Shown in pieces: positions 1 through 64,000 of a stretch of 64,000 bases of DNA. The notes under the pieces were generated by a model. The model was given only the letters and a program-made list of their open reading frames with translations. It ran no database searches and was not told the origin of the DNA. Position 1 is the first letter of the stretch; each line of letters begins with the position of its first letter. This DNA comes from Geodermatophilus poikilotrophus (GTDB lineage Bacteria; Actinomycetota; Actinomycetes; Mycobacteriales; Geodermatophilaceae). A program made the translations under genes and the position numbers. The DNA lies in assembly GCF_900111455.1 (NCBI RefSeq), contig NZ_FOIE01000002.1, forward strand, positions 1 through 64,000, written 5' to 3'.

Positions 1-266
1 GGCCACTACCCCACCAACAAGCTGATAGGCCGCGGGCCCATCCCCAGCCGGAAACCCTTTCCACCACCAGACCATGCGGTCAGCGGTCACATCCGGTATT
101 AGCCCCAATTTCTTGGAGTTATCCCAGAGCCGGGGGCAGGTTGCCCACGTGTTACTCACCCGTTCGCCACTGATCCCCCACCGAAGCAGGTTCACCGTTC
201 GACTTGCATGTGTTAAGCACGCCGCCAGCGTTCGTCCTGAGCCAGGATCAAACTCTCCGTAGATGC
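1..266 (-). rRNA. rrs: 16S ribosomal RNA, 5' end (partial)
   Basis: Read on the minus strand, this begins with the universal 16S 5' sequence (GAGTTTGATCCTGGCTCAG near 237-257) and continues through the V1/V2 region to the window edge. Only about 265 nt of roughly 1500 are present. The V2 segment resembles Geodermatophilaceae, a recognition made from memory. The mature 5' end is placed about 10 nt upstream of GAGTTTGATC and is uncertain by several bases. Confidence 0.97.
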
Positions 267-435
267 TTGAACCAGGCCGAGAACCAAGAGCTAGCACTCT
301 CGATATCCATCAACCCAAAGAAACCCACAAAGGGGTTGTTACTTGGCACTGACTTTCGGCACGCTGTTGAGTTCTCAAGGAGCGGACGCTCACGACGCCC
401 GGCCCGGTGAGGCCTTCGATCGCGGCGGCTGTTCC

Positions 436-463
436 ACGTTACGCCGCTTCCCGTGTCCGTCAA
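436..463 (-). promoter_or_regulatory. rrn promoter P2
   Basis: On the minus strand, -35 TTGACG (458-463) and -10 TAACGT (436-441) are separated by 16 nt. It lies about 200 nt downstream of P1 and in the same direction. Tandem promoters are common for actinobacterial rrn operons. Confidence 0.65.
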
Positions 464-636
464 GCCGCGGGTCCAGGACCCGTGCTCGGCGCTCGGAGCG
501 GCAGTGCCCTGGGCAACGAGCGCTCCCCGGGTTGTGTTCCCAGGGCCCGCTCTGTCGCTGGGCAGGCGGCGCCCGGTCCGACCCGCGGGCGGTGACTCGG
601 TCTCCGTCCGCGCCGGTCTCGCCTGGCGCAGAGAGA

Positions 637-666
637 AAGTTACGTGGGTGTCGTCCGGGCTGTCAA
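637..666 (-). promoter_or_regulatory. rrn promoter P1
   Basis: On the minus strand there is a perfect -35 TTGACA (661-666) and a -10 TAACTT (637-642) separated by 18 nt. It points toward the 16S gene, as expected for a housekeeping-sigma rRNA promoter. The start of transcription should fall near 630. Confidence 0.75.
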
Positions 667-731
667 ACCGACCCGAGGTGACGGTCGACACCCGGCTGCA
701 ACAGCACCGTCACACGTCGTTCACCTCCCGC

Positions 732-2015
732 TCAGGCGCCTCCGGCTCGCTGGACGCCGGCGACCGAGCGCTTGCCGCGACGCAGCACCAGCCAGCCGCC
801 GGGGAGCCAGTCCCCCTCCCCCGGTACGGCCTCGGCGTCGGTCACGCGCTCGTTGTTCAGGTAGGCGCCACCCTCCTTCACCGTCCGGCGGGCCTCCGAG
901 AGGCTCGAGACGAGTCCGGTCTGCTGCAGCAGGGCGGCGACGGTCGGCGTCCCGCCGTCCACGGTCACGCTGCCGGCCTCGCGCAGGGCGGTCCCGAGCG
1001 TGTCCGGACCCAGGACCCGGAGGTCGTCCCGGCCGAACAGCGCCCGACCGGCGGCCTCCGCCTGGCGGAGCTCGTCCTCGCCGTGCACGAGGCGGGTGAG
1101 CTCCTCGGCCAGCGCACGCTGCGCCGCACGGGCAGCCGGCCGCTCGACGGACTCGGCGAGCAGCGCCTCGACCTCCTCGGCCGGGCGCTCGGAGTACAGG
1201 GGCAGCCAGGCACGGGCGTCAGCGTCGTCGGCGTTGAGCCAGAACTGGAAGAAGGCGTAGGGCGAGGTGAGGGCGGGATCCAGCCAGACGGCGCCACCCT
1301 CGGTCTTGCCGAACTTCGTGCCATCGGACTTGGTGACCAGCGGGGTGGACAGCGCGTGCACCGTCGCGCCCTCGGTACGGCGGACCAGGTCGATGCCGGC
1401 GGTCAGGTTGCCCCACTGGTCCGACCCGCCCGTCTGCAGCGTGACGCCGTGGCGGCGGAACAGCTCGCGGTAGTCGTTGGCCTGCAGGATCTGGTAGCTG
1501 AACTCGGTGTAGCTGATCCCGGCCTCGGAGTTCAGCCGGGCGGCCACCGCCTCCTTGGCCAGCATCCGCCCGACCCGGAAGTGCTTGCCGATCTCGCGGA
1601 GGAAGTCGATCGCGCTCAGCGGCGCCGTCCACTCGAGGTTGTCGACGTACACCGGGGCCTGCAGGCCGCCCCGCTCGGCCGGCACCTCGAGGAAGGGCGC
1701 GACCTGGGTGCGGATGCTGTCCACCCAGCCCGCGACGGTGTCCCGGTCGTTGAGCTGGCGCTCGGCGGTGGGCCGGGGGTCGCCGATGAGGCCGGTCGCG
1801 CCGCCGACGAGGACGACGGGCTGGTGGCCCGCTCGCTGCAGCGCCCGCAGCACCATGAACTGGAGCAGGTGGCCGACGTGCAGGCTGGGCGCGGTGGGGT
1901 CGAAGCCGGCGTAGTACGTGACCGGGCCGGCGGCCAGGTGGGCGCGCAGGGCGTCGTCGTCGGTGCTCTGGGCGACCAGCCCGCGGCGGTGCAGCTCGTC
2001 GATCACGTCGATCAC
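732..2015 (-). CDS. tyrS: Tyrosyl-tRNA synthetase
   Basis: Class I aminoacyl-tRNA synthetase that charges tRNA-Tyr in the cytoplasm. The 427-residue protein has the Rossmann-fold HIGH-type motif as HVGH (SLHVGHLLQF, about residues 47-56) and a KMSKS-type loop GTKFGKT. The C-terminus is an S4 RNA-binding domain (LSEARRTVKEGGAYLNN). Length matches bacterial TyrRS. The start is the GTG at 2015 (VIDVIDELHRRG); another GTG three codons in is possible and there is no clear Shine-Dalgarno. The gene follows the DNA glycosylase gene after 4 nt, so it is probably the tail of the arg transcript, with the rrn operon next. Confidence 0.96.
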   Translation of the reverse strand: MIDVIDELHRRGLVAQSTDDDALRAHLAAGPVTYYAGFDPTAPSLHVGHLLQFMVLRALQRAGHQPVVLVGGATGLIGDPRPTAERQLNDRDTVAGWVDSIRTQVAPFLEVPAERGGLQAPVYVDNLEWTAPLSAIDFLREIGKHFRVGRMLAKEAVAARLNSEAGISYTEFSYQILQANDYRELFRRHGVTLQTGGSDQWGNLTAGIDLVRRTEGATVHALSTPLVTKSDGTKFGKTEGGAVWLDPALTSPYAFFQFWLNADDADARAWLPLYSERPAEEVEALLAESVERPAARAAQRALAEELTRLVHGEDELRQAEAAGRALFGRDDLRVLGPDTLGTALREAGSVTVDGGTPTVAALLQQTGLVSSLSEARRTVKEGGAYLNNERVTDAEAVPGEGDWLPGGWLVLRRGKRSVAGVQRAGGA

Positions 2016-2019
2016 GGGC

Positions 2020-2655
2020 TCAATCCTGCCTGGCCCGCCGGGAACGGGGTCCGCCACCCGGTCGGAAGGCGCTGACCGAGGCCGCACCGGTCTCCCAGAA
2101 CCGCCACGGGAGCTCGGTGGCGACGCTGATCCCGACCCGCGGCCCCGCCGACACCTGCACCGGCGGCTCGCCACGGTGCAGCCGCACGGAGGACGACGGG
2201 TCGAGCAGGTCGGCGTCCTTGTCGCCGGGGCCGATGTCCAGGGCCTGCGTGAGCCGCGCCGGTCCGCGGGCGAGGTCACGAGCGGCCTTCGCGGCGGGAC
2301 GGCGGGCGGCGGCCAGCTCCTCCCCCACCACGACGTCCCCGGCGCGCAGCAGCACCGCCGACCCCTGGCCCTCCGCGCCGACGACGATGTTGGCGCACCA
2401 GTGCACGCCGTAGCTGAAGTAGACGTAGAGCCGTCCGGGCGGGCCGAACATGACCGCCGCGCGGGGCGTGGGACCGCGGTGGGAGTGCGCCGCCGGGTCG
2501 GTGCCGTCGCCGGCGTAGGCCTCGACCTCGGTGAGCCGCAGCGCCACGCGACCGGCCGGGCGGTCGGTGACCAGCCAGCAGCCGAGCAGCGTCGGCGCCA
2601 CGGCGTCCGGCGGGCCGAGCAGCTCCTCGGGCGCCAGCAGCGGCCCGGGCACCAC
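2020..2655 (-). CDS. DNA-3-methyladenine glycosylase (AAG/Mpg family)
   Basis: Base-excision repair enzyme that removes alkylated purines. The 211-residue protein shows the AAG-family core: LLGCWLV near the N-terminus, LRLTEVEAYAGDGTDPAAH with the catalytic Glu in TEVEAY, the MFGPPGRLYVYFSYG wall of the lesion pocket, and a DLARGPARLTQALDI segment. The start is uncertain: tandem GTGs at 2655/2652 lie just after the argH stop and give the usual family length, while a GTG at 2697 overlapping argH would add 14 residues. It is sandwiched between argH and tyrS with almost no spacing, so it is probably co-transcribed with the arginine genes. Confidence 0.9.
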   Translation of the reverse strand: MVPGPLLAPEELLGPPDAVAPTLLGCWLVTDRPAGRVALRLTEVEAYAGDGTDPAAHSHRGPTPRAAVMFGPPGRLYVYFSYGVHWCANIVVGAEGQGSAVLLRAGDVVVGEELAAARRPAAKAARDLARGPARLTQALDIGPGDKDADLLDPSSSVRLHRGEPPVQVSAGPRVGISVATELPWRFWETGAASVSAFRPGGGPRSRRARQD

Positions 2656-2660
2656 GTCGC

Positions 2661-7883
<5,223 letters not shown>

Positions 7884-7887
<4 letters not shown>

Positions 7888-9035
7888 GTGGAGTAGGCCG
7901 AGTTCTCGTGCACGTAGGCGATGGACAGGTCGTTGGTCCAGATCGTGGCCTGCTCGCCGCCGGCCCCCAGGTCGACGTCGATGGTGACCTCCCGGCCGGT
8001 GAGGTCGACGCCCTCGCGGGGGTCGCCGATCGCGCCGCCCCGGCAGACCGTGACGCCGTTGATCGTCACGTCCACCCGGTCGGGCTCGAAGGCGGCGTCG
8101 GTGGTGCCGATCGCGGCGAGCACCCGGCCCCAGTTGGGGTCGTTGCCGAACAGCGCCGTCTTGAGCAGGTTGTTGCGGGCGCAGGCGCGGCCGGCGGTCA
8201 GGGCGTCCTCGACGCTGGCCGCGTTGCGGACCGTGATGGCGATGTCCTTGGTGGAGCCCTCGGCGTCGGCCAGCAGCTGCATCGCCAGGTCGGTCGCGGC
8301 CGCGGTCAGCGCCTCGGTGACCTCCTCGGCGCTCGGGGTGACCCCGCTCGCGCCGTTGGCCAGGACGATCACCGTGTCGTTGGTCGAGAGGCAGCCGTCG
8401 GAGTCGACCCGCTCGAAGGAGACGCTGGTCGCCTGCTTGAGCGCGGTCTGCAGGGTGCCGGCGTCGACCACCGCGTCGGTGGTGAGGACGACGAGCATCG
8501 TGGCCAGGCTGGGCGCGAGCATGCCGGCGCCCTTGGCCATGCCGCCGACGGTCCAGCCGTCGCGGGCCTGCACGGTGGTCTTGGGGACGCTGTCGGTAGT
8601 CATGATCGCGCGGGCGGCGTCGGGGCCGCCGTCCTCGCTGAGCGCCTCCACCGCGGCGGTGACGCCGGCGGTCAGCCGGTCCATCGGCAGCCGGACGCCG
8701 ATCAGCCCGGTGGAGGCGACGGCGACGTCGATCGCGCCCAGGTCGAGGGCCTTCGCGGCGTGCTCGGCGGTGGCGTGGGTGTCCTGGAAGCCCTCGGGCC
8801 CGGTGCAGGCGTTGGCGCCGCCGGAGTTGAGCACGACCGCCCGCGCCCGCTCCCCGGCCAGCACCTGGCGGCTCCAGAGCACCGGCGCGGCCGGGAAGCG
8901 GTTGGTGGTGAAGACCGCCGCCGCGGCGTCGTCCGGGCCGTGGTTGAGGACGACGGCGACGTCCGGGGCGCCGCTGGACTTCAGCCCGGCCGCGACACCC
9001 GCGGCGGAGAACCCCTGCGGGGCGGTGACGCTCAC
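7884..9035 (-). CDS. argJ: Glutamate N-acetyltransferase / amino-acid acetyltransferase
   Basis: Bifunctional ArgJ recycles the acetyl group from acetylornithine to glutamate and can also use acetyl-CoA. The 383-residue precursor normally cleaves itself before a conserved Thr; here the site is in [14 protein letters not shown] (Ala-Thr bond). Other family signatures are [11 protein letters not shown] and [15 protein letters not shown]. The GTG start at 9035 has a strong GGAGGG Shine-Dalgarno 7 nt upstream. It follows argC by 25 nt and overlaps argB by 4 nt. Confidence 0.97.
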
Positions 9036-9060
9036 TGGGCACCCTCCGGTGCATCGGTGA

Positions 9061-10137
<1,077 letters not shown>

Positions 10138-10197
10138 TCGGGGGTTCCTGCAGCCCGCCGTCGGAGCCGCCGGCCGACGTCCACCCGCCCGGGCACC

Positions 10198-12336
10198 TCA
10201 CACGACGAGCACCGACTCGGCCGCCTCCTCGTCGACCTCGCCCCCGTCGAACTGGTCGAGGGGGACGTTGGCGCGCTGCGCCAGTGCGGCGGCGACCTCC
10301 CAGCCCAGTGCCCGGTAGGCGTCGAACTGCTCGCCGGAGAACAACTGGTTGGCCGTCGGGTGCTGGGGGAACTGGTGGTCCTTCTCCCGGAGCACCGCGA
10401 GGTCCATCGGGACGCCGTCCCACAGCACGCAGCGTGCGTAGTAGATGACCCCCATGCCCCCGTCGGGATAGGTCACGTTCCCCACCGCGACCGGTTCCTC
10501 GGCCAGGCCGGTCTCGGCCGACGGCAGGGTGGCCGTGGGGTCCAGCCTCACCTCGGCACCGAGATCGGACCGGGCCAGGGCCGCGGCGCGGGCGATGTCC
10601 TGCAGCGGACTGAGACCACCCGCGCTGGCGTCCACGACGACCATGTGCGTGCAGCGGCGCCTGATCAGCTCCACCAGGCCGAGGTTCTCCCAGTGACCGC
10701 CGTCCGACACGTGGATGAAGCGCCCCCGGGTCCCCGCCAGCCCCATCGCCTCCCTCAGCACGTACAGCCCACCCGGCTCCCGCCACCCCGCGGCCAGCGC
10801 CCGCCCCATCCGGTGCACACGCGAGCGGCCGGCGGACGGAGGAGGCGTCACGTCACCGCGCCGGAACGGGTTGGGGATCCACACCCCGAGGCGGAGGTTC
10901 GCCAGGGCCATCAACAGCCGCAGCGCAGGGAGGGTGAAGCGTCCCATGGTCGGCGAGATGGCCGCCCCTGAGATCGCCATCATCGACGGCAGCGTGAGGC
11001 CGCTGCCGCCCTTGGTGTGCGTCCGTTCCAGCTCGGAGGTCTCCACGAGGGGCGCCAGGTCGACACTCCCCGACTGGCGCGCGTCGAACGTGAAGGGGGC
11101 GGCCCAGCTCTTGTTGGGCACGTCCCCCTCACGGGCGGCCACCGCCGCGCAGACGATGAGCTCGGGGAACGGCAGACCAGCCCGGCGCTTGGCCTCGATC
11201 TCCCGTCCGAGGTCGCTCAGTCTCACCTCGTCGTCGTAGGGGACGGGGGCCACCCGCACGCCACCGGCCGCACTGGTCCGCTTCAGGACGAACGCGTGAC
11301 TCAGGCGCTCCCGGTAGTACAGGTGCATGGAGTACCGGCGGTTGTGGATGCAGCAGCCGCAGACCGCCAGCGTGGACAGCAGTCCCAGGAGCACCCACAC
11401 GTCCTGCGGGGCGTCCCAGCCACTGCGCGCCTCGTTCTCCGCCGCCAGCAGGAAGGGCACGGCGAGGATCCCCCAGCCGCCCAGGGACGCGAGGACGCCC
11501 TGGAACGCACGGGCTCTGCCCAGTCGTTGCAACAGCACCGCGAGGGCTCCCAGCAGCACCACTCCCGCCACCATGACCACGGTCAGGAGCAGGCGACGGG
11601 ACCCCAGGTCGTCGGCCCGCCCCGCCCAGAACGGGCCGTCGGCCAGCGCCAGACCGAGGAGGTGCACCAGGAGGGGCAGGCAGACGGCCAGGACCGCGAG
11701 GACACCCGAGCCCGCGACGAGGACCGTCGCGGTCCTCCGGAGCGGCCGCTCCCCCGGAGCGGCGCGGAACCGGCTCTTGTCGAAGAACCGTCGCACACCC
11801 ACGAGCACGATCGCCGCCAGGAACGAGCCGGCCGCCGCGGCGCTGCCCCACACGACCGCCCCGGCCAACCGACCCTCAGGGCTCCCGATGTGGGGGATCG
11901 CGGCCCCGTACACCAGCCCGACGACCCAGCCGGCGAGCGAGGACCCGACCACGAGCGGCAGGAGGTTCAGCAGGAGGCCGTAGGCGAAGTTGACGACGAG
12001 CCACAGCCGGCCGGCCACCCCGGGAGCGAGGTAACTGAGGTGTGTCCGGAGGTACCACTCCTCCGGACTGCCCCGGGACCAGGGCGCGGCCTCCCCACGC
12101 AGGGCCTCGGCATCGGACTTGCCCTGGGCGACGGTGAGGGCACCGGCGATGTAGCTGCCCCCGGAGACGGCGGACAGGTACCGCGCCCGCTGGAACAGCC
12201 CCTGACGGGACAGGGCCTGGTACGCCCCCAGGCAGAAGGCGGCTGACCTGATGCCCCCTCCGGAGAAGGAGATGCCGAGCACGCTGCGGCCCTCGGGACC
12301 GACGTCGAGGTAGGCCCACCGCCCGCTGCTAGTCAC
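10198..12336 (-). CDS. Membrane-spanning patatin-like phospholipase
   Basis: 712-residue serine lipase of the patatin family, probably acting on membrane phospholipids. The oxyanion motif GGGIR is at 26-30, the nucleophile is Ser58 in AVSGGS, and the catalytic Asp is in VSDGGHWENLG (about 545). Between nucleophile and Asp lie about six hydrophobic segments (roughly 110-145, 157-182, 203-230, 247-270, 283-300, 312-332), so the catalytic elements are split by a membrane insertion. The start GTG at 12336 overlaps the ATPase stop by 8 nt, so the pair is translationally coupled. The ATPase-phospholipase pairing recalls anti-phage or toxin modules, but this function is inferred. Confidence 0.85.
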   Translation of the reverse strand: MTSSGRWAYLDVGPEGRSVLGISFSGGGIRSAAFCLGAYQALSRQGLFQRARYLSAVSGGSYIAGALTVAQGKSDAEALRGEAAPWSRGSPEEWYLRTHLSYLAPGVAGRLWLVVNFAYGLLLNLLPLVVGSSLAGWVVGLVYGAAIPHIGSPEGRLAGAVVWGSAAAAGSFLAAIVLVGVRRFFDKSRFRAAPGERPLRRTATVLVAGSGVLAVLAVCLPLLVHLLGLALADGPFWAGRADDLGSRRLLLTVVMVAGVVLLGALAVLLQRLGRARAFQGVLASLGGWGILAVPFLLAAENEARSGWDAPQDVWVLLGLLSTLAVCGCCIHNRRYSMHLYYRERLSHAFVLKRTSAAGGVRVAPVPYDDEVRLSDLGREIEAKRRAGLPFPELIVCAAVAAREGDVPNKSWAAPFTFDARQSGSVDLAPLVETSELERTHTKGGSGLTLPSMMAISGAAISPTMGRFTLPALRLLMALANLRLGVWIPNPFRRGDVTPPPSAGRSRVHRMGRALAAGWREPGGLYVLREAMGLAGTRGRFIHVSDGGHWENLGLVELIRRRCTHMVVVDASAGGLSPLQDIARAAALARSDLGAEVRLDPTATLPSAETGLAEEPVAVGNVTYPDGGMGVIYYARCVLWDGVPMDLAVLREKDHQFPQHPTANQLFSGEQFDAYRALGWEVAAALAQRANVPLDQFDGGEVDEEAAESVLVV

Positions 12337-13945
12337 GGTCGTACTGCCCGGTGTCCGAACCGTACGGGTACACCGGGAGCCTCCCCCGGTCCCGGAGGCG
12401 GCGGATCCCGCCCCGGTCGAAGAGCCGGAACATGAAGAGCGGGTGCACGCAGACCTGGTCGGCGTCCTCGACCGGTCGCAACGTCTCGGTGAAGGTGTAG
12501 GAGAAGCGGCCGACGGTGTACCGCGAGGTCGACCCCTCCACGATGCCCAGGACGCCCACGTCCAGGGCGGCCTCCAGGAAGTCGCTGTAGTCGACGCCGG
12601 AGCGGGCGACTCCCGCGGCGTTGAAGGCGCGGTGGAGCTCGCTGCACGAGAGCGTGTTCGGGATGTGGTTCTTGAGGTACCCGAGCGCCGTCGCCATGAA
12701 GGGGTAGTCGTGCGAGTAGCTGGACAGGATCCCGTCGACGATGCGCAGCTCCGCCTCCCGGACCCCTTCCAGGACGTCCAGGGGGGTCGCGACGGGCACA
12801 CCGTGGCGGTGTCGCGCCGCGCGCGCCAGGATCGAGTTCAGGATCTGGATCAGGTGGCGCGGCAGGAGCTGCGTGTGCCGCATGATGTAGGCGACCGGGT
12901 CCTCGTCCGACCCCAGACCCGTGCGCATCCCTCCCCGGGGCAGCAGCGACCTCAGGGTGGCCTCGGCCATGTGGTGGTCCCGCTCGTCGTGCTGGTCCGG
13001 TAGTCCCAGGCGCTCCAGCTCGTTCCGGTGGTACAGGTCGAGGTAGTGCCGCAGCCGGTTCCCGGCGATGGTGATCAGCTCCGCCGCGGTCCACCGGATG
13101 ACGAGGTAGTCGAGGAAGTCCTTCTCCGGGTTGGCCGTGAGGTCCCGGAGACGCTGCATGAGTTCCGCCGGGAAGGCGAAACGCACCTTGAACGGGCGGG
13201 TCTCGGCTGTGGTGACGAACTCGCGGGTGGCCCGGAAGAGGGCGGACAGCGTCGTCCGCAGCTCGTCGACGTGGACGTGGAGGTCCTCGAGGTTGTCCAC
13301 GACGACGAACAAGCGCACGCCCTTGCGCCTGGTCAGGTCGACGAAGGACCGGTGGGCGACCTCGTAGGTGGCGACGTCGGTCCGCAGGGACGCGCACATC
13401 TCCTCGACCGTCAGACCGGGGGCCGATCGGACGAGGACGTCGGACAGCGCACTGCCGACACGGGCGAGCAGTCGCCCCGGTTCCAGACTCGACGGGTTGC
13501 CGTACGAGCTGAGGTAGGACGCGATGAGCCGGCCCTCGTCCGTGTGTCTCAGTCCGGGCACCCGGTACGCGAGCAGCATCGCGGCGTGGGCCAGGAGCAC
13601 CTGCCACACGTGTGCGAGGTTCTCCGCGAAGAGCGGACCGACCTCGCGGGCGTACCGGATCCGGAGCCGCTCGACCTCGTGGTAGGCGTCCTCGGACTTG
13701 ATCAGGATGACCTTCGCACCGTCGACGAAGGCCGTCCCCGCCAGGAAGGCGGTCTTCCCGGAGCCCTTGCGGCCGACCACGTAGAGGGGGTCGTCGCGCT
13801 CGGCACTGCCGTGGCAACCGTTCATGCGGTCGTAGAGCTGCTCGAAGATGCCCCGCGGGCTCCTGAGCAGTTCCTCCGTGTACGGCGGGCCGAGGGGCTG
13901 GTTCCGCGTGAGGATCCGCATCAGCTCCCCTGGCGCTGCTCCCAT
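12329..13945 (-). CDS. P-loop ATPase paired with patatin (STAND/Orc-like)
   Basis: 538-residue cytoplasmic protein with a clear Walker A (GRKGSGKT, 58-65) and Walker B (LFVVVDNLED, Asp at about 217). The C-terminal third looks like a winged helix (FMATALGYLKNHIPNTLSCSE through TSRYTVGRFSYTF). No transmembrane segment is seen. The overall look is of a STAND/KAP/Sll1717-type P-loop ATPase, but I cannot place it in a named family with certainty. ATG start at 13945, first gene of a two-gene operon with the membrane patatin. It could act as sensor or regulator of the phospholipase. Confidence 0.75.
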   Translation of the reverse strand: MGAAPGELMRILTRNQPLGPPYTEELLRSPRGIFEQLYDRMNGCHGSAERDDPLYVVGRKGSGKTAFLAGTAFVDGAKVILIKSEDAYHEVERLRIRYAREVGPLFAENLAHVWQVLLAHAAMLLAYRVPGLRHTDEGRLIASYLSSYGNPSSLEPGRLLARVGSALSDVLVRSAPGLTVEEMCASLRTDVATYEVAHRSFVDLTRRKGVRLFVVVDNLEDLHVHVDELRTTLSALFRATREFVTTAETRPFKVRFAFPAELMQRLRDLTANPEKDFLDYLVIRWTAAELITIAGNRLRHYLDLYHRNELERLGLPDQHDERDHHMAEATLRSLLPRGGMRTGLGSDEDPVAYIMRHTQLLPRHLIQILNSILARAARHRHGVPVATPLDVLEGVREAELRIVDGILSSYSHDYPFMATALGYLKNHIPNTLSCSELHRAFNAAGVARSGVDYSDFLEAALDVGVLGIVEGSTSRYTVGRFSYTFTETLRPVEDADQVCVHPLFMFRLFDRGGIRRLRDRGRLPVYPYGSDTGQYDRD

Positions 13946-14419
13946 GACGTCCCCCCGAGTCCCGGAAGAGCACGAGCCCCGCGACGCTCAGCGCGGGGGC
14001 CTTCACTCAGCGGAGGCGCATGCCACCGCGTCAGATACAGCCACCGGCGAGCCCTGGCTGTCATCGGACGAGCTGTGACCGGTGTGGGTCGCCGGTCCGG
14101 GAGCTCGGGGGCGGTCACGTCGGGCTCGCTGAGGTGGCTGACGGGCCGGCGTCCCCCCAGCGGCTGTTGGTGACGCCGAGCACCCGCGGGCGGCGGGCGA
14201 GGGCGCTGGTCGACGAGGCTGTCGCCGCCCCGTGGGCGCACGCTGCCGAGTGGTGCGCACGGCCGCCGAGGGCACCCCGACGATCATGCCGCTCGAGGGG
14301 CCGGTCGCACGGCGGCCAGCCGACGGTGCGGCGTCCGGCGCACCTCACGCGTGCCCGGGCCGCCCCTCGGGCATGACGTGCACAGCCGACGGGCGCCCGC
14401 CCCTCAGAGGAGTTCCGAC
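13946..14419. other. Gene-free divergent intergenic region
   Basis: 474 bases between the divergent ATPase gene and the lipid-kinase gene. It should contain promoters for both. The open frames crossing it have no recognisable domain and unconvincing starts. I see no tRNA, repeat or strong hairpin. Only the AGAGGAG Shine-Dalgarno of the downstream gene (about 14406-14412) is clear. Confidence 0.5.
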
Positions 14420-15301
14420 GTGAGTCCGTTCGACCGGATCGTGATCATCTTCAACCCGCACAGCACCGGCGACGCACCGCGGTCCGCGGAGGAGCTGCAC
14501 GCCGAGCTGACCCGCCGGCTGCCGGACGTGCCGGTGGAGCTCTGCCCCACCCAGCACGCGGGGCACGCCCGCGACCTGGCACGCGAGGCGGCCCGAACCG
14601 GGCGCCCGCTGCTCGTCTCGGTGAGCGGGGACGGCGGGTACAACGAGGTCGTCGACGGCGTGATGCAGGCCGGGACCACCGAGGCCGTCTGCGCCGTCCG
14701 GGCCGCCGGCAACGCCAACGACCACCGCCGGGTGACGCGGCAGCGGCCGCTGGCCGACGCCATCGTGGCCGGCGACGTCCGCCGGATCGACCTGCTGAGG
14801 CTCACCATCGGCAGCGGGGACGCCGCGCAGACCCGGTACGCGCACTCCTACATCGGCGTGGGCCTCACCCCGGTCGTCGCCGTCGACCTGGAGGAGGGCG
14901 GGAAGGGGTCGTGGCGGGAGATCGTGACCGTGGTGCGGTCCTTCTCCCGCTTCCGGCCGTTCCCGATCAGGCTCGAGGACGGCAGGCGGCGCACGATCGA
15001 CAGCCTGGTGTTCGCCAACATCGACGAGATGGCGAAGTACGCGACGCTCAGCGAGGGCGGCCGTCCCGACGACGGCCGGTTCGAGGTCATCACGCAGCGG
15101 CGCACCGGCAAGCTCCGCGTTCTCGGGACGCTCATCAGGGCCGCGACCCGCGGTCTCGGCCCGCAACCGAGCGCCACCCACTACGCGTTCACGGCGCTCG
15201 CCCCCATGCCGCTGCAGCTGGACGGCGAGCTGGTGGAGCTGGAGGCGGACACACCGGTCGCCGTCGACATCGCACCGCAGGCGCTGGCCACGGTGGTCTG
15301 A
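14420..15301 (+). CDS. Diacylglycerol/lipid kinase catalytic-domain protein
   Basis: 293-residue protein with the DAGK catalytic fold: N-terminal IVIIFNPHSTG, the nucleotide-binding loop VSVSGDGGYNEVVDG (GDG motif), AAGNANDHRR in place of the usual G(T/G)GND, and a C-terminal beta-sandwich ending MPLQLDGELVEL. Such enzymes phosphorylate diacylglycerol, sphingoid or related lipids using ATP. GTG start at 14420 with AGAGGAG upstream; a longer frame exists but its N-terminus looks non-coding. It is monocistronic and convergent with the downstream SDR gene. Confidence 0.85.
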   Translation: MSPFDRIVIIFNPHSTGDAPRSAEELHAELTRRLPDVPVELCPTQHAGHARDLAREAARTGRPLLVSVSGDGGYNEVVDGVMQAGTTEAVCAVRAAGNANDHRRVTRQRPLADAIVAGDVRRIDLLRLTIGSGDAAQTRYAHSYIGVGLTPVVAVDLEEGGKGSWREIVTVVRSFSRFRPFPIRLEDGRRRTIDSLVFANIDEMAKYATLSEGGRPDDGRFEVITQRRTGKLRVLGTLIRAATRGLGPQPSATHYAFTALAPMPLQLDGELVELEADTPVAVDIAPQALATVV

Positions 15302-15313
15302 CCACCCGCCGCC

Positions 15314-16157
15314 TCAGGCCAGCGGGTCGTCGTCGCCGTAGGGGCGCAGCCGCAGCTGGCGGGCGGCGTCCTCCGGCGTGGTGGCGCGCAGGACGGCGAG
15401 GTCGTCGGCGCCGGCCCGGAGGAACCGGCCGGCCCACTGGTCGAGCTCCCCCGCGGCGATCGCGGCGACCAGTTCGACGACGCGTTCCGGCGGCGTCCAG
15501 TCGGTGAAGCCCTGCCACATCGGCATCGCGCGGGTCATCGGCGTGTCGACGACGCCCGGGGCCACGTCGAACACCCGCACGTCCAGGCCCTCGAGCGCGC
15601 CGGCCAGCGCCTCGGTCATCCGCATCAGGCCGGTCTTGGCCACCGAGTACGCCGAGTACTCCGGGCGGGCGCGCACGCCCATCCCGCTGGCGATGTCGAC
15701 GACGCGGCCGCGGTTGCGCAGCACCATCCACGGCACGACCGCGCGGGCGAGCAGGAAGGCGCCGCGGACGTGGCTCTCCACGACCGACCACCACTGGTCG
15801 GGGTCGGCCTCCCACAGCGGCTCCTCGGCCGCGTCGATCCCCCCGGCGTTGTTGACCAGCAGGTCGACCGGCCCGAGCTCCTCCCGGACCCGCGCCACCG
15901 CGTCGTCCACCGCCGCCCGGTCGGTGACGTCGGCGGGCACGGCGAGCGTGCGCCCACCGGTGGCGGCGGCGACCTCGTCCATCGCCGCCGCCAGCCGCTC
16001 GCCGTCCCGGGCCAGGCCGGCCACGGCCATGCCGCGGGCGGCCAGCCCCGCCACGAGGTGCCGGCCGATCCCGCTCGACGCGCCGGTGACCAGCGCGACG
16101 GCCCCCTGCAGGGTCCCGCCGCGAGCCTGCGAGCGGCGGGGGGCAGGGGGTCCTTCC

Positions 16158-16165
<8 letters not shown>
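15314..16165 (-). CDS. Short-chain dehydrogenase/reductase
   Basis: 283-residue NAD(P)-dependent oxidoreductase with cofactor motif TGASSGIG, the NNAG stability motif (LLVNNAGG) and the active site YSAYSVAK. The substrate cannot be read from sequence. The GTG start at 16165 overlaps the pheT stop by 8 nt, so it may ride on the pheST transcript. The first about 18 residues are Arg/Pro-rich and may not be conserved. Confidence 0.9.
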
Positions 16166-23066
<6,901 letters not shown>

Positions 23067-23088
23067 CGGTCGTCGTCCCCCTCGTCCT

Positions 23089-23148
23089 GCGAGATCTGCA
23101 CAGTGGTCGTCATCGGGGGTCCGGAGGCCGCGGGTGTGCAGATCTCGC
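23089..23148. repeat. Dispersed palindromic element, copy 1
   Basis: Perfect 14-bp inverted repeat GCGAGATCTGCACA (23089-23102) / TGTGCAGATCTCGC (23135-23148) with a 32-nt loop, between the rplT and methyltransferase genes. The same arms, extended by GTGG on the left, occur again at 29057-29115, while the loops differ. Two copies with conserved arms in unrelated intergenic gaps indicate a REP-like or miniature repeat family. Confidence 0.75.
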
Positions 23149-23229
23149 GGCCCGTACACGCGACGACGCCGCCGGCGCCGGCCCGCGGGGGCCGGACGCC
23201 GGCGGCGTCGCAGGTGCTGCTGACCGGAC

Positions 23230-23613
23230 TCAGGCGGCCTGACCGCCGGCCGGCGCGGCGGCGACGGCGGCCCGGGAGGTCTCCACCAGCGCGGCGAAGG
23301 CAGCCGGCTCGTTGGTGGCCAGCTCGGACAGCACGCGGCGGTCGAGCTCGATGCCGGCGAGCTTGAGGCCCTGCATGAACCGGTTGTAGGTCATGTCGTT
23401 CTGGCGGGCCGCGGCGTTGATGCGGGTGATCCACAGCTTGCGGAAGTCACCCTTGCGCACCTTGCGGTCGCGGTACTGGTAGGTGGCCGAGTGGAGCAGC
23501 TGCTCCTTGGCCTTGCTGTAGAGCCGGGACCGCTGGCCCCGGTAGCCGCTGGCGGCCTCGAGGACCGTCCGGCGCTTCTTCTGGGCGTTGACCGCCCGCT
23601 TCACGCGTGCCAC
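23230..23613 (-). CDS. rplT: 50S ribosomal protein L20
   Basis: 127-residue basic protein that binds 23S rRNA early in large-subunit assembly. The N-terminus ([14 protein letters not shown]) and the core [31 protein letters not shown] are diagnostic. GTG start at 23613 with AAGGAG upstream. It is the third gene of the infC-rpmI-rplT operon. The Ala-rich C-terminal tail (about 10 residues) is slightly longer than average. Confidence 0.98.
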
Positions 23614-23642
23614 GGGAGGGCTCCTTCTCGTCTAGGGGGCGC

Positions 23643-23837
23643 TCAGAGCCCGAGCAGCTTCTTGAGGCTCTTGGTGTCGGCCGGGGAGATGACCTGGTCC
23701 TGGTCGAGCCGGCGCTTGCGACGCGAGGACTTGTGCTCGAACTTGTGCTGGTTGTTGGCCTGCTCGCGCATGAGCTTCCCGCTGCCGGTCACGCGAACGC
23801 GCTTCACGGTGCCCTTGTGCGTCTTCTGCTTCGGCAT
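23643..23837 (-). CDS. rpmI: 50S ribosomal protein L35
   Basis: 64-residue, highly basic ribosomal protein: MPKQKTHKGTVKRVRVTGSG, then the KSSRRKRRL segment typical of L35. ATG start at 23837. It lies 29 nt before rplT and 125 nt after infC, in the conserved operon order. Confidence 0.98.
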   Translation of the reverse strand: MPKQKTHKGTVKRVRVTGSGKLMREQANNQHKFEHKSSRRKRRLDQDQVISPADTKSLKKLLGL

Positions 23838-23883
23838 GTCCTCGGTCCTCGTTCGTGTGTGGGGGCGCCGGGCACGTCGACGC

Positions 23884-23908
23884 CGCGGCAGCCCGGGGGG
23901 CTGCCGCG
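23884..23908 (-). promoter_or_regulatory. Hairpin in the infC-rpmI gap
   Basis: A perfect 10-bp stem (CGCGGCAGCC / GGCTGCCGCG) with a 5-nt loop sits in the 125-nt intercistronic gap. It may be an RNA-processing or L20-responsive element, or an intrinsic terminator lacking a U-tract. The role is inferred. Confidence 0.4.
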
Positions 23909-23962
23909 ACGTCCTCCGGTCCGGCGCCGGTGCGTCTGGTGGTGCGGTGGTGCTGCGGCCGG

Positions 23963-24544
23963 TCAGGCCTGCGGGCCCTGACCCTCGGCAGCCTTCTCGG
24001 CCTTCGCGGACCGGCGGGCCGCGTCGGTCGCGGCCTGGTTCCGGTGCGGGGCGATCACCATGACCATGTTGCGGCCGTCCTGCTTGGGGTTGGACTCCAC
24101 GACGCCGAGCTCGGCGACGTCCTGCGCCAGCCGCTGCAGCAGGCGGTAGCCCATCTCCGGCCGGGACTGCTCGCGGCCGCGGAACATCACGGTGATCTTG
24201 ACCTTGTCGCCGCTCCGCAGGAAGCGCTCGACGTGGCCCTTCTTGGTCTCGTAGTCGTGCGGGTCGATCTTCAGGCGCAGCCGCATCTCCTTGATGACGG
24301 TGAGCGCCTGGTTCCGCCGGGCCTCGCGGGCCTTCTGGGCGGACTCGTACTTGAACTTCCCGTAGTCCATGAGCTTGGCGACCGGCGGCTTGGCCATGGG
24401 CGCGACCTCGACCAGGTCGAGTTCGGAGTCCTGGGCCAGGCGCAGCGCCTCGCCGATCGACACGACGCCGACCTGCTCGCCCTCGGGACCGACCAGGCGG
24501 ACCTCGGGGACGCGGATGCGGTCGTTGATGCGGGGCTCGGTGAT
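23963..24544 (-). CDS. infC: Translation initiation factor IF-3, apparent ATC start
   Basis: IF-3 binds the 30S subunit and proofreads initiation. The protein begins at the conserved [17 protein letters not shown] and contains [10 protein letters not shown], the [18 protein letters not shown] linker region and the C-terminal domain ([34 protein letters not shown]). The best-placed start is ATC at 24544, preceded by AGGAG with 5 nt spacing. infC is known in other bacteria to start at AUU or AUC so that IF-3 limits its own synthesis. The alternative is GTG at 24586, adding 14 residues. 193 residues with the ATC start. Confidence 0.95.
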
Positions 24545-24605
24545 GGCCTCTCCTCTGCTGCTGCGTGGGAGGGCCCGCTCGGTCACCGGACGCCGACATG
24601 AGCGA

Positions 24606-24633
24606 GGCCCCACGAGCGGCTGCTCGTGGGGCC
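24606..24633 (-). promoter_or_regulatory. infC leader hairpin 1 (attenuator-like)
   Basis: Perfect 12-bp stem GGCCCCACGAGC / GCTCGTGGGGCC with a 4-nt loop, about 60 nt before the infC start. It is very stable and is followed on the transcript by GC-rich sequence rather than a U-run, so it is more likely a regulatory or Rho-linked structure than a classic terminator. Confidence 0.55.
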
Positions 24634-24644
24634 CACTCGCCGGG

Positions 24645-24671
24645 GTGCACGGAGCCCGGGGGCTCGTGCAC
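24645..24671 (-). promoter_or_regulatory. infC leader hairpin 2
   Basis: A 12-bp stem (GTGCACG-GAGCCC with GGGCTCGTGCAC) carrying one bulged G, immediately upstream of hairpin 1 on the transcript. The two together form a tandem hairpin leader in front of infC. Confidence 0.5.
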
Positions 24672-24820
24672 GACGCGGGCCCGGCCGGTGGCCGGGGTCC
24701 GCGATCCGGGACCTGGACGCCTCGACGGCGCCAGGTGGGAGCGGGCTCCTCTTGGGTCGAGCGGCCCGGGGCGGGGCCGCTCAGTGGTTCGCGCGCCTCG
24801 TGTAGCGGGGAGGCACGCCG

Positions 24821-24850
24821 ATGGTACAGCGTCGCGGCGGGTGGAGTCAT
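24821..24850 (-). promoter_or_regulatory. Candidate infC operon promoter
   Basis: On the minus strand, -35-like ATGACT (24845-24850), 18-nt spacer, -10-like TACCAT (24821-24826). The position suits the long leader. Motif match is moderate. Confidence 0.4.
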
Positions 24851-24945
24851 TCCCGGTCCGGCACGGGTGAGCACCGGAGACGGCCACCCTCCAGGGGCCC
24901 ACGCCGAGCCCGCGAGGTGCCGGGAGGCGGCAGAGGGGCCCTCCC

Positions 24946-25440
24946 TCAGTCGTCGTAGAGCAGCGGCGGGGACGGCGGAGGCGGCGGCTGCTGCGCGCGG
25001 GCAGCCGCGAGCAGCGCCCGCAGGCCCTCGACGGCGGCGACCGCCCGGTCGCCGTCGGCGCCCTGGACGGCCAGCACGGCGAACTCGTCGTCGTTGGTCA
25101 GCAGCAGCGTCGCCCAGCGGAAGCGACGGTCGAAGCGGACCGCCTGCACCGCCGTCCAGGGCAGCGTCCGCTCGCCGAGGACGTTGCGCACCCGGACGCC
25201 CTGCTCGTCGGCGTCCACCCGCGGCCGGCCCAGCGCCAGCAGCCCGGCGCCGAGCACCAGCCCGAGGCCGACGATGGCGACCTGGTCGGCCACGGTGAAC
25301 CGCGCCACGCCGGTCGCGTTCTCCTGCAGGGTCACGCCGACGTAGGTCAGGACGGCGACCACGACGAGGGCGGCCACTGCGCACAGCAGCCGCCACCGGC
25401 GGGGGACGGCGGAGACGGCGGGCGGACCGGCGGAGGGCAC
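24946..25440 (-). CDS. PH-domain membrane protein
   Basis: 164-residue protein with two N-terminal transmembrane helices ([19 protein letters not shown] and [17 protein letters not shown]) followed by a bacterial PH-like domain ([28 protein letters not shown]). Such proteins are common in actinobacteria and of unknown function. GTG start at 25440. The Gln/Pro-rich C-terminus is disordered. It lies upstream of infC on the same strand but 400 nt away, and is divergent from the GAF-ANTAR gene. Confidence 0.75.
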
Positions 25441-25587
25441 GTCCCCATGCTCCCAGGCCGGCGTGGGAACCCGGCGATCCCTCCGGTGCGGACCGGTCGG
25501 TCCGGTTCCCACGGCGCTAAGCTGGCTGTTGCCCTGCGGGCCCGTCCAGATCCGGCGGAGCGCGCGGCGGGATGCCGAGAGGCCCAC

Positions 25588-26349
25588 GTGCTCCACAACT
25601 CCCCGGGGGCCGACCGGCCCGCCCCCAGTCCTGGTCGGGACCTCCCCCTCGCCGACGAGCTGTCCGCGGTCGCCGCTCGCGTGGCCGGTCTGCTGCTGTC
25701 CGAGGAGACGGTGGCCACCGCGCTCGGCCTGGTGAGCTCGCTGCTCCTCGACACCGTCCCCGGGGCGGTCGGCGCGGGCGTGTCGATCGTCGACGAGCGC
25801 GACCGCCGGAGCTCGGGGTCCACCGACGCCCGGGTCCAGCAGGCCGACGCCCTCCAGTACGAGCTCGACGAGGGGCCCTGTCTGGCCGCGACCGCGGGCC
25901 GCCAGCTGGTCCGCGTCGACGACCTGACCACCGACCGCCGCTGGCCGCGGTGGACCGCGGCGGTCCGCCCGCTCGGGCTCGGCGCGGCGATGAGCGCGCC
26001 GCTGGTCGCCGGTGACGCCTCGCTGGGCGCGCTGAAGGTCTACGCGGAGCAGCCCGGGACCTTCGACGTCTCCACCGAGCGGCGGCTGACGATGGCCTCG
26101 GCGCAGGCGGCGATCCTCGTGGCCAACGTGCAGACCCGCGAACGCGCCCGGCAGCTCAGCACGGGGCTGCGGCAGGCGGTCCGGACCCGGGACCTGGTCA
26201 GCACCGCCAAGGGGGTGCTGATGGCCCGGCACGGGGTCCCGGAGGACGTGGCCTTCGGCATCCTGGTGTCCCGCTCGGACGAGGAGCGCAGGTCGCTGGT
26301 CGACGTGGCGCGGGCGGTGTCCGACTCCGCCGTCCGCCGGCGACGGTGA
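25588..26349 (+). CDS. GAF-ANTAR RNA-binding regulator
   Basis: 253 residues. A GAF domain (about 25-165; ALQYELDEGPCLAA and MSAPLVAGDASLGALKVYA) is followed by an ANTAR domain (about 185-245; GLRQAVRTRDLVSTAKGVLMARHGVPEDVAFGIL). ANTAR proteins bind paired hexaloop stems in nascent RNA and prevent termination. GTG start at 25588. It overlaps the following PP2C phosphatase gene by four bases (GTGA), so the two are coupled and likely form one signalling unit. Confidence 0.9.
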   Translation: MLHNSPGADRPAPSPGRDLPLADELSAVAARVAGLLLSEETVATALGLVSSLLLDTVPGAVGAGVSIVDERDRRSSGSTDARVQQADALQYELDEGPCLAATAGRQLVRVDDLTTDRRWPRWTAAVRPLGLGAAMSAPLVAGDASLGALKVYAEQPGTFDVSTERRLTMASAQAAILVANVQTRERARQLSTGLRQAVRTRDLVSTAKGVLMARHGVPEDVAFGILVSRSDEERRSLVDVARAVSDSAVRRRR

Positions 26350-27824
26350 CCCGCACCCCCGGAGCGGCTCGACCCGAGGAGCCGTCCGAGGAGGAGCAGC
26401 GCCGTGCGCTGCGGTCGGCCCTGGACGTCGCCGACCTGACGCTGGACGAGCTCTGGTTGCGGTACTTCGCGCTCGGCGGCCACGCCGACCTCCTCGAGGT
26501 GGAGGGCCACCTGCACGGCCTCATGTCGCTGCCGCCCGGCGAGGCCAACGTGCTCGCGCACGCGCTGAACGAGCGGCTCGACGAGCTGTTCACCCAGCGT
26601 CGGGTCCCCCACCGTCCCCCGGTGCGCCGGGGCCGGACCGGCGGGTCGTTCGCCGCGCTGCGCCGGCTGGTCGAAGTGGCCCACGCGGCTCCTCCCGACC
26701 GGCTGCCCGCCCTCGTCGCCGAGGCCGGCACCGCTCTGGGCGTGGTGGTGACCGTCCACGTCGCCGACCACGAGCAGCGCCGGCTGTGGCCGCTGCTGCC
26801 GGCGGGCGCTGTGGCGGCAGGCTCGCTGCCCATCGACGGCTCGCTGGCCGGCCGGGCCTTCCAGACGGTGCGGCCGCTCCCCTCGGAGGCCGAGGGGGTG
26901 CTCCGGCTGTGGGTGCCGCTCCTGGACGGCGCCGACCGGGTGGGCGTGCTGGAGGTCCGGGTCGGCACGCCGGCGGAGCTGCACGATCCCCGACTGCGGG
27001 AGGAGTGCCGCTGGCTCGCGCAACTCGTCGGCTCCTTGGTCACGTCCATGAGCCAGTACGGCGACGCGCTCGAACGGCCCCGGCGGACCCGGTCCCGCGC
27101 CCCCTCGGCCGAGCTGCTGTGGCAGCTGCTGCCCCCGCTGACGGCCAGCAACGGCAGGTTCGTGCTGGCGGGCGTGCTCGAACCGGCCTACGAGGCGGGC
27201 GGGGACGCCTTCGACTACTCGCTGTCGGAGACCACGGTCTCCCTGGCGGCGTTCGACGCCATGGGCCACGGCCTGCTCGCCGCCGTCCTCGCCGCGGCCG
27301 CGGTGTCGGCCTACCGGACCGCGCGCCGCGACGGCCGGGGCGTCTACGACCAGGCACGGGCGATCGACGAGGTCGTGGCGGACACCTTCCCGGGCAGCTC
27401 GTTCGTCACCGGGGTGCTCGCCGAGCTCGACGTCTCCAGTGGCCGGCTCCGCTACGTCAACGCCGGGCACCCGGCGCCGCACCTGCTGCGCGGCGGGAAG
27501 GTGGTCAAGGCACTCGCCGGTGGCCGGCGCATGCCCTTCGGGCTGGGTACCGGCGCCCTCACCGTGGCCGAGGAGGCGCTGCAGCCCGGTGACTGGCTGG
27601 CCGTGCACACCGACGGCGTCACCGAGGCGCGCGACGCGACCGGCGCCTGGTTCGGCGAGCAGCGGCTGGTGGACCTGCTCACCCGCGAGGTCGCCGGCGG
27701 CCAGTCCCCGGCGGAGACGGCCCGCCGGCTGATGCACGCCGTCCTGGCCCACCAGGAGGGGCGGCTGCAGGACGACGCCAGCGTGCTGCTCGCGCGGTGG
27801 GCACCCGAGCCGCAGGGACCGTGA
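26346..27824 (+). CDS. PP2C (SpoIIE-type) phosphatase with GAF-like sensor
   Basis: 492 residues. The N-terminal about 90 residues include a helical ALDVADLTLDELWLRYFALGG segment; a GAF-like region spans roughly 100-235; the C-terminus is a SpoIIE/RsbU PP2C domain (about 265-485) with metal-binding Asps in EAGGDAFDYS, AFDAMGHGL and HTDGVTEARD. Such phosphatases dephosphorylate anti-anti-sigma factors in partner-switching. GTG start overlaps the ANTAR gene. No kinase or STAS gene is adjacent, so its target is elsewhere. Confidence 0.9.
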   Translation: MTRTPGAARPEEPSEEEQRRALRSALDVADLTLDELWLRYFALGGHADLLEVEGHLHGLMSLPPGEANVLAHALNERLDELFTQRRVPHRPPVRRGRTGGSFAALRRLVEVAHAAPPDRLPALVAEAGTALGVVVTVHVADHEQRRLWPLLPAGAVAAGSLPIDGSLAGRAFQTVRPLPSEAEGVLRLWVPLLDGADRVGVLEVRVGTPAELHDPRLREECRWLAQLVGSLVTSMSQYGDALERPRRTRSRAPSAELLWQLLPPLTASNGRFVLAGVLEPAYEAGGDAFDYSLSETTVSLAAFDAMGHGLLAAVLAAAAVSAYRTARRDGRGVYDQARAIDEVVADTFPGSSFVTGVLAELDVSSGRLRYVNAGHPAPHLLRGGKVVKALAGGRRMPFGLGTGALTVAEEALQPGDWLAVHTDGVTEARDATGAWFGEQRLVDLLTREVAGGQSPAETARRLMHAVLAHQEGRLQDDASVLLARWAPEPQGP

Positions 27825-27907
27825 GGCGCCCGACCCCGGCTGGACACACCCCCGCAACGAGGACGACGCACCATGGTCGTGCGCCTGTCCGATGACGAGG
27901 GGGAACC

Positions 27908-29038
27908 GTGACCGATGTGCTGCCCGAGGCCCCGCCGGGGACCGAGGCACCGCTGCCCCTGGCCGGGTACACCGTCGCCGTGACCGCCGCCCGGCGCCGC
28001 GAGGAGCTGGGCGCGCTGCTGGCCCGCCGCGGCGCCCGCGTGGTCTACGCGCCGGCCATCCGCATCGTGCCGCTGGCCGACGACACCGAGCTGGTCGCCG
28101 CCACGCGGGAGGTCCTGGCGCAGCCGGTGGACCTGGTGGTGGCGACGACCGGCGTCGGCTTCCGCGGGTGGCTGGAGGCGGCCGACGCGTGGGACCTGCC
28201 GCTGGTCGAGCACCTGCGCGGCGCCCGGGTGCTCGCCCGCGGCCCCAAGGCGCGCGGCGCCATCCGGGGCGGCGGGCTGGTCGACGCCTGGTCGCCGGCG
28301 TCGGAGTCCTCGGCCGAGGTGCTCGAGCACCTGCTCTCCGGGGCCGAGGGCCCGCTGGAGGGACGGCGCATCGCCGTCCAGCTGCACGGCGACCCGCTGC
28401 CGGACTTCGTCGAGGCACTGCGCGCGACCGGTGCCGAGGTGGTGACCGTGCCGGTGTACCGCTGGGTGCTGCCCGAGGACGTCGAGCCGCTGCGCCGGCT
28501 GGTGCGCTCGGTGGTCGCCGGCGCGGTCGACGCGGTCACCTTCACCAGCGCCCCGGCCGCCGCGAGCCTGCTGACCGTCGCCGACGAGCTCGGTCTGCAC
28601 GCCGAGCTGGTCGCCGCGCTGACCGACGGCGTGCTGCCGGTGGCAGTGGGGCCGGTGACCGCCGCTCCGCTGACCGCCGCGGGCATCCCCTCGGTGCAGC
28701 CCGAGCGGGCCCGGCTCGGCGCCCTGGCCCGCGAGGTGGTCGCGCGGCTGCCCGAGCGCACCCCGGTGCTGCCGGTGGGCGAGCGGCACCTGCAGGTGCG
28801 CGGCCATGCCGTGGTGCTCGACGGGCGGGTGGTGGAGCTGGCGCCGGGCCCGATGGCGGTGCTGCGCTCGCTGGCCGCACGGCCGGGCACCGTCGTCGCC
28901 AAGGCCGACCTCGTCGCGGGGCTGCCCGGCGGCGGCGACGAGCACGCGGTGGAGATGGCCGTGACCCGGCTGCGCGCCGCGCTCGGCCGCGGCGTGGTGG
29001 AGACCGTGGTGAAGCGGGGCTACCGCCTGGCTGCGTGA
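27908..29038 (+). CDS. nnaR: HemD-like domain fused to OmpR-type winged helix: nitrate assimilation regulator
   Basis: 376 residues. The N-terminal two-thirds (about 15-285) is a uroporphyrinogen-III synthase fold (GYTVAVTAARRREELGALLARRGA; VVATTGVGFRGWLEAAD; AVTFTSAPAAASLL). The C-terminal about 85 residues is a winged helix (HAVVLDGRVVELAPGPMAVLRSLAARPG..MAVTRLRAALGR..ETVVKRGYRLA). This architecture is that of NnaR, which cooperates with GlnR to activate nitrate/nitrite genes in Streptomyces and Mycobacterium. It is convergent with narK, and the nas-nir genes lie 7 kb away. GTG start at 27908. Confidence 0.88.
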   Translation: MTDVLPEAPPGTEAPLPLAGYTVAVTAARRREELGALLARRGARVVYAPAIRIVPLADDTELVAATREVLAQPVDLVVATTGVGFRGWLEAADAWDLPLVEHLRGARVLARGPKARGAIRGGGLVDAWSPASESSAEVLEHLLSGAEGPLEGRRIAVQLHGDPLPDFVEALRATGAEVVTVPVYRWVLPEDVEPLRRLVRSVVAGAVDAVTFTSAPAAASLLTVADELGLHAELVAALTDGVLPVAVGPVTAAPLTAAGIPSVQPERARLGALAREVVARLPERTPVLPVGERHLQVRGHAVVLDGRVVELAPGPMAVLRSLAARPGTVVAKADLVAGLPGGGDEHAVEMAVTRLRAALGRGVVETVVKRGYRLAA

Positions 29039-29056
29039 TCGGTCGGCACCTCCGGC

Positions 29057-29115
29057 GCGAGATCTGCACAGTGGCGGCCACCAGGGCCGCGATGACCGCC
29101 GCTGTGCAGATCTCG
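29057..29115. repeat. Dispersed palindromic element, copy 2
   Basis: Arms CGAGATCTGCACAG (29058-29071) and CTGTGCAGATCTCG (29102-29115) pair perfectly. After one G-T position the stem continues for five more pairs (GGCGG/CCGCC), leaving an 18-nt loop. It lies between convergent nnaR and narK. The first 18 bases match copy 1 at 23089 exactly. It may double as a bidirectional terminator. Confidence 0.75.
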
Positions 29116-29123
29116 TGGGCGAC

Positions 29124-30509
29124 TCACACCCCGGACATCCGGGCCTGGGGCCGCAGGTAGACCGCCCAGGTGACAGCGAGGCAGACCAGGTAGAAGGCGA
29201 TGAACACCAGGTAGGCCGAGTCGCCGGTGCCGGTGGTCAGGAACGACTGGCGGAAGGCCAGGTTGACCAGCACGCCGCCGAAGGCGCCGACCGCGCCGGC
29301 GATGCCGATGAGCGCACCGGACATGCGCAGCGCGTGCCGGTCGGCGACGGCGGTGTCCGCCCCGGCGGCCACCCGCTGCTGCGCCTGGGTGCGGAAGATC
29401 GCCGGGATCATCTTGTAGGTCGAGCCGTTGCCGAGGCCGCTGAGCACGAACAGCGACACGAAGCCGACGACGAACAGCGGCAGCGAGCCCACCTGGCTGG
29501 CGGTCCACACGATCGCGGCCCCGACGGCCATCGCGGCGAAGTTCCAGAACGTGATGCGGGCGCCGCCGAAGCGGTCGGCCAGCGAGCCGCCGAGCGGGCG
29601 GATCAGCGAGCCCAGCAGCGGGCCGAGCCAGGTCAGCGACGCCGCGGCCAGCGGCGTGGCGAAGTCGCCGGTGAACTGGTTCTGCAGCACCTGGCCGAAG
29701 GCGAACCCGAAGCCGATGAACGAGCCGAAGGTGCCGATGTAGAGGAAGGACATGATCCAGGTGTGCGGCTCGCGGGTCGCCTCGCGCATGGCCCGCGGCT
29801 GGTTGCGCGCCGTCGTCAGGTTGTCCATGAGCAGGGCCGCACCGACGGCGGCGACGACGATCAGCGGGACGTAGACGAGCAGGACCAGCCGCGGGTGCTC
29901 GGCGCCGGCGGTGGCCAGCACGAGCAGGCCCACCAGCTGGACGACGGGGACGCCGAGGTTGCCGCCGCCGGCGTTGAGGCCGAGCGCCCAGCCCTTGAGC
30001 CGGTTCGGGTAGAAGGCGTTGATGTTGGCCATGGAGCTGGCGAAGTTGCCGCCACCCACGCCGGCCAGGCAGCTGACGACGAGCAGCGTCGTGTAGTCGA
30101 CGCCGGGCTCCAGGACCACGGCCGTGGCGATCGTGGGCACCAGCAGCAGCGCGGCGCTGACGATCGTCCAGTTGCGGCCGCCGAACCTGGCGACGGCGAA
30201 GGTGTAGGGCAGCCGGACGAAGGCGCCCAGCGCCGTCGGCAGCGTGGTCAGCAGGAACTTCCCGGCCGGGTCGATGCCGTACGCGGACTCCGGCAGGAAC
30301 AGCACGAGCACCGACCACAGGCTCCAGATCGAGAAGCCGATGTGCTCGGAGAAGACCGAGAAGAACAGGTTGCGGCGGGCGACCGGCCTGCCCGTGGACT
30401 CCCAGAACGCGGGGTCCTCCGGGCGCCAGTCGTCGATCCAGCGACCGCGGCGCGGCGCGGCGGCGACCGGCGCGGTCGGCTGTCGGGTGGTGGGGGTGGG
30501 GGCGGCCAT
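29124..30509 (-). CDS. narK: Nitrate/nitrite transporter (MFS, NNP family)
   Basis: 461-residue inner-membrane protein with about 12 transmembrane helices. It carries the nitrate-porter signature GVGGGNFASSMANINAFYP and a second glycine-rich one (GLGNGSTYKMIPAIF), plus the MFS loop GGSLADRFGGARI. The N-terminus (RWIDDWRPEDPAFWESTGR) is typical of actinobacterial NarK. ATG start at 30509. It imports nitrate or exports nitrite for the nas-nir enzymes further right. It is convergent with the NnaR-type regulator. Confidence 0.94.
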   Translation of the reverse strand: MAAPTPTTRQPTAPVAAAPRRGRWIDDWRPEDPAFWESTGRPVARRNLFFSVFSEHIGFSIWSLWSVLVLFLPESAYGIDPAGKFLLTTLPTALGAFVRLPYTFAVARFGGRNWTIVSAALLLVPTIATAVVLEPGVDYTTLLVVSCLAGVGGGNFASSMANINAFYPNRLKGWALGLNAGGGNLGVPVVQLVGLLVLATAGAEHPRLVLLVYVPLIVVAAVGAALLMDNLTTARNQPRAMREATREPHTWIMSFLYIGTFGSFIGFGFAFGQVLQNQFTGDFATPLAAASLTWLGPLLGSLIRPLGGSLADRFGGARITFWNFAAMAVGAAIVWTASQVGSLPLFVVGFVSLFVLSGLGNGSTYKMIPAIFRTQAQQRVAAGADTAVADRHALRMSGALIGIAGAVGAFGGVLVNLAFRQSFLTTGTGDSAYLVFIAFYLVCLAVTWAVYLRPQARMSGV

Positions 30510-30658
30510 GGGCCAGAACGGTGGCGTCCGGTCGTTCCCCCGCCGTTGCTGCCGGGCAGAACTCGTGTTCCGTTGTGCTCACCGACGGTGCCCCGCTGTG
30601 GTGAGGCCGCCGTCCACCGGCGTGCGCGCCGGCCCGCCCAGCGGAGAGGATCGGCGAC

Positions 30659-31456
30659 GTGACCGTGACCGAGGACCCTGCTGCCGCCGGCCGTGCCCTG
30701 TTCGAGGCCGGTGCCGCCGTCGCGGGCTCGATGAGCCGCAACGCCGCGGTGCTGGTCTACCCGGACCCGGCCGGCCGCGCGGCGGTGCGGCTGGAGGACC
30801 GGCTGGCCCGGTCCCTGCGGGCGGCGGCCGACGAGGCGGTGGAGGTCGCCGTCCCCCGCGAGCGGGCCCGCGCCGGCGCCGTCCTCGCCTTCGCCGTCGA
30901 GCACGGCGTGGCCGTCGCCCGCAGCGGGCGCCCGGTCCGCGCCGACGGCTTCTTCAGCCCGCGGACCGGCGGCCGGTCGGCGGCCGACACGGTCACCGAG
31001 GCCGTGGTCGCCGCCGCCCGCGGCTCGCACGACGAGCGGCGGATCCGGCACCTGGGCTACCTGCTGGCCGAGGTCGCCTCCTCCCCCGACCTGGACGCCG
31101 CGCTCGTCGACCGGGCGCTGACCCTGGCCGCCGGGCTGACGTGGCGGCAGCTGGTGCTGCTGGCCGGCGTCGGCCGCCGCGACCGGTCGCCGCTGCCGAT
31201 GACCCCGCTGGCCGAGGACCCGCGCGGCTGGGCGGCGTGGGGCGCCCGCGAGGACCTCGCCGACCTGCAGCGGGCCGGGCTGCTCGACCCGCCGCCGGTG
31301 CTGCCCCGGCCGGGCGGCGCCGCACTCCCCCGGCTGCGCCCGGCGGACCTGCGGCTGACCCGCCGCGGCGTGCTGGTGCACCGGCTGCTGGCGCTGGGCT
31401 TCGTCCGGGACGACGACGTCGCCGCGGCACTGGCCGAGCTCGCGCCGCCCGCCTGA
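30659..31456 (+). CDS. Hypothetical protein
   Basis: 265-residue soluble protein, not recognised. It is Ala/Arg/Leu-rich and mostly helical. A stretch near 120-170 (DERRIRHLGYLLAEVASSPD..LTWRQLVLLAGV) and the C-terminal LRLTRRGVLVHRLLALGF resemble an actinobacterial family of unknown function with a winged-helix-like end, but I cannot name it. GTG start at 30659 with GAGAGGA upstream. It is divergent from narK with a 149-bp gap and convergent with the cyclase gene. Confidence 0.65.
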   Translation: MTVTEDPAAAGRALFEAGAAVAGSMSRNAAVLVYPDPAGRAAVRLEDRLARSLRAAADEAVEVAVPRERARAGAVLAFAVEHGVAVARSGRPVRADGFFSPRTGGRSAADTVTEAVVAAARGSHDERRIRHLGYLLAEVASSPDLDAALVDRALTLAAGLTWRQLVLLAGVGRRDRSPLPMTPLAEDPRGWAAWGAREDLADLQRAGLLDPPPVLPRPGGAALPRLRPADLRLTRRGVLVHRLLALGFVRDDDVAAALAELAPPA

Positions 31457-31463
31457 GCCGGGG

Positions 31464-32129
31464 TCAGTGCGGCAGCTGGGCGTAGGCGCGCACCGGGAAG
31501 GTGCCGACCCCGGCGAAGCGGGGCGGGGCCGCGGTGAACCTGGCGCCGGTGCCGGGCACCTGGTCCAGGCCCGTGAGGTGCTCGACGATCGGGATCCCGG
31601 CACCCAGCAGCACGGTGTGCGCCGGCCGCTCCCCGTGCTCGGTGATCTCGTCGATGTTCACCGCGTCGATCCCGACCAGCGCCGCACCGCGGTCGGCCAG
31701 CCACCGCGCGGCGTCCCCGGCGAGGTAGGGCGCGTCCACGGCGTACTCCGGCGTCCCGAAGGCGGCGTCCCCACCGGTGTGCAGCAGCACCGCGCAGCCG
31801 GCGACGTCCAGCCCGCCCAGGTCGTCCACGGTCACCGCCCGGCGGCCGGAGCCGGCGGTGCTGACGACCAGCGCCGGCAGGTCGGCCAGCTCCTCCAGCG
31901 GCAACCCGGCGAGGTCGACGCCGTCGGCGTGACGGTGGTACGGGCTGTCGAGGTAGGTGCCGGTGTTGCCGACCATGCGCACCGCGTGGATGACGAACTC
32001 GGTGCCCGGCGCGTACACCTCCCGCGAGGCCTCGCGGGTCAGGTGCTCGGTCACCTCCGGCCCGGGCAGGCCGGGGTAGGTCACCATCCCGGCGGAGATC
32101 TCGTGACTCAGCTCCACGAACCTGGACAT
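31464..32129 (-). CDS. Cyclase family protein (kynurenine formamidase-like)
   Basis: 221-residue metal-dependent hydrolase of the putative-cyclase family. The family metal motif HxGTHxDxPxH appears as VGNTGTYLDSPYHRH, with the first two His positions replaced by Asn and Tyr-adjacent residues; the Asp, His and later GIDAVNIDEI remain. That could alter metal binding. ATG start at 32129 with GGGAGGG upstream. It stands alone, convergent with the hypothetical gene and divergent from the sigma-factor gene. Substrate unknown. Confidence 0.82.
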   Translation of the reverse strand: MSRFVELSHEISAGMVTYPGLPGPEVTEHLTREASREVYAPGTEFVIHAVRMVGNTGTYLDSPYHRHADGVDLAGLPLEELADLPALVVSTAGSGRRAVTVDDLGGLDVAGCAVLLHTGGDAAFGTPEYAVDAPYLAGDAARWLADRGAALVGIDAVNIDEITEHGERPAHTVLLGAGIPIVEHLTGLDQVPGTGARFTAAPPRFAGVGTFPVRAYAQLPH

Positions 32130-32221
32130 GCTGAGCACCCTCCCGCACGAGGACCGGGGGTTGTGGGTCTGCGGCACGCCTCACCGCGTGGAGAGGTCAG
32201 GAGCCGGCTGGGGAGGCGCGG

Positions 32222-32722
32222 GTGGGCGACGGGGACCGGGGCTTCGCGGACTTCGTGTCCGCGGAGCAGGCCGCCCTGCTGCGTCTGGCGGTCCTCCTCT
32301 CCGGCGACCGCGGACATGCGGAGGACCTCGTGCAGACCGCACTGCTCAAGACCTACCGGCACTGGGACCGGATCAGCCGGTCCGGGCCCCCGTCGGCGTA
32401 CGTGCGCCGGGTCCTGGTCACCACCCACGCGAGCTGGCGGCGGCGGCTGTCGACCACCGAGCAGGTGGTGGAGTCGGTGCCCGACCGGGCCGCGGCACCG
32501 CACCAGGACGGCGACGAGCAGCTGCGCGCCGCGCTGCGCGAGCTGCCGGTCCGGATGCGGACGGCGGTGGTGCTGCGCTACTTCGAGGACCTCTCCGAGC
32601 AGCAGACCGCCGCCCTCATGGGCTGCTCGCCGAGCACGGTGAACACCCAGACCGCCCGGGGGCTGGCCCGCCTGCGCACCGCGCTCACCGCGCTCCAGCC
32701 GGCCGGCGGGGACGAGCGGTGA
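32222..32722 (+). CDS. SigE-family ECF RNA polymerase sigma factor
   Basis: 166 residues with sigma-2 (FVSAEQAALLRLAVLLSGDRGHAEDLVQTALLKTYRHWDRI) and sigma-4 (LPVRMRTAVVLRYFEDLSEQQTAALMGCSPSTVNTQTARGLARLR). This matches the actinobacterial SigE family whose genes are usually followed by a membrane partner. GTG start at 32222. It overlaps the next gene by four bases (GTGA), supporting a sigma/anti-sigma-type operon. Confidence 0.92.
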   Translation: MGDGDRGFADFVSAEQAALLRLAVLLSGDRGHAEDLVQTALLKTYRHWDRISRSGPPSAYVRRVLVTTHASWRRRLSTTEQVVESVPDRAAAPHQDGDEQLRAALRELPVRMRTAVVLRYFEDLSEQQTAALMGCSPSTVNTQTARGLARLRTALTALQPAGGDER

Positions 32723-33522
32723 GGGACGAGGAGCTGCGGGCGCGGCTGACCGCGCTGGCCGACGCGACCGCGCCGCCACCGCGCGCCGACCTGGCCGCGG
32801 TGGTCGGGCGCCGGCACCGGGCCCGCCGGCGCACGCAGCTGCGGGTGGGTGCGGCCGCCGCGGCCGTCGCGGCGGTGGCCGTCGCCGCCCCGCTGCTGGT
32901 GGACGGGGAGCCGGCGGGGTCGGTGGCCGCGGTTGCCGCCGTGCCGGACGCGCAGGGCCGGCCCGCCGCGGGTGACGGGCCGGCCCGCGGCTCGCTGGCC
33001 GACGACGCGGCGTTCGTGGCGGCGGTGCGGCAGCTGTCCTGGAGCGACCCGGGTGCCCGCGCGGCCGCCCCTCCGCCGGCGGGGTCGCAGGTGCTCTTCG
33101 CCGGCGACGTGCCGGGCGGGCGCTGGGCGCTGGTCAGCCGCCCGCTGACCGTCCCGCCGCCGCTGGTGGACAACGACGAGCTGGAGCGCCGGCTGCGCGT
33201 CGACTCCGTCGCCCTCGCCTGGTTCGCGGGACCGCCGGGCGCGTCGCCGGACGGGCTGCGCCTGCGGAGCGCGCCGGTCGTGACCGAGCCGGGGCTGCCC
33301 GCCGCGCTGTGGGACCCGACGAGCGGGACGCTGGCCGTCGTCGCGGAGTCCCCGGCCGCCGCCGTCCGGGTGCTCGACGGGAACGGCACGCCGGTGGCCG
33401 AGCTGGCCCTCACCGGCGGGCTGGCGGTGGGCGCCGCGCCCGAGGGGACGGCGACGGTCGAGGTCCTGACCGCCGACGGCACGGTGCTCGCGTCGGTCGA
33501 GCCGATCCGCGCGCGTCGGTGA
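32719..33522 (+). CDS. Putative membrane partner of the SigE-family sigma factor
   Basis: 267-residue protein: a short basic N-terminal cytoplasmic region (about 1-40, RRHRARRRTQ), one transmembrane helix (about 41-62) and a long extracytoplasmic domain. Position and topology suggest an anti-sigma or sensor partner, though no canonical zinc anti-sigma motif is present. It is coupled by GTGA overlaps to both the sigma gene and the lipoprotein gene. Confidence 0.7.
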   Translation: MRDEELRARLTALADATAPPPRADLAAVVGRRHRARRRTQLRVGAAAAAVAAVAVAAPLLVDGEPAGSVAAVAAVPDAQGRPAAGDGPARGSLADDAAFVAAVRQLSWSDPGARAAAPPPAGSQVLFAGDVPGGRWALVSRPLTVPPPLVDNDELERRLRVDSVALAWFAGPPGASPDGLRLRSAPVVTEPGLPAALWDPTSGTLAVVAESPAAAVRVLDGNGTPVAELALTGGLAVGAAPEGTATVEVLTADGTVLASVEPIRARR

Positions 33523-33941
33523 GCGGCGGACGGGCCCTCGCGTGGGCCGGCGCGGTCCTGGTGCTGGCCGCGTGCGACGGCGGCGTGGAGCAGGCCTGCC
33601 CGGCGGTCGCGTGGAGCAACGGGGTGACCGTCGCGCTCGCCGGCGACTGGCCGCCCGGTGAGGGCCGCACGGTGCGTGTCGGGTGTCCGGAGCCGTGCGG
33701 CCTGGACATCCGCGAGGACGCCCCACCCGGACCTGTGCACGAGGGCGTCGCGCCGCTGACCGGTGCCACCGCGTCGCTGTCCTTCGTGATGGCGACGCCG
33801 GACGAGGTGGACGTCGCCGTGCTCGGGCCGGACGGCGGCGTCCTCGCCGGACTGAGCGCCGACCTCGAGTGGGAGCGGGTCGGGGGCAGCGCGGGGTGCG
33901 GCGGGCCGCACGAGGCCACGGTGACCGTCCCGGCGCCCTGA
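33519..33941 (+). CDS. Small secreted lipoprotein
   Basis: 140 residues with a signal peptide ending in a lipobox (LVLAAC, Cys about 19), then a mature region with several cysteines (EQACPAV, VGCPEPCGLD, SAGCGG) that could form disulfides. Likely anchored to the outer face of the membrane. GTG start overlaps the previous gene, making this the third member of the sigma operon. No domain recognised. Confidence 0.72.
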   Translation: MSGGRALAWAGAVLVLAACDGGVEQACPAVAWSNGVTVALAGDWPPGEGRTVRVGCPEPCGLDIREDAPPGPVHEGVAPLTGATASLSFVMATPDEVDVAVLGPDGGVLAGLSADLEWERVGGSAGCGGPHEATVTVPAP

Positions 33942-33944
33942 CGG

Positions 33945-34577
33945 TCAGGCGCGGCGGCGGGCCCGCAGCACGGTGTCGGCGACCGGCAGCTCGCGCCCGG
34001 CCGGGCCGCTCGCCGTCCGCGGGCGGTCCTCGCAGACGACGACGTGCCAGGCGTCCGGGTCGAGCGTCGCGGCGACCTGCTGCGCCGTGAAGAACATCTC
34101 CGGCCTGCCCGCGTGCACCTCGCTGGGCCGGTGCCCGACGACGAGCAGGCTGCCGCCCGGCGCGACGGCGGCGGCCAGCCGGGCGACGACCGGGTCGCGG
34201 TCGTCCCCCGGCAGGTGCAGGTACTGCGCCGAGACCAGGTCGAAGGCGTCCTCCGGCGGCGCCCAGCGGGTCAGGTCGGCGTGCACCCAGTCGACCGCGA
34301 TCCCCAGCCGCCCGGCCTCCGCGGCGGCGCGGTCCAGCGCGACGGTGGAGAAGTCGACGGCGGTGACCCGCCAGCCGCGGCCGGCCAGCCACAGCGCGTC
34401 GCCGCCCTCCCCGCTGCCGGCGTCCAGCGCCCGGCCGGGCGACAGGCCCGCGGCCTCGGCCACCAGCTGCGGGTTGGCCCGGCCGCTCCACAGTGCGGGC
34501 GCGATGCGGTAGCGCTCCTCCCACGAGGCCTCGTCGAACCCGAGCTCGGCGTGCTGGCGGTGTGCTGCGTCGTCCAT
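33945..34577 (-). CDS. Class I SAM-dependent methyltransferase
   Basis: 210-residue protein with motif I ALDAGSGEGGDALWLA, an acidic residue in VTAVDFSTVALDRA and a DLVSAQYLHLP motif. The start WEERYRIAPALWSGRAN is shared with thiopurine/tellurite-type and other small-molecule methyltransferases. ATG at 34577 is chosen for its GGAGGG 8 nt upstream; a GTG nine bases earlier overlaps that site. It ends 3 nt from the convergent lipoprotein gene. Confidence 0.87.
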   Translation of the reverse strand: MDDAAHRQHAELGFDEASWEERYRIAPALWSGRANPQLVAEAAGLSPGRALDAGSGEGGDALWLAGRGWRVTAVDFSTVALDRAAAEAGRLGIAVDWVHADLTRWAPPEDAFDLVSAQYLHLPGDDRDPVVARLAAAVAPGGSLLVVGHRPSEVHAGRPEMFFTAQQVAATLDPDAWHVVVCEDRPRTASGPAGRELPVADTVLRARRRA

Positions 34578-34607
34578 GCGCGGCACCCTCCCCCGAGGAG
34601 CGCCGAC

Positions 34608-34635
34608 TTGACAAAGGTCGTTGCCGGACCGGCAA
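34608..34635 (+). promoter_or_regulatory. Promoter with palindromic operator for the XRE-cupin gene
   Basis: A consensus -35 TTGACA (34608-34613) is followed by a perfect 7-1-7 palindrome TTGCCGGACCGGCAA (34621-34635) lying where the spacer and -10 should be, 10 nt before the ATG. This is a likely autoregulatory operator for the HTH protein. It could also control the divergent methyltransferase gene. Confidence 0.6.
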
Positions 34636-34645
34636 ATGGGTCCCC

Positions 34646-35236
34646 ATGGCCGACGACGAGACGACCGACGCCGTGCTCACCGCCGTCGGGCCGCGGCTGC
34701 GGGAACTGCGGGTCGGGCGCGGGCGCACGCTGGCCCAGCTGTCGGAGGAGACCGGCATCTCGGTGAGCACGCTGTCCCGGCTGGAGTCCGGGCAGCGGCG
34801 GCCGACCCTGGAGCTGCTGCTGCCGCTGGCCCGCAGCCACCAGGTGCCGCTCGACGAGCTGGTCGGCGCGCCCGAGACCGGCGACCCGCGGGTGCACCTG
34901 CGGCCGCGCTCCGCCGCGAGGGGCATGACCGTCGTCCCGCTCACCCGGCGTCCGGGCGGCATCCAGGCGTTCAAGATGGTCTACGCGCCGCGCACCCCCG
35001 CGGGGGAGCCGGAGCTGAAGACCCACGAGGGCTACGACTGGGTGTACGTGCTCTCCGGGCGGCTGCAGCTGCTGCTCGGCGAGCACGACGTCGTCCTCGG
35101 CCCCGGGGAGGTCGCGGAGTTCGACACCCGCACCCCGCACTGGATCGGCAACCCGTACGGCGAGCCGGCCGAGGTGCTCGCGCTGTTCGGCCCGCAGGGC
35201 GAGCGGATGCACGTGCGCGCCCGCCCCCGCCGCTGA
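34646..35236 (+). CDS. XRE-family regulator with cupin domain
   Basis: 196 residues. N-terminal helix-turn-helix (about 14-68; TLAQLSEETGISVSTLSRLESGQRRPTLELL) and C-terminal cupin (about 110-190; HEGYDWVYVLSGRLQLLLGEHDVVLGPGEVAEFDTRTPHW). Such proteins sense small ligands and often repress adjacent genes. ATG start at 34646, just after the palindromic operator. The downstream O-methyltransferase gene begins 42 nt later on the same strand and may be co-transcribed. Confidence 0.92.
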   Translation: MADDETTDAVLTAVGPRLRELRVGRGRTLAQLSEETGISVSTLSRLESGQRRPTLELLLPLARSHQVPLDELVGAPETGDPRVHLRPRSAARGMTVVPLTRRPGGIQAFKMVYAPRTPAGEPELKTHEGYDWVYVLSGRLQLLLGEHDVVLGPGEVAEFDTRTPHWIGNPYGEPAEVLALFGPQGERMHVRARPRR

Positions 35237-35277
35237 GCGCGTTGTCCACCCGATGAGGTCGGTGCCACCATGCCGTC

Positions 35278-36252
35278 GTGTTCGGCTCCGCAGCCGACCG
35301 GCTGGCCCGGCTCGCCGACGGCTACCTGGTCACCCAACTGCTGCACGTCGCCGTCGCGCTGGGGGTGCCCGACGCCCTGGCCGCCGGTCCGCGCAGCGCC
35401 CCCGACCTGGCGCGGGAGCTCGGCGCCGTGCCGGACGCCCTGCTCCGGGTGCTGCGCGGGTTGGCCGCCGAGGAGGTGCTCGACGAGCTGCCCGACGGCC
35501 GCTTCGGGCTGAGCCCGGTCGGCGAGCTGCTGCGGTCCGGGGTGCCGGGCTCGCTCCGGGGCACGGTCGCCGCCCGCGGCGGGCTCTACTACCGGCCGGC
35601 CGCCGGGCTCCTCGCCGCCGTCCGGGACGGCGGGACGCCGTTCGAGCTCGCCGAGGGGCGGCCCTTCTTCGACGCGCTCGCGGCCGACCCCGCGCGGCTG
35701 GCGGCGTTCCGCGCGTCGATGGCCGACCGCTCCGCACGGGAGGCCGGTGCGGTGGTGGCCGCCTACGACGTGTCCGGGCTCGCGTCGGTGGTCGACGTGG
35801 GCGGGGGGCCCGGCGTGCTGCTCCGGGCGGTCCGGGAGCGGGCGCCGTCCGCCGACGTGCTGCTGCTCGACCGGCCGGAGGTCGTCGCCGGCTCCGACCT
35901 GCCCGCGGTCGGCGGGGACTTCTTCGAGCAGGTGCCGGCCGGCGCGGACGCCTACCTGCTGTCCCGCGTCCTGCACGACTGGGACGACGAGGCCGCCCGG
36001 CGGGTGCTGCGCACCTGCCGGGCGGCGATGCGGCCGGACTCGGTGCTGCTGGTGGTGGAGGCGGTGCTGCCGGAGCGCGCCGCCGACGACCCGGCCGCGG
36101 TGCGGATGGACCTGCACGTGCTGGTGCTGCTGTCCGGCCGCGAGCGCACGGCCGGGGAGTACGCCGCCCTGTGCGGGGCAGCCGGGCTGCGGCTCAGCCG
36201 CGACGTCCCGACCGACGCCGGGGTGCACGTGCTCGAGGTGCGCCCGGCGTAG
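35278..36252 (+). CDS. O-methyltransferase (acetylserotonin/caffeate type)
   Basis: 324 residues. N-terminal winged-helix dimerisation domain (YLVTQLLHVAVALGVPDALAAGP..LLRVLRGLAAEEVL) and C-terminal SAM domain with VVDVGGGPGVLL, LLLDRPEVV, GDFFEQVPAGADAYLLSRVLHDWDDEAA and a LPERAADD loop. The catalytic-base His is in LHDWDD. These enzymes methylate phenolic or polyketide hydroxyls. GTG start at 35278. No biosynthetic partner genes are adjacent, so substrate is unknown. Confidence 0.9.
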   Translation: MFGSAADRLARLADGYLVTQLLHVAVALGVPDALAAGPRSAPDLARELGAVPDALLRVLRGLAAEEVLDELPDGRFGLSPVGELLRSGVPGSLRGTVAARGGLYYRPAAGLLAAVRDGGTPFELAEGRPFFDALAADPARLAAFRASMADRSAREAGAVVAAYDVSGLASVVDVGGGPGVLLRAVRERAPSADVLLLDRPEVVAGSDLPAVGGDFFEQVPAGADAYLLSRVLHDWDDEAARRVLRTCRAAMRPDSVLLVVEAVLPERAADDPAAVRMDLHVLVLLSGRERTAGEYAALCGAAGLRLSRDVPTDAGVHVLEVRPA

Positions 36253-36287
36253 GCCGCCGTGCCTGTCGACTCCCCTGGAGGGGCGGC

Positions 36288-36710
36288 CTAGACCTCGACG
36301 ACGATCTCGCCGCCGGACTCGTGCACCGGGTAGACGCGGATCGGCGCGGCTCCGGACGTCGAGGCGCCGTCGCGCCACCGGTAGGCGAAGAGGTGCAGCG
36401 GGCAGACGAGCACGTCGACGTCGGTCTGCCCGTCGGCCAGCGGGCCCCCGGCGTGCGGGCAGGCGGCCTGGGTGGCGTGCAGCGAGCCGTCGCGCAGCCG
36501 GAAGACGGCGACCTGCACGCCCCCGGCCACGAACGCTCGGCCCTCCCCCGGCGGCACCTCGTCGACCCGGCCGACGGCGTGCGCCTCGCCCCGGACCGGG
36601 GCTGCCTGGCCCGGGACGGCGACCCCCGTGGCCGGCGTGCCCCGATCGGTGCCCGGGGTGGTGGGCCGGGCGGCCTCGGCGACGTGCTCGAGCTGCGTCG
36701 CGGTGCTCAT
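36288..36710 (-). CDS. nirD: Nitrite reductase [NAD(P)H] small subunit
   Basis: 140-residue Rieske-type subunit of assimilatory nitrite reductase. The [2Fe-2S] ligands are intact: CPH in QAACPHAGGPLADG and CPLH in LVCPLHLFAYRW. The first about 40 residues are Pro/Thr-rich and probably disordered. The ATG start overlaps the nirB stop (ATGA, 36707-36710), matching the usual nirBD pair. Confidence 0.93.
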   Translation of the reverse strand: MSTATQLEHVAEAARPTTPGTDRGTPATGVAVPGQAAPVRGEAHAVGRVDEVPPGEGRAFVAGGVQVAVFRLRDGSLHATQAACPHAGGPLADGQTDVDVLVCPLHLFAYRWRDGASTSGAAPIRVYPVHESGGEIVVEV

Positions 36711-39232
36711 CGGACCGGCACCTTCGGCAGCGCGACCAGCGGCAGCGAGGTGCGGAACTGGCCGGGAGTGGCCGGCTCCTTGCCGTCCTGGCCCCACGGG
36801 TCGGTGTAGGCGTCGACCGACTTCTGCATGTTCGCGTCCAGCTGCGCCACGATCCCCTCGCTGTCCTCGAGCAGCACCGACCGGATCCGCTCCAGGCCGA
36901 CCCGCGGCACGAAGTCGTAGGTGCGCTCCAGCCAGTTGGCGTTCTCCCGGTAGTACTGCAGGAACCGGCCGGTGAGCCGGAGCACCTCCTGCGGCGAGTC
37001 GACGGTGGCCAGCAGGTCGCCCTTGCGGACGGTGGCCCCGGCGGCGCCGCCGACGTAGACCTCCCACTTGCCGTTGCCGACGGCCACGACACCGACGTCC
37101 TTGACGTAGGCCTCGGCGCAGTTGCGGGGGCAGCCGACGACGGCGAGCTTCATCTTCGCCGGGCTCTCGATGCCCTGGAACCGCGTCTCCAGGTCGATGC
37201 CGAGCTGGGTGGAGTCGCCGAGGCCGAACCGGCAGAAGTCGCTGCCCACGCACGTCTTCACGGTGCGGAAGCTCTTGCCGTAGGCGTACCCCGAGGGCAT
37301 GCCCAGGTCGTCCCACACCGCCGGCAGGTCCTCCTTGCGGACGCCCAGCAGGTCGATCCGCTGCCCGCCGGTCACCTTGACCATCGGGACCTCGTACTTC
37401 TCGGCGACCTCGGCGATCCGGCGCAGCTGCGCGGGGGTGGTCACCCCGCCCTTCATCTGCGGGACGACGGAGAAGGTGCCGTCGCGCTGGATGTTGGCGT
37501 GCACCCGGTCGTTGATGAACTCGCCGTCCTTCTCGGGGACGAAGTCCACGCCCCACACCATCTTCAGCAGCGAGGTCAGGCCCATCTTCGACTTCGCGTC
37601 GTCCTGCCCGCCGGGGGCGAGCGCGGCGAAGACGGCCGAGACGCTGCGCAGGTCCCGCTCGCGGATGGCGGCGACGAGTTCGGGCTTGGCCAGCGGGATG
37701 CCGGGCACGTAGTAGGAGGCGGCCGGGTCCTCGGTGAGCTCGCCGTCGGCGGCCCACTCGACGATCTGCTTCACCAGGCTCTTGCAGGAGCCGCAGCCCT
37801 TGCCGGCGCGGGTGGCGTCCATGACCGCGCCGACGCTGCCGCACCCGCCGGCGACGGCACCGCAGATGTCGCCCTTCGAGACGCCGTTGCAGTTGCAGAC
37901 CTGCGAGTCGGCCGGCATCTCGGCGACGCCGACCTCCTCGGCGCCGTCGGACAGGTCGACCAGCAGCCGGATCCGCTCCTCCGGCAGCGGCGCGCCGCGG
38001 TCGAAGGCCTGGGTCAGGTAGGCGACCTTGCGGGTGTCGCCGAGCAGTGTGGCGCCGACCAGCACGTCGTCGCGGATCACCACCGACAGGTGCACCCCGC
38101 GCTTGGGCTCGGAGATGACGAGGAACTCGTCGTCGTCGCGCTCCGGGGTGTTGACCCCCATGGTGGCGACGTCGACGCCGGCGACCTTCAGCTTGGTCGC
38201 CGTCCGGCTGCCGTGGTACTCGGCGTCCGGGTCGGCGCCGGTGAGGACGTCGGCGAGCACGCGAGCGTGCTCCCAGGCCGGCTGCACGAGGCCGTAGACC
38301 GAGCCGCGGTGCTGGGCGCACTCGCCGATGGCGTAGACGTCAGGGTCGTCGGTCCGCAGCTGGTCGTCGACGACGATGCCGCGCTCGACCTCCAGGCCCG
38401 AGAGGACGGCGACGTCGGTGTGCGGCCGGACGCCGGCGGCGACGACGAGCAGGTCGCAGTCCAGCCGCCGGCCGTCCTTGAGGACGACGCCCTCGACGTG
38501 CTCGGTGCCGAGCACCTCGGTGGCCAGGACGTCGAGGTGGACGCCGATCCCCAGCGACTCGACGCTCTTCTTGAGGATGGCACCGGCCTCCGCGTCGAGC
38601 TGGGCGTTCATCAGGTAGGGCATGGCGTGCACCAGCTCCACCTGCAGCCCGTGGCCCTGCAGCGCGCGGGCGGCCTCGAGCCCGAGCAGCCCGCCGCCCA
38701 TGACGACGGCCCTCCGGCAGCGGCCGGTGGCCTCCAGCAGAGCGCGGGTCTCGTCGATGGTGCGGAACCCGAAGACGCCGGGCAGCAGGGCGCCGTCCTC
38801 CCGCCGGACCCCGGTCATCGGCGGGATGAACGAGTAGCTGCCGGTGGCCAGCACCAGGTGGTCGTACGGGACGACGCTCCCGTCGTCGGCGTGCACCTGC
38901 TTGGCCGCGGTGTCGATCCGCGTCGCCCGGACGCCGGCCCGCAGCAGCACGCCGTTGTCGGCGTACCAGTCGTGGCTGTTGAGGACGATGTCGTCCTCGT
39001 GCGACTCCCCCGCCAGCACCGGCGAGAGCATGATCCGGTTGTAGTTGCCGTGCGGCTCGTCGCCGAGGACGGTGATCCGGAACTGCTCGGCCCCGCCGCG
39101 CTCGAGCACCTCCTCGACCAGGCGGGCGCCGGCCATGCCGTTGCCCACGACGACCAGCCGGGCGCGGAGATCGAGCTCGTCGTCGAGGTGGAGGGACGTC
39201 AGGCCGGTCGGCCGGCCACCGAGCACGGTCAT
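36707..39232 (-). CDS. nirB: Nitrite reductase [NAD(P)H] large subunit
   Basis: 841-residue siroheme enzyme reducing nitrite to ammonium. In order: FAD domain (LVVVGNGMAGARLVEEV), NAD domain (AVVMGGGLLGLEAARALQ), a BFD-like [2Fe-2S] segment (VCNCNGVSKGDIC..GCGSCKSLV), the sulfite/nitrite-reductase ferredoxin-like half-domain, and the siroheme/[4Fe-4S] motif CVGSDFC..GCPRNCAEAY. ATG at 39232 overlaps the previous gene's stop by one base (TGATG). Part of a three-gene nitrate-to-ammonium operon. Confidence 0.97.
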   Translation of the reverse strand: MTVLGGRPTGLTSLHLDDELDLRARLVVVGNGMAGARLVEEVLERGGAEQFRITVLGDEPHGNYNRIMLSPVLAGESHEDDIVLNSHDWYADNGVLLRAGVRATRIDTAAKQVHADDGSVVPYDHLVLATGSYSFIPPMTGVRREDGALLPGVFGFRTIDETRALLEATGRCRRAVVMGGGLLGLEAARALQGHGLQVELVHAMPYLMNAQLDAEAGAILKKSVESLGIGVHLDVLATEVLGTEHVEGVVLKDGRRLDCDLLVVAAGVRPHTDVAVLSGLEVERGIVVDDQLRTDDPDVYAIGECAQHRGSVYGLVQPAWEHARVLADVLTGADPDAEYHGSRTATKLKVAGVDVATMGVNTPERDDDEFLVISEPKRGVHLSVVIRDDVLVGATLLGDTRKVAYLTQAFDRGAPLPEERIRLLVDLSDGAEEVGVAEMPADSQVCNCNGVSKGDICGAVAGGCGSVGAVMDATRAGKGCGSCKSLVKQIVEWAADGELTEDPAASYYVPGIPLAKPELVAAIRERDLRSVSAVFAALAPGGQDDAKSKMGLTSLLKMVWGVDFVPEKDGEFINDRVHANIQRDGTFSVVPQMKGGVTTPAQLRRIAEVAEKYEVPMVKVTGGQRIDLLGVRKEDLPAVWDDLGMPSGYAYGKSFRTVKTCVGSDFCRFGLGDSTQLGIDLETRFQGIESPAKMKLAVVGCPRNCAEAYVKDVGVVAVGNGKWEVYVGGAAGATVRKGDLLATVDSPQEVLRLTGRFLQYYRENANWLERTYDFVPRVGLERIRSVLLEDSEGIVAQLDANMQKSVDAYTDPWGQDGKEPATPGQFRTSLPLVALPKVPVR

Positions 39233-41880
39233 CAGACCTCCACCAGCCCGAGGTCGACCACCAGCTCGCCGGTCACGCCGATGGGCGCGGCCGCCTGCAG
39301 CTCGACGACCGTGCCGCCGGGCAGGTCCTCGACGACCCGCAGCGGGACGTGCACGTCGCCCTTGGCCCCGATCGGGAACCAGCGCACGGGCACCCCGTCG
39401 CGGACCAGCAGCACGTACACCAGGTGCTCGGTGGAGTTGCCCCCGCGGAAGTACAGGGCCTGCGCGGCGGCGCCGCCGGGCACCGTGTAGCGCAGGGCCG
39501 GGTCGATCGGGCCCGGTTTGTCCAGGCCCTCCCCGGTGATCGGGTACACGCCTTGCAGGAAGCGGGGTGTGCTCTTCACGCGGGGGGTCCTCCTCGGGAA
39601 CGGGCGGTGCGGGGTCTCGGCGGGCGGGTGGGGACGGCCGGCGGGGGGACGGGGGCTGCGTGCCGGCGGCAGCGGGGTGCGCGCCGCGGGCGCCGCGTGC
39701 GGCCGCGGCTGCGGCTGGCCGGCGGCGTCGGGGGCGGGCAGCCGCTCGACCGGGCCGGCGACGCGGGTGACGGCGACCGCGCAGACCTTGAAGGCCGGCA
39801 TCCCCGACGTGGGGTCCAGCGCCGGGTCGGTCAGCGCGTTGGCCGACGACCCGCCACCCCAGTGGAAGGGGGCGAAGACGACGTCGGGGCGGATGTCGTC
39901 GGACAGCTGCGCCGAGAAGCGGGCGCGGCCGCGGCGGGTGGCCAGCTCCACGACGTCGTCCGGGCCGATGCCCAGGCGCCGGGCCAGGTCGGGGTGCAGC
40001 TCGGCGCGCGGCAGCGGGGCCACCAGCTGCAGGCTCCGCGAGCGGCGGGTCTGGGTTCCCGACTGGTACTGCGCCAGCACGCGGCCGGTGGTGAGCACGT
40101 ACGGGTACTCCGCGTCCGGCCGCTCGTGCGCCTCCACGTGCTCGACCCGGAGGAACCGGGCCCGCCCGTCGGGGGTGGCGAAGCGCTCGGTGAACAGCCG
40201 CGGGGTGCCGGGGTGGTCCGGCGCGGGGCAGGGCCAGAACACGCCCTGCTCCTCGTCGATGCGCCGGTAGCTGATGCCGGCGTAGTCGGCCGCTCCCCCG
40301 GCGCTGGCCCGGCCGAGCTCGGCGAAGACGGTCTCCGGGTCGCCGGAGAACAGGTGCCCGGCGCCGAGCCGGTCGGCCAGCTCGGCGAGCAGCTGCAGGT
40401 CGTCGCGGACGCCGTCGGGCGGGTCCAGCGCGCGCCTGCGGCGGATCACCCGGCCCTCGACGTTGGTCATCGTGCCGTCCTCCTCGGCCCACATGGCGCT
40501 GGGCAGGACGACGTCGGCGAGCTCGGCGGTCTCGGAGAGGAAGAAGTCACTGACCGCGAGGAAGTCCAGGTCGGCCAGCCGGCTCATCACCCGGCGGGCG
40601 TCGGGGGCGGAGACCGCGACGTTGGAGGCGAGCACCAGCAGCGTGCGCACACCGCCGTCGGTGCCGAGCGCGTCGAGCAGCTTGAAGGCGCTCTTCCCCG
40701 GCATCGGCAGGTCGTCGGGGTCGACGCCCCAGACGGCGGCGACGTGGGCGCGGGCCGCGGGGTCGGCGAGGCTGCGGTAGCCCGGCAGCTGGTCGGCCTT
40801 CTGTCCGTGCTCGCGCCCGCCCTGCCCGTTGCCCTGGCCGGTGACGGTGGCCCAGCCGCTGCCCTCCCGGCCGGGCAGGCCGAGGGCCAGCGCCAGGTTG
40901 ATCCACGCCTGCGCGGTGTCGGTGCCGCTGCGGTGCTGCTCGGCGCCGCGCGCGGTCAGCACGATGCCCCGCTCGGCCCGGGCCAGGGCGAAGACGGTGC
41001 GGCGCTGGTCGGCGACGGGGACGCCGGTGAGCCGCTCCACCCGGTCGGGCCAGTAGGCCCCGACCCCCTCCCGCACCTGCTCGAAGCCGGTGGTGCGAGC
41101 CGCGACGTAGTCCTCGTCCACGAGGCCCTCGGCGATCGCGGTGTGCAGCAGCCCGTTGGCCAGCGCCAGGTCGGTGCCCGGCAGCGGCTGCAGGTGCAGG
41201 GCGGCGTTGCGGGCGGTCGCCGTCCGGCGGGGGTCGACGACGACGTGCTGCGCGCCGCGGGCGCGGCCCTCGTCGAACCACTGCATCGCCGGCGGCATGG
41301 TGTCGGCCGGGTTGGACCCGACCAGGACGACGACGTCGGCCGCGGCGATGTCCGAGAGCGGGAACGGCATGCCGCGGTCGAGACCGAAGGCGCGGTTGGC
41401 CGCGCCGGCCGCCGAGGACATGCAGAAGCGGCCGTTGTAGTCGATGGCGCTGGTCCGCAGGGCGACCCGGGCGAACTTGCCGAACTGGTAGGCCTGCTCG
41501 TTGGTCAGCCCGCCGCCGCCGAAGCAGCCGACGGCGTCGGGGCCGTGCTCGGCCCGGGTGCGGTCGATCGCGGCGACGACCCGGTCCAGCGCCTCCTCCC
41601 AGGTGGACTCGACCAGCGGGCTGGTGCGGTCGCCGGGGACCGCGCGGACCAGCGGGCGGGTCAGCCGCTCGGGGTGGTCGAGCAGCTCCGGGGCCGACCA
41701 GCCCTTGGAGCACAGGCCGCCGCGGTTGGTCGGGAAGTCGGCCGGCTGCAGCGTCGCCGGACGGTCGCCGGCGGTCATCGTGACGCCGCACTGCAGCGAG
41801 CAGTACGGGCAGTGGGTCTGCGTCGTCCGGGTGCGCGGGCCGGGCCCGGCGAGCACTCCGGGCAGGGCGGTCGCGGTCAC
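39232..41880 (-). CDS. Assimilatory nitrate reductase fused to a small C-terminal protein
   Basis: 882 residues. Residues about 1-715 are a molybdopterin oxidoreductase with an N-terminal [4Fe-4S] motif (CPYCSLQCGV..GGLCSKGW), GPDAVGCFGGGGLTNEQAYQFGKF, NGRFCMSSA, GSNPADTMPP and a C-terminal molybdopterin-dinucleotide domain: the NasA/NarB type that reduces nitrate. A Pro/Arg/Ala-rich linker of about 55 residues joins it to a 115-residue module (KSTPRFLQGVYPITG..) that in related operons I recall as a separate gene between nitrate and nitrite reductase. The linker looks like translated spacer. The GTG start at 41880 is approximate; an upstream GTG at 41952 is open. Confidence 0.9.
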   Translation of the reverse strand: MTATALPGVLAGPGPRTRTTQTHCPYCSLQCGVTMTAGDRPATLQPADFPTNRGGLCSKGWSAPELLDHPERLTRPLVRAVPGDRTSPLVESTWEEALDRVVAAIDRTRAEHGPDAVGCFGGGGLTNEQAYQFGKFARVALRTSAIDYNGRFCMSSAAGAANRAFGLDRGMPFPLSDIAAADVVVLVGSNPADTMPPAMQWFDEGRARGAQHVVVDPRRTATARNAALHLQPLPGTDLALANGLLHTAIAEGLVDEDYVAARTTGFEQVREGVGAYWPDRVERLTGVPVADQRRTVFALARAERGIVLTARGAEQHRSGTDTAQAWINLALALGLPGREGSGWATVTGQGNGQGGREHGQKADQLPGYRSLADPAARAHVAAVWGVDPDDLPMPGKSAFKLLDALGTDGGVRTLLVLASNVAVSAPDARRVMSRLADLDFLAVSDFFLSETAELADVVLPSAMWAEEDGTMTNVEGRVIRRRRALDPPDGVRDDLQLLAELADRLGAGHLFSGDPETVFAELGRASAGGAADYAGISYRRIDEEQGVFWPCPAPDHPGTPRLFTERFATPDGRARFLRVEHVEAHERPDAEYPYVLTTGRVLAQYQSGTQTRRSRSLQLVAPLPRAELHPDLARRLGIGPDDVVELATRRGRARFSAQLSDDIRPDVVFAPFHWGGGSSANALTDPALDPTSGMPAFKVCAVAVTRVAGPVERLPAPDAAGQPQPRPHAAPAARTPLPPARSPRPPAGRPHPPAETPHRPFPRRTPRVKSTPRFLQGVYPITGEGLDKPGPIDPALRYTVPGGAAAQALYFRGGNSTEHLVYVLLVRDGVPVRWFPIGAKGDVHVPLRVVEDLPGGTVVELQAAAPIGVTGELVVDLGLVEV
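39577..39594 (-). promoter_or_regulatory. Internal ribosome binding site and GTG within the fused reductase
   Basis: Inside the fused frame, AGGAGG (39589-39594) lies 9 nt before an in-frame GTG (39577-39579) that begins the small C-terminal module (VKSTPRFLQG). This would allow the 115-residue protein to be made on its own as well as in the fusion, and looks like the ancestral start of a once separate gene. Confidence 0.6.
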
Positions 41881-41995
41881 GCCGACGAGGTTCCGGGCCC
41901 GCGGTTTCCCGGCGACGGCATCGGCGTCAACCCTGCGTTCCGGAGACCTCACGCCGTCCCGGCGGCGGTTGTTAGGCCGCGCCTACGCTGGCCGG

Positions 41996-42634
41996 GTGGC
42001 CGACCGCGTGATCACCGTGCACGTCGGCGCCCCGTCGGTCCGCCCCGCCGAGCAGCGCGACGTGCCCCGGATCGCCGCCACCCTGACCCTCGCGCTGTCC
42101 ACCTCGCGCTGGGCCCGCTGGGCGTTGCCGGACGACGGCCGGTTCCAGCGGCTGACCCGCCTCGCCGAACTCGACGCCGGCCACCGAGCGGTCTCCACCG
42201 GCACGGGGTGGGTCACCGAGGACGTCACCGGCGTCGCCACCTGGGAGGCCCCCGAGGGCGCACCGGGCACCCGGCCGGTGCCGGACGACGTCCGAACCGC
42301 CCTGGCCACCGAGCTGCCGCACATCAGCGGGTCGCACTGGTCGCGGGTGCGGGACACCCGCGAGCTGGTCGACGCCGCCCGCCCGGCCGGCCCGCACTGG
42401 TGGCTGTCCCACCTGGGCACCCGGCCCAGCAGCCGGCGGCGCGGGTACGGCACCGCGCTCGTGCAGCCGGCGCTCACCCACTGCGACACGACCGGCGTGC
42501 CGGCCGCCGCAGTCGTCTCGACCTGGGCCGCGGTCCGGTTCCTGCGGCATCTCGGCTTCGAGGTGGACCGGGCGATGGAGAGCGCCGACGGCGCCCTGCC
42601 GCTGTGGCTGCTGGTGCGCCCACCGCAGGACTGA
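41996..42634 (+). CDS. GNAT family N-acetyltransferase
   Basis: 212 residues. GNAT fold with RPAEQRDVPRIAATLTLAL, WWLSHLGTRPSSRRRGYGTALVQPALTHCD (acetyl-CoA pyrophosphate loop RRRGYGTAL) and AVRFLRHLGFEVDR. GTG start at 41996 preceded by TACGCT 6 nt upstream, so the message may be leaderless. It is divergent from the nitrate reductase gene. Substrate unknown. Confidence 0.87.
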   Translation: MADRVITVHVGAPSVRPAEQRDVPRIAATLTLALSTSRWARWALPDDGRFQRLTRLAELDAGHRAVSTGTGWVTEDVTGVATWEAPEGAPGTRPVPDDVRTALATELPHISGSHWSRVRDTRELVDAARPAGPHWWLSHLGTRPSSRRRGYGTALVQPALTHCDTTGVPAAAVVSTWAAVRFLRHLGFEVDRAMESADGALPLWLLVRPPQD

Positions 42635-42726
42635 TCCCTCACGTCAGGGCGTGGGGATCGATCCCCCCTCCGGCGCGCGGTCACGGCGCGCTCGGTGAGC
42701 GACGAGCCGCGGCGATCGTGCCACCG

Positions 42727-43260
42727 ATGAGTGCGGCGAGGGACAGGCCGGCGCGGGCGACCGTGCGCCAGCGGGCCGGTGTCAGCAACGGCACCTTGTT
42801 CCACCACTTCCCCAGCCGCGACGACCTGGCCGGCGCCGTGATCGCCGCGGCGATGAGGGCACATCAGGCCGAGCTGGTGACCGAGCTGCACGCCGCGACC
42901 GCCAGCCGCGACGCGGTCGCCGCGGTGGTGCAGCGACACCTGCGGTGGGTCGCCGACAATCGACGACTGGCACGACTGCTGCTCTCGGCCGCCCCGCAGA
43001 CGCTGCGCGTCGGGCTGCCTGCGCCTGCCTTGAGCGCCAACCGTGAGTTCTTCACCCAGATCGCCGGCTGGCTCACCGCCCGGGGTTGGACCGGATCGCC
43101 ACCGCTGACCGTCGTGGCCTCCTTGTGGCTCGGTCCTGCCCAGTACTACGCCCGCGGCTGGCTGGCCGATCCCGACGACTCCCTGCACACCGTGGCCGCC
43201 GACCTGGCCGCCGGCGCCTGGCACGCCCTCGCCCCACTGCTCCACCCGGAGGACACGTGA
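42727..43260 (+). CDS. TetR-family regulator, N-terminally truncated
   Basis: 177 residues from the ATG at 42727. The HTH recognition part is visible (VRQRAGVSNGTLFHHFPSRDDLAGAV), followed by a helical ligand-binding domain (WVADNRRLARLLLSAAP..FFTQIAGWLTARGW). Helices 1-2 that normally precede the HTH are missing or scrambled: upstream codons give AAAIVPPMSAARDRPARAT, and the residues between VRQ and AGVS are shorter than usual. The gene may be a decayed or deletion-bearing regulator. It overlaps the next gene by GTGA, so the downstream half is still organised like a working operon. Confidence 0.65.
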   Translation: MSAARDRPARATVRQRAGVSNGTLFHHFPSRDDLAGAVIAAAMRAHQAELVTELHAATASRDAVAAVVQRHLRWVADNRRLARLLLSAAPQTLRVGLPAPALSANREFFTQIAGWLTARGWTGSPPLTVVASLWLGPAQYYARGWLADPDDSLHTVAADLAAGAWHALAPLLHPEDT

Positions 43261-43856
43261 CCGCACCACGGGAGCTCTACCTGCGCGCTCTCGACCGCCT
43301 CAGCACCGTGGTCGACGCCGTCCCCGCCGACTGCTGGGACGTCCCCACGCCCTGCCCCGACTGGTCGGCCCGGCAGCTGCTCGGGCACCTCGTCGACGGG
43401 CAGCACCAGGTCCTGGCCATGGCCACCGGTGTCGGCTCCCGGCCGCCGGTCACCGACTCAGCAGCGCTCGGAGCCCTCGGCGGCCGCGCCCCGGCCGCCA
43501 CCTGGTCCGAGGTCCGACAGCAGATCACCCGAGCACTCGCCGGGATCGCGCCGAGCACGTCGGTCGCCACCCCCCTGGGGTCGCAGACCGTCGGACAACT
43601 CCTCGGCATCGCACTCATCGAGCCCGTCGTCCACGCCTGGGACCTGGCCACCGCCACGGGACAGGCAGCCGACCTCGATCCCGACGCTGTCCGCGCACTG
43701 CTCCCCGGCGTCCTGGCCCTCGGCGACCGACTCCAGGCCACCGGTATGTACCGAGCCGCCGTCCGCGTGCCCGGCCAGGCGCCACCACAGGATCAGCTGC
43801 TCGCTGCGGTCGGGCGGAACCCGAACCCGTCCTCGACCCACGACCCGGCCACGTGA
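43257..43856 (+). CDS. TIGR03086 family metal-binding protein (DinB/mycothiol-transferase fold)
   Basis: 199 residues. The motif VPTPCPDWSARQLLGHLVDG with the metal-binding His, the later LIEPVVHAWDLATATGQ with further ligands, and GVLALGDRLQATGMY are typical of actinobacterial maleylpyruvate isomerase-like, DinB-fold proteins. Many are thought to be mycothiol-dependent enzymes. GTG start overlaps the TetR stop, so the regulator probably controlled it. Confidence 0.83.
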   Translation: MTAPRELYLRALDRLSTVVDAVPADCWDVPTPCPDWSARQLLGHLVDGQHQVLAMATGVGSRPPVTDSAALGALGGRAPAATWSEVRQQITRALAGIAPSTSVATPLGSQTVGQLLGIALIEPVVHAWDLATATGQAADLDPDAVRALLPGVLALGDRLQATGMYRAAVRVPGQAPPQDQLLAAVGRNPNPSSTHDPAT

Positions 43857-43981
43857 ACGACCGCGGGTCCGAGGGCAACCGGCTACGGGGTGGACGAGGG
43901 TCGTCGGCGGAGCTCGGTGGTGCCCGCGGGGATCCCGCGGGGCACGGCGGCCCCCCTGGCCCGAGGGCCGACGTCGCGACG

Positions 43982-44111
43982 ATGCGCACGGGTGCCGACG
44001 CGTTCGCCGTCCACCTCTCCCACGGTCGGCGCCGCACCCTGGCCGGGCAGGCCCACGAGGCCGACACTGCAGCGGTCAGCGCCGCCCTGATCAGCCACCC
44101 ACCGCCTGACC
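43982..44111 (+). pseudogene. C-terminal remnant of an alpha/beta hydrolase
   Basis: About 43 codons read ADAFAVHLSHGRRRTLAGQ then AHEADTAAVSAAL, closely resembling the C-terminal strand and catalytic-His segment (RRTLxGQxHD-type) of small actinobacterial alpha/beta hydrolases. No N-terminal part, nucleophile elbow or proper stop follows. I read it as a decayed fragment. Recognition is from memory of the motif only. Confidence 0.4.
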
Positions 44112-44139
44112 CGGACGGCCGCGTCGACCGGAGGCCCCG

Positions 44140-44349
44140 ATGTCCGAGCCTGTCAAGGGAAGTGCCTACTTCCCGTCCATCGAGAAGAAGTACGGCAAGC
44201 CGATCAGCCACTGGCAGCAGCTGCTGCGCGAGTACCGCGCCGAGCACCCCGATGCCCGGCACATGCAGCAGGTCGCCTGGCTCAAGAGCCAGCACGGTCT
44301 GGGCCACGGTCACGCCAACGCCATCGTCGCCGCCACCCCCGCCGACTGA
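44140..44349 (+). CDS. DUF4287 domain-containing protein
   Basis: 69-residue protein, complete. It begins MSEPVKGSAYFPSIEKKYGK and contains ISHWQQLLREYRAEHPDARHMQQVAWLKSQHGLGHGHANAIVA, the DUF4287 pattern of a short helical domain with GLGHGHAN near the end. ATG at 44140 with GGAGG upstream. Function unknown. It sits between two gene remnants. Confidence 0.85.
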   Translation: MSEPVKGSAYFPSIEKKYGKPISHWQQLLREYRAEHPDARHMQQVAWLKSQHGLGHGHANAIVAATPAD

Positions 44350-44445
44350 CCCTCGTCCTCTCGCCCGCACCGACCCTGCCCCGGCCGGGGCACGTGATCG
44401 GCGCCACGCCGGCCCGCGGTTCCCGCTCGTGCCGGACGGGTCGAC

Positions 44446-44718
44446 GTGGGCGGGTTGGGCCCCGCCGACCCGGCGCTCGGCCTCGTCGCCGCCTGGCACG
44501 TGTTCGACGTGGGCCCACGCCAGGCCCTGCAGACCGACCTGGGCAGCGGCGACGTCGAGTGGGCGCGCGGTGCGGCCTGGGCCCTCCAGCAGGCCCTCGG
44601 CGTGGGCTGGTACCACCTCGACAGCAACCCGGCGATGAGCCCGATGGGCCTGCGGACCCTCGAGCGGCTGTCCGCACACCCGCCGGCGGTGCCGTGCGAC
44701 CTGCCGCGCCTCGGCTGA
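44446..44718 (+). pseudogene. C-terminal fragment of an aminoglycoside phosphotransferase-like kinase
   Basis: The frame reads GGLGPADPALGLVAAWHVF, then DVEWARGAAWALQQALGV and DSNPAMSPMGLRTLERL. This matches the last quarter of actinobacterial aminoglycoside-phosphotransferase-family proteins, just after the metal-binding D(x)GD region. The ATP-binding and catalytic parts are absent upstream, where only about 95 bases separate it from DUF4287. Likely a deletion remnant that still has an open frame and stop. Confidence 0.5.
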
Positions 44719-44861
44719 CCACGGCGGCTGCCGCACCCGGACCGGGTGACGTCAGGATGCGCGGCGGCAGTTCCGCCCGACCTGTCGATGCGACGCGAGC
44801 TCGTTCGTACAGGGGGTGAGCGGCCGGTACCGTGCCGGCCGCCGGACCCGAGGAGGTCCCC

Positions 44862-45212
44862 ATGCCGCAGTACCTGCTCAGCCTGATCCAGCCCGACGGC
44901 CCGGTGCCCCCGCCCGAGGTGCTCGAGCCGATCATGCGCGACGTGGCCGCGGTGACCGAGCGGATGCACGCCGCCGGCGCCTGGGTCTTCTCCGCCGGCC
45001 TGCACCCGGCGGAGACCGCGACCGTGGTGCGGCCCGCGGGCGAGGACTTCCTGGTCACCGATGGCCCCTACGCGGAGGCCAAGGAGCACGTCGGCGGCTT
45101 CACGGTCGTCGAGGCCGAGGACCTCGACGCCGCGCTGGCCTGGGGCCGCGAGGTCGCCCGGGCGACGACCCTGCCGGTGGAGGTCCGGCCGGTCGCGAGC
45201 CCGGGCGTCTGA
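44862..45212 (+). CDS. YCII/DGPF-domain protein
   Basis: 116 residues with the YCII fold and the DGPF-type motif (FLVTDGPYAEAKEHVGGF). ATG at 44862 with a strong GAGGAGG upstream. It lies 4 nt before an ECF sigma factor with a long C-terminal extension; this DGPF-plus-sigma pairing defines ECF42-type loci. Its exact role there is not known. Confidence 0.9.
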   Translation: MPQYLLSLIQPDGPVPPPEVLEPIMRDVAAVTERMHAAGAWVFSAGLHPAETATVVRPAGEDFLVTDGPYAEAKEHVGGFTVVEAEDLDAALAWGREVARATTLPVEVRPVASPGV

Positions 45213-45216
45213 CGCG

Positions 45217-46440
45217 GTGCCCGACGTCCGCACTCCCGACGTGGAGGCGGTCTTCCGCGAGTCCTACGGGCGCGCGGTCGCCGTCCTCACCCGCCTCCTC
45301 GGCGACATCGACGCCGCCGAGGAGGCGGTGCAGGACGCCTTCCTCACCGCCGTGCAGCGGTGGCCGGTCGACGGCGTGCCGCCCAGCCCGGCCGGGTGGA
45401 TCGTCACCACCGCCCGCAACCGGGCCATCGACCGGCTGCGCCGCGAGTCGACCCGCATCGACCGGTACCGCGCGGCGGCCCTGCTCGCCGAGCCCGGACC
45501 CCCGCCCGAGGAGGGCGCCGTGCGCGACGACCGGCTGCGCATGCTGTTCACCTGCTGCCACCCCGCCCTGGCGCCGGCGACCCGTGTGGCGCTGACGCTG
45601 CGGCTGGTCGGCGGCCTGTCGACCGCGGAGATCGCGCACGCCTTCCTGGTGCCCGAGGCGACGATGGCCCAGCGCCTGGTGCGGGCCAAGACCAAGATCC
45701 GCGACGCCCGCATCCCCTACCGGGTGCCGACCGAGGCCGATCTGCCCGACCGGCTGGCCGGCGTCCTGGCGGTCGTCTACCTCGTCTACACGGCGGGGCA
45801 CACGGCGTCAGCCGGGGACCGCCTGGTGCGCACCGACCTGTGCGCGGAGGCGGTCCGGCTGGCCCGCGAGCTGGCCGGGCTGATGCCCGACGAGCCCGAG
45901 GTGCTCGGCCTGCTGGCGCTCGTCCTGCTGAGCGAGTCGCGCCGCGCGGCCCGGGTCGCGCCGGACGGGTCGCTGGTGCCGCTGCGCGAGCAGGACCGCA
46001 CGCGGTGGGACGCCGACCTGGTCGCCGAGGGGCAGGAACTGGTGCGGCACTGCCTGCGGCGCGGCACACCGGGGCCCTACCAGGTGCAGGCGGCGATCCA
46101 GGCGGTGCACAGCGACGCCCCGACCGCCGCGGACACCGACTGGCGCCAGGTGCTGGCCCTCTACGACCACCTGCTGGCGCTCAACCCGAGCCCGGTGGTG
46201 GCGCTCAACCGGGCGGTCGCGGTGGCCGAGGTCGACGGCCCCGCGGTGGCGCTGGCGCTGGTCGACGCGCTCGACCTGCCGCGCTCGCACCTGCTGCCCG
46301 CCGTCCGGGCGGACCTGCTGCGCCGGCTGGGCCGCGACACGGAGGCGGCGGAGGCCTACGACGACGCGCTCGCGCTGGCCGGGAACGCCCGCGAGCGGGC
46401 CTTCCTGGAGCGCCGGCGGGCCGAGGTGGCGGGCGGCTGA
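45217..46440 (+). CDS. ECF42-type RNA polymerase sigma factor with C-terminal helical extension
   Basis: 407 residues, about twice the size of a plain ECF. Sigma-2 (FRESYGRAVAVLTRLLGDIDAAEEAVQDAFLTAVQRW) and sigma-4 (RVALTLRLVGGLSTAEIAHAFLVPEATMAQRLVRAKTKIR) are followed by an about 220-residue TPR-like domain (LALYDHLLALNPSPVVALNRAVAVAE; LGRDTEAAEAYDDAL), DUF6596-type. No anti-sigma gene is next to it, consistent with this group. GTG start at 45217. Confidence 0.93.
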   Translation: MPDVRTPDVEAVFRESYGRAVAVLTRLLGDIDAAEEAVQDAFLTAVQRWPVDGVPPSPAGWIVTTARNRAIDRLRRESTRIDRYRAAALLAEPGPPPEEGAVRDDRLRMLFTCCHPALAPATRVALTLRLVGGLSTAEIAHAFLVPEATMAQRLVRAKTKIRDARIPYRVPTEADLPDRLAGVLAVVYLVYTAGHTASAGDRLVRTDLCAEAVRLARELAGLMPDEPEVLGLLALVLLSESRRAARVAPDGSLVPLREQDRTRWDADLVAEGQELVRHCLRRGTPGPYQVQAAIQAVHSDAPTAADTDWRQVLALYDHLLALNPSPVVALNRAVAVAEVDGPAVALALVDALDLPRSHLLPAVRADLLRRLGRDTEAAEAYDDALALAGNARERAFLERRRAEVAGG

Positions 46441-46529
46441 ACCCGACCCCGGGGCGACGGGTGTCCTCCGGGACGCTCGTGCTCTGCCCACACCGTGGGC
46501 AGAGCAGAAGCCACGGCGAGGGCACTGCC

Positions 46530-46970
46530 TCAGTCCCAGGAGCGGCGCTGCTTCTTGAGCTGCCCGCGCTGCTTCTTGGCCTGGATCCGCCGCTCCTGCG
46601 ACCCGCGCGTGGGCCGGGTGCGCCGGCGGGCCGCGGGCGGTGGGGCGAGCGCCGCGCGCAGGACGGCGGCCAGCCGCTCGCGCGCGGCCTGCCGGTTGCG
46701 GAGCTGCTGCCGGTGCTCGCTGGCGGCCACGGTCAGGACGCCGTCCACCAGCCGGCCGGCCAGGCGCTCGACCAGCCGCTGCCGCTGGACGTCGGACAGG
46801 CCGGCCAGCTCGAGCGGCGCGACCGACAGCTCCACCCGGGAGTCGGCGGTGTTGACGCCCTGGCCGCCCGGGCCCGACGAGCGGGAGAACCGCCAGCGCA
46901 GCGCGGCCGCGGGCACGACGAGCGAGCCGCTGACCGGCAGGTCCGCGGCGGCGTCGTCGGCGACGGGCAC
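46530..46970 (-). CDS. arfB: Alternative ribosome-rescue factor ArfB
   Basis: 146-residue peptidyl-tRNA hydrolase-like factor that releases stalled ribosomes. It has the catalytic GGQ motif in SRSSGPGGQGVNTADSRVEL and the basic C-terminal tail (RIQAKKQRGQLKKQRRSW) that enters the mRNA channel. GTG start at 46970 gives the usual length. It is convergent with the ECF42 gene. Confidence 0.94.
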   Translation of the reverse strand: MPVADDAAADLPVSGSLVVPAAALRWRFSRSSGPGGQGVNTADSRVELSVAPLELAGLSDVQRQRLVERLAGRLVDGVLTVAASEHRQQLRNRQAARERLAAVLRAALAPPPAARRRTRPTRGSQERRIQAKKQRGQLKKQRRSWD

Positions 46971-47271
46971 GGCCCCCAGTGTGACGACACCGCCGGTTCG
47001 CGGCCCCACGCCGGGCACCCTGCGTGCCACGCTGCCGCGCGTGACCACCGGGACACCGACGACCGCGCCCGCCGGACCCGGGCCGTGGTGGCGGCGACCG
47101 CGGCGCTGACCTGTGCCGCCGCCGTCCTCGGCGCCCTGGTCGCGAGGCCGTCCCCGGAGCGGACGACCTCGGGCTGGCAGGTGGCCGACGTCCCGGCGTC
47201 CACGGCCGGCCCGGTGCTCGGCACGGCCGGGGTGTGCCTCCTGCACTCGAGTCCGCGGCTGGGCCCGGTGC
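46971..47271. other. Gap between arfB and yidD, no confident gene
   Basis: 301 bases. A plus-strand frame (about 47085-47345, VVAATAALTCAAAVLGALVA..) resembles a signal peptide followed by a short Pro/Arg-rich tail, but it has no clear Shine-Dalgarno, no recognisable domain and runs antisense into yidD. I do not call it. No strong hairpin seen. Confidence 0.4.
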
Positions 47272-47769
47272 TCAGCCGGCGGCCGGCACCGGGTCCGGGC
47301 CACCGGCCGCGCCGGGCCGGCAGCGCACCAGCCGGCGCAGGGTGAGCCAGCTGCCTCGTCCGGCGCCGTGCCGCTCCAGCGCCTGGACGGCGTAGGCCGA
47401 GCAGGTCGGCTCGAACCGGCAGCACGGCGGGCGCCGGGGGCTGACCTCGCGCTGGTAGACCCGCACGGCGGCGACCAGCCGCTCCCGCACCCGGGTCCCG
47501 CGCCGCCCGGTGCCGGTGGCGTGCACGTGCCGCACCGTCGTCGGCACGAGGAACAGCCCGTCGACGCCGCAGCCGATCGCGTTGGCCAGGCAGCACCCGG
47601 TGTTGAGGAACAGCAGGTCGCGCAGGCACGAGCCGTCCCGGTCGTGGCCGCGGCGCGGCCCGTAGCCGTACCCACGCCCGTACCCGTAGCGCGGCCCGTA
47701 CCTCCGGCCGTACCCCGGTCCGTGCCGGCGCCGCCGCGGGCCCCAGCCGCTGCTCCAGATGAAGACCAT
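47272..47769 (-). CDS. yidD: Membrane protein insertion efficiency factor YidD with N-terminal extension
   Basis: 165 residues. The C-terminal half is YidD/DUF37: [34 protein letters not shown] with its conserved cysteines. The N-terminal half is unusual: a Gly/Tyr/Arg-rich run ([18 protein letters not shown]) and a Cys-rich [17 protein letters not shown] hydrophobic segment. Most YidD proteins are 70-110 residues and lie beside rnpA/yidC, which are not here. ATG at 47769. Confidence 0.87.
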
Positions 47770-47832
47770 GCGCCCGATCCTCGGGGTGGGGGCCGCCCGC
47801 CGCAGGACGGGCGGGACGGGCACCATCGGGGC

Positions 47833-48735
47833 ATGCCCGACTTCCCCCTCGCCACCGCGCTGGCCGTCGGGACGGTGGTCCTCGACGGCGGCCTGGCCAC
47901 CCAGCTGGAGGCGCAGGGGCACGACCTCTCCTCGGCGCTGTGGTCGGCCCGGCTGCTGCACGACGACCCGGAGGCGGTCGTCGCCGCGCACGCCGCCTTC
48001 GCCGCATCCGGCGCCCAGGTGGCGACGACGGCCAGCTACCAGGTGTCGGTGGAGGGGCTCGCCGCTGCCGGACTGGACGCGACGGAGGCCCGGCGGCTCG
48101 TCGTCCGCTCGGTCCACCTGGCGGAGCAGGGAGCCCCGGAGGCGTGGATCGCCGGGTCCGTCGGGCCCTACGGCGCGGCCCTCGCGGACGGGTCGGAGTA
48201 CACCGGCGCCTACGCCGACGAGATCGGTGTCGACCGGCTCCGGCGGTGGCACCGGCCGCGGATGGAGTGGCTGGCCGAGGCCGGGGCCGACGTCCTGGCC
48301 TGCGAGACGGTGCCCGCCGCCGCGGAGGCCGAGGCGCTGCTGGAGGAGGCCGACATGCTGGGGATGCCGGTCTGGCTGTCGCTCACCACGGTGGTGGACG
48401 GCGACGGCATCGTGCGCACCCGGCGTGGTGAGCCGGCCGGGGAGGTGTTCGCGATGGCACGCGAGCTCGACGCCGTGGTGGCCGTGGGCGTCAACTGCAC
48501 CGACCCGGCCGCGGTCGGCCCGTCGCTGGCGGCGGCCGCGTCGTCGGGCAAGCCGTTGGTCGCCTACCCGAACAGCGGTGAGGGCTGGGACGCCGGCACG
48601 CGCCGCTGGACGGGCACGCCGGGGGTGGACGCCGCCCAGGTGTCCGCGTGGCTGGGTGCCGGCGCCCGGCTCGTCGGGGGCTGCTGCCGGGTCGGCCCGG
48701 CCGACACCGCCCGGATCGCCGCGATGATCAGGTGA
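47833..48735 (+). CDS. mmuM: Homocysteine S-methyltransferase
   Basis: 300-residue TIM-barrel enzyme transferring a methyl group from S-methylmethionine (or SAM) to homocysteine. The zinc ligands are present: Cys in [10 protein letters not shown] and the pair in [10 protein letters not shown]. Other marks are the N-terminal [13 protein letters not shown] and [22 protein letters not shown] at 47833, divergent from yidD with a 63-nt gap. The stop codon lies inside the following hairpin. Confidence 0.9.
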
Positions 48736-48802
48736 GCTGGTCGTCGAGGGTCCTGGCTCACGACCGGTGGTGAGCCAGGACCGGTGGTGATCAGCTCACC
48801 TG
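48729..48802. terminator. Compound hairpin between convergent genes
   Basis: Inner perfect 13-bp stem GGTCCTGGCTCAC (48749-48761) / GTGAGCCAGGACC (48770-48782), 8-nt loop. It is nested inside an outer 14-bp stem with one mismatch (48729-48742 with 48789-48802). It sits between the convergent homocysteine methyltransferase and SDR genes and could end transcription in both directions, although no T-run follows. Confidence 0.6.
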
Positions 48803-48828
48803 GTCATCGACGGCCACGGGGGCCTTCG

Positions 48829-49686
48829 TCAGAGGATCGGCTTGCCGCCGGTGACCGCGACGCGGGCGCCGGAGACGTAGGACGCCTCGTCGCTGGCCAG
48901 CAGCACGTACACCGGGGCCAGCTCGGCCGGCTGGGCGGCCCGTCCCATCGGCACCTGCTGGCCGAAGCTCTCGACCTTCTCCTCCGGCATGGTCGCCGGG
49001 ATCAGCGGCGTCCACACCGGACCCGGGGCGACGCTGTTGGCCCGGATGCCCTTCTCGGCCAGCATCTGCGCGAGGCTGGCGGTGAAGTTGGCGATGCCGG
49101 CCTTGGTCATCGCGTAGGCGATGAGGTTGGGGCTCGGGTTGTCCGAGTTCACCGACGACGAGTTGATGATCGAGGCGCCCGGCTGCATGTGCGGGATCGC
49201 GTCCTTGGTGAGCGTGAACATCGCCGTCAGGTTCACCGCCACGGTGTGGTCCCACTCCTCGTCGGAGATCTCCTCGACCGACGGGTGGCTCATCTGGAAC
49301 GCCGCGTTGTTCACCAGGACGTCGACCCTGCCGAACTCCTCGACGGCCCTGGGGATGATCGTCTTCTGGTGCGCGCGGTCGGCGAGGTCACCGGCGACGA
49401 GCACGCACTTCCGGCCGGCCTCCTCGACGTACTTCGCGGTGTCCTTGGCGTCCTCGTGCTCGTTCAGGTACGAGATCAGGACGTCGGCGCCCTCGCGGGC
49501 GAAGGCGATCGCGACGGCTCGGCCGATGCCGCTGTCACCGCCGGTGATGACCGCCGCCTTGCCGGTCAGCCGGCCGGAGCCGCGGTAGCTCTCCTCGCCG
49601 TGGTCGGGCTTGGGGTCCATCTCCCCCAGCGTGCCGGGGACCTGCTGCTGCTGGGCGGGCTGGGACTCGGGACGGGGCTCGGACAC
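48829..49686 (-). CDS. SDR family oxidoreductase (general-stress YdaD/GSP39-like)
   Basis: 285 residues. A 40-residue Gln/Pro-rich head (PAQQQQVPGTLGEMDPKPDHGEESYRGSGRL in two parts) is typical of GSP39-like SDRs. It is followed by AAVITGGDSGIGRAVAIAFAREGAD, NNAAFQ and the active site YAMTKAG after SIINSSS. The C-terminus SYVSGARVAVTGG is also characteristic. GTG at 49686 with AGGAGG upstream. Divergent from the helicase gene. Confidence 0.92.
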   Translation of the reverse strand: MSEPRPESQPAQQQQVPGTLGEMDPKPDHGEESYRGSGRLTGKAAVITGGDSGIGRAVAIAFAREGADVLISYLNEHEDAKDTAKYVEEAGRKCVLVAGDLADRAHQKTIIPRAVEEFGRVDVLVNNAAFQMSHPSVEEISDEEWDHTVAVNLTAMFTLTKDAIPHMQPGASIINSSSVNSDNPSPNLIAYAMTKAGIANFTASLAQMLAEKGIRANSVAPGPVWTPLIPATMPEEKVESFGQQVPMGRAAQPAELAPVYVLLASDEASYVSGARVAVTGGKPIL

Positions 49687-49840
49687 GGTCGTCCTCCTGC
49701 GGTCTGCGCGGATCGGCGGGCTGGGCCGGGTGCCTGGTCTCGGCGTCGCGGTCGCCCTACCCCCGCCGTCGGCAGCGGAACCGGCGCGGGTCGGGCCCGT
49801 TCCGGGAAGAGGCGGGCCGTCGGGCACGCTGTCCACCACG

Positions 49841-52387
49841 ATGACCGCGACCGCCGCCCCTCCCCTCCTCGACGACCCCGGCGACCTCGCCGCGCTCCGG
49901 GCGCGCGGTGCCGACCCCGACGAGCTGTTCAGCACCTTCGCCGCCTGGGCGGAGGGCAACGGCACGACGCTGTACCCGGCGCAGGAGGAGGCGCTGATCG
50001 AGCTGGTCAGCGGCGCCAACGTCGTCCTCGCGACGCCGACCGGGTCCGGCAAGTCGCTGGTGGCCACCGGCGCGCAGTACGCCGCGCTGGCCGAAGGCAG
50101 GCGCAGCTGGTACACCGCGCCGATCAAGGCCCTGGTCAGCGAGAAGTTCTTCGCGCTGTGCGGCGTCTTCGGCGCGGAGAACGTCGGCATGCTCACCGGC
50201 GACGCCGCGGTCAACCGGGACGCCCCGGTCATCGCCTGCACCGCCGAGGTCCTGGCCAACATCGCCCTGCGCGAGGGCGCCGACGCCGACGTCGGCCTCG
50301 TGGTGATGGACGAGTTCCACTTCTACGGCGACCCCGACCGCGGCTGGGCCTGGCAGGTGCCGCTGCTCGAGCTGCCGAGGGCGCAGTTCTTGCTGATGAG
50401 CGCCACCCTCGGCGACACCGGCTGGCTGCGCGAGGACCTCACCCGCCGCACCGGCCGGCCCACTGCGCTGGTGGCCAACGCCGAGCGCCCGGTGCCCCTG
50501 CACCACTACTACGCGACCACGCCGATGCACGAGACGATCCAGGAGCTGCTGGACACCCGGCAGGCGCCGGTCTACGTGGTGCACTTCACCCAGGCCTCGG
50601 CGCTGGAGCGCGCGCAGGCGCTGATGAGCGTCAACGTGTGCACCAGGGAGGAGAAGGCCGCGATCGCCGAGATGATCGGCGGCTTCCGGTTCACCACCTC
50701 CTTCGGGACGACGCTGTCGCGGCTGGTGCGCCACGGCATCGGCGTCCACCACGCCGGGATGCTGCCCAAGTACCGGCGCCTGGTCGAGCAGCTGGCCCAG
50801 GCCGGGCTGCTCAAGGTCATCTGCGGCACCGACACCCTCGGCGTCGGCATCAACGTGCCCATCCGCACCGTCGTGTTCTCCGCGCTCTCCAAGTACGACG
50901 GCACCCGCACCCGGCTGCTCAACGCCCGCGAGTTCCACCAGATCGCCGGGCGGGCCGGGCGGGCCGGCTACGACACCGCGGGCACGGTCGTCGTCCAGGC
51001 GCCCGAGCACGAGGTGGAGAACCTCCGGCAGTTCGCCAAGGTCTCCGACGACCCCAAGAAGCGCCGCAAGCTGGTGCGCAAGAAGGCACCCGAGGGCATG
51101 GTGCCGTGGTCGGAGGGCACCATGCGCCGGCTGGTCGAGGCCGAGCCGGAGCCGCTGACCAGCAACTTCCGGGTGTCGACGGCGATGGTGCTCGACGTCG
51201 TCGACCGCCCCGGTGACCCGTTCGCCGCGATGCGCCGGCTGCTCACGGAGAACCACGAGCCGCGCAAGCGGCAGCTGCGGCACATCCGCGAGGCGATCGG
51301 CATCGCCCGCTCGCTGCTGCAGGCCGGGGTGCTGGTGCGGCTCGACGAGCCGCAGCCGGACGGGCGGCGCCACGACCTGACCGTCGACCTGCCGCCGGAC
51401 TTCGCGCTCAACCAGCCGCTGTCGACCTTCGCGCTGGCCGCGATCGACCTGCTCGACCCCGGGTCGGAGACCTACGCCCTGGACGTGGTCAGCGTCATCG
51501 AGGCCACCCTCGACGACCCGCGGCAGGTCCTCGCCGCGCAGCTGAACAAGGCCAAGGGCGAGGCGGTGGCCCGGATGAAGGCCGAGGGGATCGAGTACGA
51601 GGAGCGCATGGAGCTGCTCGAGGAGATCAGCTACCCGCAGCCGCTGGCCGAGCTGCTCGAGCACGCGCTGGAGGTCTACACCCGCTCGAACCCGTGGGCG
51701 GCCGATGCCCACCTGTCGCCGAAGTCCGTCGTCCGCGACGTGTGGGAGAACGCCTACACCTTCCGCGAGCTGGTCAACACCTACGGGCTGACCCGCGCGG
51801 AGGGCGCGGTGCTGCGCTACCTCTCCGACGCCTACAAGGCGCTGCGCTCCGGCGTCCCCGCCGCCGCCCGCACCGACGAGGTGACCGACCTGGTCGAGTG
51901 GCTCGGCGAGCTGGTCCGCCAGGTCGACTCCTCGCTCCTCGACGAGTGGGAGCAGCTGACCAGCCCGGACCAGCCGCTGGACGCGCCGGTCGCCGTCCCG
52001 GTGCGCCCCCGCCCGTTGACCGGCAACGAGCGGGCGTTCACCGCGATGGTCCGCAACCAGCTGTTCCGCCGGGTCGAGCTGTTCGCCCGCCGCCGGTGGT
52101 ACGACCTCGGCGAGCTCGACCGCGGCTCCGGGTGGGACGCCGACCGGTGGGGCGAGGTGGTGCAGGCCTACTTCGCCGAACACGCCGAGCTCGGCACCGG
52201 CGCCGACGCCCGCGGCCCGGCCCTGCTCGTCTGGGACAAGCAGCCCGGCGTCTGGCGGGTCCGGCAGATCCTCGACGACCCGGAGGGCGACCACGACTGG
52301 GGCTTCGACGTCGAAGTCGACCTCGAGGCCTCCGACGAGGAGGGCGCCGTCGTCCTGCGCGTGGTCGACGCCGGCCGCAAGGACTGA
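49841..52387 (+). CDS. DEAD/DEAH-box RNA helicase, DUF3516 family
   Basis: 848-residue superfamily 2 helicase. Walker A is ATPTGSGKS, motif II is VMDEFHFYGDP (DEFH), motif III is MSATLGDTGW, and motif VI is QIAGRAGRAGYD in the second RecA lobe. The C-terminal about 350 residues form the DUF3516 region common to actinobacteria (FRVSTAMVLDVVDRPGDPFAAM..). Ski2-like; likely in RNA metabolism, but the substrate is unknown. ATG at 49841. Confidence 0.93.
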   Translation: MTATAAPPLLDDPGDLAALRARGADPDELFSTFAAWAEGNGTTLYPAQEEALIELVSGANVVLATPTGSGKSLVATGAQYAALAEGRRSWYTAPIKALVSEKFFALCGVFGAENVGMLTGDAAVNRDAPVIACTAEVLANIALREGADADVGLVVMDEFHFYGDPDRGWAWQVPLLELPRAQFLLMSATLGDTGWLREDLTRRTGRPTALVANAERPVPLHHYYATTPMHETIQELLDTRQAPVYVVHFTQASALERAQALMSVNVCTREEKAAIAEMIGGFRFTTSFGTTLSRLVRHGIGVHHAGMLPKYRRLVEQLAQAGLLKVICGTDTLGVGINVPIRTVVFSALSKYDGTRTRLLNAREFHQIAGRAGRAGYDTAGTVVVQAPEHEVENLRQFAKVSDDPKKRRKLVRKKAPEGMVPWSEGTMRRLVEAEPEPLTSNFRVSTAMVLDVVDRPGDPFAAMRRLLTENHEPRKRQLRHIREAIGIARSLLQAGVLVRLDEPQPDGRRHDLTVDLPPDFALNQPLSTFALAAIDLLDPGSETYALDVVSVIEATLDDPRQVLAAQLNKAKGEAVARMKAEGIEYEERMELLEEISYPQPLAELLEHALEVYTRSNPWAADAHLSPKSVVRDVWENAYTFRELVNTYGLTRAEGAVLRYLSDAYKALRSGVPAAARTDEVTDLVEWLGELVRQVDSSLLDEWEQLTSPDQPLDAPVAVPVRPRPLTGNERAFTAMVRNQLFRRVELFARRRWYDLGELDRGSGWDADRWGEVVQAYFAEHAELGTGADARGPALLVWDKQPGVWRVRQILDDPEGDHDWGFDVEVDLEASDEEGAVVLRVVDAGRKD

Positions 52388-52439
52388 GGAGCCCCACCAC
52401 CGGCGCGGTCGCGGCGGGTCCCTGCCGGAGGCCGATCGG

Positions 52440-52919
52440 TCAGCTGAGGTGCAGGTACCAGGCGAGCAGGAAGCAGGCCAGCGCGAGCCAGGTCAGCGCC
52501 GCGCGGACCCAGTTGGCGCGCAGCCAGCGGGTCCGGGCGACCCGCCAGTCGTCGGGCACCGCGTCGGGCTCCCAGGACAGCATCACGTCGTAGTTGGGTT
52601 CGGCCCACCGCCGCGAGACCACGAGGGGGCCGGTGACCGTCGCCGCCAGCCCCACCGCCGTCAGGACGAACGGCGCGCCGGTGACCTGGTCCCGCAGCCC
52701 CACCAGCGCCACGGCGGGGGCGAGCACCAGCAAGGCCACGAGGACGGTGTTGGTGGGCGACGTCCGGGCCACCGGCAGGAACGCGCGCATCCCCTCGGCG
52801 AACCCACGCGGCCCCTGGCTCGCGTACACCGGGTGCAGGATGGTCGTGAGCATCAGCAGGAGCCCCGACCACAGGCCGGCGGCGACGACGCTGACCCCGA
52901 GTGCGATGTCCGGCAGCAC
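52440..52919 (-). CDS. DUF1772-like integral membrane protein
   Basis: 159 residues with four hydrophobic helices (about 4-28, 52-72, 80-100, 138-158) and an RRWAEPNYDVMLSWEPD loop. The pattern resembles DUF1772/anthrone-oxygenase-like membrane proteins. GTG start at 52919 (VVLPDIALGVSVVAAG). Convergent with the helicase and divergent from a TauE-like gene. Function unknown. Confidence 0.7.
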   Translation of the reverse strand: MLPDIALGVSVVAAGLWSGLLLMLTTILHPVYASQGPRGFAEGMRAFLPVARTSPTNTVLVALLVLAPAVALVGLRDQVTGAPFVLTAVGLAATVTGPLVVSRRWAEPNYDVMLSWEPDAVPDDWRVARTRWLRANWVRAALTWLALACFLLAWYLHLS

Positions 52920-53115
52920 GACCGCGCCCCCTGCCCGTGGACGAAGAGGTCGGCACGAGCCTGGCACCGCCCGCGCGCGACGGCGTCCTCGTGTGCGCCC
53001 GCCGGCGGCCTCCCCGCGCGTTGCCACGCGCCGTGGCCGCTGCCGACGCCGGGTCGTCCCCGCCCCGCTGCCCGGCGCGCCGGGGCCGCCTGGCACCCTC
53101 GCGGCTGATGTCGGC

Positions 53116-53895
53116 ATGACCGTGTTCGAGATGCTCGCGGTCGCCGCGGCGGGGCTGGCCGCAGGCGCCATCAACGCCGTCGTCGGCTCGGGCACCCTGG
53201 TGACCTTCCCGGTGCTGCTGGGCGTGGGCCTGCCGCCGGTGACCGCGACGGTCAGCAACTCGCTCGGCCTGGTGCCCGGCAACCTCGCCGGGTCGCTGGG
53301 CTACCGCCGCGAGCTGGCCGGGCAGCGCTGGCTGCTGCTGCGGCTCCTCCCGGCCTCGGTGCTCGGCGCGCTGACCGGCGCCTTCCTGCTGCTGCACCTG
53401 CCGGCGAGCAGCTTCGAGGCCGTCGTGCCGGTCCTCGTCGGGCTCGCCGTCGTCCTCGTGGCGGTCCAGCCGCTGGTCCAGCGGGCCCTGGCGCGCCGGC
53501 GGTCCGCCGACGCACCGCCGTCCCGGATCGGCCCCGGCCGGCTGGCCGCGCTCTTCGCCGGCGCCTACGCCACCGGCAGCTACGGCGGCTACTTCGCGGC
53601 CAGCCAGGGCGTCCTGCAGATCGGCGTCTTCGGGCTGCTGCTCCGCGAGTCCCTGCAGCGGCTCAACGCGATCAAGAACGTGCTCACCCTGGCGGTCAAC
53701 GGCGTCGCCGCCGGGGCCTACATCGTGGTGGCGACCGACCGCGTCGACTGGCGCGCCGCCGGGCTGGTGGCCGCCGGGTCGCTGCTCGGCGGATACGTCG
53801 GCGCCCGCTTCGGCCGCCGGCTGCCGTCGGCCGTGCTGCGCGCCGCGATCGTCGCCCTGGGCTGCGTGGCGATCGCCGTGCTGCTGACCCGGTGA
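53116..53895 (+). CDS. TauE/SafE-type permease
   Basis: 259-residue inner-membrane protein with about eight helices, belonging to the TauE/SafE family of sulfite/organosulfonate exporters. Its conserved glycine-rich segments are AGAINAVVGSGTLVTFPVLL and the second repeat GAYATGSYGGYFAASQGVLQI. ATG at 53116. A second member of the family lies 0.8 kb downstream. Confidence 0.9.
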   Translation: MTVFEMLAVAAAGLAAGAINAVVGSGTLVTFPVLLGVGLPPVTATVSNSLGLVPGNLAGSLGYRRELAGQRWLLLRLLPASVLGALTGAFLLLHLPASSFEAVVPVLVGLAVVLVAVQPLVQRALARRRSADAPPSRIGPGRLAALFAGAYATGSYGGYFAASQGVLQIGVFGLLLRESLQRLNAIKNVLTLAVNGVAAGAYIVVATDRVDWRAAGLVAAGSLLGGYVGARFGRRLPSAVLRAAIVALGCVAIAVLLTR

Positions 53896-53950
53896 CCCCG
53901 CCGGACCGGCCGGTGTCGAAGCCGCGCAGGTGGGACGGCAAGCTTGACCC

Positions 53951-54697
53951 ATGACCGGGAGTGCAGCCGAACGCTTCGACGGAGCCCTCGCCTCCGCACC
54001 GCCCGACCTCGACGGCCCCGACCTGCTACCCGCCCGGTTGGCGCGGGCCTGCGCGGCGGCCCTGGGCATCGACGGCGCCGGGCTGAGCCTGCACGTCGGC
54101 GTGCTGCGGACGCCGATCGGCGCGAGCGATGCCGAGACCGCCCGCGCCGAGCGCCTGCAGTTCACCGTCGGCGACGGCCCCTGCCTGCGCGCCAACGACA
54201 ACGGCGAGGTCATCGCCTTCTCGCTCGAGGACATCGCCCGCAACTGGCCGCAGCTGTGGGCCTCGCTGGTGGACCAGACCACCTTCCGCGGCGTGCTGTC
54301 GGTACCGCTGCCCCCGCCGATGGGACCGCTGGTGGTCCTCGACCTCTACGTGCGCGACCCCGCGACGCTGACCGCGCTCAAGCGCGCCGACATCCACGAC
54401 GTCTCCCTGGCCACGACCCAGGAGCTGGCGCTCACGGTGACCGGGCCGGAGTTCCCCGACGACGGGAGCAGCTGGCTCGACGGGCCCGACGCGCAGCGCC
54501 GGGCCCGCGTCTGGCAGGCCATGGGGCTGGTCGGCATCGCCCTGGGGCTGGACGCCGACGACGCCATCGCCACGATGCGTGCCTCGGCGATCTCCGCGGG
54601 CCGGGTGGTGGACGACGTCGCCGATGACATCGTCGCCGGCCGCCTCGTGCCCGAGGAGCTGCGTGCTGCCCCCCATCGCGACGGCAACGCCGGGTGA
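53951..54697 (+). CDS. GAF-ANTAR regulator
   Basis: 248 residues. GAF domain (about 25-160; LQFTVGDGPCLRANDNGEVIAF and VLSVPLPPPMGPLVVLDLYV) followed by an ANTAR-like C-terminus (RVWQAMGLVGIALGLDADDAIATMRASAI). ATG at 53951. It overlaps the downstream TauE/SafE gene by GTGA, so antitermination by this protein may control the exporter. Confidence 0.83.
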   Translation: MTGSAAERFDGALASAPPDLDGPDLLPARLARACAAALGIDGAGLSLHVGVLRTPIGASDAETARAERLQFTVGDGPCLRANDNGEVIAFSLEDIARNWPQLWASLVDQTTFRGVLSVPLPPPMGPLVVLDLYVRDPATLTALKRADIHDVSLATTQELALTVTGPEFPDDGSSWLDGPDAQRRARVWQAMGLVGIALGLDADDAIATMRASAISAGRVVDDVADDIVAGRLVPEELRAAPHRDGNAG

Positions 54698-55461
54698 CCC
54701 CTGCGCAGTTCGCCCTCCTCGTTCTGGCCGGCGTCGGCGGGGGGCTGACCGGCAGCATCGCCGGCCTGGCGTCACTGGTCAGCTACCCCGCCCTGCTCGC
54801 CACCGGCCTGCCGCCGGTGACGGCCAACGTGACCAACACGGTCGCGCTCGTGCTCAACGGCGTGGGCTCGGTGAGCGCCTCCGGGCCGGAGCTGCGCGGC
54901 CAGGAACGGCGGCTGCTGCGGCTCGGGACCGGTGCGGTCCTCGGGGGCGCGGCCGGCGCGGCGCTGCTGCTGCTCACGCCCTCGGACGCCTTCGAGCGGA
55001 TCGTGCCCTGGCTGATCGCCGCGGCCTCGATCGCCCTGCTGGTGCAGCGGCCCCCGCGGGAGCTGGCCGAGCGCGGAGCTGCGGCCCACCCGACCCACCG
55101 CGACCCGTGGTGGCTGCCCGCGGTCGTCTTCGCGATCGCGATCTACGGCGGCTACTTCGGCGCGGCCGCCGGCGTGATGCTGCTGGCGTTCTTCCTGCTG
55201 TCGACCGGCGAGGGCCTGGCGCGGGGCAACGCGCTGCGCAACGTGGTGCTGCTCGCGGCCAACGTGACCGCCTCGATCGGCTTCGTGGTGTTCGCGCCGA
55301 TCGCCTGGTCGGCCGCGCTCCCCCTGGCGATCGGGCTGTTCGTGGGCGGGCGCCTCGGCCCGCGGGTGGTGCGGCGGGCGCCGCAGGTCCTGCTGCGGCG
55401 GCTGATCGCGCTGGCCGGACTGGGTCTGGCGGTGCACCTGGCCGTGCAGGCCTACGGCTAG
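54694..55461 (+). CDS. TauE/SafE-type permease (second copy)
   Basis: 255 residues, about eight transmembrane helices. TauE/SafE marks are GGGLTGSIAGLASLVSYPALLATGLPP (two parts) and AIYGGYFGAAAGVMLLAFFLL. It is clearly diverged from the paralogue at 53116. GTG start overlaps the GAF-ANTAR gene. The stop precedes a strong terminator-like region. Confidence 0.9.
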   Translation: MTPAQFALLVLAGVGGGLTGSIAGLASLVSYPALLATGLPPVTANVTNTVALVLNGVGSVSASGPELRGQERRLLRLGTGAVLGGAAGAALLLLTPSDAFERIVPWLIAAASIALLVQRPPRELAERGAAAHPTHRDPWWLPAVVFAIAIYGGYFGAAAGVMLLAFFLLSTGEGLARGNALRNVVLLAANVTASIGFVVFAPIAWSAALPLAIGLFVGGRLGPRVVRRAPQVLLRRLIALAGLGLAVHLAVQAYG

Positions 55462-55466
55462 GGCGT

Positions 55467-55590
55467 GTCCGACGGACCCGCGCCGACGGGAGCACCGGTC
55501 GGGTGGGTGCTCCGCGGCGTCGGCGGCGCCCCCGGGCCGGCGGTCCGTCGGACGCGGCCCGGACCCGGGCGCCGTCCTCCGGCGCCCGGG
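55467..55590. terminator. Bidirectional terminator-like region
   Basis: Between convergent genes. An outer perfect 12-bp inverted repeat GTCCGACGGACC-type arms (55467-55478 with 55542-55553) encloses a second stem (GGAGCACC 55489-55496 with GGTGCTCC 55506-55513). Next to it is a separate 10-bp hairpin CCCGGGCGCC / GGCGCCCGGG (55564-55590). All are G-C rich without T-runs, as is usual in actinobacteria. Confidence 0.55.
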
Positions 55591-55598
55591 CCCGCCGC

Positions 55599-56303
55599 TC
55601 AGCTGACGTAGGCGGCCAGGAAGAGCACGAACGCGCTGGCCAGCAGCAGCAGCCGGGCCGGCGTGAGCCCGTTGATGAGGTTGGCCGTCGCCTCGACCCA
55701 GGCGGGCCGGATGCCGGCCTCCCGGGCGCCGCGGCGCACCAGGCGCACCTCGTCGGCCAGCAGTGCGCCGGCCGCGCCGAGCATGCCGAGTCCGACGGTC
55801 AGGAACACCAGGGCCAGCCGCTCGCGGAACGCCTCGGCGACGCCGCCGAGGAGCAGCACGACGAGCAGGCCGACGAGCAGCCCGGCCACCGCACCGGCGA
55901 CGGGCGCCCACGGGCCCATCCGGGTCAGCGGGAACGCACTCCGGGCGCTGATCCTGGGGCGGCGCGCCACGGGCCCGGTCTGCTGCCCGCCCTCCGGACC
56001 GGCGGTGCCCCCCGCAGCCGGGACCTCGGCCGGTTGCGGCGGGGCCGGCGGTGCGCCGACCGGGATCGGGCCGGTCGGGGCCGGGCCGGACGGCACGGCC
56101 CCGGAGGGTGCCGCGCCCGGAGGTACGGCTCCGGACGGTGTCGCACCGGACGGTGTCGCACCGGACGGTGTCGCACCGGACGGTGTCGCACCGGACGGGG
56201 TGGCACCGGACGGGGTGGCTCCGGACGGTGTCGCACCGGCGGGCGGGGCCGCGGGCAGCTCGGTGGTCACGGGGGACGACGGGGTGGGGGGTGCCTCGGA
56301 CAT
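55599..56303 (-). CDS. Repeat-bearing membrane protein
   Basis: 234 residues. The N-terminal about 120 residues are disordered and dominated by pentapeptide repeats GATPS (seven in a row, then variants). The C-terminal half has three hydrophobic helices (APVAGAVAGLLVGLLVVLLLG; LVFLTVGLGMLGAAGALLA; ARLLLLASAFVLFLAAYV). No named family recognised. ATG at 56303. It is divergent from the biosynthetic operon with a 444-bp gap. Confidence 0.75.
   Translation of the reverse strand: MSEAPPTPSSPVTTELPAAPPAGATPSGATPSGATPSGATPSGATPSGATPSGATPSGAVPPGAAPSGAVPSGPAPTGPIPVGAPPAPPQPAEVPAAGGTAGPEGGQQTGPVARRPRISARSAFPLTRMGPWAPVAGAVAGLLVGLLVVLLLGGVAEAFRERLALVFLTVGLGMLGAAGALLADEVRLVRRGAREAGIRPAWVEATANLINGLTPARLLLLASAFVLFLAAYVS
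56131..56235. repeat. 15-bp tandem repeat inside the membrane protein gene
   Basis: Seven head-to-tail 15-bp units (CCGGACGGTGTCGCA or close variants) encode the GATPS repeats. Four consecutive units are identical, two carry GGGGTGGC-type changes. Such arrays are prone to slippage and change repeat number between strains. Confidence 0.9.
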
Positions 56304-56747
56304 CGCCGCCCACGCTAGGCGGCGGGGCCGACGGGAGCACGGAGGCGGTCCGGGTGTCGACCGCCCGACAGCCCGACGGCTCGACAGGGTCCCTGGTCCT
56401 GGGCCGTCCGGACTACCCCAATCGTCTGATGGAGACGAAACCTCCCGGTAACACAGACTTCACGCACCACACCGGATCGGCGGCACACCGCGGTGCCGTC
56501 GGCGCAACCGGTCGAGCGTGCAGGGGAGCCCATGGTCCCGACCCAGTCCGAGCGGGTCCTTCCCGGACACCAGAGCGCGATCAGCCGCGCCGGTCCGGCC
56601 CCGTCCGGACTCCCCTGACCGCGCAGTCCGGCTCCGTGTATCAGCGCCGCCGCCGCCTCCTCTGTCCGAGTGCGAGCTCTTGCCCACCTCCCCGCAGTCC
56701 CGGTTCCCACGAGCAGCCAGTGCGCTGCGCCCCCTGAGGAGACCGTA
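56304..56747. other. Divergent promoter region of the biosynthetic operon
   Basis: 444 gene-free bases between the repeat membrane protein and the SbnA-like gene. It includes a locally AT-richer patch (56410-56470) with GAAAC-n6-GTAAC (56437-56452), resembling adjoining half-sites of a GlnR box. A GAGGAG Shine-Dalgarno lies about 6 nt before the SbnA-like start. No confident -35/-10 pair is visible and no coding gene is supported. Confidence 0.5.
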
Positions 56748-57839
56748 GTGACCGTCATCTCCGTCCCGCAGGCCTTCAACGAGGACGACCTGTACGTGGA
56801 CCTGGCGTCGATCTTCGACGTCCCGCTGTACCTCAAGTGCGAGGGCTTCAACTTCGCCGGCTCGATCAAGCTCAAGGCCGCCACCGAGATGGTCGAGGCC
56901 GCGGAGCGGGACGGCGTCCTGACCGAGGACTCGATCATCATCGAGTCCTCGTCGGGGAACCTGGGCGTCGCGCTGAGCATGATCGCGGCCAGCAAGGGCT
57001 ACCGGTTCCTGTGCGTGACCGATCCGCGCTGCAACCTGCAGACCCGGCGGCTGATGGAGGCCCTGGGCAGCCAGGTCCACATCGTCACCGAGCCCGACCC
57101 GGTGGGCGGCCTCCTCGGGGCCCGGAAGGCCTACGTCCGCGGGATGTGCGCCTCCGACAGCCGCTACGTGTGGCTGAACCAGTACCGCAACCCGAACAAC
57201 TGGGGAGCGCACTACCGCCGGACTGCGCCGGCGATCGCCCGCGCCTTCCCGGACCTGGACGTGCTGTTCCTGGGCGCGGGCACCACCGGGACCCTGATGG
57301 GCTGCGCCCGCTGGTTCAAGCAGTGGGACCGCCCGGTGCGGATCGTCGCCGTCGACAGCATCGGTTCGGTGACCTTCGGCGGGCCACCCAGCCAGCGGGT
57401 CATCCCCGGGCTGGGCAGCGGCGAGCGACCGGAGATGCTCGACGAGTCCTACGTCGACGACGTGGTCATGGTCGAGGAGGCGGACACGATCCGCACCTGC
57501 CACCGGCTGGCCCACCGCGGCTTCCTGTTCGGCGGCTCCACCGGCACGGTGGTCAGCGGAGCGACGAGCTGGCTGGCCCGCCACGGGAGCGCCGGCGTCA
57601 CGGCCGTGGCCCTCGCCCCCGACCTCGGCGAGCGCTACCTGGACACCGTCTACCAGACCAACTGGCTCGAGGACCTCTTCGGCAAGGACGTGCTGGGCCC
57701 GGTCCAGGCCGCCCACCCGTTCCCGGAGAGCCTGTCGCGGCCGGCCGAGGCGGGCGCCGACCAGGGTGGCGCCACCCTGGTCTCCTCCCCGCCGGACGCC
57801 GACGTCGTCCCGCTGCCCCTGCCGCGGTCGGGGAGCTGA
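56748..57839 (+). CDS. SbnA-like PLP-dependent enzyme (2,3-diaminopropionate pathway type)
   Basis: 363-residue cysteine-synthase-fold enzyme. The PLP Lys is about residue 41 in GSIKLKAA; the substrate loop is ESSSGNLGVALSM; the phosphate loop is GAGTTGTLMGCARW. Long stretches resemble SbnA rather than CysK (DPRCNLQTRRLMEALGSQV, WLNQYRNPNNWGAHY, GGSTGTVVSG, YLDTVYQTNWLEDLF). SbnA condenses O-phosphoserine with glutamate on the way to L-2,3-diaminopropionate; the oxidative partner SbnB is not in the window. GTG start with GAGGAG upstream; the next gene follows after 1 nt. Confidence 0.85.
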   Translation: MTVISVPQAFNEDDLYVDLASIFDVPLYLKCEGFNFAGSIKLKAATEMVEAAERDGVLTEDSIIIESSSGNLGVALSMIAASKGYRFLCVTDPRCNLQTRRLMEALGSQVHIVTEPDPVGGLLGARKAYVRGMCASDSRYVWLNQYRNPNNWGAHYRRTAPAIARAFPDLDVLFLGAGTTGTLMGCARWFKQWDRPVRIVAVDSIGSVTFGGPPSQRVIPGLGSGERPEMLDESYVDDVVMVEEADTIRTCHRLAHRGFLFGGSTGTVVSGATSWLARHGSAGVTAVALAPDLGERYLDTVYQTNWLEDLFGKDVLGPVQAAHPFPESLSRPAEAGADQGGATLVSSPPDADVVPLPLPRSGS

Positions 57840-57840
57840 C

Positions 57841-60800
57841 GTGCTGGGACACCCCGTGGACGTCATCTCCGCCGGCGCGGTCGCCCCCGCGCCGGCCGTG
57901 GACCCGGTGCTCGACGGCTACGCCGCGGTGCTCGCCGAGGTGCTGGGCGTGGCCTCCGTCGACCCCGACGCGCACGTCTTCGACGACCTGGGCGCGGACT
58001 CCATGGTCATGGCCCGCTTCTGCGCCCGCGTGCGCAAGCAGGCCGGCCTGCCGGCGGTCTCGATCAAGGACGTCTACGCGCACCCGACGGTGCGCGGCCT
58101 GGCCACGGCGCTCGCGCCCGCCCCGGCACCGGCCCCGGCGGCCGACCCGGTGACGTCGGGCCTGGCGGCGGTGCTCGCCGAGGTGCTGGGCGTGGCCTCC
58201 GTCGACCCCGACGCGCACGTCTTCGACGACCTGGGCGCGGACTCCATGGTCATGGCCCGCTTCTGCGCCCGCGTGCGCAAGCAGGCCGGCCTGCCGGCGG
58301 TATCGATCAAGGACGTCTACGCGCACCCGACGGTGCGCGGCCTGGCCACGGCGCTCGCGCCGGCGCCGGCCGCGAACCCGGTCCAGGACGGGCTGGCCGC
58401 CGTCCTGGCCGAGGTGCTGGGCGTGGCCTCCGTCGACCCCGACGCGCACGTCTTCGACGACCTGGGCGCGGACTCCATGGTCATGGCCCGCTTCTGCGCC
58501 CGCGTGCGCAAGCAGGCCGGCCTGCCGGCGGTCTCGATCAAGGACGTCTACGCGCACCCGACGGTGCGCGGCCTGGCCACGGCGCTCGCGCCGGCGCCGG
58601 CTGAGGTCGAGGCCCCGGTCCCGGCCGACGTGGCGCCTGTCGCGGCGAGCTCCCCGGTGGCTCGGGCGAGCCATGCCGAGTACGTGGCCACCGGCACGAT
58701 GCAGGTGGCCCTGTTCCTCGCCTACGCCATGGTCATGGGCACGGTGCTCCAGCGCGGCTTCGAGTACATCTGGGCCGGTGGCGGCCTCCTCGAGGACTAC
58801 CGCCGAGCGGCCCTCGTGGGCGGGGCCGCCTTCATCCTGACGTGCACGCTCCCGATCCTGGCGAAGTGGCTGCTCATCGGCCGCTGGCGACCCCAGCAGA
58901 TCCGCATCTGGAGCGCGGGCTACCTCCGCTTCTGGTTCGTCAAGACGCTGGTCTCCGCCAACCCGCTGGTCCTGTTCGCCGGCTCGCCGATCTACAGCTT
59001 CTACCTGCGGGCCCTGGGCGCGAAGGTCGGGCGCGGCGTGGTCGTCTTCAGCCGGCACGTGCCCGTCTGCACCGACCTGCTGACCATCGGCGACGGCACG
59101 GTCATCGAGAAGGACGGCTTCCTCTGCACCCACCGGGCCGTCGACGGCGTCATCCAGACCGGCCGGGTGACGCTCGGCAGGGACGTGTTCATCGGCGAGA
59201 AGTCCGTGCTCGACATCGAGACGTCGATGGGCGACGGCGCCCAGCTGGGCCACGCCTCCTCCCTGCAGGCCGGACAGGCCGTGCCGGCCGGCGAGCACTG
59301 GCACGGATCGCCGGGAGAGCCGACCACGGCCGACTACCGGGGCGTCGCTCCCGCCGACTGCGGCCCGTGGCGCAGGGCCCGGTACGCCGGTCTGCAGCTG
59401 CTGTACCTGTTCGGCCTGTACCTGCCGTTCTCCTTCGGCGTCCTGGCCTACCTGGTGTCGGAGATCCCGTGGATGGGCCGGCTGCTCGAGGGCGGCCCCC
59501 TGGCCTTCACCAGCGCGTCGTTCTACGGCACCGCGCTGCTGACGTCCCTCGTCCTCTACTTCGGGGGCATCCTGCTCAGCCTGCTCGTCGTGATGGTCGT
59601 CCCGCGCCTGCTCGACCTCGTCATCGAGCCGGACCGGGTCTACCGGCTGTACGGGATCCACTACGTGTTCCACCGGGCGATCTCGCGGCTGACCAACCGG
59701 AAGTTCTTCCACGAGGTGTTCGGCGACAGCTCTTACATCGTCGGCTACCTGTCAGCCCTCGGTTACCGGCTCCAGCCGGTCGTGCAGACCGGGTCGAACT
59801 TCGGCACCGAGGTGAAGCACGACAGCCCCTACCTGACCTCCATCGGTCGGGGGACGGTGGTCGCCAGCGGGATCTCGATCGTGAACGCCAACTACTCCAG
59901 CACGTCGTTCAGCGTGTCCCGGACGCGCATCGGCGGGAACAACTTCCTCGGCAACGACATCGTCTACCCGCCGCAGGGCAGGACCGGCGACAACTGCCTG
60001 CTGGCCACGAAGGTCCTGGTCCCGATCGACGGGCCGGTCCGGGAGGGCGTCGGTCTGCTGGGCTCCCCGGCCTTCCAGATTCCCCGCAGCGTCGCCCGGG
60101 ACGACAAGTTCATCCGGATGGCGCACGACGAGCAGTTCCCGCAGCGGCTCGCCGCGAAGAACCGGCACAACCTCGCCAGCATCGGGCTGTTCCTGCTGTC
60201 GCGGTGGGTCTTCAGCTTCGCCCTCATCCTCATCGCCTTCGCGATGGTCGACCTGTACCACTCGCTCGGCGCCGGGGCGATCGCGCTGGCCAACGTCGCA
60301 CTGGTCCTGTTCACCGTCTGCTACTTCGCGTTCGTCGAGCGGGCGTCCACCGGGTTCAAGGGCGTGCGGCCGAAGTACTGCTCCATCTACGACGTCGACT
60401 TCTGGCGGACGGAGCGCTTCTTCAAGCTCTGCGCGCGGGCGAACGTGCACCGGCTGATGAACGGCACCCCGTTCAAGTCCGTGCTGTGGCGGATGGTCGG
60501 CGTCCGGGTCGGGAAGCGGCTGTACGACGAGGGCGCCGGGATGTCGGAGAAGAACATCGTGACCATCGGTGACGACGTCATCCTCAACGCGGGTGCGTAC
60601 ATCCAGTGCCACTCGCAGGAGGACTACGCCTTCAAGTCCGACGCCACCACGATCGGCTCGGGCTCCACGATCGGCGTGGCCACCATGGTCCATTACGGCG
60701 TGACCGTGGGGGACGGCGCCGTCATCGGGCCGGAGTCCTTCCTCATGAAGGGCGAGGAGGTGCCGGCCGGCGCCCGCTGGGGCGGCAACCCCGCTGCCGA

Positions 60801-61011
60801 GCTCGACGCGACCCCCTTCCCCGCCTTCACCGCACCGGCTCCGCGTGCGGAGCTCGGCACCCACGACGACGCCCGCCCCGGGCAGGACACCCAGACCGTG
60901 GAGGAGTTCATGCAGCTGTTCGGCCAGGACAGGGAGGTCTCGGCCATCCCGGTCCCGCGCAGGAGCGGCCGGCACCGCGCCAGCCAGCGTCACCTGGCGG
61001 GGTCCCGGTGA
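57841..61011 (+). CDS. Triple-carrier Pls-type membrane synthetase
   Basis: 1056 residues. Three carrier domains with phosphopantetheine Ser54, Ser135 and Ser212 (each DDLGADSMVMARF). Then six membrane helices in pairs (about 286-347, 517-594, 781-833) alternating with three left-handed beta-helix domains (about 394-494, 658-754, 901-990; hexapeptides such as TIGDGTVIEKDG, RIGGNNFLGND, TIGSGSTIGVATMV). This is the C-terminal layout of epsilon-poly-L-lysine synthetase Pls, whose C1-C3 domains form isopeptide bonds at the membrane. The Pls adenylation domain is absent and lies on the next gene (GTGA overlap). GTG start with GGGGAG upstream. Expected role: iterative amino-acid polymerisation or membrane-coupled transfer. 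Confidence 0.88.
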   Translation: MLGHPVDVISAGAVAPAPAVDPVLDGYAAVLAEVLGVASVDPDAHVFDDLGADSMVMARFCARVRKQAGLPAVSIKDVYAHPTVRGLATALAPAPAPAPAADPVTSGLAAVLAEVLGVASVDPDAHVFDDLGADSMVMARFCARVRKQAGLPAVSIKDVYAHPTVRGLATALAPAPAANPVQDGLAAVLAEVLGVASVDPDAHVFDDLGADSMVMARFCARVRKQAGLPAVSIKDVYAHPTVRGLATALAPAPAEVEAPVPADVAPVAASSPVARASHAEYVATGTMQVALFLAYAMVMGTVLQRGFEYIWAGGGLLEDYRRAALVGGAAFILTCTLPILAKWLLIGRWRPQQIRIWSAGYLRFWFVKTLVSANPLVLFAGSPIYSFYLRALGAKVGRGVVVFSRHVPVCTDLLTIGDGTVIEKDGFLCTHRAVDGVIQTGRVTLGRDVFIGEKSVLDIETSMGDGAQLGHASSLQAGQAVPAGEHWHGSPGEPTTADYRGVAPADCGPWRRARYAGLQLLYLFGLYLPFSFGVLAYLVSEIPWMGRLLEGGPLAFTSASFYGTALLTSLVLYFGGILLSLLVVMVVPRLLDLVIEPDRVYRLYGIHYVFHRAISRLTNRKFFHEVFGDSSYIVGYLSALGYRLQPVVQTGSNFGTEVKHDSPYLTSIGRGTVVASGISIVNANYSSTSFSVSRTRIGGNNFLGNDIVYPPQGRTGDNCLLATKVLVPIDGPVREGVGLLGSPAFQIPRSVARDDKFIRMAHDEQFPQRLAAKNRHNLASIGLFLLSRWVFSFALILIAFAMVDLYHSLGAGAIALANVALVLFTVCYFAFVERASTGFKGVRPKYCSIYDVDFWRTERFFKLCARANVHRLMNGTPFKSVLWRMVGVRVGKRLYDEGAGMSEKNIVTIGDDVILNAGAYIQCHSQEDYAFKSDATTIGSGSTIGVATMVHYGVTVGDGAVIGPESFLMKGEEVPAGARWGGNPAAELDATPFPAFTAPAPRAELGTHDDARPGQDTQTVEEFMQLFGQDREVSAIPVPRRSGRHRASQRHLAGSR
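57937..58592 (+). repeat. Three near-identical 182-bp carrier-domain repeats
   Basis: Units 57937-58118, 58180-58361 and 58411-58592. They differ at one base that I can see (unit 2 has GGTATCG where units 1 and 3 have GGTCTCG, silent for Val). The linkers between them are 61 and 49 nt and differ. Near-identity at silent sites implies recent duplication or ongoing gene conversion. Confidence 0.95.
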
Positions 61012-63533
61012 CCGCCGTCGGGACGGCCACGGACGTCGGCCGCGCGTTCTGGGCCGAGGTGCTCTCCGCCGGCGGGTCGACGACCATCCCCCGGTGGTCG
61101 ACCGCGCCCGCACCCGGCACGGCCGAGCTCGAGGTCACGATCCCCGACTCCACCCGGGTCGCGCTGCGCCGGCTGGCCGACCGGCTGGCGGTGCCGCTGG
61201 GATCCGTGCTGCTCGCGGCGCACGCCAGGGTGCTCTCCGCACTCAGCGGCGAGCACGAGGTGGCGACCGGGTACGTCGCCGGGGACGGCGACCGGCCCCT
61301 GCCGTGCCGGCTCTCGACGGACGCCGACTCGTGGCGGGCGCTGGTGCGGCGCGCCGCGGCGGTCGAGGCCGGACTGCTCGCGCACCGGCACGCCCCCGTC
61401 GACGAGCTCCGCCGTGAGCTGGGCACCGACGGACCGTCGTTCGAGACGGTGTTCGACCCGACCGGCGCGGGCACCGGACTGCCCCGCGACATCGTCCTGG
61501 AGGTCGCTCCGGCGCACCACGGCGACCGGCTGGCCCTGCGACTGCGGTACCGGACCGACGTGCTGGACACCGGGGCTGCGTCGCGGATCGCCGGCTACCA
61601 CCGCACGGCGCTGGAGCAGCTCGCGGACGACCCGGGTGCCCAGCCGCGTCGGACCGGCCTGCTCTCGGCCGAGGAGCTGCGCTTCCAGCTCGAGGACCTC
61701 GGCGGCCCGTGCCGCGAGCTGCCCGACCGCCCCGTGCACGAGCTGTTCGAGGAGCGAGTGGCGCAGCAGCCCGACGCCGTGGCCGTGGTCTGCGGCGACC
61801 GGCAGTGGACCTACCGGGAGCTCAACGCTCGCGCCAACCGGCTCGGCCGGGCGCTGCTGACCCGCGGCGTGCGGCGCGAGGACGTCGTCGCGGTGGTCAT
61901 GGAGCGCGACCTCGAGTGGGTCGCCGCGGTGCTCGCCGTCTACAAGTCCGGCGGGGTGTACCTGGCGCTCGAGCCGCACTTCCCGGCGGGCCGGATCGGG
62001 ACGGCGCTCACCCGCGCGGAGTGCCGGCTGGTGCTCACCGAGGAGGGCAGCAGCACCACGCTGGACCAGGCGCTCGAGACGCTGCCCGGCGTCGAGCGGC
62101 TCCCCGTCGACGCGGCCTGGGCGGAGGAGCACGCCGACGGTGACCTCGGCGTCCCGGTCGAGCTCGACCAGCTGGCCTACCTGCTGTTCACCTCGGGCTC
62201 CACCGGTGAGCCCAAGGGCGTGCTGTGCGAACACGCCGGCCTGCTCAACCACCTGTTCGCCAAGATCGAGGACCTCGACCTCGTCGAGGGGGAGGTCGTG
62301 CCACAGACCGGGCCGCAGTGCTTCGACATCTCGATCTGGCAGATGGTCGCGGGACTGGTGCTCGGCGGACGGACGCTGGTCGTCCCGCAGGAGGTCGTGC
62401 TGGACGTCGAGCGGTTGGTCGACACGCTCGTCGACGGCCGGGCCGCGGTGCTGCAGGTGGTGCCGTCCTACCTGGACGTCGTGCTCACCTACCTGGAGCA
62501 CCACCCCCGCGCGCTGCCCGACCTGCACACGGTCTGCCCCACGGGCGACTTCCTCAAGAAGGAGCTCGTGCAGCGCTGGTTCGCCGCCCACCCCGGGATC
62601 CCGGTCGTCAACACCTACGGCCTGACCGAGACCTCCGACGACGCCGTCCACGAGGTCATGACGGAGGTGCCCGACCGGGACCGCGTGCCCCTCGGCCGCC
62701 CGATCCAGAACGTGCACGTCGACGTGGTCGACGAGCAGGGGACGCCCGTCCCCCTGGGCGCTCCGGGACTCATCGTCTTCTCCGGGGTGTGCGTCGGCCG
62801 GGGCTACATCAACGACCCGGAGCGCACGGCCCGCGCCTTCTCCACCGACCCCAACCGGCCGGGGCAACGGCTGATGATGAGCGGCGACTACGGCCGCTGG
62901 CTGCCCGACGGGAAGCTGGACTACCTCGGCCGCCGCGACAACCAGGTCAAGATCCGCGGGTTCCGGATCGAGATCGGGGAGATCGAGAACGCTCTCCTGC
63001 GGGTGCCCGGCGTGCGGGACGGTGCCGCGATCGTCGCCGAGGGCGCCGACCGGACCAAGCACCTGGTGGCCTTCTACTCCGGGCCGGCGCCGATCGACGT
63101 CGGCGAGTTGACCGAACGGCTGGCCGGCTCCGTGCCCGACTACATGGTCCCGTCGGCCTTCCACTGGCGCGACCCCCTGCCGCTGACCCCCAACGGCAAG
63201 ATCGACCGGACCACGCTGACCGCCCTCGCCGGGGAGCTGCTCACCGGCAGCCAGGACCGCGACGCGCCCGTCACGCCGACCGAGCGCCGGCTGGCCGACG
63301 TCTGGTCGACGGTGCTCGGCGTCCCGGCCGACCAGATCGGCCGGCGGGACTCCTTCGGCGCCCTCGGCGGGACCTCCCTGTCGGCGGTGAAGCTCCTGGT
63401 CGCCCTGGGTCGCGCGGTCTCGCTGAAGGAGCTCCAGGCCGCCCCCGACCTCGCCGCCCTCGCCACGCTGCTCGACGAGCGCGCCGGCACGACCCCCATC
63501 CCCTCGCCCCGAACCCCCGAGAGGACCTCCTGA
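61008..63533 (+). CDS. Stand-alone NRPS adenylation protein (partial C - A - T)
   Basis: 841 residues. About 1-225 is the C-terminal half of a condensation-like domain without HHxxxDG. The adenylation domain spans about 235-745: A3 LLFTSGSTGEPKG (392-404), A5 NTYGLTETSDD, A7 GDYGRWLPDGKLDYLGR, A8 NQVKIRGFRIEIGEIE, A10 PNGKID with the catalytic Lys (about 731). A carrier domain follows with Ser790 in ALGGTSLSAVKLL. By hand alignment to GrsA the pocket residues are D-I-W-Q-C-T-T-D-D; the two acidic residues would suit a basic substrate. It should load its own carrier and/or the three carriers of the preceding protein. GTGA and TGATG overlaps tie it to both neighbours. Confidence 0.92.
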   Translation: MTAVGTATDVGRAFWAEVLSAGGSTTIPRWSTAPAPGTAELEVTIPDSTRVALRRLADRLAVPLGSVLLAAHARVLSALSGEHEVATGYVAGDGDRPLPCRLSTDADSWRALVRRAAAVEAGLLAHRHAPVDELRRELGTDGPSFETVFDPTGAGTGLPRDIVLEVAPAHHGDRLALRLRYRTDVLDTGAASRIAGYHRTALEQLADDPGAQPRRTGLLSAEELRFQLEDLGGPCRELPDRPVHELFEERVAQQPDAVAVVCGDRQWTYRELNARANRLGRALLTRGVRREDVVAVVMERDLEWVAAVLAVYKSGGVYLALEPHFPAGRIGTALTRAECRLVLTEEGSSTTLDQALETLPGVERLPVDAAWAEEHADGDLGVPVELDQLAYLLFTSGSTGEPKGVLCEHAGLLNHLFAKIEDLDLVEGEVVPQTGPQCFDISIWQMVAGLVLGGRTLVVPQEVVLDVERLVDTLVDGRAAVLQVVPSYLDVVLTYLEHHPRALPDLHTVCPTGDFLKKELVQRWFAAHPGIPVVNTYGLTETSDDAVHEVMTEVPDRDRVPLGRPIQNVHVDVVDEQGTPVPLGAPGLIVFSGVCVGRGYINDPERTARAFSTDPNRPGQRLMMSGDYGRWLPDGKLDYLGRRDNQVKIRGFRIEIGEIENALLRVPGVRDGAAIVAEGADRTKHLVAFYSGPAPIDVGELTERLAGSVPDYMVPSAFHWRDPLPLTPNGKIDRTTLTALAGELLTGSQDRDAPVTPTERRLADVWSTVLGVPADQIGRRDSFGALGGTSLSAVKLLVALGRAVSLKELQAAPDLAALATLLDERAGTTPIPSPRTPERTS

Positions 63534-64000
63534 TGTCGTCGTCCCCCCCGGCGTCCCTGCTCGACGTGGAGCTGCGCCCGGGCAGCCCCCCGGTGCTGCG
63601 CGTCGGCGCCGGCGACCCCGCGGCCTGGGCCGGCGAGCACCGCGACGCGCTGCGCGCCGCCGTCCTGGAGCACGGGTCGCTGCTGGTCCGCGGCCTGGGC
63701 CTGGCCGACGCGGACACGGTCGCCGCCGTGGCGGGACGGCTGACCGACCGGCTGGTCGCCGAGCGGGAGGCCTTCGCGCCCCGGCAGCCGCAGCCCGGCG
63801 GCCTGTTCTCGGCCACGCCCTGGCCGGCCAACCAGCCGATGTGCATGCACCACGAGCTCAGCTACACCCTCGAGGTGCCCGGCCTGATGCTCTTCGCCTG
63901 CCTCACCGCCCCCACCGCGGGCGGGGCGACGGCGGTCGCCGACGCGCCGACCGTCCTCGACGCCCTCCCCGCGGAGCTGGTGGCGAGGTTCGAGCGGGAG
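63533..64000 (+). CDS. SyrP-like TauD-family Fe(II)/2-oxoglutarate oxygenase (cut by window edge)
   Basis: First 156 residues only. The fold start (LLDVELRPGSPPVLRV..AAVLEHGSLLVRGLGL) and the iron-binding motif MHHELSYTLEVPG (His106, Glu108) followed by LMLFACLTAPTAGGATAVAD match SyrP-type members, which hydroxylate carrier-bound amino acids at the beta carbon. The second His and the Arg for 2-oxoglutarate lie beyond the edge. ATG at 63533 overlaps the NRPS stop by one base. It probably tailors the amino acid on a carrier in this cluster. Confidence 0.83.
   Translation, partial: MSSSPPASLLDVELRPGSPPVLRVGAGDPAAWAGEHRDALRAAVLEHGSLLVRGLGLADADTVAAVAGRLTDRLVAEREAFAPRQPQPGGLFSATPWPANQPMCMHHELSYTLEVPGLMLFACLTAPTAGGATAVADAPTVLDALPAELVARFERE

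Follow-up and report, generated by a model that had tools for sequence, protein, structure and literature searches.

The closest described relatives of the locus considered here are Pls and PosA, the synthetases of epsilon-poly-lysine and delta-poly-ornithine. In the accessible part of PMC10522769 the synthetases listed are single chains with their own adenylation (A) domain, poly-beta-lysine synthetase being described among these one-chain enzymes, and PosA is laid out as a carrier (T), six transmembrane (TM) helices that are paired two by two, and three left-handed beta-helices. According to the same accessible text every one-chain synthetase of a cationic homopolymer has Glu at position 3 of its A-domain pocket, together with Asp at position 1 and, in the Dap/Dab enzymes (Dap being 2,3-diaminopropionate), Phe at position 2. 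A literature search for the genes of poly-beta-lysine synthetase gave only unrelated papers among those listed.

Two further systems come close in other respects. The synthetase of poly-Dap (PDAP) in Streptomyces albulus PD-1, taken together with NjxA/NjxB, has an SbnA/SbnB-type supply of Dap and a Pls-type membrane domain, but it is one chain, the Dap genes do not adjoin it, and the accessible part of PMC4668381 describes neither an oxygenase nor a separate protein of the C*-A-T type discussed below (C* being half of a condensation domain); how the polymer is released and what controls its mass are questions that the paper states to be unresolved. In the streptothricin system (ORF5/ORF18/ORF19) the A domain is found on a separate protein and the product is an oligo-diamino-acid, as set out in the accessible parts of PMC9606270 and PMC10522769, although there it is ORF19, the stand-alone A domain, that carries out chain elongation on ORF18 (PMC9606270). 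SbnA/SbnB beside an NRPS gene are mentioned for Streptomyces scabies in the accessible part of PMC11479980.

Operon layout and the membrane protein

The window, that is the whole stretch of 64,000 nucleotides analysed, covers positions 1-64000 of a 660-kb contig in the 4.83-Mb genome of the soil actinobacterium Geodermatophilus poikilotrophus, and frame reading together with profile searches places in it a single tight operon that starts at 56748 and extends beyond the window end. The first gene (56748..57839, + strand) encodes an SbnA-type PLP enzyme of 2,3-diaminopropionate biosynthesis with SbnB (TIGR03945 382.9 bits, with a PALP match) and is followed, after a gap of 1 nt, by the gene of a Pls/PosA-family protein (57841..61011, +) that has three carriers, a membrane domain and no A domain. 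This gene overlaps by 4 nt that of the C*-A-T protein (61008..63533, +), which by Pfam matches and motif reading has the C-terminal half of a condensation (C) domain, an A domain and a carrier with a GGTSL serine, and which in turn overlaps by 1 nt the gene of a SyrP/TauD-type Fe(II)/2-oxoglutarate oxygenase (63533..64519, with 63533..64000 in the window, +; PF02668 146.5 bits). Frames, spacing and profiles agree with an earlier note on this DNA, which had described these four genes as tightly packed.

Extension past 64000, as the earlier note had proposed, brings the end of the oxygenase and SbnB (64552-65586; TIGR03944 414.8 bits), with profile searches then finding a ThrC-like PLP enzyme (65606-66763), a DUF418/HGSNAT-like membrane protein (66760-67974) and a PPTase (67978-68787). 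The ThrC-like gene, at 145 bits and under the family cut-off, is not the best threonine synthase of the cell, two other places in the genome scoring above the cut-off (319.3 and 237.2 bits).

The membrane protein matches TIGR02353 (Pls/PosA) at 703.9 bits against a cut-off of 423.1, over profile positions 2-695 of 695 at 58690-60795, and its membrane polymerisation domain is placed at 58690..60801 (+) from this profile, hydropathy, AlphaFold elements and conserved columns. Three PP-binding matches stand directly ahead of this domain and no AMP-binding match was found in the protein with Pfam; the A domain sits on the next gene, where the AMP-binding match reaches 257.2 bits, as had been claimed for a split Pls-type machine from the sequence alone. 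A hydropathy scan gives seven peaks, six of them in three pairs in the membrane domain and one within a carrier. In the best of five AlphaFold models made with 39 sequences (mean pLDDT 78.3 and pTM 0.70, against a mean pLDDT of 66-72 in the other four) the carriers take up residues 22-91, 103-172 and 180-249, the helices residues 278-346, 509-592 and 766-836, and three left-handed beta-helices about 353-495, 600-746 and 846-987, with TM pairs and beta-helices, three of each, alternating along the membrane domain. The predicted fold of 57841-61011, which had been proposed as a check, matches the layout of PosA as described in the accessible text of PMC10522769.

Carrier, three TM pairs and three beta-helices are thus common to this protein and to Pls/PosA, as are 41 alignment columns, identical in 14 of 14 canonical one-chain domains and in at least 95% of 52 subfamily sequences, E858, R884, E903, Q922, H924 and D928 being among them; the simplest reading would be that subfamily and canonical enzymes have the same active site. 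The differences are the split chain without an A domain, the one to three carriers, and the pocket of the partner, which has Trp for Glu at position 3. The split machine is a variant within Pls/PosA and no separate kind. To our knowledge the streptothricin proteins ORF5, ORF18 and ORF19 include no Pls membrane domain.

A sequence search of solved structures gave 9 matches, all of them hexapeptide proteins, and structure searches (Foldseek and VIA-align, best 50 matches each) gave acetyltransferases and a few complex I subunits, single beta-helix lobes matching maltose/galactoside, serine and chloramphenicol-type acetyltransferases. The missing Pls chain among these matches is no evidence in either direction, as no Pls was found among the solved sequences. 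The membrane part as a mere sugar acetyltransferase, the outcome that the earlier note had set against its own reading, was rejected because the entire domain is Pls/PosA along its whole length by the TIGR02353 profile.

The three carrier cores (57919..58128, 58162..58371 and 58393..58602, all +, 70 aa each and each with a GADSM serine) differ as proteins only in the first residue, and their DNA copies are different at 6-9 of 210 bases, with the changes, apart from that first residue, at third codon positions. The copies thus appear to be a recent or homogenised triplication with the protein under selection. Across 79 split proteins one carrier was counted in 63, two in 11, three in 4 and none in 1, which is cut, in counts where divergent copies may be missed and where one protein (L044) has its second carrier in another frame. 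Three carriers are present here as first described, but as the defining novelty of the machine the triple carrier was rejected, a single carrier being so common; the three carriers are a local expansion.

The activating protein, its putative monomer and the oxygenase

The condensation part of the C*-A-T protein, previously called partial, appears from its sequence to be the C-terminal half only. PF00668 matches at 31.1 bits (cut-off 30.6) and at profile positions 195-278 of 456 only, and the HHxxxD motif is absent from the first 245 residues in all 91 C*-A-T rows, which sets the protein apart from a canonical C-A-T elongation module with its HHxxxDG.

The adenylation pocket, whose positions we take to follow PheA numbering, reads DIWQCTTDDK in the window. 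Among 91 sequences including this one, codes being read only for A domains scoring >400 bits, DIWQSTADDK is found 69 times, DIWQSTTDDK 16 times and DIWQCTTDDK 5 times, with 1 cut. With Trp in position 3 and Asp in both position 8 and position 9, this pocket differs from those of the one-chain homologues (DFEYNGT in 7 loci of the genus, DFECLS., DFEALGT and DAESIGT); the Asp1/Glu3 pair of the one-chain Pls/PosA enzymes is not seen in it, position 3 being Trp. A search of the open-access literature for the pocket DIWQ..T.DDK gave no match to a characterised A domain among the papers listed. Similar DIW...DDK pockets have been assigned to diaminobutyrate in Pseudomonas.

Both enzymes of the SbnA/SbnB pathway, which supplies Dap, exceed their NCBIfam equivalog cut-offs (349.95 bits for TIGR03945 and 326.9 for TIGR03944). 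It is likely that Dap is the substrate of the A domain, because the Dap genes accompany C*-A-T in most loci with the membrane gene and in two loci without it, and also because a Streptomyces plasmid cluster pairs the same pocket with an SbnA-like PLP enzyme (209 bits, below cut-off) and an argininosuccinate-lyase-like protein that might free Dap from an adduct with aspartate. For six loci (L083, L097, L111, L116, L129 and L136) the supply of Dap is doubtful, since at the thresholds used SbnA and/or SbnB are missing from these stretches, none of which is plainly truncated at that point. The loci concerned are mostly non-actinobacterial, and weaker homologues of SbnA and SbnB (183 and 372 bits) are found in L129 and a 100-bit SbnA match in L097.

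By its PF02668 match the oxygenase is akin to the SyrP/clavaminate-synthase-like hydroxylases of the TauD family, from which it differs in standing mostly beside Dap genes and C*-A-T. It looks active, since HxE (residues 106-108), H300 and R309, which by motif we presume to be the metal ligands and, for R309, the 2-oxoglutarate residue, are kept in at least 97% of 85 sequences. It is not indispensable, as two loci (L043 and L144) are without it in long stretches that run on. S. flaveus has an in-frame fusion of the oxygenase to C*-A-T, the junction lying at the end of a thioesterase remnant, a single case in which an assembly error is possible.

SyrP/AsnO/clavaminate-synthase-like enzymes usually hydroxylate the beta-carbon. 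Of the earlier suggestion that the monomer is Dap or a related residue, maybe hydroxylated, the first part agrees with the SbnA/SbnB supply, but a hydroxylated Dap is chemically awkward. Free beta-hydroxy-Dap is an unstable carbinolamine, and therefore the oxidation must hit an acylated residue or be another oxidation, with an N-acylated hemiaminal in the chain, alpha-oxidation and desaturation as possible alternatives. Oxidation is the chemically weakest step of the order proposed below.

The genes for making, activating and modifying the residue also occur apart from the membrane gene. In two genomes (G282 and G304) C*-A-T, oxygenase, SbnB and SbnA are found together without a membrane gene in the 19.9 kb examined, and neither genome has a TIGR02353 match at 1e-100; in both the C*-A-T pocket is DIWQSTADDK and SbnA and SbnB are above cut-off. 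In G282 C*-A-T is directly adjoined by a frame that measures at least 2718 aa and holds A, C and T domains, two of each, besides methyltransferase domains, and a stand-alone A and C stand on the other side of C*-A-T, whilst in G304 the A-T-thioesterase end of an NRPS lies ~6.5 kb away. The membrane gene is also missing in the stretch examined of S. jeddahensis (L125). Because the set of four is also met in the neighbourhood of ordinary NRPS genes where no membrane gene is present, it looks like a portable unit for making, activating and modifying a residue and is better regarded as a delivery unit, which would prepare a Dap-derived residue on a carrier and could hand it to different machines.

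Conservation across genomes and decay of the cis A domain

A scan of named genomes with the A protein found 487 relatives, from which the best 80 by similarity to C*-A-T were fetched. All loci with C*-A-T, less 9 duplicates, number 90, the window's own included; one alignment (A3) leaves out L088, L119 and L147, which have a stop codon within the match coordinates. The membrane gene (>500 bits) is present in 84 of the 90 loci and lies directly upstream in 82 of these, the other 2 having 820-853 nt between the membrane and C*-A-T domains. Of the six loci under 500 bits, four have a partial membrane gene (L075, L076, L116 and L163), one begins with the A protein (L105) and L125 is without it. 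All five core genes are found in 70/90 loci, and the set is not chance since the same genes recur so often; about half of the 20 incomplete loci are short contigs. The order in the complete loci is membrane-CAT-TauD-SbnB-SbnA in 52, with SbnA first in 13, SbnA reversed in 4 and another order in 1. Pairwise distances among the five proteins correlate across the 70 loci (Mantel r 0.51-0.79; none of 999 permutations reached such values), as would be expected under joint inheritance, with common species history also contributing.

The search for the gene order in relatives that had been suggested for the Geodermatophilaceae finds the operon co-occurring far beyond that family. Within the genus TIGR02353 is above cut-off in 15 of 26 genomes, and of the 20 matches 10 are split loci, spread over 9 genomes, while the other 10 have their A domain in cis. 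A restriction to Geodermatophilaceae was rejected, as C*-A-T also occurs in many other taxa: among the best 80 of the 487 relatives it is found in Streptomyces, Pseudonocardia, Kibdelosporangium, Kutzneria, Amycolatopsis, Lentzea, Rhodococcus and Actinoplanes, and further in Ktedonosporobacter, in MAGs of Acidobacteria and Rokubacteria, and in others.

No cis A domain was detected in 79 of 83 membrane proteins adjoining C*-A-T (the N-terminus is cut in L060, L061, L064 and L104), and in the remaining 4 (L080, L084, L106 and L111) a wrecked one is found. Two more wrecked cis A domains occur in Pseudonocardia autotrophica (L172) and P. alni (L174), where they are followed by three carriers and the membrane part and then, directly downstream, by the oxygenase, with no C*-A-T within 6-7 kb on each side. 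Of 84 columns that show no variation among 24 intact cis-A domains the six remnants retain 45-65, intact domains left out in turn retaining 98-100%, and set against five intact DFEC-type domains they keep 55-71% of 243 columns where the intact ones keep 85-99%. The losses strike A3 and A10, and L080 and L084 are without the C-terminal A subdomain in the alignment, yet the frames remain open through the carrier and membrane parts.

The pockets of the remnants read DFECL in L106, L111 and L084, DCQCL in L080 and DLERV in L172 and L174. As DFECL is also the code of intact one-chain proteins adjoining ectB in Skermanella, the ancestor probably used Dab or Dap itself. Two ant-associated Pseudonocardia plasmids carry the same truncated AMP-binding protein (profile 1-281 of 409, 118 bits, below cut-off); its annotation is separate from that of the carrier-membrane gene, which is followed by the oxygenase and an SbnA-like gene.

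In a tree made by a quick method, with SH-aLRT support only, a long branch separates the subfamily from canonical Pls, and within the subfamily split proteins, four wrecked ones and five intact one-chain proteins (L045, L049, L052, L066 and L068) are intermixed, the four wrecked proteins lying inside a supported (96) group of otherwise split proteins. Repeated loss of the A domain would explain this, as would, at the price of a less simple history, its recovery, and the tree by itself favours neither. That six related membrane proteins still hold A domains wrecked in catalytic motifs suggests a shift of activation from cis to trans.

Proposed mechanism and its alternatives

It is proposed that SbnA and SbnB would make L-2,3-diaminopropionate, which C*-A-T would adenylate and bind to its own carrier, where the SyrP-type oxygenase may oxidise the carrier-bound, or already acylated, residue. 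The residue would then move from the C*-A-T carrier to the carrier or carriers of the membrane protein, whose three-lobed beta-helix membrane domain may form amide bonds repeatedly, and a short oxidised Dap polymer would be released or exported by the membrane protein. The membrane enzyme would descend from one-chain A-T-membrane synthetases and may have dropped its A domain after a partner with a different pocket had taken over activation in trans, whilst the extra carriers (2-3) gained in some lineages probably give greater loading capacity. That a split Pls-type amino-acid polymerase is fed in this way by a portable unit, with Dap oxidised on the carrier, is put forward with a confidence just better than even. 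This confidence is slightly lowered by the two loci without the oxygenase and by the six in which SbnA and/or SbnB fall short of the threshold.

The same loci without an oxygenase would suit a two-protein PDAP synthetase that makes plain beta-poly-Dap, with the monomer left unmodified and the oxygenase acting elsewhere or later, as would the orphan carrier-membrane genes without a nearby oxygenase (L169, L170 and L177) and the fact that the described PDAP synthetase combines SbnA/SbnB-like supply with the same type of membrane domain (accessible part of PMC4668381). Such an enzyme is unlikely, as the oxygenase belongs to the complete set in 70 of the 90 loci with its presumed metal and 2-oxoglutarate residues kept, accompanies the unit also in loci that lack the membrane gene and is once fused to C*-A-T, and as the membrane domain is only ~30% identical to the Dap/Dab-code one-chain homologues of the same genus.

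The preferred reading of the locus has further points against it, among them the five intact one-chain proteins that are mixed with split ones in the tree. The pocket is without Glu at position 3, which all one-chain cationic homopolymer synthetases have according to the accessible part of PMC10522769, and a thioesterase-like tail, present on 36 of the 90 C*-A-T proteins, would remove the monomer by hydrolysis or offloading and not pass it on. The tail might instead offload a small metallophore or dipeptide-like product in which Dap is oxidised and joined once or twice; Dap is a siderophore precursor according to the accessible part of PMC4668381, and some orphan membrane genes have metal-related genes in the stretch around them. 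The metal neighbours are few cases, though, the window's own C*-A-T has no such tail, and in eight loci inspected none of the other gene families is as widespread as these five, which makes a product of this kind distinctly improbable.

In the Dlt system an A protein, a carrier and a membrane acyltransferase divide the labour as DltA, DltC and DltB. A Dlt-like surface aminoacylation, in which Dap, modified or not, would pass from the carriers to a lipid, glycan or teichoic-acid-like acceptor without polymerisation, recalls this division and the acetyltransferase likeness of single beta-helix lobes (O- and N-acetyltransferases), and C*-A-T scores 264.5 bits on DltA models, under the cut-off of 476 and as would many A domains, but it is very improbable, because the membrane domain is full-length Pls/PosA with conserved core residues and not MBOAT, no MBOAT match as in DltB being found among 3 Pfam families and the best 25 of 31 NCBIfam matches, and because the family members described in the accessible parts of PMC10522769 and PMC4668381 polymerise.

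A split Pls-type polymerase fed by a delivery unit is thus preferred, and the earlier reading of this DNA appears right in outline and is partly supported, needing changes on carriers, taxonomic range, hydroxylation and the delivery unit. More tentative, and held at somewhat less than even confidence, is the wider proposal of a two-component class of membrane polymerases, in which the A domain left the chain by way of wrecked-A intermediates, the unit serves either a carrier-only Pls or an ordinary NRPS and the product is a polymer of a tailored monomer. No description of a two-part Pls with a trans A domain and tailoring was found in the open-access literature searched, with subscription journals outside that search.

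If true, this would be the first Pls-type polymer made from a monomer tailored before polymerisation. The A protein is found at E <= 1e-220 in 8 of 396 sampled actinobacterial genomes, the present one included, and there are named strains with collection numbers, therefore likely producers should be obtainable. Variants with one, two or three carriers allow it to be tested whether carrier number sets rate or chain length, and the decayed cis A domains form a natural series on the cis-to-trans switching of an iterative NRPS. A machine in two parts with a tailoring step would allow the choice of monomer, its chemistry and its polymerisation to be swapped one without the others, in the course of evolution as well as by engineering.

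Neighbours and copy number of the split system

The ThrC-like PLP gene is recurrent in the set, being found at 18 of the 90 loci of the C*-A-T protein, among them the operon of Geodermatophilus poikilotrophus (contig 65606-66763). In this operon a DUF418/HGSNAT-like membrane protein (contig 66760-67974) is again beside a Pls-type gene, and among the Geodermatophilus loci that hold a one-chain synthetase of pocket DFEYNGT (L053-L059), 7 of 7 have a DUF418/HGSNAT-like gene beside it; a role for these proteins in export or end-capping is possible. A single genome, G017, has two split copies (loci L042 and L043) alongside three one-chain Pls genes, with neither an oxygenase nor SbnB found in the stretch read around the second split copy.

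Orphan genes and other partners

Orphan carrier-membrane genes of the Pls/PosA family are carried on plasmids of Streptomyces CdTB01 (L169, 8608-11148, one carrier), S. mirabilis P16B-1 (L170, 8392-11127, two carriers) and Arthrobacter FW305-BF8 (L177, 5077-8181, three carriers), with no A domain detected in the plasmid stretches read. The same stretches hold metal-related genes, these being CDF transporters and CopC in CdTB01, ArsR in P16B-1 and ZIP in FW305-BF8, and an SbnA-like fragment is located upstream of the Arthrobacter gene.

Locus L065 (1013-6410), of the same family, combines a carrier-membrane gene and an oxygenase with a different stand-alone A protein, whose pocket reads DASVATMRSK, from an unsure alignment, and this may be a third partner arrangement. 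On a plasmid of Streptomyces NBC_01351 a C-A-T protein with pocket DIWQSTADDK (L171, 7903-16229, with neighbours) is flanked by SbnA-like, argininosuccinate-lyase-like and ATP-grasp proteins and by a kinase, a set that possibly represents a different Dap route.

One-chain synthetases of Skermanella

Two Skermanella plasmid loci (L173, 4573-10115; L178, 2588-8118) each have an intact one-chain synthetase of pocket DFECLSVVTK. As these adjoin ectB, which encodes diaminobutyrate transaminase, they suggest poly-diaminobutyrate in Alphaproteobacteria.
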